Shown here: one piece after another, positions 1 to 64,000 of the stretch
Numbering within the stretch: the stretch's first letter is position 1
Layout of the letters: each line of letters begins with the position of its first letter
DNA from: SAR202 cluster bacterium
GTDB taxonomy: Bacteria; Chloroflexota; Dehalococcoidia; Lucifugimonadales; UBA2962
Assembly: GCA_022447925.1 (NCBI GenBank)
Contig: JAKUTS010000009.1
Location: forward strand, 1 to 64,000
Reading direction: 5' to 3'
Length of the DNA stretch: 64,000 nt
Translations under genes and position numbers: made by a program
The notes under the pieces: model-generated
What the model was told of the DNA's origin: nothing
The model's database searches: none
What the model saw: only the letters and a program-made list of their open reading frames with translations

Positions 1-208
1 TTAATTTATTGATAGCCGACAATGTAATCAAACTCCTACCACGCCCAACGCCACATTCAACAATATCTCCCTTGACACCTTGTACTTGTCTGAAAAGTTC
101 CCACCAATAAACTACATTCAAAGCATTGCTTGAATTAAAAATATGATAATAGTCATCAACCGATTTAGGATGCCTTACTTGGTTGAATAAATTATCTGGC
201 GTTAACAT
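1..208 (-). CDS. TylF-like class I methyltransferase, 5' part only (cut by window edge)
   Basis: An ATG at 208 on the minus strand opens a frame with no stop to the window start, giving the first 69 residues. The text GDIVECGVGRGRS near residue 50 is a glycine-rich SAM-binding loop of the type seen in macrocin O-methyltransferase (TylF) relatives. The residues before it (Y-Y-x-I-F, then VVYWWELFRQVQG) fit the helical lead-in of that family. The C-terminal half lies outside the window, so the substrate cannot be judged. It is probably a monocistronic gene or the end of an operon. Confidence 0.6.
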   Translation of the reverse strand, partial: MLTPDNLFNQVRHPKSVDDYYHIFNSSNALNVVYWWELFRQVQGVKGDIVECGVGRGRSLITLSAINKL

Positions 209-306
209 AATGTCTTATCCTGTCCAATGAGATTATAAGAAAGCGTTCAATATTAACCTGTTGTTTTTATTATATTTATATAGTGATAGACCATTGAATC
301 TCTAAA

Positions 307-2064
307 TTACTGAATTACTGCGAGTGTTGCAATTGCCTGTTCAGGATTAGATTCAATAGTAGTACCAGGGCTTGGTTCCAAGCTGACAAACACCACCGAA
401 TAGCGACCAAACTTCTTAACATAAGGAGTGGATTGATCTCCGGTTAATATCATGTCTGACTCGCCTAGAGGTCCACTTGGCACTCGTAAGTTTATTCGTA
501 TCACCGCTTGCCCAGGGTCGTCGCAATCTGAGCACCTAGTGTCTTCTACAATATACATGAATTTAACTGCGATACCCCTTTGTAGACTGTCAGGTGCAAC
601 TATTTCTTTGCCTTTAGTCAGCCTTACGGGTACTGCTAGCTGCACATTGGTCGTGCCAACACCGGGCACCTGATCCACTGGTTCAGACAGGTTGAACGAA
701 CTAGCAGTGACCGCAGGCGTAGCAGTGGCAGTCACAGAGTCATCTGCTGAGTTGATTGTTTCATTGCCATTACCGGATTCGGAAACTTCGTACTCATTAA
801 AACCGTATAAATCTGCTTTATATGCAATATCAGGTAATTCAATAATTGTCCCGGTAAAACTAAGGGTTTCTGTTGTAGCTAAAATACCATCTTCACTTAT
901 TCCACCCAATACCACAGCAGTCCCATCATTTAAAACGCTAGAACTATGCCTGTATCTACCGGTAGATAATTGTCCTATCGTTGACCAGCTTTTTGTCCGT
1001 GGGTTATATAGTTCAACTTGTGTTAGATGGCCAATGCCGCCTGTGATTAAAACACTTCCATCTGGAAGTCTGATTGCACTATGTTCTGCTCTTGGATATT
1101 CAGTATCTCCGGCGGTTGACCATTTTTTATTTCGTGGGTCGTATATTTCACTAGAAGTTTTTTTGCCACGACCTCCGACTATTAAAACTCTTCCATCAAG
1201 TAACTTAGTTGCAGTGTGCAGAGCCCTACCAACTGAAAGAGGCTCTAAAGAGATCCAAACATCTCGCGTTGTATCATACAATTCAACAGTTTTAGAATAA
1301 GGACCATCTTCCTTGCCTCCGCCAACAACTAATACATTGCCATCGTTTAGCAGAGTAGCTGTATGATTCACCCTTTCTTCATGCATCGGAGCTATTTCTA
1401 TCCATTTCTTAGTTTCAGGATCGTATATTTCGCTTTCTTTGATAGAAGATATTAAAACACCTTTCTTATCTATGCTTTTACCACCTGCCACCATTAATCT
1501 ACCATCGGCTAACAAAACATAACCCATAGAATCACGAGCAGTATTCATAGGTGTGATAAGTTGCCATTCTTCGGTCCCAGGGTCCCATGTTTCAACGGAA
1601 TTTAAAGGTACTTTTGCGGCTCCGGTGCCGCCAGCTGCAATTACCGTTCGATCAGCCAGTTGTGCTATTCCGGGAGACCTTCTTTTTTCGTTCATTTTTC
1701 CAGTTAACTTCCAGGTCATTGTTGTTACATCAAGAAGTTCTGTGGAGTCTTCAAAGTTTCCCATTTCAACGTTTCTTAGACCGATGGCTTTGCCGCCAAC
1801 TGCCATAATTCGACCATCATGAAGAGTGAGAACCGAGAATCTTTCTCTATGTGCACCTAAATCAGATCCAACTATAAATTGAGCACTAGGTTGGGATGTT
1901 GAATCTATTGAATAATCACTAGCCTCATTAGTTTCAGATATCGTTTTGAGCTCATTACTTTCGGTTGTTTCTGAGCATGATATGCTGAGAAATATTGATA
2001 AAACAGTAGATACCAATAATGCTGCAAAATGAAGTTTATTGGGCTTTACTAACGATAGATCCAT
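307..2064 (-). CDS. Kelch-repeat lipoprotein with extra C-terminal domain
   Basis: This 585-residue exported protein has a lipoprotein signal (hydrophobic stretch ending LSISC, Cys30) and seven repeats of the type L-x-D-G-R-x-x-x-x-GG (roughly residues 80-400). Seven Kelch blades would close one beta-propeller. A Ser/Thr-rich linker follows, then a C-terminal domain of about 120 residues with a Cys-x-x-Cys pair (CSDC) and a beta-rich look; I do not recognise its family. The ATG at 2064 has GAGG nine bases upstream and overlaps the end of the amidohydrolase gene by 29 bp, so the two are probably co-transcribed. Kelch propellers usually bind proteins or glycans; the ligand is unknown. A shorter paralogue lies at 39630-40814. 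Confidence 0.85.
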   Translation of the reverse strand: MDLSLVKPNKLHFAALLVSTVLSIFLSISCSETTESNELKTISETNEASDYSIDSTSQPSAQFIVGSDLGAHRERFSVLTLHDGRIMAVGGKAIGLRNVEMGNFEDSTELLDVTTMTWKLTGKMNEKRRSPGIAQLADRTVIAAGGTGAAKVPLNSVETWDPGTEEWQLITPMNTARDSMGYVLLADGRLMVAGGKSIDKKGVLISSIKESEIYDPETKKWIEIAPMHEERVNHTATLLNDGNVLVVGGGKEDGPYSKTVELYDTTRDVWISLEPLSVGRALHTATKLLDGRVLIVGGRGKKTSSEIYDPRNKKWSTAGDTEYPRAEHSAIRLPDGSVLITGGIGHLTQVELYNPRTKSWSTIGQLSTGRYRHSSSVLNDGTAVVLGGISEDGILATTETLSFTGTIIELPDIAYKADLYGFNEYEVSESGNGNETINSADDSVTATATPAVTASSFNLSEPVDQVPGVGTTNVQLAVPVRLTKGKEIVAPDSLQRGIAVKFMYIVEDTRCSDCDDPGQAVIRINLRVPSGPLGESDMILTGDQSTPYVKKFGRYSVVFVSLEPSPGTTIESNPEQAIATLAVIQ

Positions 2065-3286
2065 CTTTAAAAACCTCTTCTACATTCCATAAATCCGAGA
2101 TGTTTTTAGCAGGATTGCCGTCTACTACTATTAGATCAGCAGATTTATTTTTTTCTATTGATCCCGTTTGATCATCAATTGCACAAGACTCAGCTGAATG
2201 TATCGTTGCTGAACGAATTACGTCCATGTCAGACATGCCAATTGACTTCATAGCCTCCAGCTCATGAGTGAATTCTCCCATTTTGTAATTCAGCCAGGCT
2301 GAATCTGATCCGGCTACTAAAGTAACCCCTTCATCTTTCATTCTGGACACAAGCCCTGCATGGATTTCATAGTCTTGTTTAAGTCTTTCGTAACCTAGGT
2401 TTTCTTGTTCACTTAAACCAGTTGTTTCCTTCAGATTTTCCAAATGCCATACCTGATGTCTTATCGCGTGTAATGTCGGGTTAACATAAATTCCCTGGTC
2501 CACTATTCTCTTGGTCAACTCTTTGTTGTAGTTAAATGTGCCATCTCTTTCAAAATGCATACAATGAACTATCGTGTCAACTTTTGCATCTATAGCGTTT
2601 TCAATACCTTCCAATGAACTGCAATGAGCGACAACATGTTTATCAAATTTATGAACCTCGTCAGTTATAGCTGTTAGTTCTTCTTTAGTGAAAGATGCAT
2701 GATATCTAAATGAGGTCCTTGTACTTCCTCCTGTAGCCGTAACTTTTATAAAATCAGCACCCTCTTTCATTAGCTGGCGAACAGCTGCACGGCATTCAGT
2801 TTCGCCAGTAGCAGGGGATCCAAAATAGCTTAAATGGCCTCCTATTATCGTTATTGGCCTTCCAGTCAGGATCAATCTGGGTGTATCTGTAATTCCCATT
2901 TCTGCAGCTTTTCGTAACATAAAAGTTGTTTGGTTTTTTGCACCACAGTCGCGAACGGCTGTAACCCCTGATTGTAAATGCATTTTTGCATTTTTGGCAG
3001 CTTGCAGTGTTAAAACCTCATCAGGCAGTAAATTTAAGTCATCTCCAGCTCTGCCATCGCCCAAGCTTATTAAATGCACATGGCAGTCAATCAGTCCAGG
3101 CATTATGGTTTTATTAGAATATTCAATGGTTTTGATATGCTCCTCAGCCGGGACATCTAATGAGGCGACTGGGCCAGCTGCTACTATCTTTGTTTTCTTC
3201 AATAAAACAGCTGCGTCGTTTATGACTTTAGAGGTTTGTATATCGACAAGCCTAGAAGCCTTGATAAGGGTATATTCTTGTCTCAA
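2036..3286 (-). CDS. Metal-dependent amidohydrolase
   Basis: This 416-residue enzyme of the amidohydrolase superfamily (imidazolonepropionase/Xaa-Pro dipeptidase-like branch) hydrolyses a C-N bond with a bound metal pair. Visible ligands are H69 and H71 in GLIDCHVHL, Lys181 in DFIKVTATGG (a candidate carboxylated lysine), H221 in VVAHCSS, H241 in TIVHCMHF and D328 in AGSDSAW. It has no signal peptide, so it is probably cytoplasmic. The TTG start at 3286 has GGAG nine bases upstream. It follows the PH-domain gene by 15 bp and overlaps the Kelch lipoprotein gene. The natural substrate cannot be assigned from sequence; peptides or cyclic amides are typical for the branch. Confidence 0.85.
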   Translation of the reverse strand: MRQEYTLIKASRLVDIQTSKVINDAAVLLKKTKIVAAGPVASLDVPAEEHIKTIEYSNKTIMPGLIDCHVHLISLGDGRAGDDLNLLPDEVLTLQAAKNAKMHLQSGVTAVRDCGAKNQTTFMLRKAAEMGITDTPRLILTGRPITIIGGHLSYFGSPATGETECRAAVRQLMKEGADFIKVTATGGSTRTSFRYHASFTKEELTAITDEVHKFDKHVVAHCSSLEGIENAIDAKVDTIVHCMHFERDGTFNYNKELTKRIVDQGIYVNPTLHAIRHQVWHLENLKETTGLSEQENLGYERLKQDYEIHAGLVSRMKDEGVTLVAGSDSAWLNYKMGEFTHELEAMKSIGMSDMDVIRSATIHSAESCAIDDQTGSIEKNKSADLIVVDGNPAKNISDLWNVEEVFKDGSIVSKAQ

Positions 3287-3301
3287 TTCAGGTGGCTCCA
3301 G

Positions 3302-4027
3302 TTATTTATCATCATTTTCTTCTAATTCTAAAACACCCGATGAATGTTCCTCAGTTATTTCAGAACCACAGTATGGACAAAATCGAGCATCTGATTGGAT
3401 TTCAACATCACACTTATTACAGATAATTGAGTCTGATATATCAGTATATTCTGGTTCTATAGTCTCAGGGTTTTCATATGTGCCTGTAATAGGGTTGGAC
3501 CTAGTATCCTCTTTGTACTCCCCGCGCTGGCGGGCGGCAATTATTGCTAGCTCTTCCATTTCTTTTGCCTCATCATAATCAGAATACCGATCGCGCATCT
3601 GTATAAGTTTCTGAGTCATGTTAGAGGCACTTGGAACATGGGAAAAACGGATGAAGTTAGACTCGCCTTTTAACCTGAGTGACACCGTTGTGTAACCTAG
3701 GAATTTCCCAAACATACCAGGGGTATCTGTAATTCTTTGGAACTGTGACGCAGGTAACTCCACCGTTTGTGTTGGTCCTATGGATCCCCTTTGGTATGTA
3801 ACAGAACTATCATTAATTACATACAAAGTTTTTCTCCACGAGATATATCTGGGCGCTGTAACTGCTATTCCAAGTACTACAGCAAAGATTGTCATGCCCG
3901 TGCTTCCTGAACCGAACCAGAACCATATTGCAAGCACTATCCAAGGAGCTCCTCCCCAGATCCATGCCCAAGGAGATTGTTTTATCTCATTAGATTCAGA
4001 TCCTTGAAATTTATATTCATTGGTCAT
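3302..4027 (-). CDS. PH-domain (bPH_2/DUF304) membrane protein with C-terminal zinc ribbon
   Basis: The 241-residue product starts with a short polar segment and two transmembrane helices (about residues 19-55). A bacterial pleckstrin-homology-like domain follows (about 60-150; SVTYQRGSIGP, TQTVELPASQFQRI, and a TTVSLRL strand). The C-terminus holds a zinc ribbon with CNKC and CPYC about 15 residues apart (near 203-222). bPH_2 proteins are usually small membrane proteins of uncertain role in envelope homeostasis; the added zinc ribbon is less common. The ATG at 4027 is the first gene of a minus-strand run with the amidohydrolase and Kelch genes. Confidence 0.75.
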   Translation of the reverse strand: MTNEYKFQGSESNEIKQSPWAWIWGGAPWIVLAIWFWFGSGSTGMTIFAVVLGIAVTAPRYISWRKTLYVINDSSVTYQRGSIGPTQTVELPASQFQRITDTPGMFGKFLGYTTVSLRLKGESNFIRFSHVPSASNMTQKLIQMRDRYSDYDEAKEMEELAIIAARQRGEYKEDTRSNPITGTYENPETIEPEYTDISDSIICNKCDVEIQSDARFCPYCGSEITEEHSSGVLELEENDDK

Positions 4028-4197
4028 ATTTTGATTTATCTGCCTTATTTATGTTTTTTATATTCTAAAACTAATAAATTTTATTTTATAAGCATAAATA
4101 CTTACACACTCAATTTTATCTTACGACAATTTTAACCTGACTTATTTAGCCTAACTTTGATAATGGACCTTAATTTACCATAATAAGTTAAAAGAAT

Positions 4198-4206
4198 TGT
4201 TATAAT
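4198..4206 (+). promoter_or_regulatory. Extended -10 promoter candidate upstream of the cobalamin adenosyltransferase
   Basis: TGTTATAAT is an extended -10 element (TG at 4198, TATAAT at 4201-4206) without a convincing -35. It would start transcription about 54 bases before the ATG at 4267 and could drive the pduO-his run. Confidence 0.45.
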
Positions 4207-4266
4207 TACCTGATAGAGCGATTGATTTTATCGATCGATTTTAACTTCTTTTGTAGCCAGGGTGAC

Positions 4267-4821
4267 ATGCCACGCGTTTATACAAGATCCGGAGATGAGG
4301 GAGATACAGGTTTACTTTATGGTGGACGAATATCGAAATCTGATCTATTAACAGAAGCTTATGGAACGGTTGATGAACTAGTTTCGATGATGGGTTTTGC
4401 CAGATCTTTATCTCAATCCGATAAAGTTAAGAAAGTATTGATCCACTTACAGAAACAGCTTTTCCAAATAGCTTCTGAGTTGGCCACGTTGCCTGAAAAC
4501 TATGAGCATTTACAAAAAAACTTAGGGTTAATTGGTGTAGATTGGGTTGAGAGCCTGGAACAAACAATTGACGACTTTAAGCAGGAAGTTGACCTGCCTG
4601 CTGCATTTATAGTTCCGGGAGCCTCGGCGGCTTCTTCCACTATTGATATTTCACGTTCCATTTGCCGTAGGGCAGAACGGCGTATTGTAGAGTTGAAAAA
4701 ACAAGATCGCCTAAAGAATCCTCAAGTTTTACGTTATATGAACAGATTGTCTGATCTCTTGTTTGTGATTGCCAGATATGAAGACAAAGAATTACCTTTT
4801 GAACTAACTACTGGAGGCTAG
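4267..4821 (+). CDS. pduO: Cob(I)alamin adenosyltransferase, PduO type
   Basis: The 184-residue enzyme transfers the adenosyl group of ATP to cob(I)alamin to make coenzyme B12. The N-terminal TRSGDEGDTGLLYGGR is the ATP-binding signature of the PduO/MMAB family, and the helical core carries the RSICRRAERRIVEL motif and the C-terminal YMNRLSDLLFVIAR. A longer frame from 4222 exists, but the ATG at 4267 has AGGG just upstream and matches the family N-terminus, so I chose it. It is the first plus-strand gene before the his cluster, 8 bp from hisH. A B12-dependent metabolism is implied; the FecCD-type importer at 50726-53446 is one possible cobalamin source. Confidence 0.93.
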   Translation: MPRVYTRSGDEGDTGLLYGGRISKSDLLTEAYGTVDELVSMMGFARSLSQSDKVKKVLIHLQKQLFQIASELATLPENYEHLQKNLGLIGVDWVESLEQTIDDFKQEVDLPAAFIVPGASAASSTIDISRSICRRAERRIVELKKQDRLKNPQVLRYMNRLSDLLFVIARYEDKELPFELTTGG

Positions 4822-4829
4822 TAAGCATA

Positions 4830-5459
4830 TTGCCTCGTAAAAATATTAGAATAGGCATAATAGATTATGCAGCAAGCAATCTTCGAAGCGTTCAAAAAGC
4901 ATTTACACACATAGGTGCTGAAGTTATCGTCTCTTCAAATGCGCAAGAGTTAAATAAGGCTGATGCATTAATTTTCCCCGGACAAGGTTCCAACGATTCT
5001 GCAATGCAAGCTTTATCAAGAGCATCTTTGATTAAGCCGATTATTGAGTTTGTAAATAATGATAGGCCTTTCCTTGGGATATGTATGGGACTACAGCTTC
5101 TAATGGAGAGCTCCGAGGAAGGCCATGAGCCTTGTCTCGGTATATACGAAGGTAAAGTTAAGAGATTTTCTGGCGAAATTAAAATACCACACATGGGCTG
5201 GAATCAACTTGAAATGACTAGAAACCATCAGGTATTTAATGACTTGCCAGAAAATCCATATTTTTATTTTGTACACAGTTACTATGCGGATCCGGTAGAC
5301 AAAAACTTAGTTTTAGCCACAACAAATTACGGCGATAAATTTGCCAGTGCTATCGCGTCGCGTAATCTTGTAGCTGTGCAATTTCATCCTGAGAAAAGTG
5401 GTTCAATAGGTCTCGAACTTTACAGGAACTTTTTACAGTTCGTGGAGGCGAATATTTAG
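4830..5459 (+). CDS. hisH: Imidazole glycerol phosphate synthase, glutaminase subunit
   Basis: HisH (209 aa) releases ammonia from glutamine and passes it to HisF for the fifth step of histidine synthesis. The class I amidotransferase triad is intact: Cys85 in GICMGLQLL, and His186 and Glu188 in QFHPEKS. The TTG start at 4830 has GGAGG upstream, and the TAG stop overlaps the GTG start of hisA by one base, suggesting translational coupling. Its partner HisF is two genes downstream. Confidence 0.95.
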   Translation: MPRKNIRIGIIDYAASNLRSVQKAFTHIGAEVIVSSNAQELNKADALIFPGQGSNDSAMQALSRASLIKPIIEFVNNDRPFLGICMGLQLLMESSEEGHEPCLGIYEGKVKRFSGEIKIPHMGWNQLEMTRNHQVFNDLPENPYFYFVHSYYADPVDKNLVLATTNYGDKFASAIASRNLVAVQFHPEKSGSIGLELYRNFLQFVEANI

Positions 5460-6178
5460 TGGATATTATACCTGCTATCGATATAATCAATGGCAGCTGT
5501 GTGAGGTTGTTGCAGGGCGATTATGAAAAGAAAACCACCTACTCTGAAGATCCTGTTCAAGTTGCACTGGATTGGGTTTCAAAAGGTGCAAACAGGATTC
5601 ACATAGTAGATCTTGATGGCGCAAGATTGGGTAAAAGGATTGAAACGGAATCTGTGCAAAATATAGTTTCAAATGTTTCAGTGCCTATACAGTTAGGTGG
5701 AGGTATACGCGATATCAATGCTGTTCAGGAATCTATTGATCACGGTGTGGACAGGGTCATGATTGGTACTGGAGCAACTGACAAGACTCTAATCACGAAG
5801 TTATGCCAAACTGTCGATGCTGAAAGATTTTTAGTTAGTGTAGATGTTAGAGATGGGGAAGTTGTTGTGGATGGATGGACAAAATCATCTGGCCAGAGCA
5901 GCCTGGATTTTATTGCCGAACTTGAGGATTTAGGTGTTAATCGTATTATGTATACTGATACAAATCGTGATGGAACATTAACTGAACCTAATTATAATGC
6001 TGTAGAGACCCTTGTATCTTTATATAGGTTGAAAATTATCGTTGCTGGTGGAATTTCTACAGTAGATCAATTAATTCGTTTGTCTGAATATAATATTGAA
6101 GCAGCAGTTGTTGGCCGTGCCCTGTATACTGGAGACATCGAATTATCATATGCTATAAATGCCATACAATCAAAATAA
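5459..6178 (+). CDS. hisA: ProFAR isomerase
   Basis: HisA (239 aa) is the (beta/alpha)8-barrel isomerase that opens the ribose of ProFAR in histidine synthesis. The N-terminal IIPAIDI carries the general base Asp8, the second half holds the acid Asp in MYTDTNRDGT, and the phosphate loops QLGGGIRD and VAGGIST are present. Translation starts at a GTG that shares a base with the hisH stop. Length and motifs are ordinary. Confidence 0.95.
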   Translation: MDIIPAIDIINGSCVRLLQGDYEKKTTYSEDPVQVALDWVSKGANRIHIVDLDGARLGKRIETESVQNIVSNVSVPIQLGGGIRDINAVQESIDHGVDRVMIGTGATDKTLITKLCQTVDAERFLVSVDVRDGEVVVDGWTKSSGQSSLDFIAELEDLGVNRIMYTDTNRDGTLTEPNYNAVETLVSLYRLKIIVAGGISTVDQLIRLSEYNIEAAVVGRALYTGDIELSYAINAIQSK

Positions 6179-6193
6179 CTAACAGGTATAAAT

Positions 6194-6763
6194 TTGCCAC
6201 GAAAATATAATGCAAAACAAAAAGAATATTTGCTGTCTCCAGATAGAGCCAAGACTCTAGACACACATAGGGTAATGTCATTTCTACCTTTAATGGTTTA
6301 CCAGGATGTTGCAGATGTTGGAAGTGGCCCGGGATATTTCGCTATTCCTTTAGCCAAATTTCTATTTGATGGACAAGTGTTAGCCTTGGATGTTCATAAA
6401 CAGATGTTGCAAGCGGTTAAAGATCAAGCAGATAAGTTAAAACTGAGTAATATAACTACTATTCAGTCTGCCGAAGGTAAAGTTACTTTGAACAAAGATT
6501 CTGTGGACGGTGCTCTTTTATCTTTTGTGCTTAGCGATACTGCTAAGCCTGAAAAGCTATTAAAAGACACGAAAAATGCGGTGAAAAATGGAGGATGGAT
6601 GGCGATTATAGAGTGGAAAAATCATGGATTAGACGGTGCCCCCAATAAGACCGCGTTTGTTGAGGAGAGCCAGTTTAAATCCATGGCTTTAAAGAGTGGT
6701 TTTAGGTTCATAGGACGATATCACGTGAGTGAATCTCATTACATGTTAGTATTTTCGACTTAA
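6194..6763 (+). CDS. Class I SAM-dependent methyltransferase inside the his cluster
   Basis: The 189-residue protein has a canonical SAM-binding loop, VADVGSGPGYFAIPLAK (about residues 38-54), an acidic residue closing strand 2 (ALDVHKQM) and a Methyltransf_11/25-like core. It starts at a TTG 15 bp after hisA and ends 40 bp before hisF, so it is co-transcribed with histidine genes. No step of histidine biosynthesis needs a methyltransferase, so its role is unknown. A small-molecule or ubiE-like methyltransferase is the best general description. Confidence 0.8.
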   Translation: MPRKYNAKQKEYLLSPDRAKTLDTHRVMSFLPLMVYQDVADVGSGPGYFAIPLAKFLFDGQVLALDVHKQMLQAVKDQADKLKLSNITTIQSAEGKVTLNKDSVDGALLSFVLSDTAKPEKLLKDTKNAVKNGGWMAIIEWKNHGLDGAPNKTAFVEESQFKSMALKSGFRFIGRYHVSESHYMLVFST

Positions 6764-6803
6764 ATAAAAGTTTTCACTTAGAAAACTTTACTGGATTCTA
6801 CAA

Positions 6804-7631
6804 ATGTTAACCAAAAGAATAATTCCATGTCTGGATGTAGATCAAGGCAAAGTTGTAAAGGGAGTCAATTTTGTTAACCTGAGGGATGCTGGTGATCCAG
6901 TTGAATTAGCATCTTTCTACAATCAACAAGGCGCTGATGAATTGGTTTTCTTGGATATTACTGCAAGTTCTGATGGAAGAAACACAATGGTTGATGTGGT
7001 AGAGAGTGTTTCGCAACAAGTGTTTATCCCTTTAACAGTTGGTGGAGGTATTAGATCAGTAAGTGATGTAAGAGTCATGCTTGAATCCGGTGCAGATAAA
7101 ATCTCTTTTAATACTGCAGCAGTCGCTGATCCCAATTTGATAAAAAGATCATCCGACCATTTTGGAAATCAGTGTATTGTTGTTGCGGTAGACGCTAGAA
7201 GAATTCAAAGTGACTCGCGATTTAGTTCAAATGGACAATCTACACCGTTGATTAATCCTGATATATCCATTGAAAAGTCTAGTGAATGGGAAGTTTTTAT
7301 ATATGGCGGGCGTAAAAGTACAGGTATAGATGCTATTAAATGGGTAAAGCGTGTAACTGAGTTAGGAGCTGGCGAATTACTCGTAACCTCAATGGACTCA
7401 GATGGCATGCAGAATGGATATGACCTTAAGTTATTATCTGAGATATCTAAGCATGTTTCTGTTCCAGTGATCGCCAGTGGAGGGGCGGGAAACCTTGATC
7501 ATCTTTCCGATGCAATTATTGAAGGCAATGCGGACGCTGTTCTTGCAGCCAGTATATTTCATTTTGGAACATACAGTATCGAACAAGCGAAGCAACATAT
7601 GTATGCAAAAGGAATACCGATAAGGCTTTAA
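6804..7631 (+). CDS. hisF: Imidazole glycerol phosphate synthase, cyclase subunit
   Basis: HisF (275 aa) condenses PRFAR with ammonia from HisH, giving imidazole glycerol phosphate and AICAR. The catalytic Asp11 ([14 protein letters not shown]) and Asp130 (VVAVDARR) are present, as are the phosphate loops TVGGGIRS and ASGGAG. The protein is about 20 residues longer than usual: residues about 135-160 form a Ser/Asn-rich insert after VDARR and before [11 protein letters not shown], where other HisF proteins have only a few residues. The insert keeps frame and the rest is intact, so activity is expected. Confidence 0.94.
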
Positions 7632-7675
7632 AAACTTTTAAACGTTTTAATGATGAGCATTTAAGGAAAAATATA

Positions 7676-8293
7676 ATGATCAAACTTAATCAAAACGGAT
7701 TAATACCGGCGATCGTACAAGATAATAAAACAGGAGATGTTCTTATGATGGGCTGGATGAGTCGAGAATCCATAGAAAGGACTCTCGGTTCTACAGACTT
7801 GTGGTTTTATAGTCGGAGCCGTAATGAGTTATGGAAAAAAGGAGAGACATCAGGTAATTCTGTAAAGGTAATCAGTATGGTTCCTGATTGTGATTCCGAT
7901 GTTTTATTGATTAAGGCTGAAGCCAGCGGACCTGTATGCCATACCGGACAAGAAAGTTGTTTCCACTCGGAATCTATTGCCAAAGTGCCTCAAATGGAAA
8001 AGGAAGATATTGGACCAGGTATTTTGCAAGAATTATACTCTGTGATTCAGGACAGAAAAGACTCAAAGATTGCTAATAGTTATACGGTTGATCTGTTGGA
8101 CCAAGGCGTAGAGAGAATTGGTCAAAAAGTTGTGGAGGAAGCGGGTGAAACGGCAATAGCAGCTGCTGTAGGAAAGTCTGACAGGTTACCAGAAGAGGTT
8201 GCTGATCTTGTCTATCATACCCTTGTTTTAATAGCTGCCTCAGGAATCGATCTTAATTCTGTTTGGCAGACTCTCGCATCTCGTCGTGGCTGA
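7676..8293 (+). CDS. hisIE: Bifunctional phosphoribosyl-AMP cyclohydrolase / phosphoribosyl-ATP pyrophosphatase
   Basis: This 205-residue fusion catalyses steps 2 and 3 of histidine synthesis. The N-terminal HisI domain (about 1-115) has LMMGWMSRES, the metal-binding DCDSD, and cysteines in GPVCHTG and ESCF. The C-terminal HisE domain (about 118-205) has the helical GEEAGET-type segment VVEEAGETAIAAA and the acidic LPEEVADLVYH. The ATG follows AAGGAAAAATATA. The last 41 bp overlap the 3' end of the convergent DUF1385 gene. The other his genes are not in the window. Confidence 0.95.
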   Translation: MIKLNQNGLIPAIVQDNKTGDVLMMGWMSRESIERTLGSTDLWFYSRSRNELWKKGETSGNSVKVISMVPDCDSDVLLIKAEASGPVCHTGQESCFHSESIAKVPQMEKEDIGPGILQELYSVIQDRKDSKIANSYTVDLLDQGVERIGQKVVEEAGETAIAAAVGKSDRLPEEVADLVYHTLVLIAASGIDLNSVWQTLASRRG

Positions 8294-9140
8294 TTGCTTC
8301 TTGCATCGCGACGATAGCCACCTCTATTTGATCGGGTTCAGGCTGGCGAGTAGTAAGGCGCTGTAGAACTAGACCGGGAACAGAAATAACCTTTAGCAGT
8401 GGATTACCTGAGTAAACTCCACTTAGTCTGATTGCCTCGTAACTTGCTGCAGCTATTGCAGGTATTAGAACAATTCTTGAAGTTATAAGCCACCATAAAG
8501 GGTCTCTTGGTATAAATGCGAACACTACTATCGCGACTAACATAACTACTAGTAAAAATGCAGTTCCGCAACGAGGATGAGCGGTTGGATATTTGGATAC
8601 GGATTCAGTTGTAAGTTTTTCTCCATTTTCGTAAGCATGAACTGCCATGTGTTCAGCACCATGATACATAAAAACTCTACGTATATCTTCGGTTCTACCG
8701 ATTATGATCACGTATAACAGAAACAGAATTAGACGAATTACACCCTCTAATATATTTGCTAATAAATTAGAGTCAACCAAACTTTCGAAGCCTTTACTAG
8801 CGAACACAGGCAGCAAGAAAAAGAATCCAATCGCAAATGACAGGGAAAGAACCAGCATCAAAATTATTGACCCTTTTCCGAACTCTTCATCTTCGCCTGC
8901 AGCGACATTGGCTGAATAAGTTAAAGCTTTCATTCCGATTGCGAGTGTTTCAGCCATTACTAAAACACCTCGAATAAATGGAATTTTTCTAATAAAACTA
9001 TTAAACCAAGAATTTATTGGCTCTGTATGGGTGGAAATGGTTCCTTGTGGGTTTCTAACTGCGACCGAGACTATATGCATTCCTCGGATCATAACTCCCT
9101 CAATTACTGCCTGGCCACCATATATGATTTTTTGATCCAT
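8253..9140 (-). CDS. DUF1385 (YqhQ-like) membrane protein
   Basis: The 295-residue protein has the DUF1385 signature at the N-terminus (GGQAVIEGVMIRG), two central hydrophobic helix pairs (about 88-150), the histidine-rich MYHGAEHMAVHAYENG and HPRCGTAFLL motifs, and two further helices. The family is widespread in Firmicutes, Actinobacteria and Chloroflexota, often beside rpmE and prfA; its biochemical role is not established to my knowledge. Here it is the last gene of an rplU-rpmA-rpmE-DUF1385 run. Its 3' end overlaps hisIE tail to tail. Confidence 0.9.
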   Translation of the reverse strand: MDQKIIYGGQAVIEGVMIRGMHIVSVAVRNPQGTISTHTEPINSWFNSFIRKIPFIRGVLVMAETLAIGMKALTYSANVAAGEDEEFGKGSIILMLVLSLSFAIGFFFLLPVFASKGFESLVDSNLLANILEGVIRLILFLLYVIIIGRTEDIRRVFMYHGAEHMAVHAYENGEKLTTESVSKYPTAHPRCGTAFLLVVMLVAIVVFAFIPRDPLWWLITSRIVLIPAIAAASYEAIRLSGVYSGNPLLKVISVPGLVLQRLTTRQPEPDQIEVAIVAMQEAISHDEMRESAKQN

Positions 9141-9195
9141 GATATTTGTGGTTAAGTGAGATCTGACCTAAAGGTTATGGAAAAAATTAATAAAT

Positions 9196-9399
9196 TCAAC
9201 TTAGGTTGTATCGGCGCTTCATTCGGTCGACACGCCCTTCTGTATCAACGATACGTTGCTCACCTGTATAGAAAGGATGACATTTATTGCACAATTCCAC
9301 TTTAAGTTCTGACTTAGTCGAGCCTGTAATAAATACCTCTCCACATGAGCAGACTACCTTGGCCTTGCTGTGATATTCAGGATGTATTCCTTGTTTCAT
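9196..9399 (-). CDS. rpmE: 50S ribosomal protein L31, zinc-binding form
   Basis: L31 (67 aa) sits in the central protuberance of the large subunit and bridges to the small subunit. The zinc-binding set of the C+ form is complete: Cys17, Cys19, Cys37 and Cys40. The HPFYTG and RVDRMKRRY motifs are typical. It lies 60 bp after rpmA and 55 bp before the DUF1385 gene. Confidence 0.97.
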
Positions 9400-9459
9400 A
9401 ATTAATTAGTCACTTGTACATATATTTCATTGATAAGTTTTATTTTGAATCGTTAAAAC

Positions 9460-9711
9460 TTAGGCGTAGACACTAACCCGTTTTTTATCTTTCGTATCAT
9501 GTTCAAATTTTATACTGCCATCTATTAATGCGTAGAGAGTGTGGTCTCTTCCAATACCAACGTTGTTTCCGGGTCGAATTTTTGTACCACGTTGTCGCAC
9601 AATTATTGAACCAGCGGTAGCAAATTGCTTGTCATACAATTTAATTCCTAGTCTTTTGCCCGCACTATCCCGCCCATTGCGGGTACTACCGGCTCCTTTT
9701 TTATGTGCCAT
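9460..9711 (-). CDS. rpmA: 50S ribosomal protein L27
   Basis: L27 (83 aa) reaches the peptidyl-transferase centre with its N-terminus. The product begins [16 protein letters not shown], the mature-type start without the cleaved leader found in many Firmicutes. The [16 protein letters not shown] core is intact. AGGAG lies nine bases before the ATG. It follows rplU by 38 bp. Confidence 0.97.
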
Positions 9712-9749
9712 AGTGAAGCACTCCTAATTGGTTTATATGTTAAGTTAGA

Positions 9750-10064
9750 TTAAGAAATCTCAGTTATTTTTAAATCGGTGTAAGGTTGACGATGACCGTT
9801 TTTTCTTCTGTACCTAGTCTTAGCTTTATACTTAAAAACAGTTATTTTTTTATCCCTGCCGCTAGAAACTATTGTGGCAGTAACTGAACTCTTGTCGATC
9901 AATGGTTCACCAAACATGGCAACACCATTTACTGACTTCATTAAAACTTCATCTAAAATTATTACGTCACCCGCTTCTCCAGGTAATGTTTCTACTCGGA
10001 TTAAGTCACCAGGGCTTACCCTGTATTGCTTTCCACCTGTTTTTATTATGGCATAGTCGGACAA
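9750..10064 (-). CDS. rplU: 50S ribosomal protein L21
   Basis: L21 (104 aa) binds 23S rRNA during large-subunit assembly. The start YAIIKTGGKQYRV and the C-terminal RRKNGHRQPYTDLKI are diagnostic. Translation appears to begin at a TTG preceded by GGAG. It is the first gene of the rplU-rpmA-rpmE-DUF1385 run, with a promoter candidate about 70 bp upstream. Confidence 0.97.
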   Translation of the reverse strand: MSDYAIIKTGGKQYRVSPGDLIRVETLPGEAGDVIILDEVLMKSVNGVAMFGEPLIDKSSVTATIVSSGRDKKITVFKYKAKTRYRRKNGHRQPYTDLKITEIS

Positions 10065-10136
10065 CGTAATTACTCCAGGAAATGTAAAATTGATTCTTAA
10101 GCTTTAGAGAATTTTATAAAATCTATTCAAACTTTA

Positions 10137-10166
10137 ATTTTAGAATTCCGTAGGGCTCCCGGTCAA
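10137..10166 (-). promoter_or_regulatory. Promoter candidate for rplU operon
   Basis: On the minus strand TTGACC (10166-10161) and TAAAAT (10142-10137) are 18 bases apart, upstream of rplU and downstream of truB. The 169-bp gap otherwise shows no clear intrinsic terminator for the nusA operon. Confidence 0.45.
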
Positions 10167-10233
10167 GCTAAACCAAGTCTAAATCTTAACTAATAGCTAA
10201 ATATGAAATTGTTTGTTCGAGCACATATATAAA

Positions 10234-11166
10234 TTATGTAATATCAAATACTTTCTTAGGAAGCCACTGTTCTAGTAATTGATTGTACTTAATTAGCGCA
10301 ACAAATTTGTTATCCGAATCATATGCTCTCATCAATTCATCATCTATACCTGCGGGAAGCTCAAGGTTGATGGGCAGTGATTGTCCTGTTTTCACCAACT
10401 TTATATCGGTTTCAGTTAGACTCACTTTTTTTAAATGTTGTAATGCCGAGTCTGCTGGGAAAAGGATTTTTTTGTAATTTACTCCACTTAATAGTTCCCT
10501 TGCCTTTTCTAGTGTTACGCAATCGTCTAGAGAAAATGGACCAGTTCTTATTCGCCGTAAATCTTTTAAATGCGCTCCAGCACCTAAAATTTGCCCGATA
10601 TCATGGGCTAAAGATCTCATATAGAATCCCTTGCCACATTTAACAAAAATTTTTGCAAAAGGCTCTTGATATGAATGCAGTTTTATTTCGAAGACCTCAA
10701 CTGGCCTAGGCTCCACGATAACTTCCTCACCTCTTCTCGCCATGTCATACAATCGTTCACCATTTTTTTTGAGAGCACTGTAAATCGGGGGTGTCTGCTG
10801 GACTCGTCCTAGGAACTTATATAAAGCCGACTGGACATCTTCCGAACTAATTGAACTAGTTGGTTTTTGAGATATTGTTTCTCCAAAGTTGTCATAAGTA
10901 TTTGTCTCAGTTCCAAATTCAACTAATCCTTCGTATTCTTTGCTTGAATCTATCAAGAATTCTGTTAATCGAGTTGCTTGGCCAATGCATATAGGTATTA
11001 CTCCAGTAGCAAATGGGTCTAATGTTCCAGTGTGACCAACCTTTTTCTGGCCAATAGCTTTTTTTACTTGACGCACAACTTCCATTGAAGTTATCCCATG
11101 AGGCTTGTCGACAGGCACAATGCCATGTATCGATATTGGATTAAGTTTGTTTTTTTTCGTTATCAT
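10234..11166 (-). CDS. truB: tRNA pseudouridine-55 synthase
   Basis: TruB (310 aa) makes pseudouridine 55 in the T loop of tRNAs. The N-terminal VDKPHGITS, KVGHTGTLDPFATGVIPI (catalytic Asp in TLDP) and KEYEG motifs are present, as is YMRSLAHDIG. The C-terminal extension of about 70 residues is a TruB_C/PUA-like region. The start overlaps the end of rbfA by 26 bp. It is the last gene of the nusA operon. Confidence 0.95.
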   Translation of the reverse strand: MITKKNKLNPISIHGIVPVDKPHGITSMEVVRQVKKAIGQKKVGHTGTLDPFATGVIPICIGQATRLTEFLIDSSKEYEGLVEFGTETNTYDNFGETISQKPTSSISSEDVQSALYKFLGRVQQTPPIYSALKKNGERLYDMARRGEEVIVEPRPVEVFEIKLHSYQEPFAKIFVKCGKGFYMRSLAHDIGQILGAGAHLKDLRRIRTGPFSLDDCVTLEKARELLSGVNYKKILFPADSALQHLKKVSLTETDIKLVKTGQSLPINLELPAGIDDELMRAYDSDNKFVALIKYNQLLEQWLPKKVFDIT

Positions 11167-11509
11167 ATCCAGTCACAATTTGACTGATCTTTTCAGTTAG
11201 CAAAGATCCCTCTGAAAGCGAATTATCGATTCGGAACTTTAATGTGGGCGTGGATTTAATTTTTAATTTATTTGAAATGTTTTTTGATATGAAACCAGAT
11301 GCATTATTTAGTGCTTTGATCGTTGATCTTTTTGTATCGCTATCACCATAAATACTTATATATACTTTTGCAGATCTAAGGTCCCTTGCAGTATCAACGT
11401 CTATTACGCTAACTATTGAGGTTAGCCTGGGATCTTTCAGTACCGTTAAAATTATTGAACTTATTTCTTGACGAAGAGTGGAATTTACTCTGTCGATACG
11501 CCATGTCAT
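11141..11509 (-). CDS. rbfA: 30S ribosome-binding factor A
   Basis: RbfA (122 aa) is a KH-fold factor that helps mature the 16S 5' end and is needed at low temperature. The N-terminal IDRVNSTLRQEISSIILTVLKDPR and the KVYISIYGD strand fit the family. It lies between infB (20 bp gap) and truB (26 bp overlap), the usual order in bacteria. Confidence 0.92.
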   Translation of the reverse strand: MTWRIDRVNSTLRQEISSIILTVLKDPRLTSIVSVIDVDTARDLRSAKVYISIYGDSDTKRSTIKALNNASGFISKNISNKLKIKSTPTLKFRIDNSLSEGSLLTEKISQIVTGYDNEKKQT

Positions 11510-11529
11510 TTTATAGGCCTAACTTGTTA

Positions 11530-13356
11530 TTAGTTTTTGCTAACTTGTTCGGACCGATGTGCTTCTAAAACATCGCCCTCTTCAAATTCATTGAATCCAT
11601 TAACTAGAACTCCGCCCTCATTGCCATTGGATACTTCTTTGACATCGTTTTTAAAATGTTTCAAGCTGATTATAGATCCTTCATGTATATGCTCGCCGTT
11701 ACGTATAATATGAATTGTAGATTCGCGAGTAATTTTCCCTTTGTTGACATAAAAGCCTGCGATAGTGCCTTTACGCCCAATCTCAAAAGTTTCCCTAACT
11801 GCTGCTTCGCCTTCAATTACATCTTTGAAAACAGGCTCGAGTAATCCATGCAGCGCTTTAGCAATATCATCGGTTAAATCGTAGATCACTTTGTATGTTC
11901 TTATATCTATGCCTTCTTGGGCAGCAAGAGCTGATGCTCCAGGCTGTAATTCAGAATTGAAACCAATTATTATTGCGTCTGATGCGGAAGCCAACATAAC
12001 GTCGTTTTCAGTAATACCACCAGCTGATGCTCGTATAATTTTTATTTTCGATTGTTCGTCACTTAAGCTGTTAAGCATATTTAAAACCGCGTCGACGCTA
12101 CCTTGTACATCTGTTTTGATTATCAGGTTCATATATTTGGTCATACCTGATTCAATACGGGTATAAGCATCTTCAAGAGTAGTGGTTTGATGTGAAGCCT
12201 GTTGCTCGTGCTCTATTACCATTTGTTTTGCAGTTTTTTCATCCGGAGCAACATTAAATATGTCTCCTGCTTCGGGCAAACCTGAAATACCAAGTATCTC
12301 AACAGGTGTTGAAGGTCCTGCATGATCCACTTTATATCCTTGATCATTTAGCATCGCTTTAACTCTGCCTCTCAAATTACGGATTGTAATATGGTCACCG
12401 ACGTTTAGTGTGCCCGTTTGTATGAGCGCGGTAGCAACTGGGCCACGTCTTTTATCAAGGCGGGCTTCTACCACCACACCTGATGCCAATTTTTGAGGAT
12501 TACCTTTCAATTCTGCCATTTCTGCCAAAAGTTGAAGGTTTTCAAGCAAATCTGGTATTCCATCCTTTTTGGTTGCTGAGACGGGGACGCTGATAATATC
12601 TCCTCCCCAATCTTCTACAAGTAGATCTCTTTCAGAAAGTTGCCGTTTTATTTTTTCGGGATCCGCTTCCGGTTTGTCCATCTTGTTTATACATACCAAC
12701 ATGGGTACACCCGCTGCGATTATATGGTCAATTGCCTCCTGCGTTTGAGGCATAAGCCCATCGTCAGCTGCTACGACTAGAACCGCTATATCCGTTACTT
12801 GGGCTCCACGTACTCTCATGGCTGTAAAAGCTTCATGACCGGGTGTGTCTAGAAATGTAATTAATTTTTCATTGTGTTTAACCTGATAGGCTCCAATATG
12901 TTGCGTAATTCCACCTGCTTCAGCATCCACAACTTTTGTCTTTCTAATTGCATCGAGTATTGTGGTTTTACCATGATCAACGTGACCTAAGATGGTTATA
13001 ACTGGAGGCCTGTCTACTAAGTCCTTCAAATCATCGACATCGTTTGATGGAACGATTGATGTGGCATCATGAGTTTCTTCTTCAGGTTCATATACGTCAA
13101 ATCCGAAAGATTCTGCGACATCAGCAGCAAGCTCATATTCTAATACATCATTGATGGTATACATGTGACCTAAACGCATCAGTTGTTTAATTAGGTCTAT
13201 AGAACCTATTTGCATCATTTCTGCAAGGCTTGCCACTGTAATCGCGTTGGGGATTTCCAATGCAGGTGGTTCTGCTTCAGATACCGGTGGATCAACTGAA
13301 ACATTTTGAGTAGATTTTGTGCTGTCAGTAGTTTCTTTAACTATTTTTTTTGCCAT
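11530..13356 (-). CDS. infB: Translation initiation factor IF-2 (short form)
   Basis: IF-2 (608 aa) places initiator tRNA on the 30S subunit. The short N-terminal part has one IF2_N domain ([22 protein letters not shown], about residues 38-60). The GTPase domain begins at [17 protein letters not shown] (about 117), with DTPGHEAF as G3 and NKMD as G4. Domains II, III and IV follow. At 608 residues it lacks the long N-terminal extension of proteobacterial IF-2. It is co-transcribed with nusA, rnpM, rbfA and truB. Confidence 0.96.
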
Positions 13357-13367
13357 TTTTTTGAGAT

Positions 13368-13652
13368 TTATTCTTTAAAAGACGTTCTTAATTGTTCTGT
13401 TATCGAAGCTGTATTATCTTTTGTCACTGTTGTTTTTAGACTGTAGGATAACTTACCAGCATCAAGTTCTGTCAGTCTACAACCTTTTGATGAGCAGATA
13501 TATATTCCCCTTCCATCAAGACGGGCTTCTAAATCTAACTTAACTTCGCCTTCTACAGACGCTAACCTAATCATAGTTTCCTTAGGGTTTTTCCCTCTGC
13601 AAACTATGCAAGTTCTCTGTGGAAGCTTTTTGACGCTAGTCAGGATAGCCAC
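13368..13652 (-). CDS. rnpM: RnpM/YlxR RNA-binding protein
   Basis: The 94-residue protein has the YlxR signature RTCIVCRGKNPKETMIRL and the GRGIYIC strand. YlxR, recently renamed RnpM, binds RNA and in Bacillus modulates RNase P. It starts at a GTG and lies 34 bp after nusA and 11 bp before infB, the standard position. The C-terminal helix SYSLKTTVTKDN is family-typical. Confidence 0.93.
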   Translation of the reverse strand: MAILTSVKKLPQRTCIVCRGKNPKETMIRLASVEGEVKLDLEARLDGRGIYICSSKGCRLTELDAGKLSYSLKTTVTKDNTASITEQLRTSFKE

Positions 13653-13686
13653 CTCGTTTCATGCCCCCTGATTAAATATATATTAA

Positions 13687-15222
13687 TCAGCGAGCAGTTC
13701 TTGGCCGACGCTTTCTTGTTCCTCTCCGCTTTGCAGGACCATTTTTATATAGTTCTTCAATATCTTCGGCGAATCTAATTTGGCCAGGATCCACAGGTAC
13801 CGCAGGTTTACGAATATTCCATACTTCCTCTGATAACTCAGCTGCTGATTTCGCTGGTTCGATTGGTTCATCAGATGTATCTGAATCTTCTTTGTCGTCA
13901 GACGATAAATCCACCTCAGCTACAGCTGCAATAAGTTCTTTCTCTACTTTAGATTCTTCGGCAACTGTTTCGGTGTCCTCAGTCTCTTTATCCTCCGATT
14001 CTGTTTCCTCACTCTGGGCTGCTTCATCTGATTCAATAGCATCGCCAGCTTTATCCTCTGCCTTAACTTCTTGTTCAGTTACTTCGGGTTCGACAGCTGT
14101 TGTTTCTTCTGCAGGTTCAGGCGCTTCAGAAGTGACCTTTTCTGGTTTTGCATTTTCAATTACAACAGGCTCTATAGGTTCTTGTCCTGCAACTTCAACA
14201 TCACTTTTAATATCAACTTTCCAGCCAGTGAGTTTCGCTGCTAATCTCGCATTTTGCCCCTCTTTTCCTATTGCTAAAGAAAGAGTGTTTTCTGGTACTA
14301 CGGCAGTCGCTGATAGATCATCTTGAACAAGATCAACTCTTAATACTTGTGAAGGACTAAGAGCATGAGAAATAAATACTATTGGATTTTCGTCCCATTG
14401 AACGACATCAATTTTTTCTCCATGTAATTCATTCACAATATTTTGTATTCGTATGCCTCGGAGGCCTACACACGAACCTACTGGGTCTACGCCTTCTTGG
14501 CTTGCGTGTACAGCAACCTTACTTCGAGCACCTGGTTCACGAGCGATAGCTTTTATTTCAACAGATCCGTTGTATATTTCTGGAACTTCCATTTCGAACA
14601 AGCGTCTAAGAAGATCGTCATCTGCTCTAGAAATTATTAACTCAGGACCTTTAATAGACCTCTCTAAAGACTTTAGAAGTACCTTAATTTTTTGGCCAAC
14701 ACGATAACGTTCACTTTGTATTTGCTCAGACAGAGGTAAGATGGCTTCAGCCCTGCCCATTTCACAAACTACTTGTTTGGAATCAATCCGCTGTACATTA
14801 ACCGTGTATACATCACCCTCTTTATCGGCATATTCTTCATAGACTAATTCTCTTTCAGCTTCTCTCAGCCGCTGGAGTACTACCTGTTTAGCAGTTTGGG
14901 CTGCTATTCTGCCCGCACTGGCTGGCAATTTTTCGTAGGCAACATTCTCACCCACTGTAATGTCAGCTTGATATTTCTTCGCATCTTTTAATGTGATTTC
15001 GAGTAGGTCATTTTCTACTTCATCGACTACTTTTTTTAGCAGATATACACTGACATCCCCAGTACCAGGATCTAGTTTCACAGATATCTCTTGTCCTGTT
15101 GCTATACTGTCTTTCCGGAATGCAGAAACTAATGCTGCTTCTATTGCCGACAATACAATGTCTCTAGGCAAGTTTCTTTCAGCTGCAAGCTGAGTTAATG
15201 CGATTAAGAAATCACTTTTCAT
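13687..15222 (-). CDS. nusA: Transcription termination/antitermination factor NusA with acidic tail
   Basis: NusA (511 aa) binds RNA polymerase and RNA and affects pausing, termination and antitermination. The N-terminal polymerase-binding domain (about 1-130), S1 domain ([10 protein letters not shown]) and two KH domains ([14 protein letters not shown] and [19 protein letters not shown]) are visible. From about residue 350 the protein is a low-complexity acidic segment rich in Glu, Thr, Ala and Val, ending in a basic tail ([10 protein letters not shown]). The acidic repeats of the proteobacterial AR type are not evident. No rimP gene precedes it: modA starts upstream on the other strand. Confidence 0.95.
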
Positions 15223-15249
15223 TTTTTATAATTGCCCCATTAATTAACA

Positions 15250-15272
15250 AAAGTGGGGTTTGGCCCCACTTT
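15250..15272 (-). promoter_or_regulatory. Hairpin in nusA leader
   Basis: AAAGTGGGG and CCCCACTTT form a perfect 9-bp stem with a 5-base loop. On the minus strand it lies between the nusA promoter candidate and the ATG and is followed by TGTT. A second GGGG (15238-15235), 12 bases before the ATG, could pair with the same CCCCA, giving an alternative structure. It could be an attenuator or leader switch for NusA autoregulation; this is inference. Confidence 0.55.
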
Positions 15273-15303
15273 GTTTTCCATCGTCATAAAAGTTGTGCTT
15301 AAA

Positions 15304-15332
15304 AGTATATCAAGAAGCACTATTACTAACAA
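15304..15332 (-). promoter_or_regulatory. Promoter candidate for the nusA operon
   Basis: On the minus strand TTGTTA (15332-15327) and TATACT (15309-15304) are separated by exactly 17 bases. The predicted start, near 15297, leaves a leader of about 75 bases that contains the GC-rich hairpin at 15250-15272. Confidence 0.55.
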
Positions 15333-15391
15333 TATATCCAATCAACAAAAATAGGGTAATAATTGAAATAAACAAGTAGTATTTATAACTA

Positions 15392-16156
15392 ATGAAATTT
15401 TCTCTAAAAATATCAACTATTGTTCTTTTAGTAACAATTCTGTTTGCATTGAGTTGTAGCAGTCGTGATTCTGAATCGATTTTGGTTTTTGCAGCTGCTA
15501 GCCTTGACGATGCACTTAAAACGATAAAAGTATCATATGAATCGGAGAATGGGACCAGAATAACATTTAGTTTTGGTGGGTCTCAAAAACTTGCTAGACA
15601 AATATCTCTGGGAGCTAAACCAGACGTAATATTGTCCGCGGGGGTTGCTCCAATTAATTTCCTCGATGATCGCAATTTACTTAATGATCGGCAATATAAT
15701 GTTTTAACCAATGACCTCGTTCTAGTTGCCCGTCCTGATATCGGGAGTCGAATACAAAATTTAAAAGATTTGGAGTCTAGTGTAATCTCAAAAATCGCAG
15801 TGGCTGATCCAGATACTGCGCCCGCCGGGGTGTATGCTGTACAGGCGCTTAATAATGCGAATCTAAGCCCAAATTTATCGTCGAAGATAGTTACGGGCGA
15901 AAATGTCAGGATAGCACTAACATATGTTGAACGCGGGAATGCAGATGTAGGAATCGTCTACCGGACTGACGCTAAACTTGCGGAGGACCTGTCTATCTTA
16001 GATATAATCCCCTTAGAGGCCTATGATCAAGTTTTATATGTTGCTGCTACAACCAAGGCAGCCAGGAATATTGGAGAAGCTATGAACTTTTGTGAATTCT
16101 TGCTAGGGGAAGAGGCTCGTGCAATTTTTACGGATCACGGATTTTCGTTTCCGTAA
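15392..16156 (+). CDS. modA: Molybdate ABC transporter, substrate-binding lipoprotein
   Basis: ModA (254 aa) captures molybdate (or tungstate) outside the membrane. A lipoprotein signal ends at Cys22 (FALSCSS). The mature part is a type II binding protein with SILVFAAASLDDAL, the FSFGGSQKLARQI loop and DVILSAG, the residues that normally line the oxyanion pocket. It is the first gene of modABC, 38 bp before modB, and diverges from nusA. No ModE-type operator or molybdenum-cofactor riboswitch was seen. Confidence 0.93.
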   Translation: MKFSLKISTIVLLVTILFALSCSSRDSESILVFAAASLDDALKTIKVSYESENGTRITFSFGGSQKLARQISLGAKPDVILSAGVAPINFLDDRNLLNDRQYNVLTNDLVLVARPDIGSRIQNLKDLESSVISKIAVADPDTAPAGVYAVQALNNANLSPNLSSKIVTGENVRIALTYVERGNADVGIVYRTDAKLAEDLSILDIIPLEAYDQVLYVAATTKAARNIGEAMNFCEFLLGEEARAIFTDHGFSFP

Positions 16157-16194
16157 TATGCTATTGCCATTAGACTGAGTGATATTGAACCGAT

Positions 16195-16869
16195 ATGTAT
16201 TTAGAAATTATATTACTTTCATTTCAGGTTTCTATAATCGCAACACTGATGAATATTGTTCCGGCTGTCGGGGTGGGATGGTTCTTAGTTAAACGGAACA
16301 CGCCCATTAATTTTCTAATCGACTTAATCGTTTCATTACCTTTGGCGTTGCCACCAGTGATTATAGGGTTTTTCCTCCTCACTAGTTTGAGTAATTCCAG
16401 CCCTTTAGGTGAATTAAGTCAAATTATATTTGGCAAAGATATTGTTTTTACTTGGTTTGCAGCTGCTATTGCAGCAGCAGTTGTATCTTTTCCGCTTATG
16501 GTTAGATCAATTATGGTAGGCATAGCTGACGTGGATGATCGTCTTGAACAAAGCGGAAGGATATTGGGTGCGGGCGCTTGGAGGGTGTTTTTTACGATAA
16601 CAGTTCCCTTGGCTTATAAGGGTATTCTTGCAGGGCTACTCATCGGATTTGTGAGAGCTTTTAGTGAATTTGGTGCGACTATCGTTGTCGCTGGTTCGAT
16701 ATCAGGTTCAACTGAAACTTTACCAGTAGCAATCTATGGCCGGATACTCACCGGTAAAGATGGCGAGGTTTTCGAATTGATTGGTATAAGTATTTTGTTC
16801 GCCGTCGTTACGTTGTTAATCCATAATTGGTTGATGAATAAATACAGTTATTCAGGGGGCGGTAAATAA
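16195..16869 (+). CDS. modB: Molybdate ABC transporter permease
   Basis: ModB (224 aa) is the membrane subunit of the molybdate importer, with about five to six transmembrane helices. The EAA loop that contacts ModC reads RILGAGAWRVFFTITVPLA (about residues 121-139). The C-terminal FSEFGATIVVAGSISGSTETLP is a family hallmark. Its TAA stop overlaps the ATG of modC by one base. Confidence 0.94.
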   Translation: MYLEIILLSFQVSIIATLMNIVPAVGVGWFLVKRNTPINFLIDLIVSLPLALPPVIIGFFLLTSLSNSSPLGELSQIIFGKDIVFTWFAAAIAAAVVSFPLMVRSIMVGIADVDDRLEQSGRILGAGAWRVFFTITVPLAYKGILAGLLIGFVRAFSEFGATIVVAGSISGSTETLPVAIYGRILTGKDGEVFELIGISILFAVVTLLIHNWLMNKYSYSGGGK

Positions 16870-17975
16870 TGATGGCTGAAGAATCACAGGCTCATGTAAT
16901 AGGAGCCTTTGATATAAAGAAGAAATACATGAGCTTTAACTTGGCCATTAAAGCAGACTTGAAACCAGGTATAACTGCTGTATTCGGCAATTCAGGGAGC
17001 GGTAAAACAACTTTATTAAACTGTTTATCCGGTCTGATCAAGCCTGATGAAGGATATGTGCGATTAGATGGTCAAGAGTTGTTTGATTCTGATTTAAAAA
17101 TTAACGTTAAACCTGAAAAAAGAAGAATTGGATATGTATTGCAAGATTCACTGATTTTCCCTCACATTTCGGTTTTAGATAACATAAATTATGGGTATAA
17201 GCTTGTCCCGCAGCGCGAGAGAAAAATCGAACCTTATGACTTGATCAATATTATGGGACTATCAGATGTTTTAGACCGACATCCCACGGAACTTTCTGGT
17301 GGTGAAGCTCGGCGAGTGGCTGTAGCAAGAGCTTTGGCAATTTCTCCAAAAGTATTAATGTTAGATGAACCAATGCAAGGCTTGGATTTTGGTGTGAGAG
17401 GTTCGATAATCCGTTATCTAAATCGAATCGAAAACGAATTAAATATACATATGATATTAGTTTCTCATTCGATTTCAGAGGTTTTGTCGCTTGCTCGGAA
17501 TGTTATTTTGCTCGATAAAGGAACAAAGGTTTTACAAGGCCCTGTGAACGAATTGTTGTCTAGTAAGATATTGACTAATGTAATTGACATGTCAGAGTTA
17601 GAGAATGTTTTTGAAGCAACTGTTAAAGATAGTGGTCAAGATTCAGGAATAGGAATAATTATCGCAGATTCTTTGGTGCTGGAAGTTCCTGCGTTTAAAG
17701 CTAAAAGAGGGGCAAAGGCTACGGCATCTATCAGAGCAAATGACATAATTGTCTCGAAACAACCGCCACAAGGTTTGAGCGCGCGAAATGTAAAAACAGG
17801 TGTTGTAACAGAAATTGTCGGTTCAACTAAAGGGACCGTAATCCACGTTGACATAGGCATAATTTTGTTAGTAGAGATCACTGGTAGGTCTTTGGTGGAG
17901 TTAGATCTGCAAGTAGGTTCGGAGGTTCATTTGATAATCAAAGCCAATTCAATAGTTGTTGCTGAAATCAACTAA
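16869..17975 (+). CDS. modC: Molybdate ABC transporter ATPase with TOBE domain
   Basis: ModC (368 aa) powers molybdate import. Walker A is GNSGSGKT (about 40-48), the signature is LSGGEARRVAVARAL and Walker B is VLMLDEPMQGLD; the switch histidine is in LVSHS. A C-terminal TOBE/MOP-like domain (about 295-366) may bind molybdate and regulate transport. Two ATGs are possible (16869 and 16872); the first overlaps the modB stop. Confidence 0.94.
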   Translation: MMAEESQAHVIGAFDIKKKYMSFNLAIKADLKPGITAVFGNSGSGKTTLLNCLSGLIKPDEGYVRLDGQELFDSDLKINVKPEKRRIGYVLQDSLIFPHISVLDNINYGYKLVPQRERKIEPYDLINIMGLSDVLDRHPTELSGGEARRVAVARALAISPKVLMLDEPMQGLDFGVRGSIIRYLNRIENELNIHMILVSHSISEVLSLARNVILLDKGTKVLQGPVNELLSSKILTNVIDMSELENVFEATVKDSGQDSGIGIIIADSLVLEVPAFKAKRGAKATASIRANDIIVSKQPPQGLSARNVKTGVVTEIVGSTKGTVIHVDIGIILLVEITGRSLVELDLQVGSEVHLIIKANSIVVAEIN

Positions 17976-18053
17976 TTCAAAGTTAAAAAATTAATCTACT
18001 CAACGATGATAAGTTAAAGTGTTGTAAGGTATTAATTAGAAAACAATTTATTT

Positions 18054-18905
18054 TTGGTTGATGATTTGCATAAATATTTAGCTAGATTGGATTTATCTAT
18101 GAGAGAGACGCGCAGTTTGATCTGTGTGGGATTAGACCCTGTCATCTCAAAAATGCCAATCACGGACATCACAAAATTTAATTGCGAAATTATTAATTCC
18201 ACTGCCGAACATGTCTGTGCATACAAACCAAACCTTGCATTTTATGAATCGATGGGGATTGAAGGTATGCAACATCTTGAGGCCACAGTCAAGCACATAC
18301 GTACTCATGCTCCTCATGCAATCATAATCGGTGACGGCAAGAGAGGAGATATACCGAGTACCAGCGAAGCATATGCTCATGCAATGTTTAATCAGTGGGG
18401 TTTTGATGCAACAACTGTCAACGCGTATGGAGGCCTTGAATCTCTACAACCATTTTTAGAATATGGAGATAAATGCGTTTATATATGGTGTAGGTCATCT
18501 AATCCTGGCGCTTTGGAATTCCAAGATTTAACTATTCAACACGGCAATAATAAATCTATTAAGTTGTTTGAACGGATTGCTTTAAGCGCTAGTAAAACTA
18601 AGGCTAAAGCGGTAATTGGCATAGTCGCAGGAGCATCTTACCCTCATGAACTTCATGATTTAAGAAGTCAGGCGCCAGATATGCAAATTTTATCTCCGGG
18701 TATAGGTGCACAAGGCGGTGATTTAAAAGCTGTAATTCAAAATGGGGTAGATAAGGCAGGAAGGGGCTTGATGATTAATGCTTCGAGGTCAATACTTTAC
18801 TCCACACAATCCTCTGCTAAGTATGGCAATGCAGCGAATTTAGCCGTTAAAACTCTAAAGGATGACATAAATAAATTTCTCTGTGAAAATGGATTTGATT
18901 GGTAG
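18054..18905 (+). CDS. pyrF: Orotidine 5'-phosphate decarboxylase, type 2
   Basis: The 283-residue enzyme converts OMP to UMP, the last step of pyrimidine synthesis. The catalytic D-x-K-x-x-D motif is complete (Asp94, Lys96, Asp99 in GDGKRGDI), the N-terminal ICVGLDP loop is present and the C-terminal phosphate loop reads LMINASRSILY. This layout, with YKPNLAFYE, is the PyrF type 2 form. The TTG start at 18054 is uncertain; an ATG at 18099 would remove 15 residues but still precede the first strand. It stands 78 bp after modC. Confidence 0.94.
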   Translation: MVDDLHKYLARLDLSMRETRSLICVGLDPVISKMPITDITKFNCEIINSTAEHVCAYKPNLAFYESMGIEGMQHLEATVKHIRTHAPHAIIIGDGKRGDIPSTSEAYAHAMFNQWGFDATTVNAYGGLESLQPFLEYGDKCVYIWCRSSNPGALEFQDLTIQHGNNKSIKLFERIALSASKTKAKAVIGIVAGASYPHELHDLRSQAPDMQILSPGIGAQGGDLKAVIQNGVDKAGRGLMINASRSILYSTQSSAKYGNAANLAVKTLKDDINKFLCENGFDW

Positions 18906-18939
18906 GTTTTCTAGTACCGCTTAATAAAAACAGTTTTCG

Positions 18940-18969
18940 TTGACACTGTGGAAAAGTCAACTTTAGAAT
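18940..18969 (+). promoter_or_regulatory. Promoter candidate with inverted repeat, upstream of BFN gene and ATP synthase operon
   Basis: TTGACA (18940-18945) and TAGAAT (18964-18969) are 18 bases apart. GTTGAC (18939-18944) and GTCAAC (18956-18961) form an inverted repeat across the -35 and spacer and could be an operator. The next gene starts 80 bp downstream with an AGAAGGAG ribosome-binding site. Confidence 0.55.
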
Positions 18970-19049
18970 TGTAAACAAATAGATCAGTAAATTGTTATCG
19001 AAATACTTTGATCATTTGTAATCGTATTTGATAGAAGGAGAACACTTTT

Positions 19050-19625
19050 TTGCGCGAAATGTTGATTGATAGCATCAGAGTTAGTTTAATGAATTATCAA
19101 AGAGTGGTTATTCTTAAGGTGAAAGATGCAGATCGTTATTTACCTATTTGGATTGGCGCCTCTGAAGCTGATGCAATAGCAGTTAAGCTTCAGGATGTCG
19201 CCATATCTAGACCGCTAACTCATGATTTGATTGGAAGCATAATTAATTCTCTTGGTGCAAAAGTTAACGGAATAATTGTATCTGATCTCGATCAAGATAC
19301 ATTCTATGCAAAAGTTATTTTGGCTATTAATGGAGATACGATGGAGGTTGACTCTCGTCCGAGTGACGCCATCGCTTTAGCAGTTCGCACATCTGCCCCA
19401 ATATTTGCTGATGAATCTGTGCTTGAAAAAGCTGGAGTAGATATGGATGCAGAAACCGGGAAACCTAAACAGTTTACTGGTTCAAGCCAAGCAACTCCTT
19501 TACGGGATGAAGAGCTCAAAAGCTTATCCGCGTTCACGGAATTTGTGTCGACTTTGGATTTGGATGATCTTGGTGATACGAGTCCTGAAGAGGGTGATCC
19601 TGGGGATCAACCAGTGGAATCATAA
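19050..19625 (+). CDS. Bifunctional nuclease family protein (DUF151/BFN)
   Basis: This 191-residue protein matches the BFN (DUF151) family: LKVKDADRYLPIWIGASEADAIA, RPLTHDLIGSIINSLGAKV and DSRPSDAIALAVR are the three conserved blocks (residues 20-120). Plant members were described as DNase/RNase; bacterial function is little known. A C-terminal acidic tail (SPEEGDPGDQ) is extra. The TTG start has AGAAGGAG at a good distance. It lies 118 bp ahead of the ATP synthase genes on the same strand and may share their promoter. Confidence 0.88.
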   Translation: MREMLIDSIRVSLMNYQRVVILKVKDADRYLPIWIGASEADAIAVKLQDVAISRPLTHDLIGSIINSLGAKVNGIIVSDLDQDTFYAKVILAINGDTMEVDSRPSDAIALAVRTSAPIFADESVLEKAGVDMDAETGKPKQFTGSSQATPLRDEELKSLSAFTEFVSTLDLDDLGDTSPEEGDPGDQPVES

Positions 19626-19743
19626 ATGAGTAATAGGTGGTACAGGGATCAAGCTCTTTACCGCAGTTTTTACATTGTGATAAACTTTTCAATCGAAGCC
19701 AATTTGGTCAAGGAGTCTCTCACTAAGTGGGATATTAAAACCA

Positions 19744-19968
19744 TTGATCGATAAGGCAAAAAATTCGAAAAAAACCTATCTGGTCGCGAGGCTTATTGGC
19801 ATCGGCTGGTTTGTTGCAATTCTGATTGCAGGCGGTGCTTTCGGAGGTTATTTTTTGGATAGATTTGTCGGTTCGAGTCCTGGATTCACAATTGCTGGAG
19901 TAATACTGGGTTTGGCTCTATCGGTTTTTGGGATGTATAGGATGCTGACGGCGACTTTAGATAATTAG
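19744..19968 (+). CDS. AtpI/AtpQ-like small membrane protein of the ATP synthase operon
   Basis: The 74-residue protein has two transmembrane helices (about 14-34 and 44-66) separated by GGYFLDRFVGSSPGF. This is the pattern of the F0F1-ATPase 'gene 1'/AtpI-like family, which helps c-ring assembly or Mg2+ supply. A TTG start is used. It lies 39 bp before atpB, the expected place. Confidence 0.8.
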   Translation: MIDKAKNSKKTYLVARLIGIGWFVAILIAGGAFGGYFLDRFVGSSPGFTIAGVILGLALSVFGMYRMLTATLDN

Positions 19969-20007
19969 TCTTTAGCTTAAGAAGCTTAATAAATAAGGGT
20001 TACATAA

Positions 20008-21048
20008 TTGAAATTGCTTAAAAAGCCAAAACTCCTAATCGCAATCATTGTGTTCGGATCTTTATTTATAGTTGGGCTTGCTGGAGGCGGTTTAGGAGAT
20101 GCATTCGGTCTTGGCTTTCTGGGAGCTCCATTAGCTGCTTTACAGTTGCCGGCAGAGCCAATTTCAAGCGATCCAAATATAGGCGGTTTCCATATAACTA
20201 ATACGATGATCACAACGTGGATCACTATTGGTATTTTACTAATACTTGGATTCGTTGCTTCGAGAAAAATAAAAGAGGTTCCTAGCGGCTTTCAAAACAT
20301 TTTTGAAGTAATTATTGAATATTTCCAGAAGTTGGGAGTGGGGGTTTCAGGTAAACGTTCAGCGCAGTATATACCACTAGTCCTGACGATTTTCCTATTC
20401 ATACTCATTTCAAATTGGATCGGTATTCTTCCAGGATTTGGCACTATAGGCTGGATAGAAGACCCGCATCTAGCTATACATCATGCTGAAAAGAAAGATA
20501 AAGAGTTATCTAAAGTGAAACTCAATATATTTAATGGCAGTGGAAATGTTGGAGTACTAGGTTTCGGCTCTGTTTCAGAAACTATTACAGCAGAAGAGTG
20601 GGAACATGATCATGATATTGTCGAAGATGGGAAGCAGGCAGGAATACTGATTCCATTCCTTAGGTCTGCAAACACAGATATTAATACAACTTTAGCTATA
20701 GCTCTAGTTGCAATGTTTTTTGTTCACTTTTGGGCTCTGAGGACTCTGGGTTTCTTTTCTCATGCAACAAAATATATTAACTTTAAGCAAGGGCCTATCT
20801 GGTTTGCGGTAGGTATTTTGGAGCTGATCAGTGAAGTGGGAAGAGTGATCAGTTTCACATTTAGGTTGTTTGGAAATATCTTTGCAGGCGAGGTATTGTT
20901 GTTTGCGATGGCATTCCTTATTCCTATTATCGGAATTATGCCATTTTTAGGACTAGAATTGTTCGTTGGTTTAATACAAGCATATGTTTTCTCCATGCTG
21001 ACGCTAGTGTTTGCTAGTGTTGCTGGGGCGGCACATGATGATCATTAG
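20008..21048 (+). CDS. atpB: ATP synthase F0 subunit a, with large insert
   Basis: Subunit a (346 aa) forms the proton half-channels beside the c ring. The conserved arginine helix is seen in FTFRLFGNIFAGEVLL, and the C-terminal helix LIQAYVFSMLTLVF is typical. Between helix 3 (ISNWIGILPGFG) and RSANTDINTTLAIAL there is a hydrophilic insert of about 65 residues (150-218) rich in His, Glu and Asp, making the protein about 100 residues longer than the E. coli form. Long a subunits occur in Chloroflexota. It starts at a TTG. Confidence 0.95.
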   Translation: MKLLKKPKLLIAIIVFGSLFIVGLAGGGLGDAFGLGFLGAPLAALQLPAEPISSDPNIGGFHITNTMITTWITIGILLILGFVASRKIKEVPSGFQNIFEVIIEYFQKLGVGVSGKRSAQYIPLVLTIFLFILISNWIGILPGFGTIGWIEDPHLAIHHAEKKDKELSKVKLNIFNGSGNVGVLGFGSVSETITAEEWEHDHDIVEDGKQAGILIPFLRSANTDINTTLAIALVAMFFVHFWALRTLGFFSHATKYINFKQGPIWFAVGILELISEVGRVISFTFRLFGNIFAGEVLLFAMAFLIPIIGIMPFLGLELFVGLIQAYVFSMLTLVFASVAGAAHDDH

Positions 21049-21095
21049 AATCGTATAGACAGATTAAATAAATAAACCTTAGGAGGTTAACTGTT

Positions 21096-21320
21096 ATGGA
21101 AGGTGATGTAGCTAGTTTAGGAGCAGGAATTGCTATGGGTGTCGGAGCTTTAGGTCCTGGCATCGGTATCGGTCTTTTAGCTTCAAGCGCAATGCAGTCT
21201 ATTGGACGTAATCCAGAAGCTGGTGGTTTGATTCAGCAGAACATGATTTTGGCGATTGCGTTTACTGAAGCTATAGCTATCTATGCTTTGGTAGTCGCTA
21301 TCATTATTAAATTCGTGTAA
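21096..21320 (+). CDS. atpE: ATP synthase F0 subunit c
   Basis: The 74-residue proteolipid has two helices joined by the RNP loop (residues 38-40), and Glu58 in AIAFTEAIAIYAL carries the proton. The residue after the Glu is Ala, and the first helix lacks the Gln seen in Na+-binding c subunits, so proton coupling is expected. It has the strongest ribosome-binding site of the operon (AGGAGG), fitting the many copies needed. A stable hairpin follows the gene. Confidence 0.97.
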   Translation: MEGDVASLGAGIAMGVGALGPGIGIGLLASSAMQSIGRNPEAGGLIQQNMILAIAFTEAIAIYALVVAIIIKFV

Positions 21321-21328
21321 TCAAGTTA

Positions 21329-21351
21329 GTGGCCGACAGACTTTCGGCCAC
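21329..21351 (+). promoter_or_regulatory. Intercistronic hairpin between atpE and atpF
   Basis: GTGGCCGA and TCGGCCAC form a perfect 8-bp GC-rich stem with a 7-base loop, 9 bases after the atpE stop. There is no long U tract straight after it. It may protect the atpE message or dampen read-through so that subunit c is made in excess over b. Confidence 0.6.
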
Positions 21352-21374
21352 ACTAAAATTTTAGAAGGTATTTT

Positions 21375-21878
21375 ATGGATGCACTAGGAATAAATCTGCC
21401 TGGTTTAGTAACGCAGCTCGTAAGCTTTGCGATACTGTTTGCCGTGTTGTGGATGCTGTTATATAAACCGATATCCAAAGCAATGGGAGATAGGTCAAAA
21501 AAGATACAAGATAGTTTAGAGGCCGCAGATAAAGCACGCGAAGAAGTAAATTCTTCGAAAGAAGCTATGGAAAAGCAAATCGCTGAGTCTCGAGCTGAGG
21601 GCCAGAAAATGATTGCTAACGCGAAAGATATTGCTGATAAATTTAAAGAAGAGGAATTAGCTAAAGCTCGGGAAGAGATTAACGCAGAAAAGCAAAGGGC
21701 TGAAGCTGATATTCAAAGAGAAAGAGATGCAGCGATAGACGGCCTCAGAAGAGAATTCGCATCGATAGTTGTCAATGCAGCAGAAAAAATCGTGGAAAAA
21801 TCGATTGATCAGTCTAAACATACAGATCTGATTGATAAGGTTGTAAAAGAGAGTTCTGCATTGAGAAAAGATAAGTGA
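21375..21878 (+). CDS. atpF: ATP synthase F0 subunit b
   Basis: Subunit b (167 aa) is the peripheral stalk that links F0 to delta. One N-terminal membrane helix (about 10-30, VTQLVSFAILFAVLWMLLY) is followed by a long charged coiled coil rich in Lys, Glu and Ala, ending near IVEKSIDQSKH. Only one b-type gene is present, so it should form a homodimer. The gene ends in TGA, showing that UGA is a stop in this genome. Confidence 0.95.
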   Translation: MDALGINLPGLVTQLVSFAILFAVLWMLLYKPISKAMGDRSKKIQDSLEAADKAREEVNSSKEAMEKQIAESRAEGQKMIANAKDIADKFKEEELAKAREEINAEKQRAEADIQRERDAAIDGLRREFASIVVNAAEKIVEKSIDQSKHTDLIDKVVKESSALRKDK

Positions 21879-21915
21879 TTATGAAGTTAAAAATTAGCTT
21901 GAGGAATAATTAAAA

Positions 21916-22446
21916 ATGCCGGCTATTGCAACAAAAAGATATGCACAGGCAGCGTTTGACATTGCCCTTAAAGATGGACAATTAGACTCATGGACAAAAG
22001 ATATGGACATGATTCAAGGTTTGCTTTCCAATGAAGGGCTTACTGAATTGTTTAATTCTCCAAGGTTGCCATTAGCTAAAAAACTTCAAGTGCTGGATGA
22101 ATTAACATCGGGAAAGGTTAATTCATCTTCAAGGAACATGATTGCATTGTTAGTTAACAGGAATGCAGTCGACGGACTCCCTGAGATCGTCGATCATTTC
22201 ACAGGATTAGTTGACGAACACAATAAAGTGGCCAGGGGAAATATAATTTCGGCCGTTCCTTTAAACGATAAACAGTTAAGTAAGATAAAAGAATCATTAC
22301 AGGGATTGATTGAAAATGAATTGATTCTTTCTAACACTGTGGATAAGTCAATCATAGGTGGGATGGTGGCTCGTATCGGTGACAAATTAATTGACGCTTC
22401 TTTAAAGTACAAAATTACCAAGATGAGAAGCGATTTAGTTAGGTAA
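21916..22446 (+). CDS. atpH: ATP synthase F1 subunit delta
   Basis: Delta (176 aa) caps the alpha3beta3 head and holds the b stalk. The start IATKRYAQAAFDIALKDGQ and the C-terminal VDKSIIGGMVARIGDKLIDASLKYKI are standard. It lies 37 bp after atpF and 28 bp before atpA. Confidence 0.95.
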   Translation: MPAIATKRYAQAAFDIALKDGQLDSWTKDMDMIQGLLSNEGLTELFNSPRLPLAKKLQVLDELTSGKVNSSSRNMIALLVNRNAVDGLPEIVDHFTGLVDEHNKVARGNIISAVPLNDKQLSKIKESLQGLIENELILSNTVDKSIIGGMVARIGDKLIDASLKYKITKMRSDLVR

Positions 22447-22474
22447 TAATATTAAGTAAATCCGGGAGAAAAAA

Positions 22475-23986
22475 ATGGCAGGTAAGGGACAGGATATAGC
22501 GGCCGTAATAAAAAAACAGATTGAAGACTTCGGGAGTGATCTCACACTCGTTGACGTCGGTACCGTTATTGAAGTGGGAGATGGGGTTGCTCGAGTACAT
22601 GGATTATCTGGAGTTAGCTACTCTGAACTTCTTGAATTTGAAGGTGGTGTAACTGGTCTGGCGATGAATCTAGAAGAAGATTCCGTAGGAGCTGTTATTC
22701 TGGAAGACCCTCTCTCAGTGCAAGAAGGTTCCGAGGTAAGAAGTACTGGCAAAATCATTGAAGTCGCTGTAGGCGAAAAACTGATAGGTAGAGTCGTTGA
22801 TTCTCTAGGTGAGCCAATTGATGGTAAAGGTCCGACTGGATCCACTGAGACGATGCCTGCGGAGATTGTGGCTCCGGACGTTGCTTCACGAAGCCCTGTA
22901 AACACTCCTGCTGCAACTGGCATTAAAGCAGTGGATGGGATGATACCCATAGGAAGAGGCCAAAGAGAACTGATAATTGGTGACAGATCTACTGGAAAGT
23001 CAATGATCGCAATTGACACGATAATCAATCAAAAAGGTGGAGACTTGACCTGTGTTTATGTGGCTGTTGGACAGAAAGCTTCCAAAGTCGCCCAAACAGT
23101 CGCAATGCTGGAGAAATATGGAGCTATGGAACACACCATTGTGGTAGCTGCAAACTCAGCAGATCCAGCAGCAATGCAATATCTAGCACCTTATGCTGGT
23201 TGTGCTATGGCAGAGTATTTTATGAATCAAGGTAAAGATGCACTTATAGTCTATGATGATTTAACTAAGCACGCATGGGCATATAGGCAAATGTCGCTTT
23301 TACTGAGGCGACCGCCAGGTCGTGAAGCATATCCAGGAGATGTCTTCTATTTGCACAGTCGTTTGTTGGAGCGAGCTGCGAAGTTGGATAAAGCTAGCGG
23401 CGGTGGTTCGATAACGGCCTTACCCATTATTGAAACGACTGCTGGCGATGTTTCGGCATATGTCCCAACAAATGTTATATCTATCACGGATGGACAGATC
23501 TATCTCGAATCTGAATTATTCAACTCCGGCATACGACCAGCGATTAATGCTGGGTTGTCAGTATCTCGTGTTGGAGGCTCAGCACAGACTAAAGCAATGA
23601 AATCTGTTGCAGGAGGATTGCGGATCCAGTTAGCTCAATATAGAGAGTTAGCCACATTTGCTCAATTCGGAACCGAGGACCTTGATGAAGCAACTAGAGC
23701 ACAGCTTGCTAGAGGTCAGCGCGCGGTTGAGATTTTAAAACAAGATCAAAATAAACCACTAAGTGTAGCCGATCAAGTTATCGTAATGTATGCCTTGTCA
23801 AATGGATACTTAGATGAGGTAGAGGTGGAAAAGATACAAAGCGCAGAAGAATCGCTGGGCAGCTTTATGCAATCAAGCCATACTGAGATCATGAAAACTA
23901 TTAATGACTCTGGTGAATTAGATGAAGACGTTACGAAAAAGCTTGATAAAGCTCTCGAAGAATTCAAAAAGACTATGGTTGGTTAA
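22475..23986 (+). CDS. atpA: ATP synthase F1 subunit alpha
   Basis: Alpha (503 aa) is the non-catalytic nucleotide-binding subunit of F1. The Walker A is GDRSTGKS (Ser where many have Gln), and the [38 protein letters not shown] and [17 protein letters not shown] blocks are all present. Length is normal. The ATG follows a GGGAG sequence and the next gene begins 2 bp after the stop. Confidence 0.97.
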
Positions 23987-23988
23987 AA

Positions 23989-24846
23989 TTGGCTTCAGCA
24001 CAACAATTAAAACGCAGAATTAAGAGCGTAGATAATACTTCGAAAATAACGAAAGCAATGTCTATGATTGCTGCTTCGAAAATGACTCGAGCTCAGCAAA
24101 TGGCTTTGCAAGGTCGTCCATATGCTGAACGTATGATGAGTTTATTATCAGATTTGGCGGCTCAACCACAATTCGAGGATGACCCACATCCGCTTTTGAC
24201 ACCTCGAGAAATAAAAAGGATTGGCGTTATCGTTATAACGCCTGATCGTGGTCTTACAGGCGGCTTGAATACCGCTGTTAATCGGTTCGCTGCTCAGCAC
24301 ATACTAAATTCTGGGCATGAAGCTGAAGTAGTTGCTGTTGGCAAGAAAGCCAGAGACTTCTTTGGACGAACATCTAATCTTAAAGCAGTATTCACCGATA
24401 TGGGTGACCGACCATCTGTAGACGCTATGACACCGATCACCAAAGTTGTTGTGGATGAGTACACTCAAGGCAACATAGATGCTGTTTATGTGGTTTATTC
24501 AAAATTTGTGAATACTACGGTTCAAAGACCGGAATTAATGACTATATTACCAGTTGAACCTGCAGAATTAGAGAACAAGGATAAAGTGGGTTACATTTAT
24601 GAACCTGATTCCAGTCATGTGTTAAACGAATTATTGCCTCGTTATATTGAGATGGAGATTTATCATTCAATATTGGAATCCATCGCGAGTGAGCAGTCTT
24701 CTCGAATGGTTGCAATGAGAAATGCTACAGACAATGCGCTCGAAATGAAATCTGATTTAACGTTAGAAATGAATAAAGTAAGACAAGAGTCTATTACAAG
24801 TGAACTGCTGGATATAGTAGGTGGAGTAGCAGCAGTAGAGGGATAG
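23989..24846 (+). CDS. atpG: ATP synthase F1 subunit gamma
   Basis: Gamma (285 aa) is the rotating central shaft. The N-terminal helix RRIKSVDNTSKITKAMSMIAASKM and the C-terminal helix SRMVAMRNATDNA are canonical, with GLTGGLN in the Rossmann-like middle. A TTG start lies directly after the atpA stop, so translation is probably coupled. Confidence 0.96.
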   Translation: MASAQQLKRRIKSVDNTSKITKAMSMIAASKMTRAQQMALQGRPYAERMMSLLSDLAAQPQFEDDPHPLLTPREIKRIGVIVITPDRGLTGGLNTAVNRFAAQHILNSGHEAEVVAVGKKARDFFGRTSNLKAVFTDMGDRPSVDAMTPITKVVVDEYTQGNIDAVYVVYSKFVNTTVQRPELMTILPVEPAELENKDKVGYIYEPDSSHVLNELLPRYIEMEIYHSILESIASEQSSRMVAMRNATDNALEMKSDLTLEMNKVRQESITSELLDIVGGVAAVEG

Positions 24847-24874
24847 AACAAAATAATTAAGTCTTTTAATTTAG

Positions 24875-26284
<1,410 letters not shown>

Positions 26285-26285
26285 T

Positions 26286-26705
26286 TTGGCAACGATGCGA
26301 TTAGACATAGTTACTGCTGAGAAACTAGTCTACTCAGACGAAGTTAGCAGCGTGGTGGCACCAGGCGCGGAAGGTCAGCTTGGTATTCTACCCAATCATG
26401 CTCCTTTGCTTACATCGCTGAAACCTGGAGAATTGAAGGTTTCAAAGGAAGGTGAGGAGACTAATATAGCTGTGTCGGGCGGGTTCCTTGAGGTCTTAAA
26501 AAACGTTGTGACAATTTTGGCTGACACAGCAGAGCGTGCAGAGGATATTGATGTTGAAAGAGCTGAAGCAGCATTGAAGCGTGCACAAGAGAAAGTTAAT
26601 TCATCCGAGTCTGATTTAGATCTTGAAAGAGCAATACGAGCATTGAAAAGATCTCAGGCACGTGTGTTCGTGTCAAAGCGAAAGCGGTCTTCTAAAGTAA
26701 AGTAA
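26286..26705 (+). CDS. atpC: ATP synthase F1 subunit epsilon
   Basis: Epsilon (139 aa) couples gamma to the c ring and can inhibit ATP hydrolysis. The N-terminal beta barrel has PGAEGQLGILPNHAPLLTSLKPG, and the C-terminal helices carry RAEAALKRAQEKV and end in a basic tail. It starts at a TTG one base after the atpD stop and closes the operon. Confidence 0.95.
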   Translation: MATMRLDIVTAEKLVYSDEVSSVVAPGAEGQLGILPNHAPLLTSLKPGELKVSKEGEETNIAVSGGFLEVLKNVVTILADTAERAEDIDVERAEAALKRAQEKVNSSESDLDLERAIRALKRSQARVFVSKRKRSSKVK

Positions 26706-26720
26706 AACAGGACGCCTGTT
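26706..26720. terminator. Weak hairpin between convergent atpC and rex
   Basis: AACAGG and CCTGTT form a 6-bp stem with a 3-base loop right after the atpC stop, followed by ATTGGTTTAT. It is the only terminator-like structure in the 55-bp gap. The short stem and poor U tract make it weak. Confidence 0.35.
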
Positions 26721-26760
26721 ATTGGTTTATCCTTGATATGTAAACGAATTAACTACGTTT

Positions 26761-27384
26761 TTAGTCGAGGTAATAGGTCATTGACTGTAATGATAGTACA
26801 GGGTCAATATTTCTTAAAATCAATGTTTTAGGCACTTTTGGTGCTATAGGTGCGTAGTTCAGTATCGCTTTTACATTGGTGTCTACTAAGTCTGATATTA
26901 CGCTTTGAGCTATTGTTGCTGGCACCGCCAGGATTGCAATTTTAATATCATTTTCTTTCACAATTGACCTAATCTTATTCATTGGCAAAATCTGTATTTC
27001 GTTCACGGTTTGACCGATTTTAGATTCATCATTATCGAATGCAGAGACTATTTTGAAACCCTCAGGGACAAACCCAGGATAATTTATGATCGCTTTGCCT
27101 AGACGACCTACGCCCACAATGCATGAATTCCATTGTCTGTTCAGACCTAGGATATTTGTTAATTCCTCGATTAAAGAGGCAATTTTATAGCCTCGTCCTT
27201 GTTTTCCGAAACGACCAAAATAACTCAAATCTTTTCTGATTTGAGCAGGTGTTATTTGTAGTCTATCCCCTAAACTTTTTGAACTTACTACAGCTTGTCC
27301 TTCTTCGGACATTTGAGTTAAAGCTCTTATATATAAAGGTAGACGGAGTATTACCACTTCTGGAACGGAGGAATCTTTAACCAT
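26761..27384 (-). CDS. rex: Redox-sensing transcriptional repressor Rex
   Basis: Rex (207 aa from this start) represses respiratory and fermentation genes until NADH rises. The N-terminal winged helix contains RLPLYIRAL, the recognition region ITPAQIRKDLSYFGRFGKQGRGY (about 45-67), and the Rossmann domain has GVGRLGKAIINY and AFDNDESKIG. A GTG at 27390 would add two residues. It lies between the ATP synthase operon and citrate synthase and points away from the latter. I found no good copy of the known Rex operator nearby. Confidence 0.93.
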   Translation of the reverse strand: MVKDSSVPEVVILRLPLYIRALTQMSEEGQAVVSSKSLGDRLQITPAQIRKDLSYFGRFGKQGRGYKIASLIEELTNILGLNRQWNSCIVGVGRLGKAIINYPGFVPEGFKIVSAFDNDESKIGQTVNEIQILPMNKIRSIVKENDIKIAILAVPATIAQSVISDLVDTNVKAILNYAPIAPKVPKTLILRNIDPVLSLQSMTYYLD

Positions 27385-27412
27385 AATCACATAATCGAGT
27401 TTGTTTTGCGCT

Positions 27413-27442
27413 ATTGTACGAACTAGTTATATATGTCGTCAA
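27413..27442 (-). promoter_or_regulatory. Promoter candidate for rex
   Basis: On the minus strand TTGACG (27442-27437) and TACAAT (27418-27413) are 18 bases apart, about 30 bp upstream of the rex start. Confidence 0.5.
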
Positions 27443-27576
27443 AGAAAACTATTTATTGAGTTAATTAAAACCATATATATAATTAAACTATAATACTGTT
27501 TACCGCGTGCCATAGGCATCTATGAGAAATTCATTTGTTGACAGCATCAATTTGAACTGGTAGCCTTTTAAATACT

Positions 27577-27605
27577 TTGAAGGCATAGATATAGTGGGTT
27601 ATAAG
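27577..27605 (+). promoter_or_regulatory. Promoter candidate for citrate synthase
   Basis: TTGAAG (27577-27582) and TATAAG (27600-27605) have a 17-base spacer. A start near 27612 fits an ATG at 27678. A second TTGACA at 27538-27543 has no good -10. Confidence 0.45.
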
Positions 27606-27677
27606 TAAAAACTTTTAGTTTGCTTGTCGACCTTATTTTTCATCACAGAAATCAGATTACAGGGTTTTATTAATGGT

Positions 27678-28817
27678 ATGAGTGAACAAGAGAAAGCAGA
27701 TATAAGACGTGGGCTTAGGGATGTTTATATCGATCGAACACTTTCGAGTTTTATCGACGGAAAAAAAGGACAGTTGTTATACCGAGGATTTAACATTGAT
27801 GATTTAGCTGAAAACTCATGCTTTGAGGAAACGGCATATCTTTTGTTATATGGTGAGTTACCTAGTGCTTCACAGTTATCTGATTTTGACCATTTACTTA
27901 AATCATCTAGGTCTATACCATCCGAGATACTGCAAGTATTAAATATCGTAAAAACCTCCCATCCAATGGACGCGTTAAGAACGGCTATTTCAGCTAGCTC
28001 GGTATTAGAAGATGACGTTGAAGACATATCGCTGGAACCGACCCTATTAAAAGGAATAAAACTTACCGCAATGGCTCCAACCATAGTGGCGTCGCATTAC
28101 CGTTTGAGTATTGGTGAAGATCCAATTGGTCCCCGAGATGATCTAAGCCATGCGGCCAATTTTCTATATATGTTATTTGGAGAGGTACCAGATCCGGATG
28201 ACGCCGCGCTCATAGATAAAGACTTTGTGTTACATGCAGAACATGGAATTAATGCATCATCATTTGCTGCTCGAGTAGCAGCATCGACAAAAGCGGATAT
28301 ACATTGCGCAGTAACGGCTGGAATAGCAGTATTAAAGGGCCCTTCACATGGAGGAGCCGCTGAAGGTGTAATGCAAATGGCTCTTGAGATCGGATCTATA
28401 GATAATGCACGAGATTACGTGAAATCTCGATTGAAAAACAGACAAGTTATAGTTGGGTTTGGACATCGTGTCTACAGAACTGAGGATCCCAGAGCCAAAC
28501 ATTTAAAAGAAGATGCGCGCAAACTTAGCCAGCGTAAGGGTGATCCCAAGTGGTTCGGGATTCTTGAAGAGGTTGCAGATGCAATGGAGCCTTATGCGAA
28601 AAAAGGAATAGCGCAGAATGTGGATTTTTGGTCAGGAGCGATATATCAAATACTATCTATTCCAGAGCAGCTATATATCCCAATATTTGCTATGGGAAGA
28701 GTACCCGGATGGACAGCTCAGGTGCTCGAGCAGTTAGACAATAATATACTGTTGCGACCTCGCCTTTTATATATTGGTGATAAGGATCGCGAATATGTAA
28801 AGATGGAAGATCGCTAG
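27678..28817 (+). CDS. gltA: Citrate synthase (citrate/2-methylcitrate synthase family)
   Basis: The 379-residue enzyme condenses oxaloacetate with acetyl-CoA at the entry of the TCA cycle. Catalytic residues are visible: His in GPSHGGAAEGV, His in VGFGHRVYRTEDPRA, and Asp in QNVDFWSGAIY. The N-terminal domain carries the YRGFNIDDLAENSCFEETAYLLLYG block. The frame is open from a TTG at 27624, but family alignment favours the ATG at 27678 (MSEQEK). A 2-methylcitrate role cannot be excluded, since the short bacterial form overlaps with PrpC. Confidence 0.92.
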   Translation: MSEQEKADIRRGLRDVYIDRTLSSFIDGKKGQLLYRGFNIDDLAENSCFEETAYLLLYGELPSASQLSDFDHLLKSSRSIPSEILQVLNIVKTSHPMDALRTAISASSVLEDDVEDISLEPTLLKGIKLTAMAPTIVASHYRLSIGEDPIGPRDDLSHAANFLYMLFGEVPDPDDAALIDKDFVLHAEHGINASSFAARVAASTKADIHCAVTAGIAVLKGPSHGGAAEGVMQMALEIGSIDNARDYVKSRLKNRQVIVGFGHRVYRTEDPRAKHLKEDARKLSQRKGDPKWFGILEEVADAMEPYAKKGIAQNVDFWSGAIYQILSIPEQLYIPIFAMGRVPGWTAQVLEQLDNNILLRPRLLYIGDKDREYVKMEDR

Positions 28818-28905
28818 ATAGTCACGTCTCTTAACGCTGATACGTATGTCTTAATTGCTTAAGTATTAAAAGTATTGGTGATAAATATATGAATACTTTA
28901 AGTTT

Positions 28906-30111
28906 ATGAATGCAAATAGCGAACATTCAAGCAATGTGATCAATGAGATTAGATCCAGGATAAAGAAAAAAGGCAAAATCTCATTCTCAGAATTTATGGA
29001 AGTAGCTTTGTATTTGCCTGGTTATGGTTACTATCGTTCGGATGAAAAACAACCCTATCAACAAGACTACTATACCAGTCCATCAGTTTCGCCTGTGTTT
29101 GGTGCTTGTATTGCAATTCAGTTACGTCAGATGTGGCTCTTGCTCGGTAAACCAAAAGAGTTTTCTGTCGTTGAGATGGGTTCGGGCAATGGTAATTTAT
29201 GTCGCGATATTACCAAGATTGCACCTAAATTGGATGTTGAATTTGCTAGCAGCTTAAAATATTTTCCTACTGATATCGATGACGAAGTTCCTAACCAGAT
29301 AACCGGCTGTGTCATTTCAAATGAACTATTAGATGCCCTTCCTGTCGCAAGATTTAGAATTATAGATGGTTCAATTCACGAGGTTTTCGTAGGTTTGGAT
29401 CATACAGGGAATATAATTGAACTTACAGATAAATGTTCTGATTTGCGAATAAATCAATATCTTAAGTCTCTGAAAAACCCCCTTACAAATGGCCAAAATG
29501 GTGAATTTAATGTTGGCATAGACCAATGGATGAGTAAGGTGTCCAATATTCTTAAGAGAGGGTTCGTGCTCACAATTGATTACGGAGGATATAAGGATGA
29601 TTTGTACTCTAAATCAAATGTTAAAGGAACTCTCCAGACGTATTATAAACATGTATACGGTTTGAGTCCGTATCAAAAAATTGGCCAACAGGATTTGACA
29701 GCAAAAGTAGACTTCTCGAGAGTAATACAAGCAGGCGAGGAAAATGGGATAGGTAACATTGGGCTTATCAATCAATCTGACTTTTTAATAAATAATGGAA
29801 TTGATCAAATGCAAAATCATCTTATGGGCATAAATCTAAATAGTAATGAGAAACAGGAAAATGTTTACGCAATCGATATGTTGCGTCGAGTAGAAAATCT
29901 TGGAGGATTCAAGGTCTTAATTCAGTTGAAAGATCAGGATGGGATAGATTTAGAAAAATTATGGACGTCTGTTAGTGACTTGGAGGCCTTTGCTCAATAC
30001 ACACCATTAAAGGTGGATGATCATATTAGCATACTACCCAGTCAATACTCGCATTCTTATATCGAAATTGACGATTTGTTTGAAGGTTTTACCGAAAGTT
30101 CTCAGAATTAG
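28906..30111 (+). CDS. MidA/NDUFAF7-family SAM-dependent methyltransferase
   Basis: This 401-residue protein matches the MidA (DUF185) family, whose eukaryotic member methylates an arginine of respiratory complex I. Diagnostic blocks are ISFSEFMEVALYLPGYGYY, DYYTSPSVSPVFGACIA, the SAM loop VVEMGSGNGNLCRDI and LTIDYGGYKDDLYS. An ISNELLDALPVARF motif is also family-typical. Its target here is unknown. Its last 4 bp overlap the convergent trmI. Confidence 0.9.
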   Translation: MNANSEHSSNVINEIRSRIKKKGKISFSEFMEVALYLPGYGYYRSDEKQPYQQDYYTSPSVSPVFGACIAIQLRQMWLLLGKPKEFSVVEMGSGNGNLCRDITKIAPKLDVEFASSLKYFPTDIDDEVPNQITGCVISNELLDALPVARFRIIDGSIHEVFVGLDHTGNIIELTDKCSDLRINQYLKSLKNPLTNGQNGEFNVGIDQWMSKVSNILKRGFVLTIDYGGYKDDLYSKSNVKGTLQTYYKHVYGLSPYQKIGQQDLTAKVDFSRVIQAGEENGIGNIGLINQSDFLINNGIDQMQNHLMGINLNSNEKQENVYAIDMLRRVENLGGFKVLIQLKDQDGIDLEKLWTSVSDLEAFAQYTPLKVDDHISILPSQYSHSYIEIDDLFEGFTESSQN

Positions 30112-30896
30112 CTTTTTAGCGCCACACATTTTCTGGCAGTCGTTATAAACCCAGTATGGCCTATCATTCGGTGGTCTGGCCTTATTGAACGCTGTGCTAC
30201 GTGCCATGATCTAACCATCAATTCAGATGTCTCTACTAGTGAGAAATTGGGATTTACTTTTAATGTCTCACTTAATTCGTGAACCTGCAGTATTGTAGGG
30301 AGAAAACTTACGAATATGCCCCCTAAAACAAGTGACTTAGATGCATTCTCCACAACTTTCCAAGGTTCTGGTAAATCTAATACAATTCTATCTAAATCAT
30401 CATGTTCAATTATGTTTGAAACGTCCCCAAGTTGAATAGATACATTAGTCATTCCAGGCAACATTTCCTCAACGTTTCTTCGTGCTCTGTCTATCATATC
30501 CTCTCTAATATCATAGGAGTACACATGGCCTTTATCACCGACGGCTCGCATTAGACTTATAGTGACAGCACCTGATCCGCAACCAGCCTCAAGGACTTTT
30601 GCTCCAGGAAATATGTCACCTGACACAAGAATAGCACCTAGATCTTTGGGATATACCACTGTGGCTGTTCTAGGCATTAACTTTGTGAAATCGCCCATTG
30701 TTGGATGTAAAGCTAACATTAAATTTCCCTGAGATGTTTTAATCCATGATCCTGGGGGTTTGTTGAGTAGGCTATCGTGTTTGAAATGACCGTTATGAGA
30801 ATTAAAAACCTCACCGTTTGTAAGCTTAACCATGTATTGTCGACCACGTCGGTCAATTAACAATGCAACGTCATCTGCTTTAAAATTCCCTTTAAT
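30108..30896 (-). CDS. trmI: tRNA (adenine-58-N1)-methyltransferase TrmI, probable AUU start
   Basis: TrmI methylates A58 in tRNAs. The SAM core is clear: KVLEAGCGSGAVTISLMRAVG, YSYDIREDMIDRARRN and LDLPEPWKVVENA. The first conventional start is a TTG at 30863, but it has no ribosome-binding site and cuts the conserved N-terminal strand. Reading upstream in frame gives FKADDVALLIDRRGRQYMVKL, which resembles the N-terminus of actinobacterial TrmI. The frame is closed by a TAG just upstream, and an ATT at 30896 has AGGAG six bases before it. I take ATT as the likely start, giving 262 residues. It is the last gene of the gcv run. Confidence 0.85.
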   Translation of the reverse strand: MKGNFKADDVALLIDRRGRQYMVKLTNGEVFNSHNGHFKHDSLLNKPPGSWIKTSQGNLMLALHPTMGDFTKLMPRTATVVYPKDLGAILVSGDIFPGAKVLEAGCGSGAVTISLMRAVGDKGHVYSYDIREDMIDRARRNVEEMLPGMTNVSIQLGDVSNIIEHDDLDRIVLDLPEPWKVVENASKSLVLGGIFVSFLPTILQVHELSETLKVNPNFSLVETSELMVRSWHVAQRSIRPDHRMIGHTGFITTARKCVALKS

Positions 30897-30920
30897 ACTT
30901 TTCTCCTAAGATAGTATTTG

Positions 30921-31379
30921 TTAACAAAGGTTATCGACTACTTCTAATAAACGATCAATATCTATGTCCTTTGCCCTTGTATAAATCTCTATGTATTTGA
31001 TTTCACCACTAAGATCTATGATAAAAACTCCTCTATCTGATGTTCCTCGATCTTCATTATAGATATCAAATTCTTTGGCTACTTGCCCTTTGGGATGGAA
31101 ATCTGAAAGCACAGGATAAGGCAGATTGCCTAATGAAGTTGAATAAGCAGTTTGGGTTGGTTGTGCATCACAACTAACTCCTAATATTTCCGTATTTAGT
31201 TTTTTAAATTTTGGGTATGCTGATCTAAAAACCGTCATTTGATTGTTACAACCCTTGGTAAAAGAAAATATATGGAATGAAAGCAGTATATTCTTTTCGC
31301 CAATGTAATCAGTTAGTTTGTGAATATTTCCGTGTTGATCAAGCATTTCAAAGTTGAAGGCTTGTGATCCAATTTTCAT
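30921..31379 (-). CDS. Peroxiredoxin (AhpC/TSA family)
   Basis: The 152-residue thiol peroxidase has the AhpC/TSA fold: GSQAFNFEMLDQHGNIHKLTDY, the active-site segment FTKGCNNQMTVFR with the peroxidatic Cys, and LPYPVLSDFHPKGQVAKEF. The usual Pro of P-x-x-x-T-x-x-C is Ile here, and no standard resolving Cys position is obvious apart from VSCDAQ and the C-terminal Cys. It lies 24 bp after gcvPB and may protect the glycine-cleavage enzymes; that is inference. Confidence 0.85.
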   Translation of the reverse strand: MKIGSQAFNFEMLDQHGNIHKLTDYIGEKNILLSFHIFSFTKGCNNQMTVFRSAYPKFKKLNTEILGVSCDAQPTQTAYSTSLGNLPYPVLSDFHPKGQVAKEFDIYNEDRGTSDRGVFIIDLSGEIKYIEIYTRAKDIDIDRLLEVVDNLC

Positions 31380-31403
31380 AAAACTAGGCTCCAGGGATTT
31401 CGG

Positions 31404-32894
31404 TTACTTATTCCATCTGAGATCTGGTTCTCGTGCGGCTAAAGCTTCGTCTAGGCGAGTATTAGGTGTGTTATGTGGTGCGTCTTTAAGCAAAGAAGGG
31501 TCTTCTGAAGCTTCCTGGGCAATCAGCTTCATAATATCTATAAATTCATCTATAGTTTCTTTAGATTCAGTCTCGGTTGGTTCTATCATTAGTGCTTCCT
31601 CAACGATTAGCGGGAAATACATGGTTGGGGGGTGAATGCCATAATCAATCAATCTTTTCGAAACATCTAATGCGGTTATGCCATTATCACGTTTTAAATT
31701 TCTCGCTGAGAAAACGACTTCATGCATGCAGGTTCGATCATAGGGCAAATCAAAAACACCCTTTAATTGTGATCGTATGTAATTTGCATTTATAACTGCA
31801 TCCTCACTAACTTTTGGCACGCCTTGCTTTCCTAGCGTTCTAATATAGGCGTATGCTCTTACTAAAGCGCCAAAATTTCCATGAAATGCACCCATTTTAC
31901 CTATAGTTTTCTTCGGGCTCGTAAATGTAAAGAACTCATTGTTTAATTTGTCAGATTGACGATCTATTACTGGTGTCGGAAGAAATGGCAATATACGCTC
32001 ACTGACCATCACAGCCCCCGCACCTGGTCCACCTCCACCATGAGGTTGAGTAAATGTTTTGTGTAGATTTGAGTGTAATATATCGAAACCTAAATCCCCT
32101 GGTTTAAGCTTGCCAACAAGTGCATTAAGGTTTGCGCCATCACCATATATTATTCCGCCAGCATCTCTAACCATGTTTACAACTTCAAGTATGTTTGTAT
32201 CAAATAAACCAAGTGTACTTGGCTGAGTCAGCATGAATCCGGCTATCTCATCTGATAGAACGTATTTCAATCCTTCAATGTCAGTATTCCCGTTGGAATC
32301 GGTGTTCAATGATATGACCTCAAATCCAGCCATAACAGCAGAAGCAGGATTAGTGCCATGAGCACTATCAGGAACGAGTATTTTGGTTCTTTTTGTATCG
32401 CCATTTCCTTGGTGATAAGCTCGTGTCATTAGCATTCCTGCGAGTTCACCTTCTGCACCCGCCATAGGTGCTAATGAAGTGCCAGCCATGCCTGTTATCT
32501 CAGCTAGGATGCTTTGTAGATGATGCATTAACTTTAATGCTCCCTGGACAGTCGATTCTTCCTGCAGAGGATGAATTTCGGAAAATCCTGGCAATGCAGC
32601 AATGTCATCATTTACCTTGGGGTTATATTTCATAGTACAGCTGCCCAGCGGGTAGAAGTTGTGATCAATAGAAAAGTTGAAAGTACTAATTTGCGTTAAG
32701 TAACGTACAATCTCGCTCTCACTCAGCTCGGGCATGTCCAATGATTCTCTTAGTAGGTCCTTGGGTGGGCCATCTTGGATAGGCACGTCTAGTTTTGGTA
32801 ATGTTGTACCTATACGACCAGCAACACTTCTGTCCATACTTAGTCGTCTTTTTGAATCATTTGTATTTATAGGATTATTTTTCATTAGACTCAA
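31404..32894 (-). CDS. gcvPB: Glycine dehydrogenase (decarboxylating) subunit 2
   Basis: The 496-residue subunit carries the PLP lysine in NLHKTFTQPHGGGGPGAG. With GcvPA it decarboxylates glycine and loads the aminomethyl group onto lipoyl-GcvH. The GSCTMKYNP and DSAHGTNPASAVMAGF blocks are typical of the C-terminal half of the P protein. Its start overlaps the end of gcvPA by 4 bp. Confidence 0.97.
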   Translation of the reverse strand: MSLMKNNPINTNDSKRRLSMDRSVAGRIGTTLPKLDVPIQDGPPKDLLRESLDMPELSESEIVRYLTQISTFNFSIDHNFYPLGSCTMKYNPKVNDDIAALPGFSEIHPLQEESTVQGALKLMHHLQSILAEITGMAGTSLAPMAGAEGELAGMLMTRAYHQGNGDTKRTKILVPDSAHGTNPASAVMAGFEVISLNTDSNGNTDIEGLKYVLSDEIAGFMLTQPSTLGLFDTNILEVVNMVRDAGGIIYGDGANLNALVGKLKPGDLGFDILHSNLHKTFTQPHGGGGPGAGAVMVSERILPFLPTPVIDRQSDKLNNEFFTFTSPKKTIGKMGAFHGNFGALVRAYAYIRTLGKQGVPKVSEDAVINANYIRSQLKGVFDLPYDRTCMHEVVFSARNLKRDNGITALDVSKRLIDYGIHPPTMYFPLIVEEALMIEPTETESKETIDEFIDIMKLIAQEASEDPSLLKDAPHNTPNTRLDEALAAREPDLRWNK

Positions 32895-34237
32895 TTTTCC
32901 TCACCGATTTCCCTTAGCGCAGTAACTAGTGAATCGATTTCTTGTCTACTGTTGGTCTCTGTAACACAAATCAACATTCCATTTTTAGTTTGACTACTGA
33001 CGTCAATTCCACCGATTATTTTTTTACTTAGTAAATTTTTATTAATTTTGTCAGGCGATATTGGGCAAGAAATCACGAATTCCCTGAAGAATGGCTTATC
33101 TAAGTTAACGGAGTAACCTTGGATGTCATTTATTTGAGAAGCAGCATAATGAGCTTTTTGATAACAAAGGTTGGCAATATGCTTTAGTCCTTGTTTACCT
33201 TGAGAGATCATGTAAATTGTTGACATTAAAGCTATTAACCCGACGGATGTGCATATGTTAGATGTGGCTCTATCTCTCCTAATATGCTGTTCCCGAGTTT
33301 GCAGAGTTAACACATATCCACTTTCGCCATTTGTGTCCTTAGTACGACCGACTATTCGACCTGGCATTTGCCTGATGTAATCCTGTTTACATGCAAATAA
33401 CCCAACATAAGGACCACCATATGAAGGAGATATACCTAAAGATTGCCCCTCGGCAACCACAATATCTGCTCCATAGTCTGCGGGAGGTTTATACATACCC
33501 AAAGATATCGGATCTGTTACAACGATTAGTAATCCGCCTGCTTTGTGTATCTCATTGGATAATTCAGTTAAATCTTCGAAATAACCAAAATAATTTGGCT
33601 GCTGTACTATTAAGCAGGCATGACTTTCATTTGAACTGACAAATCCATCTTTTGCCGAATCTATCTTTATACCTGGTGCATCTAAAAAGGTCTTTAGTAC
33701 GTCTCTATAGTGCGGAGATACTGAATCCATTACGTTGATAGCACTTTTCTTAGTAACTCTGCAGGCCATTAACACTGCTTCTGATAGAGCCGTAGATCCG
33801 TCATACATTCCGGCATTAGCAACATCCATGCCAGTAAGCTGGCACACCATCGACTGAAATTCAAAATGGACTTGTAGTGTGCCTTGTGAAACTTCAGGTT
33901 GATAAGGGGTATAGCAGGTCATAAATTCTGATCGCAAAGCTAGTCTATTCACAATTGAAGGTATGAAATGCCTGTATGCTCCCGAACCAAGGAAAGATGC
34001 GTAGTCTCCAGGTACAGCATTTAAACCGGCAAGCTTTTCCATCTCCTTTACCAATTCCATCTCAGAGATAGCATCCGGAATTTTTAGTTCGGGATTTAAG
34101 TACGTTTCTGGTATGTCTTTAAAAAGATCGTCTACCGTTTTTACACCTATCGCCGCGAGCATTTCTCTACGGTCATTTTCGGTGTTAGGAGTGTACGGTG
34201 ATGAGAATTTTAAATCTTGGTTTTGATCAGCACTCAT
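32891..34237 (-). CDS. gcvPA: Glycine dehydrogenase (decarboxylating) subunit 1
   Basis: This 448-residue subunit is the N-terminal half of the two-gene P protein. Family blocks include FLGSGAYRHFIPSIV, TPYQPEVSQGTLQVHFEFQ, VANAGMYDGSTALSEAVLMA and SNICTSVGL. An open frame extends to 34303 inside gcvH, but the ATG at 34237, 14 bp after the gcvH stop, gives the normal N-terminus (YTPNTENDRREML), so I used it. Confidence 0.96.
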   Translation of the reverse strand: MSADQNQDLKFSSPYTPNTENDRREMLAAIGVKTVDDLFKDIPETYLNPELKIPDAISEMELVKEMEKLAGLNAVPGDYASFLGSGAYRHFIPSIVNRLALRSEFMTCYTPYQPEVSQGTLQVHFEFQSMVCQLTGMDVANAGMYDGSTALSEAVLMACRVTKKSAINVMDSVSPHYRDVLKTFLDAPGIKIDSAKDGFVSSNESHACLIVQQPNYFGYFEDLTELSNEIHKAGGLLIVVTDPISLGMYKPPADYGADIVVAEGQSLGISPSYGGPYVGLFACKQDYIRQMPGRIVGRTKDTNGESGYVLTLQTREQHIRRDRATSNICTSVGLIALMSTIYMISQGKQGLKHIANLCYQKAHYAASQINDIQGYSVNLDKPFFREFVISCPISPDKINKNLLSKKIIGGIDVSSQTKNGMLICVTETNSRQEIDSLVTALREIGEEN

Positions 34238-34250
34238 TTTTAACTTAATG

Positions 34251-34634
34251 TTACTGTGATTCCGTGAATTTCTTGTAGTCTGTGGATGACATAAGGCTAT
34301 CAAGTTCCTGTAAATTGGTTGGCAATATCTTTATCAACCAACCATCTCCATACGCATCTTGGTTAACTAGTTCCGGTTTTGAAACTAGATTTTCATTTAC
34401 CTTAACGATTGATCCACTTATAGGAGAATAAAGATCTGAAACTGCTTTAACTGATTCTATTTCTCCAAATTTTGTAAATTGTTTTACTTCTGCTCCAACA
34501 TCCGGTAATTCTACAAATACAACATCTCCAAGAGTCTCTGCAGCGAAGTCTGTTATACCTACTATAACCTCTCCATTATTTTCTGAATTAACCCATTCAT
34601 GTTCTTCTGAATATTTAAATTCCGAAGGATTCAT
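34251..34634 (-). CDS. gcvH: Glycine cleavage system H protein
   Basis: GcvH (127 aa) carries the lipoyl arm that shuttles the aminomethyl group between the P and T proteins. The lipoylated Lys63 lies in GEIESVKAVSDLYSP. The N-terminal EEHEWV and GITDFAAETLGDVVFVELP are standard. It sits 24 bp after gcvT. No lipoate synthesis or ligase gene is in the window. Confidence 0.97.
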   Translation of the reverse strand: MNPSEFKYSEEHEWVNSENNGEVIVGITDFAAETLGDVVFVELPDVGAEVKQFTKFGEIESVKAVSDLYSPISGSIVKVNENLVSKPELVNQDAYGDGWLIKILPTNLQELDSLMSSTDYKKFTESQ

Positions 34635-34658
34635 TAAATCACCTCTTGATTCACAGCT

Positions 34659-35741
34659 TTAACTATTTCTAGAGTAGAAAGGTATTTTTGTCATTTCCAC
34701 ATCTGTGAGTTGTCCTCTTATATCACACTTTATCCCTTTATGGTTATCAATTAGATCGGTTCTGACGTAGCCTAAAGCAATATTTCTATCAAGTGTCGGA
34801 GAATAAGTTCCAGATGTTATATGACCTACCTGTTCATTTTCGTGAGTTAGCGTATAACCAGGCCTCGCAGCTCGATTACCGCTTACAAGCAACCCCACTA
34901 ACCTTTTATCTGGCCCGGTAGAACTAATTTTTCTTAAAGCAGGTCCTGCGATATATTCTTCCTTATCACAATCCACAAATTTCTCTAGGCCGGCTTCAAA
35001 AGGGTTTACAGTTATATCCATGTCATTTCCGTGCAATAGTAACCCAGCCTCTAGTCTTAGTAGATCCCGTGAACCAAGTCCACATGGTTTTGCCCCACTA
35101 TCGACTAATACATTCCATATGTGAGCAGCTTTAGACTCTGGTACAAATATCTCAACACCATCTTCACCTGTATAACCCGTCCTTGCAATCATTACTTTGG
35201 TTCCATCAAATGACTCTTCAGAGAAATTAAACATTTTTAATAACGATATATCACTCTGAACGTGGCTATTTAGTGTTTCTATGCCTGTTGGTCCTTGTAA
35301 AGCGATCATTGCTTGCTGATTGGTTATATCAGTTATAGAGACATTGTTATTAGTTGTATGTTGATTTAGCCACTCAATGACAGAAGTTTTGTTCGAAGCG
35401 TTAGGAACGAGTAAAAAGTGATCAGCATCAAATTTATATACAATGCAGTCGTCGATGATTCCGCCATAGATATTACAAATAACTCCGTACCTGGCTCGGT
35501 TTGGTTTAAGTTTAATAACATCGACGCTGAGAGTTCTGTTGAGGAAATCAGAGGATGAGGGACCAGTTATATCTAATCTACCCATATGTGATACATCAAA
35601 TAGACCACAATTATTTCGCACCGCTTTTACTTCGTCGATGATTCCACTGTACTGAACGGGCATATCCCAGCCAGCAAATGGTACCATTCTTGCGCCATTT
35701 TCAACATGAATTTTATTTAACGGAGTTTTAAGTAGACTCAT
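34659..35741 (-). CDS. gcvT: Glycine cleavage system aminomethyltransferase (T protein)
   Basis: GcvT (360 aa) transfers the methylene group to tetrahydrofolate and releases ammonia. Family blocks are MVPFAGWDMPVQYSG, FDVSHMGRLDITGP, ARTGYTGEDGVEIF, GLGSRDLLRLEAGL and GHITSGTYSPTL. It is the first gcv gene and lies 7 bp after an LLM oxidoreductase gene. I saw no glycine riboswitch upstream; the gene is inside a longer transcription unit. Confidence 0.97.
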   Translation of the reverse strand: MSLLKTPLNKIHVENGARMVPFAGWDMPVQYSGIIDEVKAVRNNCGLFDVSHMGRLDITGPSSSDFLNRTLSVDVIKLKPNRARYGVICNIYGGIIDDCIVYKFDADHFLLVPNASNKTSVIEWLNQHTTNNNVSITDITNQQAMIALQGPTGIETLNSHVQSDISLLKMFNFSEESFDGTKVMIARTGYTGEDGVEIFVPESKAAHIWNVLVDSGAKPCGLGSRDLLRLEAGLLLHGNDMDITVNPFEAGLEKFVDCDKEEYIAGPALRKISSTGPDKRLVGLLVSGNRAARPGYTLTHENEQVGHITSGTYSPTLDRNIALGYVRTDLIDNHKGIKCDIRGQLTDVEMTKIPFYSRNS

Positions 35742-35748
35742 ATTAACT

Positions 35749-36639
35749 TTATTGTATTATCTCATTAATGAATGCTTTTAATGCGTCTAGATGATCGTTT
35801 ATTGATGTTAAATTTGCACCCATTGTATTGATTGATAGGTGAGTTGCCCCATATCCTATCCATGATTGAGCAGAATCAGCCCACCCGTTTTCTGGTTTTT
35901 CTGATTCAGAGAGAATTTTTTCTATGCCAATCTGACTAATTGATCTATCAGCTTGATTAGCAGATTTTTTGATTGAGTCGAGCATGATTTTTGATTGTAT
36001 ATCCGGGAACGGAGAATAACCCGGGTATATCCACCCATCGCCCATCTTACCGATTCTTTCCATGACACTATTAGCTGCACCGCCAAACCATATAGGTATT
36101 GGACGTTGTATTGGTAGGGGATTGATTCCGACTTCATTTAATTGATGCCAATTGCCCGTGAAGTTAATTAGTTCTTTAGTCCATAACTCTCGAAGTACTG
36201 ATACTTGTTCCTCTATTCTGGCACCACGGTTTGTAAATTCAGTATTAAGAGCCTCGAACTCTACGTGATTCCACCCTACACCCACTCCAAGACGTAACCT
36301 TCCATTGCTTAGAATGTCTAATTCTGCAGCTTGTTTTGCCACTAAAGCTGTATCTCTTTGTGGCAAAACTAAAATGCCGGTTGCCAATTCTATTTTTGTT
36401 GTGATTGCAGCCATGTAACCAAACAGAACCATGACTTCGTGAAATGAGTCTTCAAGTCTGTAAGCTCCCTTCCAATTTGGTCGATTTGCGGTGTCTGCAC
36501 CTAAAACATGATCATAAATTAGTATATGGTCGTACCCCATTGATTCTACTGAAGTGACATATTTTGTCACTAAATCAGGGTCGTTACCGATCTCGGTCTG
36601 TGGAAACACCACACCTATTTTTGTCTTTAATTTAGTCAA
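35749..36639 (-). CDS. LLM-class flavin-dependent oxidoreductase
   Basis: The 296-residue protein belongs to the luciferase-like (LLM) superfamily, which uses FMN or F420. The core blocks are GVVFPQTEIG, YDHILIYDH, ELATGILVLPQRD, LAKQAAELDILSNGRLRLGVGVGWN and GDGWIYPGY. The pattern is closest to the F420-type TIGR03619-like group, but cofactor choice is not certain from sequence. It lies between nadE and gcvT with gaps of 6 and 7 bp. Substrate unknown. Confidence 0.85.
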   Translation of the reverse strand: MTKLKTKIGVVFPQTEIGNDPDLVTKYVTSVESMGYDHILIYDHVLGADTANRPNWKGAYRLEDSFHEVMVLFGYMAAITTKIELATGILVLPQRDTALVAKQAAELDILSNGRLRLGVGVGWNHVEFEALNTEFTNRGARIEEQVSVLRELWTKELINFTGNWHQLNEVGINPLPIQRPIPIWFGGAANSVMERIGKMGDGWIYPGYSPFPDIQSKIMLDSIKKSANQADRSISQIGIEKILSESEKPENGWADSAQSWIGYGATHLSINTMGANLTSINDHLDALKAFINEIIQ

Positions 36640-36645
36640 TTTAAA

Positions 36646-38298
36646 TTAGTATGATTTATAACGATTTACTATTGGCATACGTCTATCTCTGCCGAAGTTG
36701 CGCTCCGTTATTTTAACTCCTGGGGGAGTTTGTCTTCTTTTATGCTCTGAGTTGTCTACCAAGTTAATAACTTTTTTTACCATCTCCTCGTCTTGGCCTT
36801 CGGAAATTATGTCTGTATAAGTTTTATCATCTTCTACATATGCTTTTAAAATCTCGTCAAGTTGGTCGTAGGGTGGTAAAGAATCTTCATCGAGTTGATT
36901 CGGCTTGAGCTCCGCACTTGGAGGCTTTCGAATGATCTCCATCGGTATTACAGTATTAATGCTGTTTCGATAGTTGCATAGTTTATAAACTAATGTTTTT
37001 GGAACGTCTTTAATCACAGCAAAACCACCTGCCATATCTCCATACAAAGTAGCATAACCGGTTGCATATTCACTCTTGTTTCCAGTAGTCAAAGCCAACC
37101 AACCAAACTTGTTTGACATTGCCATAACTAGAGTTCCCCTAGTTCTGGATTGCAAATTTTCTTCAGCTATATTTGGCTTAGCCTTTTTGAATAGACCTTT
37201 TAATGTGGATAAGTATTCTGAAAAAACTGGTTCAATAGATGTTTTAAGTAATTCAATGCCTAGGTTTTCTGCTAGTGATTCACTATCTGTAACGCTTCCT
37301 TCTGAGGAATACCGAGATGGCATAGAAAGTCCGACCACATTTTCGCTCCCTAGTGCATCAACGGCTATGGTTGTAACTAGCGCTGAATCAATGCCGCCTG
37401 AGATAGCTACTATGACTTTTTCGAACCCTGACTTATTCACATAATCCTTGGTTCCAGTTACAAGTGCAGAATAAACTTCTTCTAGGTCATCCATCGGTTC
37501 TTTCAAGCTGGCTCTGCTGTTTTTTTCGGTATCAAAGTTGCTAACCTTGCATTTTTTGGTAGAAGGATCTTCCTCTAAGCTAATATCAAATATTAGGTTG
37601 TCTTCAGAAAACTGTGATGCCCTTGCAAGCACTTCGCCATCAGTGGAAACCATGACACTAGTCCCATCAAAAACTAATTCGTCCTGCCCTCCAACTAAAT
37701 TAACATATGCCAAAGCCAAATTATGGTCTACAGCTCTCCTAGACAATAACGCTTCTCTTTGTTCTCGTTTTCCTCTGTGATATGGAGATGCATTAATATT
37801 TATCAGCAATTTTGCGCCAGATTTGCTTTGAGTTTCAACTGGACCGTTATCAGACCAAATGTCTTCACATATGTTGATTGCAGTTTTAATTCCGTTTATG
37901 TCGTAGGTTGTTGGTTCAGTTCCTGGGGTGAAATATCGCTGCTCGTCAAACACTCCATAATTTGGCAAGATCATCTTTCTATATGTGCCTATTACGGTCT
38001 TGTCATTAATTATTGCAGCAGAGTTGTAAATGGCATCCTTGTCCCTGTCTATATACCCGACTACAACATATATATTTTCTGAAGCTGAGACTATTCGTTT
38101 AAGGGCTGCCAGATTATCATCAACGAACTGGGTTTTAAATATGAGATCTTCAGGAGGATATCCTGTAATAGATAATTCGGGAAAGGCTATTAGTTCAACT
38201 TCTAAATCTTTCGCTGATTTAATTCGCCGCAGGATTCGATCGATGTTTCCATCTATGTCTCCGACAGTTACATTAATCTGTGATAGAGCGATGCGCAT
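36646..38298 (-). CDS. nadE: Glutamine-dependent NAD+ synthase
   Basis: The 550-residue enzyme amidates deamido-NAD+ with ammonia from glutamine. The N-terminal nitrilase-like domain has the Glu-Lys-Cys triad (FPELSITGY, YRKMILPN, INICEDIW). The C-terminal synthase domain has the ATP loop VAISGGIDSALV and LTTGNKSEYATGYATLYGDM. It lies 51 bp after an aminotransferase gene and 6 bp before an LLM oxidoreductase gene. Confidence 0.96.
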   Translation of the reverse strand: MRIALSQINVTVGDIDGNIDRILRRIKSAKDLEVELIAFPELSITGYPPEDLIFKTQFVDDNLAALKRIVSASENIYVVVGYIDRDKDAIYNSAAIINDKTVIGTYRKMILPNYGVFDEQRYFTPGTEPTTYDINGIKTAINICEDIWSDNGPVETQSKSGAKLLININASPYHRGKREQREALLSRRAVDHNLALAYVNLVGGQDELVFDGTSVMVSTDGEVLARASQFSEDNLIFDISLEEDPSTKKCKVSNFDTEKNSRASLKEPMDDLEEVYSALVTGTKDYVNKSGFEKVIVAISGGIDSALVTTIAVDALGSENVVGLSMPSRYSSEGSVTDSESLAENLGIELLKTSIEPVFSEYLSTLKGLFKKAKPNIAEENLQSRTRGTLVMAMSNKFGWLALTTGNKSEYATGYATLYGDMAGGFAVIKDVPKTLVYKLCNYRNSINTVIPMEIIRKPPSAELKPNQLDEDSLPPYDQLDEILKAYVEDDKTYTDIISEGQDEEMVKKVINLVDNSEHKRRQTPPGVKITERNFGRDRRMPIVNRYKSY

Positions 38299-38349
38299 TT
38301 AGAATGTCCGATTGTCTATTATTCTTTTTTAAAGAAACTTCGAATGTTA

Positions 38350-39513
38350 TTAGCCTTTTTGTACAAAGGTATCAATACGATTCAAGGCCTCTAGTATGTT
38401 CTCAGCCGAATTAGCGAATGAAAAACGTACGAATCCGTCTCCATATTTGCCGAAATCTTCACCGGCTAAACATGCCACTCCGGCTTCCTGCAAAAGGTTG
38501 TCCGCAAAGTTTCGACTAGTCATCCCTGTGTCTTTAACATTTGGAAAAACATAAAAAGCACCCTTTGGCATCTGGCATGATATTCCATTGATGTTGTTTA
38601 ATCCATTAACGATAATATCTCGACGCCTCTTAAATTCCTGAACCATTTTATTGGGTTCATCTTGGGATCCATCAAGTGCCTCAATAGCGGCTATCTGAGT
38701 TGCTGAAGAAGTGCATGAAACACTGTTTGCCATTAGTTTGCCCATTTGGCTGGCTAAATCTTCAGGCATAATACCATAGCCTATTCTCCATCCAGTCATC
38801 GCATAAGTCTTTGAAAATCCATCCAAAATAATTGTCCTGTCAACCATACCTTGGAATTGTGTGATGGATTCATGGTTCCCTTCATATAGGAATCTAATGT
38901 ATATTTCATCTGACATCACGTATATGTCATGTTTTAGCGATAATTCGGCGAGTTTTTCTAGATCCTCTTTTGGGATTATGCTCCCACAAGGATTGTTTGG
39001 AGAGTTCAATATCATTAATTTCGTTTTCGATGTGATTTTCGATTCAATTTCTTCAACATCAATACTGAAATCCTTGCTTTCATGTAACTGCATTGGTACT
39101 GGAACACCGCCGACATAATTGATCATAGATTCGTAAATTGGAAATCCAGGATTTGGATATAGTACTTCGTCACCTTCGTTGATTAATGAAAGCATAGTAA
39201 AAAACATGATGGGTTTGCCGCCAGGAGTCACAACAACATTTTCTGGAGAAACATTAATGTGCCGTGTGACTTCAATCTCTTTAGCGATGCGGGCCCGCAC
39301 GTCTGGCATTCCTGGAGAGGGGCCATAATGAGTATAGCCATCGTTAAGAGCTTGTGCTCCAGCGGCCACGACATTTGGTGGAGTATCAAAATCAGGCTCA
39401 CCGATTTGTAGATGTATTATATCTCTGCCTTCAGCTTCCAACTTTTTTGCTCTAGCTAATACTTCAAAAGCAGTTTCAGTGCCTAATCTACTCATTCTAT
39501 TTGCTAATTTCAT
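38350..39513 (-). CDS. Class I/II PLP-dependent aminotransferase
   Basis: This 387-residue fold-type I aminotransferase resembles the aspartate/alanine family. The PLP lysine is in LDGFSKTYAMTGWRIGYG, the NSPNNPCGS and YVMSDEIY motifs bind the cofactor, and GDGFVRFSFA carries the substrate-carboxylate Arg. The exact amino acid cannot be fixed. It is the first gene of the nine-gene minus-strand run that includes nadE and the gcv genes. GAGG lies six bases before the ATG. Confidence 0.92.
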   Translation of the reverse strand: MKLANRMSRLGTETAFEVLARAKKLEAEGRDIIHLQIGEPDFDTPPNVVAAGAQALNDGYTHYGPSPGMPDVRARIAKEIEVTRHINVSPENVVVTPGGKPIMFFTMLSLINEGDEVLYPNPGFPIYESMINYVGGVPVPMQLHESKDFSIDVEEIESKITSKTKLMILNSPNNPCGSIIPKEDLEKLAELSLKHDIYVMSDEIYIRFLYEGNHESITQFQGMVDRTIILDGFSKTYAMTGWRIGYGIMPEDLASQMGKLMANSVSCTSSATQIAAIEALDGSQDEPNKMVQEFKRRRDIIVNGLNNINGISCQMPKGAFYVFPNVKDTGMTSRNFADNLLQEAGVACLAGEDFGKYGDGFVRFSFANSAENILEALNRIDTFVQKG

Positions 39514-39629
39514 CTATTACCTCTGCTGATTGGATCAAATTTTTCATATAAGTTTAATTAATTTACGTAATTTATTGAGCTAAATAGTATACATCTATAT
39601 TGGCCTTAAAAAGTTTTTATGGACCTGTA

Positions 39630-40814
39630 TTAAGGAGTATACATCTCTGAATGTGCCAACGATTTCTTCTGGCCGAAACCACCTGTAATAATAACGCTAC
39701 CGTCTGCCAGAGTTAATGCAACATGCTGATATCGTGCCGTTGACATATCCGGACCGCTAGTCCATGTATTGGACTCCGGATCATATATCTCTGTCTCAAC
39801 CTTATTTCCTAGTGCTCCAGTTACTAGTACACGACCGTCTTGCAATATGCTTGCCTGATGTTTGGCTCGCGGGATTTCAGTTTCTCCAGCTGGTGTCCAT
39901 CCTTCAGTGGCCGGATCCCAGATTTCTGCAGTTTTACGTTTACCCATACCTCCTATTACCAGGACGCGTCCATCATTTAATAGAGTGGCAGTATGTAAAC
40001 TTCTTCCTGTCGACATTTCTCCCGCAAGGGACCACGTGTCGTTTGCAGGATCATATACTTCAGCCATTTTTATAAAAGGCCCATCTGGGTTGCCCCCTCC
40101 GGTAACAAGTACGCGGCCATCATTCAACAGCGTCGCGGTGTGTAAGATGCGTTTTTCTGACATTGAAGCAACTTCAGTCCAAGCGTTAGTGTTAGGGTCA
40201 TATGTTTCAACTGATGCATGCTTTCGCAGCTCGTTATCAGCTCCACCTGATAAAAGTACACGTCCATCATTGAGTAATACTCCAGCAGCATTTACTCTTT
40301 CAAAGTTCATTGTGTCAGTTTCTGTCCAGGCATTAGTTTCAGGATTCCATACTTCAGCTCTGTCTAAACCAAACTCTTGATTTCCGGCTCCACCGGCGGC
40401 TATAACTCTGCCGTCATTTAATGCTACAAGAATCAGTGACTTGCGTTCTTTTATTGGTTCAGCAATAAAGTCCCACGTACCAGTTTCTGGGTCGAAAATC
40501 TCTGCGGTGTTGCTCATGGCTTTTGAATATCCTTGTGAAGCACCTTCACTTACACCTCCCATCACTAATGCACGTCCATCTGGAAGTGCTACCCCTGTGA
40601 ACTCAATTCTTTTTTCGGCCATTTCGCCCACGTCACTGACTGAGCCAATTGGCTTAGTCAAGTCATCTGTTTTGTTTTCATTAACCGACTGATCTGATGA
40701 ATCTTGCTCTACATTTACTTCTGTTGAAGTGCTATCTGTCGATGTTTCAGTAGCGTTGCTACATGCCAAAAGCCCGGACAGTAGTAACATAAGTAATAGA
40801 ACGAATTTAGTCAT
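39630..40814 (-). CDS. Kelch-repeat lipoprotein
   Basis: A 394-residue lipoprotein with the lipobox Cys18 (LSGLLACSN), a Thr/Ser/Asp-rich linker (about 20-60) and seven Kelch blades with the repeated L-N-D-G-R-V-L-x-x-GG core. It is a paralogue of the protein at 307-2064 but ends with the last blade and has no C-terminal extra domain. AAGGA lies eight bases before the ATG. It diverges from ispH and is likely anchored outside the membrane; binding partner unknown. Confidence 0.88.
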   Translation of the reverse strand: MTKFVLLLMLLLSGLLACSNATETSTDSTSTEVNVEQDSSDQSVNENKTDDLTKPIGSVSDVGEMAEKRIEFTGVALPDGRALVMGGVSEGASQGYSKAMSNTAEIFDPETGTWDFIAEPIKERKSLILVALNDGRVIAAGGAGNQEFGLDRAEVWNPETNAWTETDTMNFERVNAAGVLLNDGRVLLSGGADNELRKHASVETYDPNTNAWTEVASMSEKRILHTATLLNDGRVLVTGGGNPDGPFIKMAEVYDPANDTWSLAGEMSTGRSLHTATLLNDGRVLVIGGMGKRKTAEIWDPATEGWTPAGETEIPRAKHQASILQDGRVLVTGALGNKVETEIYDPESNTWTSGPDMSTARYQHVALTLADGSVIITGGFGQKKSLAHSEMYTP

Positions 40815-40896
40815 TGAATAATCCTTTTGTGTATATGCGTAAAAGCATTTAAATTAGTATACAACTTTTTTATCTGCAGATTGGAGCGCTAGCCTA

Positions 40897-40905
40897 TGCT
40901 AAAAT
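40897..40905 (+). promoter_or_regulatory. Extended -10 promoter candidate for ispH
   Basis: TGCTAAAAT (TG at 40897-40898, TAAAAT at 40900-40905) is an extended -10 element 22 bp before the TTG of ispH. No convincing -35 is seen. Confidence 0.4.
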
Positions 40906-40926
40906 CTCAGTTTGGAGGATTTCATA

Positions 40927-41829
40927 TTGAAAGTTTATCTCGGAGTTCCTAGAGGATTTTGTGCTGGAGTTGTGCGTGCTATCGATGTTGTTGAACTTGC
41001 TTTAAAAAAGTTTGGCACCCCTATATATGTTAAGCATGAAATAGTTCACAACCCATATGTGGTTAAATCTCTCGAGGATAAAGGTGCGATTACTGTTGAA
41101 AAGGTTGAAGAAATACCAAATGGTTCTACGGTAGTATTTTCTGCTCACGGTTCTCCTCCTTCGGATTTTGAGAAAGCTGAGCAAAACGAACTACATGTAA
41201 TTGATGCAACTTGTCCTCTCGTTACTAAAGTTCACAATGAAGCCAAGAAATATACTAGAGAAGGGATGCAGGTCATATTAGTCGGTCATAGGGGACATCA
41301 GGAAGTTATCGGAACTATGGGCCAGTCAGAAATGCACCTAATAGATGAAAGAGAAGGGTTTGATATCCCTACTTGGGATAAAAAGGCTCCAGTTGCTGTA
41401 CTTACACAAACGACACTCTCTGTAGATGATACCCAAGCTGCAATCGATGGCATAACGGAGAAATTTGAAAATGTAACTGTTAGAAATGATTTATGTTACG
41501 CAACAACGAACAGACAAGCTGCTGTTAAACAGCTATGCAAGCAGGTTGATTTGGTACTAGTTATCGGTGCTCCAAACAGCTCCAATTGTAATCGGTTGCG
41601 GGAGGTGGCAGAGGCAGCTGGTGTCACAGCATATCTGGTTAATGGGCCTGATGAGATAGACGATGCATGGCTTGATGGAATTGAAAAAGTTGGAATAACT
41701 TCCGGAGCTTCTACACCGGATGATTTGATACTCGCTGTTATCGACAAAATAAAACCCGACGAAGTTAATAGAATTGATGGGGTGGATGAAGATATAAGCT
41801 TTGTTTTACCAAGAGAACTACGTAATTAG
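40927..41829 (+). CDS. ispH: 4-hydroxy-3-methylbut-2-enyl diphosphate reductase
   Basis: IspH (300 aa) makes IPP and DMAPP in the MEP isoprenoid pathway with a [4Fe-4S] cluster. The three cluster cysteines are visible in GFCAGVVRA, DATCPLVTKVH and NDLCYATTNRQ; the active-site Glu/His are in the family blocks VKHEIVHNPYVV and VGHRGHQEV. I chose the TTG at 40927 (MKVYLG) over the TTG at 40912 because GGAGG then lies eight bases away. Other MEP genes are not here. Confidence 0.95.
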   Translation: MKVYLGVPRGFCAGVVRAIDVVELALKKFGTPIYVKHEIVHNPYVVKSLEDKGAITVEKVEEIPNGSTVVFSAHGSPPSDFEKAEQNELHVIDATCPLVTKVHNEAKKYTREGMQVILVGHRGHQEVIGTMGQSEMHLIDEREGFDIPTWDKKAPVAVLTQTTLSVDDTQAAIDGITEKFENVTVRNDLCYATTNRQAAVKQLCKQVDLVLVIGAPNSSNCNRLREVAEAAGVTAYLVNGPDEIDDAWLDGIEKVGITSGASTPDDLILAVIDKIKPDEVNRIDGVDEDISFVLPRELRN

Positions 41830-41858
41830 AACTTATTACTCTATAGTTTGAGCCTCCA

Positions 41859-42554
41859 GTGTTTGTAAAAATAGAAAGCCTCACCGAATCCATATTTAAA
41901 CTCTCTGGCACTGTTATAGTGATCGACGTATTAAGAGCATTTTCAACAGCCGTTGTTGCATTTCAAAATGGTGTTGAAAAAATCATTATGGTCGAAGAGG
42001 TTGAACAGGCACTAGCCATCCAAAAAAATGGATTTGCTGATATCTCCATGGGTGAAGTTGAAGGTAAAAAGCCAGATGGTTTTGATTTCGGGAATTCACC
42101 ATTCCAATTATCGAATGCGAATATTCGAGGAGCTACACTCGTTCAGTCGACAAGGGCTGGCACTACCGGTGTTGAGAGAGCTAGTAAAGCTGGGGCATCT
42201 ACTATATTTGCTGCTTCTTTAATGAATGCAAGCGCTACATCTGATTTGGTGAAGTCATTGAAATGTGAACCCGTTACTATATTTGCAATGGGAGCGTGGG
42301 GAACCACAAGGTCTGATGAAGATGAGCAGTGTGCTTTGTATATAAGGAATCTTCTGCAGGACAGACAACCTGATCCTCAATCAGTTATAAATTTGGTAAG
42401 AGTAGGGGAGGAAGCACAGAAATATGGAGATTCTAATCAGCCGCAATATCATCCGAAAGATCTGGATATAGCATTAAATATTGACTCAGCAAATTTTGCT
42501 ATTAGAATCGAAGAAACAGATGGCTTGTTGGTTGCTAAGCCAGTCAAAGTCTAA
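41859..42554 (+). CDS. comB: 2-phosphosulfolactate phosphatase family protein (ComB-like)
   Basis: The 231-residue protein matches the ComB fold, with VIDVLRAFSTAVVAF, MGEVEGKKPDGFDFGNSP, LVQSTRAGTTGVERA and EDEQCALYIRNLL. ComB removes phosphate from 2-phosphosulfolactate in coenzyme M synthesis of methanogens. Bacterial homologues often lie outside that pathway, and no ComA or ComC is nearby, so the substrate is open. Translation starts at a GTG 29 bp after ispH. Confidence 0.85.
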   Translation: MFVKIESLTESIFKLSGTVIVIDVLRAFSTAVVAFQNGVEKIIMVEEVEQALAIQKNGFADISMGEVEGKKPDGFDFGNSPFQLSNANIRGATLVQSTRAGTTGVERASKAGASTIFAASLMNASATSDLVKSLKCEPVTIFAMGAWGTTRSDEDEQCALYIRNLLQDRQPDPQSVINLVRVGEEAQKYGDSNQPQYHPKDLDIALNIDSANFAIRIEETDGLLVAKPVKV

Positions 42555-42589
42555 TTGATAAGAGCATGCGACCCGTAAAGGACAGATAA

Positions 42590-43534
42590 ATGAAATATCG
42601 TAATTTAGGTAATTCTGGATTGAAGGTTTCTGAAATTGGTTTTGGTACTAATAATTTTGGGACTAATGATAAGTGGCCATTCCATATGGGCGCCAGTGAG
42701 GCGGCAACTCTTATAGATGCAGCCTTAGACGTTGGGATAAATATGATAGATACGGCTAATGTTTATGGTACGGGTAAATCTGAAGAATATGTTGGTAAGG
42801 CACTTAAAGGCAAAAGAGAACAAGCATTAATTGCCACCAAAGTTAGAGGTCCAATGGGAGAAGGTCCACATGGAGAAGGCCTGTCCAGGAAGTCTATATT
42901 TCATGAAATAGAAGCTAGTTTAAGAAGATTGCAAACAGACTACGTCGATTTATATCAACTCCACTGGGTGGATAAAGATACGTCTATAGAAGAGACTTTG
43001 AGAGCTTTAGACGACTTAATTAAGCAGGGCAAAGTTCGTTACATCGGTTGCTCAAATTATGAGGCATGGAGGCTATGCGAAACTGTTTGGACATCAAAAA
43101 GTCTAAATTTAAATCCTATAGTTAGTACGCAGCCAGCCTATAGTTTGCTTGATAGAGGTATTGAAAGCGAAGTGATCCCATTTTGTGAGGAATATCAAAT
43201 TGGTGTCATCCCATATTTCCCTTTGGCTCATGGATTGCTCACAGGTAAATATAAAAGGAATCAAAAACCTCCGAAGGGCTCTAGATTAGAAGCAAAGTCA
43301 GAGCCTTATGAAACAGCCAATTTTGACTTGATAGAAGGCCTAGAAAAATTTGCAACTGATAGGGGGCACACAATTTTGGAATTGGCATTCGCATGGCTTT
43401 TATCAAAAGACGTTGTGAGCACTGTAATCGCAGGAGCTACCAAGATAGAACAGATTGAATCTAACGCAGTCGCAGCAGACTGGGTTCTCACCGGTGAAGA
43501 AGTAGATGAAATTAATAAATTATTGGAAGAGTAA
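42590..43534 (+). CDS. Aldo/keto reductase
   Basis: The 314-residue NADPH-dependent reductase has the AKR tetrad in place: Asp in NMIDTANVYG, Tyr of the same motif, Lys in ALIATKV and His in DLYQLHW. Other blocks are GCSNYEAW, QPAYSLL and the C-terminal VIAGATKIEQIESN. It resembles bacterial AKR families related to voltage-gated-channel beta subunits. It is 35 bp downstream of the comB gene and 4 bp before a dehydrogenase gene. Confidence 0.9.
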   Translation: MKYRNLGNSGLKVSEIGFGTNNFGTNDKWPFHMGASEAATLIDAALDVGINMIDTANVYGTGKSEEYVGKALKGKREQALIATKVRGPMGEGPHGEGLSRKSIFHEIEASLRRLQTDYVDLYQLHWVDKDTSIEETLRALDDLIKQGKVRYIGCSNYEAWRLCETVWTSKSLNLNPIVSTQPAYSLLDRGIESEVIPFCEEYQIGVIPYFPLAHGLLTGKYKRNQKPPKGSRLEAKSEPYETANFDLIEGLEKFATDRGHTILELAFAWLLSKDVVSTVIAGATKIEQIESNAVAADWVLTGEEVDEINKLLEE

Positions 43535-43538
43535 GTAA

Positions 43539-44507
43539 TTGAACACATCAAAGAAACTAGTCGTTATTCCTGCGGATTCTCCCACTCAAATCGAAGGATC
43601 ACCGCACCTTGATATATTGAAAAAGCATGCCGAAGTTGAGCTGTATTCTGACTTCCCGTCAACTCAAGCCGAGAAGATGAGAAGAGTTGAAAATGCAGAT
43701 GTTTTAATTAACTCAAGAAGTTCTTTGCACTGGTCCGGCGAAGAGTTCAGTTCTTTACCGAAACTAAAAATGATGTCCACCTGTTCGGTTGGCGTTGATG
43801 GATTGGATTTAGATGGTGCAAAAAAAGCCGGAGTCATAATATGCAATCAGCCAGGCAGTAATGCTCCATTCGTGTCTGAGCATGCTATCGCATTAATGTT
43901 AGGCGTCGCGAAGAGAACTTCGTCATATACCGCTCAACTTAAAGCTGGCATATGGTCGTATGTTAATGGAGTGTTTTTAAAGGGAAAGACGCTTGGAATC
44001 ATAGGTACCGGCAATATTGGTAAACAGACTGCTGAGATGGCGAAAGCGCTAGGTATGAACGTAATTGCTTGGACATATAACCCTAATCTAGAGTGGTCTA
44101 AATCAACTGGTATTAATTATGTTGATTTAGATGAATTATTACAGACATCCGATGTGGTCAGCCTGCATACCAGATTAAGTCCTGACACTGAAGGGTTTAT
44201 TGGGGAAAAAGAAATAAATTCAATGAAACCAGGGGCTATGTTAATTAACGTCGGTAGGGGAGCCTTGATCGACACTTCGGCTATGGTGTCGGCCTTGCAC
44301 TCAGGCCAATTAGGTGGTGCCGGCTTGGATGTTTTCGATGTTGAACCAATAACGAAAGATCACCCTATTTTGGAATGTGACAACGTTGTGCTGACTCCTC
44401 ATACAGCTGACGTGGTTCCAGAAGGAGTTGATGTGCTTAATGCAGGTGCTGTTAAGAACGTTTTAGCTTTTCTTGAGGGCAAACCAATTAACATAGTTAA
44501 TCCTTAA
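43539..44507 (+). CDS. D-isomer-specific 2-hydroxyacid dehydrogenase
   Basis: The 322-residue NAD-dependent enzyme interconverts 2-hydroxy- and 2-oxo-acids. The NAD loop is GKTLGIIGTGNIGKQTAEMAKALGM, the catalytic Arg lies in VSLHTRLSPDT, Glu in DVFDVEPI and His in LTPHTAD. A TTG start is used, 4 bp after the AKR gene. The exact substrate cannot be told; the glyoxylate/phosphoglycerate group is closest. Confidence 0.9.
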   Translation: MNTSKKLVVIPADSPTQIEGSPHLDILKKHAEVELYSDFPSTQAEKMRRVENADVLINSRSSLHWSGEEFSSLPKLKMMSTCSVGVDGLDLDGAKKAGVIICNQPGSNAPFVSEHAIALMLGVAKRTSSYTAQLKAGIWSYVNGVFLKGKTLGIIGTGNIGKQTAEMAKALGMNVIAWTYNPNLEWSKSTGINYVDLDELLQTSDVVSLHTRLSPDTEGFIGEKEINSMKPGAMLINVGRGALIDTSAMVSALHSGQLGGAGLDVFDVEPITKDHPILECDNVVLTPHTADVVPEGVDVLNAGAVKNVLAFLEGKPINIVNP

Positions 44508-44520
44508 TAAAGGAGCAAAT

Positions 44521-45462
44521 ATGACAGAAAATAAACGTAAAGTGGTAGAAGGATACGCTGACGTTCCTGGCGGTAAAGTCTGGTACAAAATCATGGGCGA
44601 AGGTGATGGTCTGCCTCTGATAACTCTACATGGTGGTCCCGGGTCAACTCATAATGGCTTTAGCCCGTTAGAGGCTTTAACGGATGAACGCAAAGTCATA
44701 TTTTATGATCAGCTTGGTTGCGGGAAATCTGATCGTCCTGATGACGTAAGTCTTTGGAACACAGAGCGTTTTGTCCAAGAGTTAGCTGGTCTTAGAGAAG
44801 CATTAGGGTTTAGCTCGGTTCACATCTTAGGTCACTCGTGGGGAACGATGCTGGCTACTGACTATTTGCTTACACAACCCAAAGGTGTTCAGAGTGTAAT
44901 AATGTCGAGTCCTTGCATCAGTATTCCTATGTGGGTTAAAGACTGCCAGAACTATATAAAACAATTAGATGAAGATGTGCAAACCGCTATCGAATTACAT
45001 CAGAAAAACGGAACAACTGACTCGCCAGAATATCAAAGAGCCGTTGAAGAATTTAATAAAAAGCATGTTAACCCGCTCTATTCAAAACCTGAAATATTTA
45101 AAAGTTATTTGAAACAAAGAGGAGTCATAGTCTACGAAACCATGTGGGGCATAAATGAGTTTTACATGACAGGAAACTTGGCAGGATATGACCGTACCGA
45201 AAGGTTGCATGAAATAAAAATACCCACCTTGTTTTCTTGTGGACGCGTTGATGAGGCTACTCCAGAAACCACAGGTTATTATCACACACTAGTACCGGGA
45301 TCAGAGTTTATGATTTATGAAAATAGTGCTCACATGCCGCATTGGGATGAGCCGGAACGCTACATCGAAGTGGTGTCTGATTTTATGCGAAGAAATGATC
45401 CTGACAAATCACATGACGACGATCTGTCATTAACGGATTTTGGCTCCACTGGCTATTCTTAA
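44521..45462 (+). CDS. Proline iminopeptidase-type alpha/beta hydrolase
   Basis: The 313-residue enzyme has the proline iminopeptidase pattern: the oxyanion HGGPGSTHNGF, FYDQLGCGKSDRPDD, the nucleophile elbow GHSWGTML (Ser), and the His in ENSAHMPHWDEPERY. Peptidases of this family release N-terminal proline or related residues. It closes a plus-strand run of ispH, comB, AKR and dehydrogenase genes; GGAG lies a few bases before the ATG. Confidence 0.88.
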   Translation: MTENKRKVVEGYADVPGGKVWYKIMGEGDGLPLITLHGGPGSTHNGFSPLEALTDERKVIFYDQLGCGKSDRPDDVSLWNTERFVQELAGLREALGFSSVHILGHSWGTMLATDYLLTQPKGVQSVIMSSPCISIPMWVKDCQNYIKQLDEDVQTAIELHQKNGTTDSPEYQRAVEEFNKKHVNPLYSKPEIFKSYLKQRGVIVYETMWGINEFYMTGNLAGYDRTERLHEIKIPTLFSCGRVDEATPETTGYYHTLVPGSEFMIYENSAHMPHWDEPERYIEVVSDFMRRNDPDKSHDDDLSLTDFGSTGYS

Positions 45463-45497
45463 TAATAAATACGAAAATCGTGAACTCAGTCGTTATT

Positions 45498-46943
45498 TTA
45501 TGCATACATAGGCTGAGTTATGATCCATAAACTAGCTACAGTATATCCAACCATCAATAACAGCATAGGATACTGACTTCGTATTGCTGAAGACTGCGAT
45601 TCAAATAATCGCATTGCAATGCTATGGGATAAGAATACTGCAATGATATGGCCAACTAATATAGATATTATTGAGATGCTCCAATAAAAGTTTGAGCTAG
45701 CGATCATAAAATTCACTCTATACAGAGTTGTATTAAATATATTCCAATCAAACCCGAAAGGGTCAGAAGCTAGCGGTATTATTGTTTGTCCTTGTATAAG
45801 CAAAAACATAAGAAAATGAGCTACATGATACGCAAGGGCTATTGGTATTAATGTGTGAACAAATGTTGTTGCTAAATGATGTGTACTAAATGAGCTTCCA
45901 CTAGCAAGTTTCATTAATTTAGCGAAAGCAAAATAAACGACAAAGAATATAACAATGGTAAAGATAAGTCCGAACGTATTAATTAACGTTATATTGTTAC
46001 TATATGGTTCTAAATAGATTTGTATATCCATCCATCTTTTGGTGCCTGTAAATCCATCAAACGTGACTGTGGCCAACAAAAGTAAAATCAGTAATGTCTC
46101 TGAAATAGAAGCACGCTTTATATCAAGCAACCCGGATGAGATTGGTCTTACATACAAATGTGTCTTTATGTTGCTCGAAGTACCAGTTTTTCCAGATGCT
46201 GTCTTAATTGATTCACCGTGTATTGGTGCAAATCTGGATAAGTAGCCAAAAACCAATGTAAAAACCTCTCCATTACGTAGCCAGGTATCCTTACCGAATA
46301 AGAACATCCCTACCCATGTAATAATGGAATAAACCAATATGATTAAGCTAATTTTTGATGGAACAATAGCTCCAGGGTAAACATTTTCTATCCATGCAAA
46401 AACCACAAATAACAAAACGGCTGGCCAGGCTTTCAAATTGGATGGGTAACTTAGCTGCACAGAAATTGAGCTGTTTCTAACAAATAAACCGGATACTTGT
46501 TCACACCACTCAAAAATTATTTTCCATGGATTAATCAATGACCAAAGATTGCCCACGAAAGCAGATACATAGGCAAGTCCAACCCACCATATTACCCATA
46601 CAAATGTTGGAGCAATATTGTAGACCGGATCAGAGCTTCCAATGAAACCAGATAGCACTACGATTATGAATAAGAAAACGCTGAATAATTGGATTATAAA
46701 TTTAATATGAGCTCGTTCAATATATCCGAAGACACTAAGCTTCATAAGATCAAATTTTGGATATGTACTGTATGCGTGTGTGTTTTTATAAAAGAAGATA
46801 AGAACTATAAATGATGCAATTACTGCTCCTGCAGCAGCAACTAAACATAAAACTAAAGGTAAGGGCGGCGTAAACGGTTCAACCATATAGTGCGGGTTAG
46901 CATTTATTGAACTGGATATTGAATTGATATCTGGAGCAAACAT
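45498..46943 (-). CDS. Polytopic membrane protein of unknown function
   Basis: The 481-residue protein has about ten transmembrane helices, with conserved-looking segments IAPTFVWVIWWVGLAYVSAFVGNLWSL and INPWKIIFEW near residues 105-150. The pattern recalls a membrane family in which some members are labelled fenitrothion hydrolase; I recall this from memory and cannot confirm it. Histidines in the later helices (HHLATTFVH, ALAYHVAHFL) could bind a metal. It follows the BNR-repeat lipoprotein gene by 61 bp. No function assigned. Confidence 0.6.
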   Translation of the reverse strand: MFAPDINSISSSINANPHYMVEPFTPPLPLVLCLVAAAGAVIASFIVLIFFYKNTHAYSTYPKFDLMKLSVFGYIERAHIKFIIQLFSVFLFIIVVLSGFIGSSDPVYNIAPTFVWVIWWVGLAYVSAFVGNLWSLINPWKIIFEWCEQVSGLFVRNSSISVQLSYPSNLKAWPAVLLFVVFAWIENVYPGAIVPSKISLIILVYSIITWVGMFLFGKDTWLRNGEVFTLVFGYLSRFAPIHGESIKTASGKTGTSSNIKTHLYVRPISSGLLDIKRASISETLLILLLLATVTFDGFTGTKRWMDIQIYLEPYSNNITLINTFGLIFTIVIFFVVYFAFAKLMKLASGSSFSTHHLATTFVHTLIPIALAYHVAHFLMFLLIQGQTIIPLASDPFGFDWNIFNTTLYRVNFMIASSNFYWSISIISILVGHIIAVFLSHSIAMRLFESQSSAIRSQYPMLLLMVGYTVASLWIITQPMYA

Positions 46944-46974
46944 TCCTTAAGTTAAAAACCCCATTTGATATTTC

Positions 46975-46998
46975 CGGATAACAATTAAGATTTATCCG
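46975..46998. promoter_or_regulatory. Inverted repeat between the BNR lipoprotein and membrane protein genes
   Basis: CGGATAA and TTATCCG form a 7-bp stem with a 10-base loop in the 61-bp gap. There is no U tract. It may be an intercistronic processing site or an operator. Confidence 0.35.
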
Positions 46999-47004
46999 TG
47001 ATTG

Positions 47005-50000
47005 CTATTTGGCCTTAATTGTTACTTGGCTACTGCCCGCATGAATAAGATCAAATGTGACTCCATCATTGCCATTAGAACTTGGTACCTGTATCCCATC
47101 TACTAATACTTCCAACTGTCCAGAAAGGAGAGTGTTTGGTATTGATACCGTGGTGGATGAGTTAGTTCCCTTAGGGCCACCGGCCATAAAGCTGAGTTCT
47201 TTGGAATTTGTGTTAAATGTCATTTCAAATATATGGGACTGTGAAGTCACTTCTATGCTCTCCACTCTGCCGTCAACTTTTATCGCAAATTCATAAACTA
47301 GACTAATTAGAGGAGTTAAAATTGCTCTGTACAGTAGGCGCTCCGAGTTTTTATCCCTGTCATTTCTGGAAGTTTTAACCGCAACAAAAATTACCTTTCC
47401 AGTTGAATCAATTTCAAGAGTTCGGTCTTGTGCAAATGTGCCTCCGTACTCGGAATGTCCCGTTTGCGTACGATCCAAAAGTAATTTTCCGAACAATTTT
47501 TCTTGAGCGGAAAGTGGCTTGGATGAAGGCTCAAGTAAAGGTAATCCTAAGTTTACAGAGTACCAATTTTTACCAGCATTTTGTGTTCTGTATATATCGT
47601 CTGCGGTTATTGCATAAAGAACATTTGGGTTAATCGGATCAATAGCCATGTCAATTACTGCGCCCTTGGGTATACCTGTTGAGGACTTATCCCATTTTTG
47701 ACCTCCATTAGCCGATTTATATATACCACTTTCTGTGGCCGCATACAGTATTTCAGGGTCGATTGGGTCCATTTGTAGATCGTTTGTAAATTCATCTAGG
47801 CCGTCATTAATTTCAAACCAAGACTCTGCGCCATTAGTTGTTTTATATATACCTATAGCGGTTGTGGTTTCATGAAGGCTTGTCATCGCATAGGCAATGT
47901 CAGGGTTTGTTGGATGTACAATTATGGAGTTAATTGATGTCTTTGTTTCAATAGGAAATCCATTAGACATTTCTTTAAAGGATTTACCTGCATCCGATGA
48001 TTTAAATATATGCGCTCCATCAAGATTGAAAGTCAAGTCAGGATATACCGAATCGTGTACTGAACCTACATATATAACGTCTGAATTACTTGGTGCTACA
48101 GCTACTCCGTGCAAGTGGAAATCAGCGGCGCCTTCCAGGCGCAATCCTAAGTTGTAAGTTTCCTCACTTAGTCCAGCTTCAATTTCGTGAGTCAATACAT
48201 ACCAGCTTGCACCGAAATCCGTACTGGCAGTTAACTCTCCGGTTCGTAGCCATCCTGTGGTATAGATCACATATGGAAAATCATATGTGAAGGCATATAC
48301 CATTGGATAATGAGAGGTGATTGATGGGGAAAACCACCAACTGTCTCCAGCATCAGGGGAAAAGAAATTGCCTCGTCCAGACTCACCTCCGACCCAGAGA
48401 TTGAATGGGACAATTGGATGATTTCCCATTTGTGCTATCTTCGCTTCGTATATACCCTTGTCACTTCTATACCAAGTTTTTCCACCATCTATACTTTTGT
48501 ATAAGCCTTCCCCTTTATGCATTCCTCTATTCTTGTGTTTGGGATGTGTTGTATATACTTCAGTGGCAGTGCCAATGAAAACGATATTTTCATCAGTTGG
48601 ATCAATTGCTACAGGCGTTAGGAATTTGTATGCCAATCCTTCACTTATATCGGTCCAGGATTTGCCTGAATCATTGCTTCTAAAAATTCCATCATGACTA
48701 GTTACATAAGCAACATTGCCATTGCTAGGTGCGAAATGAACGTGGTGTAACTTGAGAGAATTTAGTCCGTTGTTAATTCTTTCCCAGGTTAATCCACCGT
48801 CAGAACTACGGAACATTCCTTCGTTTGTTGAAGCAGCCAATATGATGTTTGGGTTATTCGGGTGAATATCCAGACCCATCACTTTTGGAGGGTTGTTTTC
48901 ATTGAGGTTTTTCTTGCTGTTAGCGACTTCTTCAAGATACGAAATCACGTTGCCGCTCCATGTCACTCCATCATCACGTGTGTATTGGACACCTCCATCC
49001 CCTGCAACCCATATCACTTCAGGGTTATCTGGCATCACAACAATTGCATCGATAGCAGAGCATGTTGAACAGGTGCCTGTCTTGGTCCAAGTTTTGCCAG
49101 AATCTATGCTTTTATATAGATCAGAAGGTTCAGCTGGCCATATATCTCCTCGTGTATCGCCAGACTGAAGAGCGGCAGCATATACGATATTAGGCTGCTG
49201 GGAAGAAAATTGTATTGCTGTGAAAGGTATAACATTGCCTTGATCGGCAGTAAAACCAACTACTGATTCCCATGATTCTCCGCCATCAAAGGTGGCTTGG
49301 ACGGACCATTCCAAATTTGTATAAATAGCAATATCTTTATCAACTGGACTTAGTGCTAATGAACCAACGTGGCCTGTCACATGAACTAGGTCCCAATTGG
49401 CACCAGCATCCGTGCTCCGGTACATAGTCATATCATTAGAATCGACACCTGCATACATGATATTTGAATCAACAGGTGAGATTTTGATTTCCACGAATTC
49501 GCCTGCCTGTACGTCTGACACCTTCTCCCACTTTAATTCAGAACATTGTTCTCCTTCATAAATCTGGCAACTATCAAAAGGTTGCTCATATTTAGCGACT
49601 GGTAGGGTTACATTATTTAGGTCAGCAGCGACAACGCCGTTTGGAAGTTGTGCTGGAGGCACGTTACAGTCTGGTGTTTTAGGTAAGCCACTTTCATCTT
49701 TCTGATCTCCGCTGCATTCCCATTCTTCATCGTCGTATCTGCGTTTATCATCATCTTCAGGTCTATCTTCATTGCGACGTCTGTCATCATCTTCAGGTCT
49801 TTCATCACCGGCACGTCTGTCATCATCTTCAGGTCTTTCGTCATTACGCGTTCTATCATCATCCCCACCTCTGTCCTCTTCAAAATCATTTTCCATTTCA
49901 GGCTTGCCGAGCTTACAGTGCTGGATACTCGTGAGTTCTGCTTGATCTATTTTCGCATCAAAATAGACAATATCGTCTGTTCTCGGTCTACCTAAAACTT

Positions 50001-50277
50001 TAATCATACAGTTGGGATCATATGTGCTCTCACTAATTTCTTCAGTCACTTCACTTTGATCAACTGTGTCTATAGGATCTATTTCATTGGAAACAGGAGA
50101 TGCTGTATTTGTCGGTCTTGGAGTTGGATCTGCAGACTGCTGTGCTGTTGCCGTGGGCTCTGTAATTGACTCTATTTGTTCTTTTGGTTGTGTTTCGATT
50201 GCAATCGGTTTAGATTCTGCACAACTTAATGCGAGAATTGACAATATTATTAAGAGTTTAATTAAGAGATTTTTCAC
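47005..50277 (-). CDS. Large BNR/Asp-box repeat lipoprotein
   Basis: A 1090-residue exported protein. A lipoprotein signal ends at Cys19 (LSILALSCAE), and a Pro/Thr-rich spacer follows. Residues about 132-187 are a charged Asp/Glu/Arg repeat. Residues about 240-940 hold some eleven Asp-box motifs of the S-x-D-x-G-x-x-W kind (for example RSSDGGLTWERI, KSIDGGKTWYRS) arranged as one or two beta-propellers of the sortilin/YCF48 type. The last 150 residues form a beta-sandwich-like tail. It starts at a GTG. Asp-box propellers bind or hydrolyse glycans or serve as binding scaffolds; no catalytic set was recognised. Confidence 0.82.
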   Translation of the reverse strand: MKNLLIKLLIILSILALSCAESKPIAIETQPKEQIESITEPTATAQQSADPTPRPTNTASPVSNEIDPIDTVDQSEVTEEISESTYDPNCMIKVLGRPRTDDIVYFDAKIDQAELTSIQHCKLGKPEMENDFEEDRGGDDDRTRNDERPEDDDRRAGDERPEDDDRRRNEDRPEDDDKRRYDDEEWECSGDQKDESGLPKTPDCNVPPAQLPNGVVAADLNNVTLPVAKYEQPFDSCQIYEGEQCSELKWEKVSDVQAGEFVEIKISPVDSNIMYAGVDSNDMTMYRSTDAGANWDLVHVTGHVGSLALSPVDKDIAIYTNLEWSVQATFDGGESWESVVGFTADQGNVIPFTAIQFSSQQPNIVYAAALQSGDTRGDIWPAEPSDLYKSIDSGKTWTKTGTCSTCSAIDAIVVMPDNPEVIWVAGDGGVQYTRDDGVTWSGNVISYLEEVANSKKNLNENNPPKVMGLDIHPNNPNIILAASTNEGMFRSSDGGLTWERINNGLNSLKLHHVHFAPSNGNVAYVTSHDGIFRSNDSGKSWTDISEGLAYKFLTPVAIDPTDENIVFIGTATEVYTTHPKHKNRGMHKGEGLYKSIDGGKTWYRSDKGIYEAKIAQMGNHPIVPFNLWVGGESGRGNFFSPDAGDSWWFSPSITSHYPMVYAFTYDFPYVIYTTGWLRTGELTASTDFGASWYVLTHEIEAGLSEETYNLGLRLEGAADFHLHGVAVAPSNSDVIYVGSVHDSVYPDLTFNLDGAHIFKSSDAGKSFKEMSNGFPIETKTSINSIIVHPTNPDIAYAMTSLHETTTAIGIYKTTNGAESWFEINDGLDEFTNDLQMDPIDPEILYAATESGIYKSANGGQKWDKSSTGIPKGAVIDMAIDPINPNVLYAITADDIYRTQNAGKNWYSVNLGLPLLEPSSKPLSAQEKLFGKLLLDRTQTGHSEYGGTFAQDRTLEIDSTGKVIFVAVKTSRNDRDKNSERLLYRAILTPLISLVYEFAIKVDGRVESIEVTSQSHIFEMTFNTNSKELSFMAGGPKGTNSSTTVSIPNTLLSGQLEVLVDGIQVPSSNGNDGVTFDLIHAGSSQVTIKAK
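49748..49880. repeat. 36-bp in-frame tandem repeat
   Basis: The core TCATCATCTTCAGGTCT recurs at 49748, 49784 and 49820, with a partial copy at 49856, a strict 36-bp period. On the coding (minus) strand each unit encodes 12 residues like R-x-x-x-E/D-R-P-E-D-D-D. The array makes a highly charged linker in the BNR lipoprotein and is a likely length-variable site. Confidence 0.85.
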
Positions 50278-50377
50278 TACGAGATATTATCACCGAAACA
50301 AACTGGTAGCCATTCAGAGTCGTTTATCAGTTTAATTATGAAAGGCTCGCACCGAATCATGAGAACAGCCATCTTGC

Positions 50378-50689
50378 TTACCACCCAAAAGTTTTCAAAT
50401 CGACCCTTCCGCTATTATCAAATTCTACTCCTTCAGCCATAAGTAATTTTCTTTGTAGTATCACATCGTTTGGTTGTCTGCTACTGATTTTCCCATCGCG
50501 ATTAATCACTCGATGCCATGGTGTATTTTGATCAGCTTCTGTCAGGCTTGCAAGAGCAAATCCGACCACTCTTGCGCTAGATATAGGCACCAGTTGTGCT
50601 ACTTGTCCATATGTTGCTACTTGCCCATAAGGTATCGAATTAACTATTTGGTATATTTTCTTGAAAATACCAGATGGTTTTTGTGACAT
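50378..50689 (-). CDS. Alkyltransferase-like (ATL) DNA-repair protein
   Basis: The 103-residue protein has the MGMT fold: IPYGQVATYGQVAQL, the arginine-finger helix ARVVGFALAS and TPWHRVINRDGKIS. The catalytic Cys of PCHRV is replaced by Trp (PWHRV), the hallmark of ATL proteins, which bind O6-alkylguanine without repairing it and hand it to nucleotide excision repair. A TTG at 50725, directly after the ABC ATPase stop, would add 12 residues; the ATG at 50689 is my choice on family length. Confidence 0.85.
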   Translation of the reverse strand: MSQKPSGIFKKIYQIVNSIPYGQVATYGQVAQLVPISSARVVGFALASLTEADQNTPWHRVINRDGKISSRQPNDVILQRKLLMAEGVEFDNSGRVDLKTFGW

Positions 50690-50725
50690 CTGGATACCAT
50701 AACCGTGTTTATGTAAAGGGTGCAA

Positions 50726-51385
50726 TTAATCTACAAGTTTGTTCATCTTATTTTTAGTTAATTCCGTTGTTGGGCCAGAAAAAGAAACACGCCCTTTACT
50801 TAAAACGATCAAACTATCGCTATATTTCCTAGCCATATCAATATCATGAGTTATGACTAATAAGGTTTTGCCCATATCACATATATCTTTGAGCAAAGAA
50901 TAAAATGTTTCTCTAGAATCTGAATCTATGGATGATAATGGTTCGTCCATGATAATTACGTCTTTACCTTGAGCTAGAGCAAAAACCAACCAGGCCCTTT
51001 GTTTTTCGCCGGTTGAGATATCAGTGAAAGATGATTTTGAAATTGATGAAATTCCGCAAGTGTCAAGCAAGCTTTCTAAAACTACATCTTTATCAACTTC
51101 ATTACTATTTTTGTAAAAACCTAGTTTGCATATTTCTTCAACAGTGAGGAATGGAGGATCTTCTATATCTTGGGGCAAATAACAGATTTCAGTGGCATCT
51201 ATATTTGAAATAGTTCCTTGGTAATCTGTGATTTCGCCAACTATAGATTTAACTAAAGTCGATTTACCAGATCCATTTGGTCCAACTAAGCAGGTAAACT
51301 CATCATTGCTAACATTACAAGACACTTTGTCCAAAATCATAGTTTCATTTATCTGTATAGATATCTCTTTTATTTCTATGTTCAT
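50726..51385 (-). CDS. ABC transporter ATPase of a FecCD-type importer
   Basis: The 219-residue ATPase has Walker A GPNGSGKST (about 35-43), a variant signature ISTGEKQRAWLVFALAQ, Walker B VIIMDEPLSSID and the switch His in LLVITHD. It is of the iron-siderophore/cobalamin importer class. It overlaps the permease gene by 4 bp, so ATPase, permease and binding protein form one importer. It is followed directly by the ATL gene. Confidence 0.9.
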   Translation of the reverse strand: MNIEIKEISIQINETMILDKVSCNVSNDEFTCLVGPNGSGKSTLVKSIVGEITDYQGTISNIDATEICYLPQDIEDPPFLTVEEICKLGFYKNSNEVDKDVVLESLLDTCGISSISKSSFTDISTGEKQRAWLVFALAQGKDVIIMDEPLSSIDSDSRETFYSLLKDICDMGKTLLVITHDIDMARKYSDSLIVLSKGRVSFSGPTTELTKNKMNKLVD

Positions 51386-52353
51386 CGTATTCTCAAAGCT
51401 AAATACATCATTAGTGGTGCGCCAATTACAGTAGTTGCCATTCCAACTGGTAATTCTGTAGGTGAAAACAGTAACCTTGCGAATTGGTCAGACAGCATTG
51501 TCAGTATTCCGCCTGTTATTATCGACCCGATAAATAATTGGACGGGAACATTTCCAAATAAGCGACGGCTAATATGCGGGGAAATCAAGCCAACAAATCC
51601 AATTATCCCACCCCCATACACGGAAGCTGCGGTCAGTATTCCAGCCAGTATCATACTTAATAACCTCAGCCTGTTAGGGTTAACTCCCAAAGATTTGGAT
51701 AGTGTGTCTCCAAGAATAATAGGTTGAAATTGCCTCGATAGTACAAGGGCAATAGTTGAGCAGATGACAAAGGTTATTAGAACGTAATAAAAAATCGTCC
51801 AGTTACTATAAGCAAAAGAACCAGCCACCAATCCAAGTACCTGAATTGAGAAAATACTGCCATGAGAAATTACAGCCGTGCTTATAGCTATTGTTAGAGC
51901 TCCTAATGCTATACCCATGATAGCAAGCCTGGTTGGAGTTAAGTTACGTTCAGAAATTAGCCTCACCAAAATAATAGAAACAAAGATTGAGAAACCGATT
52001 GCACCTATGAAAATAAGAGGTTCCTGAGTTGTTATAAGGCCTGCAGCACTACATGCGAGAAAAATAGCTGCTGCGCCTCCGATACCGAAAAGATTAGGGT
52101 CTCCTAAAGGGCTTCTAGAGGATAGTTGAATAAGTGCTCCAGCTAATCCTAAGCATCCACCAACTATAAAGCTAACAGCTATACGCGGAATCCGAATGTT
52201 CCACATAATAGTGTTAACTACAGTGTCTTCGGATCCAAAAATACCATTTATAGCATCTTTGAACCCGTAATTAGAGGGGCCCAAAAAGAGCCCCGCTAAT
52301 ACTAAAGCAAAAATAATTACGCCTAAGGTTGAATATCTTAGGGCGTAGGTCAT
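51382..52353 (-). CDS. FecCD-family ABC permease
   Basis: The 323-residue permease has about ten helices with BtuC/FecCD marks: IRIPRIAVSFIVGGCLGLAGALIQ, RSPLGDPNLFGIGGAA, LGVNPNRLRLLSMIL and IGFVGLISPHISRRLFG, the last being the ATPase-contact loop. Members carry iron-siderophores, haem or vitamin B12. The gap to the binding-protein gene is 1 bp. Confidence 0.92.
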   Translation of the reverse strand: MTYALRYSTLGVIIFALVLAGLFLGPSNYGFKDAINGIFGSEDTVVNTIMWNIRIPRIAVSFIVGGCLGLAGALIQLSSRSPLGDPNLFGIGGAAAIFLACSAAGLITTQEPLIFIGAIGFSIFVSIILVRLISERNLTPTRLAIMGIALGALTIAISTAVISHGSIFSIQVLGLVAGSFAYSNWTIFYYVLITFVICSTIALVLSRQFQPIILGDTLSKSLGVNPNRLRLLSMILAGILTAASVYGGGIIGFVGLISPHISRRLFGNVPVQLFIGSIITGGILTMLSDQFARLLFSPTELPVGMATTVIGAPLMMYLALRIR

Positions 52354-52354
52354 G

Positions 52355-53446
52355 TTATTGCATGGAATCCAAAGCCGACTTTAGAAATTCAACTGCTTCG
52401 ACTATACGTGGTCCTGGAGCTTGTAGAAATAGATCTACATCTGCTTCTATTATGCTGCCAGTTTGTATGGCCTTAAGTCCAGCAAATGGAGGAATCATAG
52501 TTATCAATGACGATAATCTAGGCGCAGGTTCGGGAGCCGGGGTGATAGTTATGATGACATCTGGGTTAGCCATCAAAACTGCCTCTGGACTCATCAGTGC
52601 AAATCCAGGGTATGGCCCTGAGTTTGAAAGGTCTGAAGCCTTGTTTTCCATTCCTATAACTGCAGCAACCAGACCTGTGTATGAGGATGGTAGTGCGGCA
52701 TATAAGTTTTGGTCTGGGTCAGATATTAAGATCAAAACGCTACGGCCGTCATCAGTTCCAGCTGCTGTTAGCCTGTCCTTGATATCCGTAGTAGCTTTAT
52801 TTGCAATTTCTTCTGTGCCGAATATGATGCCGAGATTTGTAATGCCACCCATTACGTCCTCTACACTCTCAGCTTTCACAGCAAACACATTAAGTCCAAC
52901 AGCGCCTAAAATTTCTACAAAACGAGCCTGTGTTATTGCCTCAATTACCACTAGGTCAGGGCGACTGCCGATTATGGTTTCTACAGAGGGATTATACGCA
53001 CTTCCCACGTCAGGTAGTGATAATGCTGCCTCGGGGTGGGTTGATGCACGATCTCTTAAAACAGACTTTCCACCAGAGGCATATACCATTTCTGTTGCGG
53101 TGGGGCTAATAGTTGCCACGTTTGTTGGAATAGACTCAAAAGTAAGCTCTCTTCCTAGGGCATCAATCACAACAATTTTTTCAGATGCTGGTTCAGGTGT
53201 CGGAGTTATGACTACGATTTTTTCCGTCTCTACTTCGACTACCTTTTCAACTTCTACAATTACTTCTTTCTCAACAACCTTTTCAATTTCTACCTCCACC
53301 TCTTTCACTACTTCTTTTGCGACTTCTACAATTTTCTCTTCGATAATTACTTCTGGTTCAACTGAACAAGCCATAGCAAATATTAAAAGAGACATAATGC
53401 AAAAACCGGCGATAAGTAACGGCTTGGAATACATATTTTTGGCCAA
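52355..53446 (-). CDS. ABC substrate-binding lipoprotein with Val/Glu/Lys coil linker
   Basis: A 363-residue lipoprotein (lipobox Cys27 in IFAMACSVE). Residues about 33-80 are an almost pure Val/Glu/Lys segment, predicted to be a long helix or coil spacing the binding domain off the membrane. The rest is a type III cluster A (BtuF/FepB-like) domain: ALGRELTFESIPTNVATISP, DLVVIEAI, SPEAVLMANPDVIITITPAPEPAP. The TTG at 53446 has AAGGAG six bases upstream. Cobalamin or Fe-siderophore is the likely cargo; a cobalamin riboswitch was not found. Confidence 0.9.
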   Translation of the reverse strand: MAKNMYSKPLLIAGFCIMSLLIFAMACSVEPEVIIEEKIVEVAKEVVKEVEVEIEKVVEKEVIVEVEKVVEVETEKIVVITPTPEPASEKIVVIDALGRELTFESIPTNVATISPTATEMVYASGGKSVLRDRASTHPEAALSLPDVGSAYNPSVETIIGSRPDLVVIEAITQARFVEILGAVGLNVFAVKAESVEDVMGGITNLGIIFGTEEIANKATTDIKDRLTAAGTDDGRSVLILISDPDQNLYAALPSSYTGLVAAVIGMENKASDLSNSGPYPGFALMSPEAVLMANPDVIITITPAPEPAPRLSSLITMIPPFAGLKAIQTGSIIEADVDLFLQAPGPRIVEAVEFLKSALDSMQ

Positions 53447-53510
53447 CTTAAACTCCTTAAGTTAATTAAATTTTTTCCAGCCAGCTATTTTTCAATTTAT
53501 TGAACTCCGC

Positions 53511-53539
53511 AGTTTAATAAATTGTAAGCTCACTAACAA
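53511..53539 (-). promoter_or_regulatory. Promoter candidate for the FecCD-type ABC operon
   Basis: On the minus strand TTGTTA (53539-53534) and TAAACT (53516-53511) are 17 bases apart, about 65 bp before the TTG of the binding-protein gene. Confidence 0.4.
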
Positions 53540-53584
53540 AATCCAAAAAACGGAGGATATTTGAGTGAATATGCTTAATTACAA

Positions 53585-53607
53585 AAACTAAAGATGATTT
53601 TTAGTTT
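53585..53607. promoter_or_regulatory. Perfect inverted repeat in the ABC/microprotein gap
   Basis: AAACTAAA and TTTAGTTT make a perfect 8-bp inverted repeat with a 7-base loop in the 326-bp divergent gap 53447-53772. It lies about 45 bp upstream of the ABC promoter candidate and could be an operator. A TATACT -10-like sequence at 53735-53740 may serve the microprotein. Nothing else is recognised in the gap. Confidence 0.4.
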
Positions 53608-53772
53608 CTGCTCTCCATACAACATAATTTATTATATTGTGAAACAATTAACAATGCTTCAAGCAATGTTTTTATTTGTGATATTGAATTAATTCACGAC
53701 TTTAGTTTAAATGGCTCATATCATCAGGTTTGTATATACTGCGAGTGTGAGCAGCAAAATAAGGAGTTAATT

Positions 53773-53850
53773 ATGTCATCAGAAAAGCCAAAATGTGATA
53801 ATCCTAATTGCACATGCGATCCCTGTGAATGCGATCCATGTGAATGTTAA
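53773..53850 (+). CDS. Cys-rich microprotein, metallothionein-like candidate (25 aa)
   Basis: An ATG at 53773 with AAGGAG six bases upstream opens a 25-residue frame ending in TAA. Seven residues are cysteine: after M-S-S-E-K-P-K come CDNPNCTC and then DPCEC twice. The Cys-x-Cys and Cys-x-x-Cys spacing is typical of metal-thiolate peptides and resembles the N-terminal motif of cyanobacterial SmtA metallothionein. It is probably cytoplasmic. The DPCEC pair comes from a 15-bp tandem duplication. The phosphotriesterase-like gene starts 43 bp downstream with its own AAGGAG, so they may form an operon. It is too short for standard gene finders; translation is inferred. Confidence 0.65.
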   Translation: MSSEKPKCDNPNCTCDPCECDPCEC

Positions 53851-53893
53851 AACCGATATAGATAAATCTAGAGTCGATTGAAAGGAGCTTACC

Positions 53894-54952
53894 GTGTCAA
53901 AGTCAGAGAGGACAGGGAAGATACAAACTGTATTAGGATTAATAGAGCCAGATGATCTTGGGGTTACGTTGGCTCATGAGCATTCATTGATTGATATGGA
54001 AATATACCTAAGTATGCCTGAAGAAGCTACTGAGCGCTGGTATGTTGATCAGCCAGTGACCATGGAGATTTTAGGTGGATTAATGAAACGCCTTTTTCAT
54101 AACAAAGATGTTGTGAAATTAATTGACGAAAAGCACCAGGCCGAGGAGTTGTATAAATATTATCTTTCTGGTGGTAATTCTTTAGTAGATACTACTTCAA
54201 TCGGCATTGCTAGAGATCCGTTGGCACTAACCAGAATGTCCAGGGCTACAGGCCTTAATATAGTAATGGGAGCATCATACTATGTTCCGCTTTCTTACAC
54301 TGATGAAATTCACGAAAAATCGGAACAAGATATCACAGATTCGATAATTAAAGATGTAACTGTGGGCGTTAAAGAAACTGGAGTCAAATCAGGTATTATA
54401 GGAGAGATAGGTAATTTTTGGCCGACAAACGAGACTTCGAGAAAGATTCTTAGGGCTTCCGCCCATGCTTCAGTTGAGACTGGTGCGGCAATTTCTATTC
54501 ACCCTGGAGGACATCCAGACGCACTTTTACAACATTTAAATGATGTAATGGAAGCTGGTGCCGATCCAACCCGGGTAATTATGGGACACTTAGACGTATT
54601 TCGTTATTCACCGGAAGTAGTTAAGGAAATTGCTGAAACTGGTGCTACCCTTGAGTTTGATCGTTTTGGCAGTGAAAACACTAACTTTGCAGAAGGTGGC
54701 CTTGATATAGACTTTCCGTCGGACGTGCAGCGTATAGAGCGTATAGAGCAATTAATAGATTGGGGATATGAGGATCAAATTGTTGTTGCCCAAGATGTAT
54801 GTCTTAAAACCGACTTGGTGTCCCATGGTGGGGGAGGCTATGTTCATATTCTTGACAGTATTATTCCACGAATGCGAAGACGTGGATTCTCAAGCGAAAC
54901 TATCGATAAAATTTTGATTGAAAATCCGAAACGGGTATTAACCTTTAAGTAA
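53894..54952 (+). CDS. Phosphotriesterase-family metallohydrolase
   Basis: The 352-residue enzyme has the binuclear-metal ligands of the PTE family in order: His28 and His30 in LAHEH, Glu171 in IIGEIG (the bridging position, Glu where PTE has carboxylated Lys, as in the PHP subgroup), His203 in ISIHPGGH, His232 in IMGHLD and Asp301 in VAQDVCLK. The GTG start has AAGGAG upstream. Natural substrates of this subgroup are often lactones or unknown esters. It lies next to the Cys-rich microprotein. Confidence 0.9.
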   Translation: MSKSERTGKIQTVLGLIEPDDLGVTLAHEHSLIDMEIYLSMPEEATERWYVDQPVTMEILGGLMKRLFHNKDVVKLIDEKHQAEELYKYYLSGGNSLVDTTSIGIARDPLALTRMSRATGLNIVMGASYYVPLSYTDEIHEKSEQDITDSIIKDVTVGVKETGVKSGIIGEIGNFWPTNETSRKILRASAHASVETGAAISIHPGGHPDALLQHLNDVMEAGADPTRVIMGHLDVFRYSPEVVKEIAETGATLEFDRFGSENTNFAEGGLDIDFPSDVQRIERIEQLIDWGYEDQIVVAQDVCLKTDLVSHGGGGYVHILDSIIPRMRRRGFSSETIDKILIENPKRVLTFK

Positions 54953-54975
54953 GGAACCGTTATTTGGAGAGGTGT

Positions 54976-55482
54976 ATGACACCTTTATTTGAAATTATTG
55001 ATGTTGAAATATTGCTTTGCTGGCGACATGAGTCATTGGAATATTGGGGCAATTTTGGCGAGTCTTCGTCAAAAATTGTTTATGGCAGACGGCACAAATC
55101 TAATATTTTTACAGCGGTTAAAAATAAGATCCAATTCGGTACTGCAGAGTTGAATGCAAATTCCAAATCAATTGAATTAGAAGATGAACTGGAAACATGG
55201 TCCAAAATATACCCCGAATGGTTTGACAGGCCTGACTGGGATGACTTGGGAGTGCGAGGAACTATAGACCATAGGATTCAGGCGCTAATTAATAAAGGCT
55301 TTATCGAAAAAGTGCCGAGAGTAATGATGGGGCACAGTAGGGATATGTACAGGATGGATTTAGAAGAACTTACTGTGGCTGAATGGGAAATATTGAATGA
55401 GATAGGCGATCTAGAACCTAAACTTGATTTTTCAGTTCCCAATCTTAATAGATTCAATAAGGCTCTTCGGGTCAAAGATTAA
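54976..55482 (+). CDS. Hypothetical protein
   Basis: A 168-residue soluble protein I do not recognise. It is rich in charged and aromatic residues (RHESLEYWGNFGE, WSKIYPEWFDRPDWDD). A helical region (DHRIQALINKGFIEKVPR then LTVAEWEILNEIG) could be winged-helix-like, but no fold is certain. I chose the ATG at 54976 with GGAGAGG just upstream over a TTG at 54964. It lies 23 bp after the phosphotriesterase gene, so it probably works with it. It ends 10 bp from the convergent SDR gene. Confidence 0.7.
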   Translation: MTPLFEIIDVEILLCWRHESLEYWGNFGESSSKIVYGRRHKSNIFTAVKNKIQFGTAELNANSKSIELEDELETWSKIYPEWFDRPDWDDLGVRGTIDHRIQALINKGFIEKVPRVMMGHSRDMYRMDLEELTVAEWEILNEIGDLEPKLDFSVPNLNRFNKALRVKD

Positions 55483-55492
55483 TAATTTAGTA

Positions 55493-56284
55493 TCAAAAAG
55501 TTGTCCAGCCGCCATCTACAATTAAGTTTTGGCCTGTAATCCAATTGCCTGCAGGTGAAGCGAATAAAGCTGCAGCTCCTTTTAAATCATGCGGTTCGCC
55601 CATTTTATTAATGGGTTGCCTGTCTACCATTCGGCTTATCATTTCTTTTTTAACTGTCGGTTTTGGTATTTGCCCAGGGCTAATGCAGTTAACGGTTATA
55701 CCGTGCTCTCCTAACTCAGCCGCCAGAGCTTTTGTCAGGTTAATTACTCCGCCTTTAGCGGCAAAGTAACCGATGGAAGACCTTTTGTGATTAAGGCCGG
55801 CATATAATCTTTTATCAGTTCCCATCACTCCGTGCACCGAACCGATTGTGATAATTTTTCCGTGTCCTTGTTTGATCATGACATTTGCAGCAGCTTGAGC
55901 GCACATAAAAGTAGTTTCAATGTTCATGGTTATGGTTTCTCGAAATGCCTCTGCCGATGCGGCAGGGAAATCATCATCTGGTGTTGAACCTCCTGCATTA
56001 CAAACAAAGACGTCCAATTTTCCATAAGTCTGTATTACAGATTTAATCAATGAATTGACATCACTTTCAATGCTCGCATCGCATTGCAACGCATGAGCTT
56101 TAAGTCCTGATGCTGAAAGTTGAGCAGCCACTTCTTCACAATTTTTTAAGTTTCTACTTGCAATTATTACGGTGGCCCCAAGTTCACATAATGATTCGGA
56201 AATAGCTGATCCTAAATGAGTGCCACCACCAGTTACGACTGCAATAGAATCTGACATATCAAACAATTGCTTCAATGTCTGCAC
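55493..56284 (-). CDS. Short-chain dehydrogenase/reductase
   Basis: The 263-residue SDR has the NAD(P) motif VVTGGGTHLGSAI, FVCNAGG, ITIGSVHG with the catalytic Ser, Tyr-x-x-x-Lys in GYFAAKGG and the SPGQIPKP loop. The GTG start at 56284 is 8 bp after the selenoprotein candidate gene, so the two may be co-transcribed. Substrate unknown. Confidence 0.9.
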   Translation of the reverse strand: MQTLKQLFDMSDSIAVVTGGGTHLGSAISESLCELGATVIIASRNLKNCEEVAAQLSASGLKAHALQCDASIESDVNSLIKSVIQTYGKLDVFVCNAGGSTPDDDFPAASAEAFRETITMNIETTFMCAQAAANVMIKQGHGKIITIGSVHGVMGTDKRLYAGLNHKRSSIGYFAAKGGVINLTKALAAELGEHGITVNCISPGQIPKPTVKKEMISRMVDRQPINKMGEPHDLKGAAALFASPAGNWITGQNLIVDGGWTTF

Positions 56285-56292
56285 AAGATTAT

Positions 56293-56997
56293 TTACCTTC
56301 CTTTCTCAAGCTGGACATCTTGCCATGTATAGTCTACTTTGTCTTTATAAAAACGATCTGGATTTTCAATTGCCCATATCTGTTTTCTTATGATGTAGTT
56401 ATTAGGATCAATCTCTATAGCTTTACGCCAAAGTTTTATGGCCTCATCTGTTTTGTTCGAGTTAAATAATTGTTGGCCAGATACAAATAGTTCATTTGCT
56501 TTTCGATGAGTTTCTTGTTCAAATTTCTCGGGTTGGGAGCTTTTGAAATCCTTTCCGGATACCCAATTTTCCACTAAGGATCTTTTAACCGGTTCCCTTA
56601 TATTAAATGTACCTAATTCGATGAAGTCTACATTTCCATCTGAGCCTATTAAATAAACATTTGGTACAGCTTTAAATCCATATAATTTACCGAGCTGATT
56701 ACTCTGGTCCACAACAGTAGTAAGCGTGGCATGAGCTTTCTCTAGATAAAATTTCGGTTTTTCAACTCCCTGCACATCCATCGCTACCGTGATTATCTTT
56801 ACATTAGTTGAGTTATTTTCAGAAACATCTTGCCATACAGGCAATTGAGCTCTACATGCTCACCAAGATGCCCAAAAGAACAAAGCAATTTTTTGCCCAG
56901 AATAATCGGAAAGCTGTATATCTTCTCCAGCAACCGAAGGTAAGCAGAAGTTAGGTGCCAGGTCTCCAACTTTTACGTAGCCAGTTTGTTCGGCCAT
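56293..56997 (-). CDS. Thioredoxin-like TlpA/ResA-family candidate selenoprotein (in-frame UGA) with TPR tail
   Basis: One frame runs from the ATG at 56997 (AAGGA seven bases upstream) to a stop at 56293, interrupted only by TGA at codon 46 (56862-56860). Before it comes KVGDLAPNFCLP and IALFFWASW; after it ACRAQLPVWQ, then a thioredoxin core (VKIITVAMDV, YGFKAVPNVYLIG) and a C-terminal TPR-like region (TDEAIKLWRKAIEIDPNN). In TlpA/ResA proteins the WASW segment is followed by the active-site Cys, which is exactly where UGA falls. The result would be W-U-A-C-R, a U-x-C rather than C-x-x-C site. A hairpin with bacterial SECIS geometry lies 20 bases downstream. No signal peptide is seen. If UGA is not decoded, the gene is broken. 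Confidence 0.75.
56830..56862 (-). promoter_or_regulatory. Bacterial SECIS-like hairpin after the in-frame UGA
   Basis: In the mRNA, UUGCC (56844-56840) pairs with GGCAA (56834-56830), giving a 5-bp stem and a 5-base loop UGUAU. The UGA is at 56862-56860, so 20 bases separate it from the loop, and a G is the second loop base. Both values fit published bacterial SECIS rules (16-37 bases; G among the first two loop bases). A short UGAGC/GCUCA pairing also includes the UGA. Confidence 0.55.
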
Positions 56998-57036
56998 TTC
57001 TACATCCTTTATATGTATGGTAATTAATATAGTGAA

Positions 57037-57966
57037 TTATAAAAGTGTTATTCCAACTATGGCCAGTACTGTAACACTTATTGCAATACTTTTGATGAAA
57101 AGGCGTTTAGGATGAGTGTTTTCATTCAGGAGTTTTAATTTCCCAGTGCTTAATAAGCTGCTGAAAACGAATACCCATACTGGTGCTGTTGCAAACAAGG
57201 TTGATACTAGCGCTACCGAGCTGCCAATTTTCATTGAGCTCAAAAACGACAAATGAGCAAGGGGTAGTATTACGGCTTCAACCAATAATACAAAAATCAT
57301 AGTTCTAGGCTGTTTGACAGTAGACCAAAATTTGCCTATCGAGTCTCTTTTTAAATTAAAAACAATCGGCAATAGCGCTCCGATTCTTTGTGCCCAAAAA
57401 GCATTTTCTGCTGTAACTTCTTCGAGAGCGTAACCGCTTAACACCTGCGACATCGCAGATAAAGCGGCGCAAATAATTAACCCTAATATCGCAAACATCT
57501 TTGTTTTACTATTAGTATTCTCAGAGGATTCCGTGGATAGAATCATTATTCCTATGATCGCTAATATTATTGCTCCCCACTGTAGTAGAGCGAGAGATTG
57601 ATCAAGTAATAACAAAGCGAAAATCGCAACAAAAAGAGGACTGGTATTAAATATAGAAAAACTAATTGAGGCCTCGGTATTTCTTAGAATCCGATAAAAC
57701 GTTGTAATAGCAATTCCATAGACTACTCCGCTTCCAAAAATTGCTGCTATGTGTGTTGCTGGGACGCCCGCCTCAAAAGGGTAGAGTATTCCAAAAATTA
57801 TGCTGTATACAATAAGGCTTACCGCTAACCACAGCATTAGTGTAGTCGCATCAGGGAGATAACGAATTGACAGAATTTTTTCGCCTGTACCCCCAATCCC
57901 TATTAGTGCTGCAGCTAAGATTGCTAATGCAATCCATGATTCAGTTGGTAGAAATGACAGCAACAT
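57037..57966 (-). CDS. EamA/DMT-family transporter
   Basis: The 309-residue protein has about ten helices in two EamA repeats of roughly five each, with GVVYGIAITTFYRILRNTEASISFSIFNTSPLF as a typical repeat end. Drug/metabolite transporters export or import small metabolites; no substrate can be deduced. It ends 39 bp upstream of the selenoprotein candidate's start on the same strand. Confidence 0.85.
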   Translation of the reverse strand: MLLSFLPTESWIALAILAAALIGIGGTGEKILSIRYLPDATTLMLWLAVSLIVYSIIFGILYPFEAGVPATHIAAIFGSGVVYGIAITTFYRILRNTEASISFSIFNTSPLFVAIFALLLLDQSLALLQWGAIILAIIGIMILSTESSENTNSKTKMFAILGLIICAALSAMSQVLSGYALEEVTAENAFWAQRIGALLPIVFNLKRDSIGKFWSTVKQPRTMIFVLLVEAVILPLAHLSFLSSMKIGSSVALVSTLFATAPVWVFVFSSLLSTGKLKLLNENTHPKRLFIKSIAISVTVLAIVGITLL

Positions 57967-58095
57967 TTAATAAAAGTTTGAAAAGGTCATGAGATTTAGG
58001 TTTTATAAATCCTGAAATACGTATTTAATCTATTATATGTGTGATGGAGTGAATAAGTGTTGAAAATCCGTTAACTTTTTATAAGGATTAAAAAA

Positions 58096-58473
58096 ATGGT
58101 AATAGCGTTAATTGTCGGGGCAGGTGGTTTTATTGGTGCCATCGCAAGATATGGCATAAATTCTGGTTTTGGCAGATTACTACAAGACCAATGGTTACCG
58201 TATGGAACATTGACGGTTAATGTTGTTGGATGTTTGCTAATAGGAGTGGTGGCTGGAATGATAGATGACAAACAGATAGGAGGTGGGCAATTGCGCGCAT
58301 TTGTTGTGATAGGTGTCTTGGGAGGATTCACAACTTATTCTGCATTTGGTTACGAAACAATTAATTTAATCAGGGACGGTAATATTTCAGCAGCAATTGT
58401 AAATATTGCTGCACAGATAGTATTAGGCTTAGGCGCTGTTTGGATTGGTTACAAACTAGCAACCGTAGCCTAA
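58096..58473 (+). CDS. crcB: Fluoride ion channel (Fluc/CrcB)
   Basis: The 125-residue four-helix channel exports fluoride. Family blocks are GGFIGAIARYGI, PYGTLTVNVVGCLLIG and GVLGGFTTYSAFGYE. It is a single gene, so the dual-topology homodimer is expected. AAGGA lies nine bases before the ATG. The upstream 129 bp did not show a convincing fluoride riboswitch. It ends 4 bp from the convergent hydrolase gene. Confidence 0.93.
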   Translation: MVIALIVGAGGFIGAIARYGINSGFGRLLQDQWLPYGTLTVNVVGCLLIGVVAGMIDDKQIGGGQLRAFVVIGVLGGFTTYSAFGYETINLIRDGNISAAIVNIAAQIVLGLGAVWIGYKLATVA

Positions 58474-58477
58474 TCTA

Positions 58478-59266
58478 CTAACTAAGAAATTTTATAACTG
58501 CAGGCGATACAATATCCTGTCTTTCGAGTTGAGGCACGTGCGCCGCCTTATCAACCATGAAAACTTCAGAATCTACGAGAAGACTTTTGAAATCATCTGC
58601 ATATACTGGAGGGACTAAACCATCTTGTTTACCCCAGACAATAAAACTTGGAGCCTTTGCTCGATGAATGCGACGGGTTAAGCCTTTTTCAGGTATTGGC
58701 CAAATGAATGCTGCAGAACATGCGAGGGACCATGACCTTTTGATTTCTTCATCTTGCCTTTCGATCTCATCTTCAGGCATTGCTAACATTGCTGTTGCAA
58801 TTTCCCCTTCAGGTTCATAAAAACATAATGGCATCAATTCATCAGGGGTTAGCTTCATCCAATCTTCCACCGGTTGTTCCTCCCTCCATAACCCGATCGC
58901 AGAAATGAGTACTAATTTACTTACTCTTTCTGGATTGGTAGATGCTATTTCAGCTGCGAGCATTCCACCAAATGAGTGCCCAATGACTGCAGGGGAATCT
59001 AGTCCTAACTGATCGAACACTTCATAGTAGTGAAGCATCAATTCCCAAAGTCCACGTATTTCTCTAACAGCATCTGGGTTGCCCTCTGTTCCAGGAAGCG
59101 ATGGGGCGTATACTGTAAAGTGATTGGCTAGATCATCTAGAAAAGGATCCCAGGCGGGACCACCTGCTCCATGAAGAAATACAACTGGAGGCCCACTGCC
59201 AGCTTGATGCACTAGGGATTCAACTCTGCCATTCATTGTTTTTAGCACACTTGTTGATTTCTTCAT
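58478..59266 (-). CDS. Alpha/beta hydrolase coupled to an LLM monooxygenase
   Basis: The 262-residue enzyme has the alpha/beta-hydrolase fold: VVFLHGAGGPAWDP (oxyanion), the nucleophile elbow GHSFGGML (Ser), Asp in WGKQDGLVPP and His in KAAHVPQLERQ. The frame is open to 59311, but the ATG at 59266 overlaps the TGA of the LLM gene (ATGA), the usual sign of coupled translation. It may hydrolyse the ester or lactone made by the monooxygenase. Confidence 0.9.
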   Translation of the reverse strand: MKKSTSVLKTMNGRVESLVHQAGSGPPVVFLHGAGGPAWDPFLDDLANHFTVYAPSLPGTEGNPDAVREIRGLWELMLHYYEVFDQLGLDSPAVIGHSFGGMLAAEIASTNPERVSKLVLISAIGLWREEQPVEDWMKLTPDELMPLCFYEPEGEIATAMLAMPEDEIERQDEEIKRSWSLACSAAFIWPIPEKGLTRRIHRAKAPSFIVWGKQDGLVPPVYADDFKSLLVDSEVFMVDKAAHVPQLERQDIVSPAVIKFLS

Positions 59267-60498
59267 ACTGACACAGCTTCCTGAGATCTCTTTGCTCCTT
59301 GCGGCCACCAATGATTCTCCCAGCCCTGATCATCCCATATATTTCTGACCTTAGGTAAGACTTCCTCTCCAAATAGCTGGATATTTTTCTTGGTTAATTC
59401 ATGTGGCATTGATCCAAGATGCATAAGTGCCATCAGGTTTCCACAATTTAGATCTTTTATAACGTCCTCTAATTGGTGCCTGACAGATTCTGGACTACCA
59501 GCAACAATAAATCTGTTATCAATATAGTCTTGGAATTTCCAATCCTTTCTTTTTGTGGCAAGATCGGCTGGTATACCATAACCTCCTGCTCTGGTCGCTT
59601 TAACTAGGCTACTGTGATCCACATGCCCGGGTGCCATAAAGAAATGTAACGGAGTGTGAAGAGATTTTTCGTAGAAGTACTTCACATGTTCAAAATACTG
59701 TTCTTCAGCCTTTGCATCAGTTTCAGCTACCAGCACCAATTGTAAAAAGCCAAGCCGGTATGGATTCTTGTCTTTACCCAGCTCATCCAATCTTTCCCAG
59801 TATTTATCTACATTCTTTTTGGCAAATTTGCTACCAAAATAACTTAAGAAACAGTAACAATAGTCACGTTCAGCAACCCAATCAACAGTCGATTTACTAC
59901 CTGTGCCAGGCACCCATACTGGAGGGTGTGGTTGCTGTATAGGCTTGGGCCAAGTATTTACATACCTAAGTTGATTGTATTTTCCGTTAAAAGAAAATAC
60001 ATCTTTTCTAGTCCAGGCTTCAATTATGAGGTCATGCGCCTCGCGAAATCTTTCTCGTTGTTCCATTGGAGGTATACCGTAACACCAGTTTACGTCGCAC
60101 GAACTACCCAATGGCATTCCAGCAACTAACCGTCCTCCACTAATTCCATCCAGCATGGCGTACTCTTCCGCAACTCTTTGAGGAGGATTGGTTGGAAGAG
60201 TTGATCCCATAACTACTATCGCCGTGTCTTTTGTGTTGCGCGCTAAGGCTGATGCCATAATGTTAGGTGAAGGCATAAAACCGTAAGCATTTTGATGATG
60301 TTCATTTACACATACACCGTCAAATCCCATTTTGGCACCAAATTCTAGCTCATCTAAAGACCAATTGTAGTACTGGCCAACACGAGCTGGATCAGCTAAT
60401 TCCGACCAAGGAGGTGTTACCCAGACAGAACTGTACCTTTTTTCAAAGTCGGCAGGTAATTCCCGGTGTGGCATTAGATGGAACATCGATATTTTCAT
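59263..60498 (-). CDS. LLM-class flavin-dependent monooxygenase
   Basis: The 411-residue protein is a luciferase-like monooxygenase: FGAKMGFDGVCVNEHHQNAY, PSPNIMASALARNT, RVAEEYAMLDGISGGRLVAG and the PHPPVWVPGTGS strand. It is the long form common among marine SAR202 Chloroflexota, where paralogues are thought to oxidise recalcitrant organic matter. The ATG at 60498 is preceded by GGGG. It is translationally coupled to a hydrolase. Confidence 0.92.
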   Translation of the reverse strand: MKISMFHLMPHRELPADFEKRYSSVWVTPPWSELADPARVGQYYNWSLDELEFGAKMGFDGVCVNEHHQNAYGFMPSPNIMASALARNTKDTAIVVMGSTLPTNPPQRVAEEYAMLDGISGGRLVAGMPLGSSCDVNWCYGIPPMEQRERFREAHDLIIEAWTRKDVFSFNGKYNQLRYVNTWPKPIQQPHPPVWVPGTGSKSTVDWVAERDYCYCFLSYFGSKFAKKNVDKYWERLDELGKDKNPYRLGFLQLVLVAETDAKAEEQYFEHVKYFYEKSLHTPLHFFMAPGHVDHSSLVKATRAGGYGIPADLATKRKDWKFQDYIDNRFIVAGSPESVRHQLEDVIKDLNCGNLMALMHLGSMPHELTKKNIQLFGEEVLPKVRNIWDDQGWENHWWPQGAKRSQEAVSV

Positions 60499-60657
60499 GT
60501 TTTAGCCCCTTTATCAAAACTTACTATTTGGAAATCCAAACGTGTTCATTAAATGTTTTCGGGAGTATAGCATCATTCGCCAAGTTGCAGTTAATTTTTA
60601 TATATAAACCCTCATTGAGCTAGTTAGTATGACGAAAAACGTAGTCAATATCGGGCT

Positions 60658-60685
60658 TTGTTCAAGAGGGTCTTTGTGGTATAAA
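60658..60685 (+). promoter_or_regulatory. Promoter candidate for carbamoyltransferase-like gene
   Basis: TTGTTC (60658-60663) and TATAAA (60680-60685) have a 16-base spacer. Transcription would begin about 10 bases before the ATG at 60703, which has no ribosome-binding site, so the message may be nearly leaderless. Confidence 0.45.
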
Positions 60686-60702
60686 CTTTTAATTAACACC
60701 AT

Positions 60703-61596
60703 ATGAAAAATCTAATTGAAACCACCACACTAAAACGCAAATGGATAGAAAGCACTTTATTTCCTCAATGCGATTTTTTCCGTTTGAAAAAAGGAACAGG
60801 GAAAGAATTACAAGGTAAATCCCTTTATTGTTTATTTTATGACCCTAGTTTTATAACAAGGGCGTCATTTCAGCGGGCCATGCATTTGTTGGGAGGGCAG
60901 TTTTATCAGACTGAAAATGCTTCTCAATCATTCCCTGTAACTGAGGCTAATCATATTGATAATGTAGTAGCAATATTACATAGTCTCAGAATGGATGCAG
61001 TAGTGATAAGAAGTAACGAGTCTAATGTGATGAGTGAGGCAGCAAGTGCAGATCTGATACCGGTTATTAGTGGCGGAGGTATCTACGACCATCCAACTCA
61101 ATCCTTAGCTGATCTTTATACTTTACAGTTAGAAAGAGGTGCTATCGACGGGTCTCATGTAGCCATAGTAGGGCGGGTCGAACATCGAAATGTAAATGCT
61201 TTGATCATTGGGTTATCTCTTTTTCAAGACATAACCATTAGTGTGTTTTCTCTAAGCGGTGCAATCAATCCAGAAATACTGACTCTAGCTTCTGAACGGG
61301 GAATCAAGTTTAGAGAAGTAAATTCTATGGATGAAATAAAAAATGCTGATGTGATCTATCTCAATGCACCTAGAACGCAATCTCACGCTAATCTATTAAG
61401 GTCAAGAGGAATACCAACAATAAACATTAACCAAGAGTTTATGGATTCGTTAGATGATAAAGCTATAGTGATGAATCCGATTCAACGCAGCGGTGATTTC
61501 TCTATAGAAGTGGTTGATAATAGATTGGCATTTTACAGACAATCAGAAAATGCTTTGATTGTTAGAATGGCAGTGTTGGTCGATATCTTGTCTTAA
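60703..61596 (+). CDS. Divergent aspartate/ornithine carbamoyltransferase-like protein
   Basis: The 297-residue protein has the overall ATCase/OTCase plan: HPTQSLADLYTL (about 130-141), VAIVGRVEHRNVNALI, and a C-terminal YRQSENALIVRMAVLVD. The carbamoyl-phosphate loop, S-T-R-T-R in the family, reads S-F-I-T-R (49-53), so the key Arg is Ile. The Lys-containing loop after it (canonical SSLKGES-like) is replaced by SFPVTEAN. These changes argue against a standard aspartate carbamoyltransferase. A related carbamoyltransferase with another ligand, or a non-catalytic homologue, is possible. Its last 4 bp overlap the flavoprotein gene. Confidence 0.8.
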   Translation: MKNLIETTTLKRKWIESTLFPQCDFFRLKKGTGKELQGKSLYCLFYDPSFITRASFQRAMHLLGGQFYQTENASQSFPVTEANHIDNVVAILHSLRMDAVVIRSNESNVMSEAASADLIPVISGGGIYDHPTQSLADLYTLQLERGAIDGSHVAIVGRVEHRNVNALIIGLSLFQDITISVFSLSGAINPEILTLASERGIKFREVNSMDEIKNADVIYLNAPRTQSHANLLRSRGIPTININQEFMDSLDDKAIVMNPIQRSGDFSIEVVDNRLAFYRQSENALIVRMAVLVDILS

Positions 61597-62810
61597 GCTA
61601 CTTCAATTGATCCTGTTGAATTAATATCTGATGGTTTCTGTTCAAGTTCTGGAGTGACCAGGCTTAAATATTTTCCGAAAACTGAGTGCATAAACGCACT
61701 GTTAATTATTCTTCCATGCCAATCGAATGATACTCCGTTAGCTTCCAATACATCTTTTCTGACGTCATCGGTCATTAGTTTAGAAATCAAGAATTCAATT
61801 TGAGAATCTCTAAGAGACTCAAATATTCCTCTTGCTACGTTTCCTAGTTTAATTTCGCTGTTGAGAAGCCTTTTCCATTCTGACTCGTATGGTTTTAATT
61901 GTTTTGATGATAAATCCCCTTGATTCAATGCTTTTATTAAAGTTTTCGCGGCTAATTGTCCTGATAGTAAGGAGTAATAAATGCCTCCTCCCGTTGTTGG
62001 CTTAGTTAGGCCGGCGGCATCACCTACTGATAGTGCTCTCTGATTGTACGTTGGTGTTGATGGCTTGACAGGTATTCCCCATTTGCGTTCAGGGCTTTCA
62101 ATCTCCTTATAATATCCTTGTGTCTTTAATAGTTTTGTTAAATTATCCATGTGTCCGTTTAATTTGCGGGAAGTCGCTAAACCAACCAAGGCTTGATTAT
62201 TTTGAGTAGGCACTAACCAACCAAACGAACCTCTGCCAATGTTTGATCCAAGAAAAACCTTTGGCCTGGATAGGCCTTCTGTGGACACGGTCGTTTGACA
62301 CCCGGTCAGAAAGTTTTTATGTTCTCCATTGCCAAGTCCAGCCATCTTTAATAAAGGAGATCCAAATCCTGTAGCTATTATTACTGCTTTGCAGGTGGCA
62401 CTATGATTTCTGCCTTTGGATTCGCTTATAACAGACACCTCTTGATCACTTACATCTATAGAGGTGACTTTTTGATTGAGACGGTAAACTGCCCCTGCTT
62501 TAACTGCTTTATCCGCAAATGATTCGACATATGAAACGCGGTTTATTACATAAGCTTGAGGGTTGCGATGATTGATCAAATAGGTTTTACCAGAAGGAGA
62601 AACAATATCTGCACTTGAACTAGATCGATAGATCTCATGTTCAGCTGGCGGGAACTCTTTAAAACACGAGTGGCCTATTATTCCTGTGCATAGTTTATCC
62701 CCGATTTTTGTTCTCCAATCATAAACTTCGACCGAAAAACCAGCCTTAGCAATGTTCAGGGCTGCGAGGTTGCCTGCAGGGCCTGCTCCTATGATGATTA
62801 CGTCGAGCAA
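61593..62810 (-). CDS. FAD-dependent oxidoreductase, geranylgeranyl-reductase-like
   Basis: The 405-residue flavoprotein has the FAD motif IIGAGPAGNLAALNIAKAGFSV (Gly8, Gly10, Gly13), KLCTGIIG in place of the usual PVxCGG-type segment, the second FAD motif SVGDAAGLTKPTTGGGIYYSLLSG and a C-terminal helical cap. It belongs to the geranylgeranyl reductase/halogenase group that saturates prenyl chains. It fits the MEP gene ispH in the window, but the substrate is not proven. Confidence 0.85.
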   Translation of the reverse strand: MLDVIIIGAGPAGNLAALNIAKAGFSVEVYDWRTKIGDKLCTGIIGHSCFKEFPPAEHEIYRSSSSADIVSPSGKTYLINHRNPQAYVINRVSYVESFADKAVKAGAVYRLNQKVTSIDVSDQEVSVISESKGRNHSATCKAVIIATGFGSPLLKMAGLGNGEHKNFLTGCQTTVSTEGLSRPKVFLGSNIGRGSFGWLVPTQNNQALVGLATSRKLNGHMDNLTKLLKTQGYYKEIESPERKWGIPVKPSTPTYNQRALSVGDAAGLTKPTTGGGIYYSLLSGQLAAKTLIKALNQGDLSSKQLKPYESEWKRLLNSEIKLGNVARGIFESLRDSQIEFLISKLMTDDVRKDVLEANGVSFDWHGRIINSAFMHSVFGKYLSLVTPELEQKPSDINSTGSIEVA

Positions 62811-62890
62811 TCTACGCTCGTTAACATGTTTAACACGAGTTGTAATGCTACCTTAATAGAACCTTTGTTGCCAACAATTTTTTAGTTGAA

Positions 62891-63226
62891 TTAGCCATAC
62901 ATACGATCGCAAAGATAGGCCATTATAAAGTCGTTTGTATGAAGTCCACCGATCGAATGGGTCCACCATTCAATCCTAACTAGTCCCCACTCTAAAGTGA
63001 TCTTAGGATGGTGGTCTTGTTTATCTGATTCAATTCCAACTTTATTTATAAATTTTAATGCTGATAAATAATCAGAGAACGAAAAGTCCCTTGCTAGATG
63101 AGGTATCTCAGTGTCATGAGAGATTGCCCAGCTAGGGGTTTCCTTCAGCAGTTTTTTTATATCAGAGTCTGGTAATTTTGGGGTGTCAGCTTTAGTTTTC
63201 ACACAATCCTTGTTTGTTAATGACAT
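62891..63226 (-). CDS. phhB: Pterin-4a-carbinolamine dehydratase
   Basis: The 111-residue enzyme dehydrates 4a-hydroxytetrahydrobiopterin. The active-site signature is present: QDHHPKITLEWGLVRIEWWTHSIGGLHTNDF, read here in two parts (about 72-80 and 82-104). The frame is open to 63277, but the ATG at 63226 has AAAGGAGG just upstream. No aromatic amino acid hydroxylase is in the window, so it may act in another pterin or molybdopterin context. Confidence 0.93.
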   Translation of the reverse strand: MSLTNKDCVKTKADTPKLPDSDIKKLLKETPSWAISHDTEIPHLARDFSFSDYLSALKFINKVGIESDKQDHHPKITLEWGLVRIEWWTHSIGGLHTNDFIMAYLCDRMYG

Positions 63227-63330
63227 GATTCCTCCTTTTATTTGACGTTTTGAAAATATAATGCCTGTGTTTTTCACATAGATGTAATAATTCCATTGCT
63301 GCTTAAATCTGTAATAATGGAGTTTATCAA

Positions 63331-64000
63331 ATGCAAAAACTGTTAAATAAATTCATTATTCTGCCAATAAGGGACCATTTGGTGTCGTTAATTAGGTACC
63401 CTGATTTTCGTTATATTTGGCTGACAGGCGTATTTTCATTTGGTGGAATGTGGATTTTTACAGTCACTGCGACATGGATAGCTGTGGAAGAATCAGGAAG
63501 TTCGAGGTGGCCCGGGATAATTGCTTTTTCAAGCCTTTTACCATTTTTGATTTTTTCTGCTATTGGCGGATTTTTTGCAGATAGATATAATCGTAAAAAT
63601 GTAGTTCTAGCTACATCTTTTGGCAATACAATTTTGGCTGTACTTATCGCTGTTGGTGCTGTTACAGACTCTTTAGATTTGTGGCATTTAGCTGTTGGAG
63701 CGTTTTTGGCAGGTGGACTTAGAGCTGTAATGGAACCGGCAATACAGGCTTTAATTCCGAATCAGGTAGATAAAAAGCATATGCTAAATGCTATAACCCT
63801 AAACGCATTAACTCATCATGGTTCACGTTTTTTCGGGTTATTAATTGCTTCACCTTTATTGGCTAGCGGGGTTGCTATATCAATATCTGGTTTTACTATT
63901 ATTCCTGGAGGAATTAAAACCGTATTAATTCTTAGTGCAGTTTTTACAGCACTTAGCGCTCTGTCCGCTATGTTTTGTACTACAGTTTCATATGGAAGCA
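63331..64000 (+). CDS. MFS transporter, N-terminal part (cut by window edge)
   Basis: The ATG at 63331 with GGAG eight bases upstream opens a frame with no stop up to the window end (223 residues). Five or more helices are visible. Motif A-like GGFFADRYNRKNVV lies between helices 2 and 3, and PDFRYIWLTG and NALTHHGSRFFGLL recall the MFS_3/enterobactin-exporter-like group. Substrate unknown. The C-terminal half lies beyond the window. Confidence 0.85.
   Translation, partial: MQKLLNKFIILPIRDHLVSLIRYPDFRYIWLTGVFSFGGMWIFTVTATWIAVEESGSSRWPGIIAFSSLLPFLIFSAIGGFFADRYNRKNVVLATSFGNTILAVLIAVGAVTDSLDLWHLAVGAFLAGGLRAVMEPAIQALIPNQVDKKHMLNAITLNALTHHGSRFFGLLIASPLLASGVAISISGFTIIPGGIKTVLILSAVFTALSALSAMFCTTVSYGS

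Follow-up and report, generated by a model that had tools for sequence, protein, structure and literature searches.

The window, the whole stretch of DNA that was analyzed, comprises 64,000 nt from a SAR202 cluster bacterium. It contains a very short gene coding for a Cys-rich peptide. This gene and its surroundings are the following:

53711–53740, forward strand: candidate promoter in a conserved block, formed by ATGGCT (53711–53716), an 18-nt spacer and TATACT (53735–53740)
53761–53766, forward strand: Shine-Dalgarno sequence AAGGAG, by direct reading, 6 nt upstream of the ATG
53773–53850, forward strand: Cys-rich microprotein gene with the pattern CX4CXCX2CXCX2CXC, recognized by its translation, its conservation in the genus and the order, and purifying selection
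53894–54952, forward strand: PTE-family metallo-hydrolase (PF02126, Pfam E 3.8e-69), 43 nt downstream of the peptide gene
54964–55482, forward strand: protein of 172 amino acids, function unassigned (no Pfam match above the cut-off), next gene 3' of the PTE gene; a neighbour only, present in the four peptide-bearing loci of the genus
50726–53446, reverse strand: divergent ABC importer, assigned with Pfam, a neighbour only
50726–51385, reverse strand: importer ATPase
51382–52353, reverse strand: importer FecCD permease
52355–53446, reverse strand: importer substrate-binding protein (PF01497), the closest divergent gene to the peptide

The translation of the ORF is MSSEKPKCDNPNCTCDPCECDPCEC, followed by a stop codon. 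Seven of its 25 amino acids are Cys, three CXC motifs and a tandem DPCEC are present, and Phe, Trp, Tyr and His do not appear at all. The original prediction, which was made from the sequence of the window, had described the seven Cys residues, the two DPCEC units and the AAGGAG ribosome-binding site, and all of them are borne out. It had also stated that standard gene finding would miss this gene: in fact, the peptide is smaller than the cut-off of ordinary gene finders. The AAGGAG sequence is also found before the ORF in two other genomes of the genus (G002 and G004), a third one (G003) has GTGAGG instead. ORFs with at least seven Cys in their last 25 residues do not appear in 60 simulated windows of the same dinucleotide make-up, the real window has two. 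The second one, near position 50055, has eight Cys and lies antisense within the 47005–50277 frame. Since this chance-like ORF is also Cys-rich, the number of Cys residues alone is weak evidence for a gene.

Comparison within the genus is more informative. The peptide frame is kept in four of its five genomes. When the 18-codon cores are compared in pairs, they show 4–7 synonymous codon differences and only 0–1 non-synonymous ones, with a dN of 0–0.05 and a dS of about 0.7 or more where it may be computed. The synonymous changes include TGT/TGC swaps in the Cys codons. Codon changes are almost exclusively synonymous, therefore selection acts on the peptide, and we infer from this pattern that it is translated in the cell. 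The search for the same frame in related genomes and for substitutions which preserve Cys had been proposed as a check: both the frame and its Cys codons are conserved among the carriers of the genus. The microprotein is a real, conserved gene. The suggestion of a metal-thiolate type of microprotein, with a length below that of the bacterial metallothioneins known so far, gains support, as its Cys residues are kept under selection.

The block aatggct...tttgtatatact, which includes the candidate promoter, is conserved in three of the four genus members, while G004 has tttggatatact; the surrounding intergenic DNA has diverged. The remaining genome, G001, lacks the peptide and retains gggatatactg upstream of its PTE gene. 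A consensus scanner made no call at 53711–53740. Between the peptide and PTE genes no terminator-like site was found, and both genes are probably co-transcribed. RNA folding is unremarkable (z -0.68).

In the order as a whole, carriers are found in 20 of 250 genomes, distributed among six genera (g1, g17, g19, g44, g46 and g51); the members in the order were chosen from the matches by reading their translations. All carrier assemblies in the order are small, 0.9–1.9 Mb. Small SAR202 genomes are known to come from streamlined lineages which inhabit the sunlit ocean (PMC11994032). The peptide is missing in the other 230 genomes, so it must be considered dispensable.

All these peptides share a core, C-x-N-x2-C-x-C-x2-C-x-C-[D/N]-P-C-x-C. 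The window peptide has the spacing of the seven Cys, the Asn at position 3 and the D/N-P before Cys 6. The seven Cys are invariant across 23 aligned family members. A looser pattern was used with translated public collections: among the matches listed, the full motif is found in 26 of 118 genome loci and in 53 of 120 viral loci. The scan patterns left core position 3 unspecified. Nevertheless, Asn is found at this position in 37 of 37 viral ORFs, 15 of 16 in the order and 10 of 13 other short ORFs among the matches listed. As this Asn was not demanded by the search, its conservation indicates that these peptides form a family, and that their Cys pattern is not due to chance. Stand-alone cellular relatives are found in archaea (L087, L089 and L098), Verrucomicrobiota (L100), Flavobacteriales of the Bacteroidota (L114) and gut Clostridia (L084, L113 and L156), and many marine phage contigs also hold relatives. 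In the rest of the phylum, the seven-Cys DNA pattern gave low-complexity or antisense matches and one possible distant member (L337).

The genomic context is not conserved. In the other genera of the order, the neighbours of the peptide are unrelated to each other, and no common neighbour was found outside the genus: reading their sequences suggests a glycerol-phosphate-type dehydrogenase, TypA, a sulfatase, asparagine synthase, and a dihydrodipicolinate-synthase-like gene together with thrS. Beyond Chloroflexota, the neighbours tested with Pfam are MFS/BrnT, UPF0182, archaeal histone/CCA enzyme and Na/Pi transport genes. In three loci from one family of the order (L041–L043), the peptide gene is directly behind a cytochrome c-like gene which resembles ActE of alternative complex III, and both may be translated together.

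Many of the viral contigs (L166–L285, for example L193, L223, L227 and L240) code for short members, MCNNEECKCENCTCDPCECTIDNQCGCDEELVSAI among them, and conserved tails (LVAAI, QVAPV) are frequent at their C-termini. DNA polymerase and endonuclease genes are among the neighbours in two viral loci. The smallest viral ORFs (L196, L210, L271 and L272) have only 14–15 residues and six Cys (MCKCKDCKCNPCKCN), each of them preceded by a ribosome-binding-like site. A contig of a SAR202 MAG also has a phage-type member (L356:9982-10035, contig C40 of G002). It contains small genes, nearly all on one strand, and a PHROG ribonucleotide reductase: it is probably a phage contig binned with its host. A different arrangement is found in Bacteroidales/Prevotella loci (L057, L103 and L062, for example), which code for long proteins where CKCDPCKC-type stretches are repeated. 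A Cys-rich C-terminal tail is found in one of them, which weakly matches the family of the succinate dehydrogenase cytochrome b subunit.

Sequence searches in Pfam, NCBIfam, PHROGs and PDB gave no significant family for the peptide or its relatives. When the family profile is compared with PDB, only two sequences appear, the metallothioneins 1JJD and 1M0J, with non-significant E values of 3.3 and 7.2. A tblastn search of annotated phages and plasmids gave no match, which shows little, since the queries are Cys-rich and the low-complexity filter was on. No description of this family was found in the literature searched, which includes few subscription papers.

The best known bacterial comparison is the PF02069 family. 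These metallothioneins fold as a GATA-type zinc finger and make use of His ligands (PMC10612145). The peptide resembles SmtA, BmtA and PmtA in being small and Cys-rich and in its CXCX2CXC stretch, CTCDPCEC, which may be compared with CACEPCLC in 1JJD. However, it has no His, its 25 residues leave no room for the finger core, and Pfam gives no PF02069 match at E values up to 1. In 247 genomes of the order, no PF02069 match exceeds the cut-off; the control, Synechococcus elongatus, does give one.

Fungal Cu-thioneins also contain CXC motifs, with a Cys spacing which differs from that of the peptide. They are eukaryotic proteins with no detectable homology to it. The similarity is one of size and number of Cys: those from Neurospora crassa and Agaricus bisporus have 26 residues and seven Cys (PMC4755600). 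Judging from these comparisons, the peptide is a member of an undescribed minimal family, not of PF02069, and by its function it would probably count as a metallothionein in the wider sense of the term.

The best independent clue to function is a fusion. In three loci (L068:4733-4990, L090:3154-3414 and L145:3831-4091), CopZ-like HMA proteins end in the Cys core of the family. The fusion protein has 86 amino acids, with an HMA domain (PF00403, E 3.5e-13) and the family core as its C-terminus, CGNPRCTCDDCHCDPCAC. A P1B ATPase gene (PF00122/PF00403), whose end overlaps the fusion gene, is present in all three loci. This ATPase has the marks CPC, N-x6-YN-x4-P and M-x2-SS, which we take to be those of the Cu(I) type. 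The assignment of these loci to alphaproteobacteria rests on L090 and on the near-identity of the three operons. The core motif is the same, but these chaperones combine it with an HMA domain, within a CopA-type operon, while the window peptide stands alone. The hint of copper comes from distant fused relatives, it may not hold for the window peptide.

We consider it likely that the peptide, which is minimal, free-standing and metallothionein-like, buffers a soft metal, either Cu(I) or Zn(II), and does not serve the adjacent PTE specifically. The metal-thiolate reading is suggested by seven thiolates in CXC spacing without His or aromatic residues, and an autonomous job by neighbours which change between genera. 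In the reduced cytosol, the seven thiolates would wrap one small soft-metal cluster, of Cu(I) or Zn(II), and this cluster would buffer the metal. In this genus, the peptide would be the first cistron of an operon with the PTE-family hydrolase. Metal binding, the identity of the metal and buffering are all features that we infer. Several observations count against a metal buffer: no metal-responsive operator was identified for the peptide, the neighbours of stand-alone members are not metal genes, and most genomes of the order do without the peptide. Metal buffering or delivery had been proposed at the outset. General buffering remains the best idea, delivery to the PTE enzyme is unlikely.

Several alternatives have to be weighed. 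The peptide might have a role in sulfur or redox metabolism, as a Cys store or thiol antioxidant, or it might be a small zinc-structured adaptor which binds another macromolecule. Seven thiols would suit such roles, and the members from g51 and from phages have conserved tails past the core, which could be interaction parts. The regular CXC spacing is typical of metal-thiolate clusters and, together with the HMA/CopA association, makes this alternative rather improbable.

A more specific possibility is a dedicated metal store or chaperone for the PTE hydrolase downstream, whose binuclear site it would load. The original prediction placed the peptide between a FecCD-type importer and this enzyme. 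The divergent importer and the PTE-family enzyme downstream on the same strand are indeed present, but the nearest divergent gene codes for the substrate-binding protein and the FecCD permease lies behind it. Within the genus, the expected company is found: the PTE gene follows the peptide in all four carriers, probably co-transcribed with it, and the importer genes are present in three of these four loci. In L033 other genes take their place, so a link between peptide and importer is not upheld. Adjacency to PTE is seen in this genus only, in other genera the peptide lies beside unrelated genes. The PTE family is large here, with 10–14 close paralogues per genome (matches at E up to 1e-60), only one of which has such a partner, so lying next to a single copy proves little.

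A further case is G001, whose PTE orthologue is 89% identical and whose peptide cistron is cleanly absent: leader, Shine-Dalgarno site and start codon pass straight into the PTE frame. In the other genomes of the genus, the sequences around the peptide and PTE start codons are alike. The peptide cistron thus behaves like a removable cassette. The PTE tree is compatible with either its loss in G001 or its never having been acquired. Metal delivery to PTE is therefore very unlikely, given an importer and PTE adjacency which is not conserved, the many paralogues and the peptide-free PTE of G001. On present evidence, PTE is a genus-specific neighbour, not a functional partner of the peptide.

It is equally hard to believe in a Cys-responsive leader peptide, whose Cys codons, as they are translated, would govern the genes that follow. 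Canestrari et al. (2020; doi 10.1111/mmi.14498) reportedly described polycysteine leaders in mycobacteria which control downstream genes in this way. Like them, our ORF is short, Cys-rich and just 5' of an operon, and the direct passage of the G001 leader into PTE might also be expected. Nevertheless, in the mycobacterial case it is the codons that attenuate, while here conservation extends to residues other than Cys, Asn3 and Asp-Pro, in different phyla and in phages. It does not extend to the downstream gene, which differs among genera, so the fixed position which is the hallmark of a leader is not found. Besides, there is no terminator-like site or unusual RNA folding, and in other genomes the core forms the end of an HMA protein. 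Finally, a chance ORF without function has a negligible probability: the ORF is very short and the window has another Cys-rich chance ORF, but the conservation at protein level in four genus members, the codon pattern and a family which spans many genera contradict it.

If the peptide is a soft-metal buffer, as we favour, its carriers may be compared with regard to metal efflux. CopA-like ATPases were found in 186 of 247 genomes of the order. The search took in 247 of the 250 genomes, and all 20 carriers are assumed to be among them. A P1B metal-efflux ATPase is detectable in only one of 20 carriers vs. 185 of 227 non-carriers, and no CopA-like ATPase is found in any of the five genomes of the genus of the window. 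When only genomes up to 1.6 Mb are considered, the figures are one of 19 carriers and 17 of 52 non-carriers (p 0.03; p 0.18 by genus). The association is strong overall, but most of it follows genome size: since the effect weakens in these genomes, genome reduction may explain it. That the peptide stands in for metal efflux could be the case: it is a lead.

In a wider sense, we propose tentatively, and with more doubt than confidence, a metallothionein-like family of 14–40 residues, outside the profile libraries used, common to streamlined ocean bacteria, archaea and marine phages. It might replace efflux ATPases as the main soft-metal defence of streamlined SAR202, while phages might carry it for buffering or capturing the metal of the host they infect. 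If the peptide does bind metal, bacterial metallothioneins can be as short as 21–26 residues, and, as they escape both gene finders and profile libraries, they would be commoner than annotated. The peptide would provide a very cheap way of holding Cu or Zn for streamlined ocean bacteria, 19 of whose 20 carriers have no detectable P1B pump, and metal handling by genes carried by phages would become testable.

Follow-up and report, generated by a model that had tools for sequence, protein, structure and literature searches.

The gene and its in-frame TGA codon

The window, i.e., the whole 64-kb stretch of DNA analyzed here, harbors on its minus strand a candidate selenoprotein gene of 234 codons (56997-56293) that ends in a TAA stop codon (56295-56293). 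A ribosome-binding-like sequence, AAAGGA (57010-57005, minus strand), lies 7 nt upstream of the ATG at 56997. Translation of the minus strand from 56997 to 56293 revealed a single in-frame TGA, codon 46 (56862-56860), in the context FFWASW-U-ACRAQLP. The TGA occupies the place of the first (nucleophilic) Cys and would encode selenocysteine (Sec); codon 48 (TGT, 56856-56854, minus strand) encodes the Cys that would be the partner of Sec in a U-A-C motif. The standard list of open reading frames contains only the second half of the gene (56293-56844), which starts past the catalytic site.

The TlpA/ResA-fold domain covers residues ~8-150 and is followed by a TPR-like helical C-terminal tail (~160-231), in which the Pfam search returned TPR matches. 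The best Pfam match of the read-through protein is PF00578 AhpC-TSA (1.8e-17, residues 10-125), and the first 44 residues alone already match AhpC-TSA (8.5e-08). Since these matches span both the first half and the read-through protein, the two halves around the TGA form one domain. In a genome of the same genus, the gene (L012) keeps the internal TGA and also uses TGA as its terminal stop. Comparisons within the genus gave a dN/dS of ~0.15 past the TGA and of 0.3-0.4 in the short part before it, dN being well below dS on both sides, which indicates that the frame past the TGA is translated and selected. These results agree with a preliminary description of the locus, which had reported a single in-frame TGA in a 234-residue thioredoxin-like protein with two seemingly conserved halves, an ATG and ribosome-binding site for the first half and a TPR-like tail, and had expected gene callers to see the second half only. 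An Rfam scan of the 64-kb window returned nothing at gathering thresholds.

A short-chain dehydrogenase (SDR)-like gene (56284-55493, minus strand) starts 8 nt past the stop codon of the candidate gene. SDR-type genes of one sequence cluster are found at the same downstream place in 7 loci, the one in the window and 6 others, from several Chloroflexota genera, and the downstream SDR is a possible co-transcribed partner. Upstream lies an EamA-type membrane transporter-like gene (57966-57037, minus strand), identified by eye from its translation; its synteny is kept within the genus and it is probably functionally unrelated. Beyond the genus, the gene context contains no redox operon, and the downstream SDR is the sole recurrent neighbor. 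This single neighbor is too little for assigning a pathway.

Conservation of the TGA codon and of a downstream hairpin

A scan of GTDB genomes and a joint analysis yielded a homologue set in which 70 distinct sequences have UGA and 4 have Cys. TGA is kept at codon 46 in all 70 UGA sequences, which come from independent assemblies and at least 7 phyla. Within the order, it is retained in all 4 genomes of the same genus and in some 20 further genomes. This conservation extends across phyla down to ~30% protein identity. The named hosts in the tree comprise SAR202/Dehalococcoidia, Anaerolineae, other Chloroflexota, Poribacteria, Latescibacterota, Acidobacteriota, Armatimonadota, Rubrobacter and halophilic Bacillota, and the gene in the window falls within a fully supported clade of SAR202-type sequences. 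Invariant columns in alignment A1 include W42, S44, W45, the Sec site, C48, R49, Q51, L52, P53, W55 and Q56.

At the place of Sec, the Cys homologues L029, L119, L120, L125 and L160 carry C-x-C. L029, a Cys homologue of the same order, has W-C-G-C-R-N-Q-L-P, and W-C-S-C-R is found in L160, a Cys homologue of the long form. Because these two read C-x-C, the lack of one residue in comparison to a C-x-x-C site characterizes the family and does not reflect damage. The middle residue of U-x-C is A in the protein of the window and A, G, V, M, N, K, T, S, D, R, Q or I elsewhere.

Several sequences deviate from this pattern. L119, L120 and L125 form a separate C-x-C branch (W-V-S-W-C-[IV]-C-R-D-Q-L-P-L-L) without the Trp and the SECIS stem, representing either an outgroup or an old Cys branch of the family. 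Close to the acidobacterial UGA forms, L110 and L112 carry Ser or Glu instead of Sec and keep most of the site; here the catalytic residue has been lost without loss of the gene. A degenerate copy in genome G042 (L032:824-1510) contains TAA and extra TGA codons, also around the active site, and reflects a decaying gene or a poor assembly. A contig in a MAG named Marinimicrobia (L059) contains a copy that shares 74% identity with the gene in the window, probably through misbinning or recent transfer. Among other weak UGA-bearing matches in relatives (L131-L142), a long-form fragment in L142 was the only clear case that a motif filter recovered, the remaining stretches looking like chance open frames.

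Downstream of the TGA, a bacterial SECIS core is predicted at 56844-56830 (minus strand), with a stem UUGCC/GGCAA, a loop UGUAU and 20 nt between UGA and loop. The hairpin lies 18-32 nt from the U of UGA; the general form is YUGCC-NGKNU-GGCAR, represented in the window by UUGCC-UGUAU-GGCAA. With a 5-bp stem, a 5-nt loop and 20 nt spacing it fits the published bSECIS model (PMC13188914), and the second loop base is G in 69 of the 70 UGA genes. For a 39-nt stretch containing the hairpin of the window, the minimum free energy was -12.2, and the fold of this gene's own sequence was only moderately better than that of shuffled sequences (z -1.96).

The stem overlaps codons L52-P53 and W55-Q56, so that the residues LP.WQ already dictate most of its bases and only two pairs with synonymous positions test the RNA. 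At the first of these codons, Leu52, all 70 UGA genes use YTG, G-ending codons making up only 47% of all Leu codons across these genes (log10 P = -27.5 given their own codon usage). The synonymous closing pair between Leu52 base 1 and Gln56 base 3 is standard in 70/70 genes (46 CG, 20 TA, 4 TG) against 56.8 expected, with a maximum of 68 in 20,000 simulations. In an independent count over 30 diverse sequences, 150/150 cells were paired with 11 double changes, and 0/500 shuffles reached the covariation score; both the codon-usage simulations and the shuffle tests treat the sequences as independent. After correction for phylogeny, 5 independent changes remained on well-supported branches, 3-5 of them concordant and 0 discordant, in a sign test that is underpowered (median p 0.125). 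Taken together, these comparisons show that UGA is kept as a sense position at codon 46 and that the hairpin 18-32 nt downstream of it is selected. In agreement with the G[G/U] loop rule, nearly all UGA members have Val or Gly as residue 54, and the 4 Cys members have Ala or Leu there, which suggests that the SECIS element also shapes the protein at this residue.

Sec machinery in UGA-form and Cys-form genomes

A single tRNA-Sec in the host genome (1.58 Mb, 87% complete) scored above the Rfam cut-off, at 60.9 bits, and ARAGORN likewise called it as SeC with the anticodon tca (UCA). selA (531 bits), selB (326 bits) and selD (356 bits) each exceeded the curated cut-off. The host selD gene (L052:1501-2421, contig C12) has an in-frame TGA of its own within the motif RLTQLTSSAGUAAKF, AGUAAK being the SelD active-site motif and the usual place of Sec in SelD. 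The host genome therefore holds at least two selenoprotein genes, selD being one of them.

Genomes with a Cys form serve as natural controls. The host of L029 (G034, 97% complete) encodes the Cys form, whose Leu52 codon is CTC and whose hairpin has a broken stem pair; selA, tRNA-Sec and selB gave no match in this genome. The host of L160 (G101, 96% complete) encodes the long Cys form, again with a broken stem pair, and no selB was found in it. Among 60 relatives, the UGA-form genomes have selA or tRNA-Sec, except for one (G002, 79% complete), which has selB. In another UGA-form genome (G188, 69% complete) selB was not detected, which may be due to incompleteness. The Sec and Cys forms in related genomes, together with the corresponding loss of machinery and SECIS element, amount to a natural experiment on the reasons for retaining selenium.

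In principle, the TGA could be a plain stop, left by a nonsense mutation in a pseudogene or introduced by a sequencing error, and a decayed copy with multiple stops does exist in one relative (L032 in G042). This explanation has a negligible probability, as 70 distinct sequences of independent assemblies and phyla share this TGA, purifying selection continues past it, the hairpin is selected and the Sec machinery is present. A plain nonsense mutation is ruled out by the conserved codon together with the selected downstream frame. Equally improbable is a reassignment of UGA in this lineage, e.g., to Trp or Cys, or a read-through without Sec: UGA is clearly sense at codon 46, but the L012 copy has TGA as its ordinary terminal stop, Cys is the residue that aligns with the site, the genome has tRNA-Sec, SelA, SelB and SelD, and neither of the two checked Cys-form genomes has SelB.

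We therefore conclude with high confidence that the gene in the window encodes a selenoprotein with Sec at the UGA codon 46. With SECIS covariation and a paired loss of the machinery, the evidence is unusually complete for a prediction. Further points of the preliminary description were upheld as well. It had placed the UGA at the nucleophilic Cys of a TlpA/ResA-like site, where the Cys homologues indeed carry Cys, and had read U-x-C as one residue shorter than C-x-x-C, as L029 and L160 bear out with their C-x-C. It had considered reassignment unlikely with UGA a normal stop elsewhere, in accordance with the terminal TGA of L012. The search it had advised for Sec machinery found tRNA-Sec, selA, selB and selD in the host genome, and that for homologues with U or Cys at residue 46 found the 70 UGA sequences, the 4 Cys sequences and L160. 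Its concern that homologues might be mere nonsense copies did not materialize, the TGA being conserved across phyla and the frame selected.

Fold, known relatives and proposed chemistry

An AlphaFold2 model of the protein (pLDDT 90.6, pTM 0.89) matched DsbE/ResA-type structures best, with Z scores of 16.8 for 3gl3, 16.5 for 4nmu and 16.1 for ResA 1st9 over 135 residues. DsbE/ResA-type PDB chains overall gave Z 16-17 over ~137 residues, followed by BCP/Prx folds, and the sequence profiles agree with the structure matches on a TlpA/ResA-type domain. With ResA, TlpA and DsbE the protein shares the fold, the WASW before the site and a Pro at the expected cis-Pro position. It differs from them in having Sec for Cys, one residue deleted (U-x-C in place of the C-x-x-C active site) and an extra TPR-like tail. 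It also differs in its N-terminus MAEQTGYVKVGDLAPNF, which by eye shows no hydrophobic segment and no evident signal peptide or membrane anchor. The protein belongs to the same superfamily as the peroxiredoxins (PrxQ/BCP, AhpC) and shares PF00578 with them, but lacks their PxxxTxxC peroxidatic motif. It is probably a cytosolic, Sec-dependent thiol oxidoreductase with a TlpA/ResA fold.

Related selenoproteins have been catalogued before. Zhang and Gladyshev described in 2008 a kind termed 'Prx-like (UGC-containing)' with PF00578 and 46 Sec sequences in Global Ocean Sampling data (PMC2398784). It is retained in a 2022 catalogue (PMC9312934) and in one of 2026, there under the name 'UGC-containing TlpA disulfide reductase family protein' (cd02966) and with the representative MDE0950781.1 (PMC13188914). 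Like these proteins, which occur in ocean metagenomes, that of the window combines a PF00578/cd02966 thioredoxin-fold domain with Sec first and Cys two residues on; it reads U-A-C, position x being variable in the family. This comparison covers the published description of the family, whose catalogued representatives are MDE0950781.1 and MBL6689828.1. The NCBIfam model NF041054 (WAxxUGC_long, ResA-like WAxxUGC motif-containing protein) describes a longer sister form, likewise with the WASW-U-x-CR site and with a matching Trx domain and C-terminal tail. Against this model, the protein of the window scored 131.4 bits, below the cut-off of 300, in two separate partial stretches and without the ~80-residue N-terminal part, and it reads QLP where the long forms seen here read DLP. 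The literature search found no paper linking selenoproteins with SAR202 and none for WAxxUGC. The gene is thus a new, shorter member of a known, functionally uncharacterized selenoprotein kind.

According to established bacterial Sec biology, SelB carrying Sec-tRNA-Sec would bind the SECIS hairpin and insert Sec at the UGA. Sec46 sits at the N-terminal end of the first active-site helix, from where its selenolate would then probably attack a disulfide, a sulfenic acid or a peroxide-type substrate. Cys48, two residues on, would resolve the intermediate, giving an Se-S bond that spans one residue and would be re-reduced by a cellular thiol system. The TPR-like tail probably serves substrate or partner binding. 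The U-x-C site poses a testable question, namely in what way a one-residue Se-S loop tunes the redox chemistry.

As to the activity itself, we give a reductase of the disulfide or sulfenic-acid type about an even chance. An oxidase- or isomerase-like (PDI-like) activity of the Sec-containing protein would follow from C-x-C being more oxidizing than the C-x-x-C of thioredoxin, but appears rather unlikely. Sec at an attacking position usually serves reduction reactions, and a protein with no evident signal peptide probably resides in the reducing cytosol. Reported C-x-C potentials, which speak for such an activity, range from -130 to -200 mV, i.e., -167 mV for the CGC tripeptide, -200 mV for a thioredoxin CGC mutant, -130 mV for YphP and -139 mV for CsgC (PMC3173608). 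Somewhat more probable, yet still tentative, is that the selenoprotein physiologically reduces peroxides as a Prx-like selenoperoxidase. PF00578 AhpC-TSA as the best Pfam match, the good alignment of BCP/PrxQ/Prx structures (Z 14-15.9) and the name Prx-like given to the UGC kind (PMC2398784, PMC9312934) argue for this activity. Against it, the peroxidatic P-x-x-x-T/S-x-x-C motif is absent from the protein, whose site reads ALFFWASWUACR, with W-A-S-W-U-x-C-R as in TlpA/ResA, and the top structural matches are of the ResA/DsbE type.

The short SAR202-type branch might constitute a distinct, not separately described subfamily, a proposal we regard as speculative. It would be defined by Sec-x-Cys and a conserved TPR-like tail and comprise a dedicated cytosolic redox enzyme with a partner of its own, perhaps the adjacent SDR. 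Not only the protein but also the SECIS element would then hold the Leu and Gln codons and residue 54 (Val/Gly). Standard gene calling, which starts past the catalytic residue, can overlook the enzyme in a group of ocean bacteria.

Throughout the class the long form is widespread, and it also occurs with UGA and the same SECIS hairpin. Two sequences, L034 and L035, fit NF041054 far better than the protein encoded in the window, at 270 and 251 bits for the given part. Tandem pairs of UGA-bearing long WAxxUGC copies, ~1 kb apart, are present in several genomes of one family (f73; L169, L171-L174).
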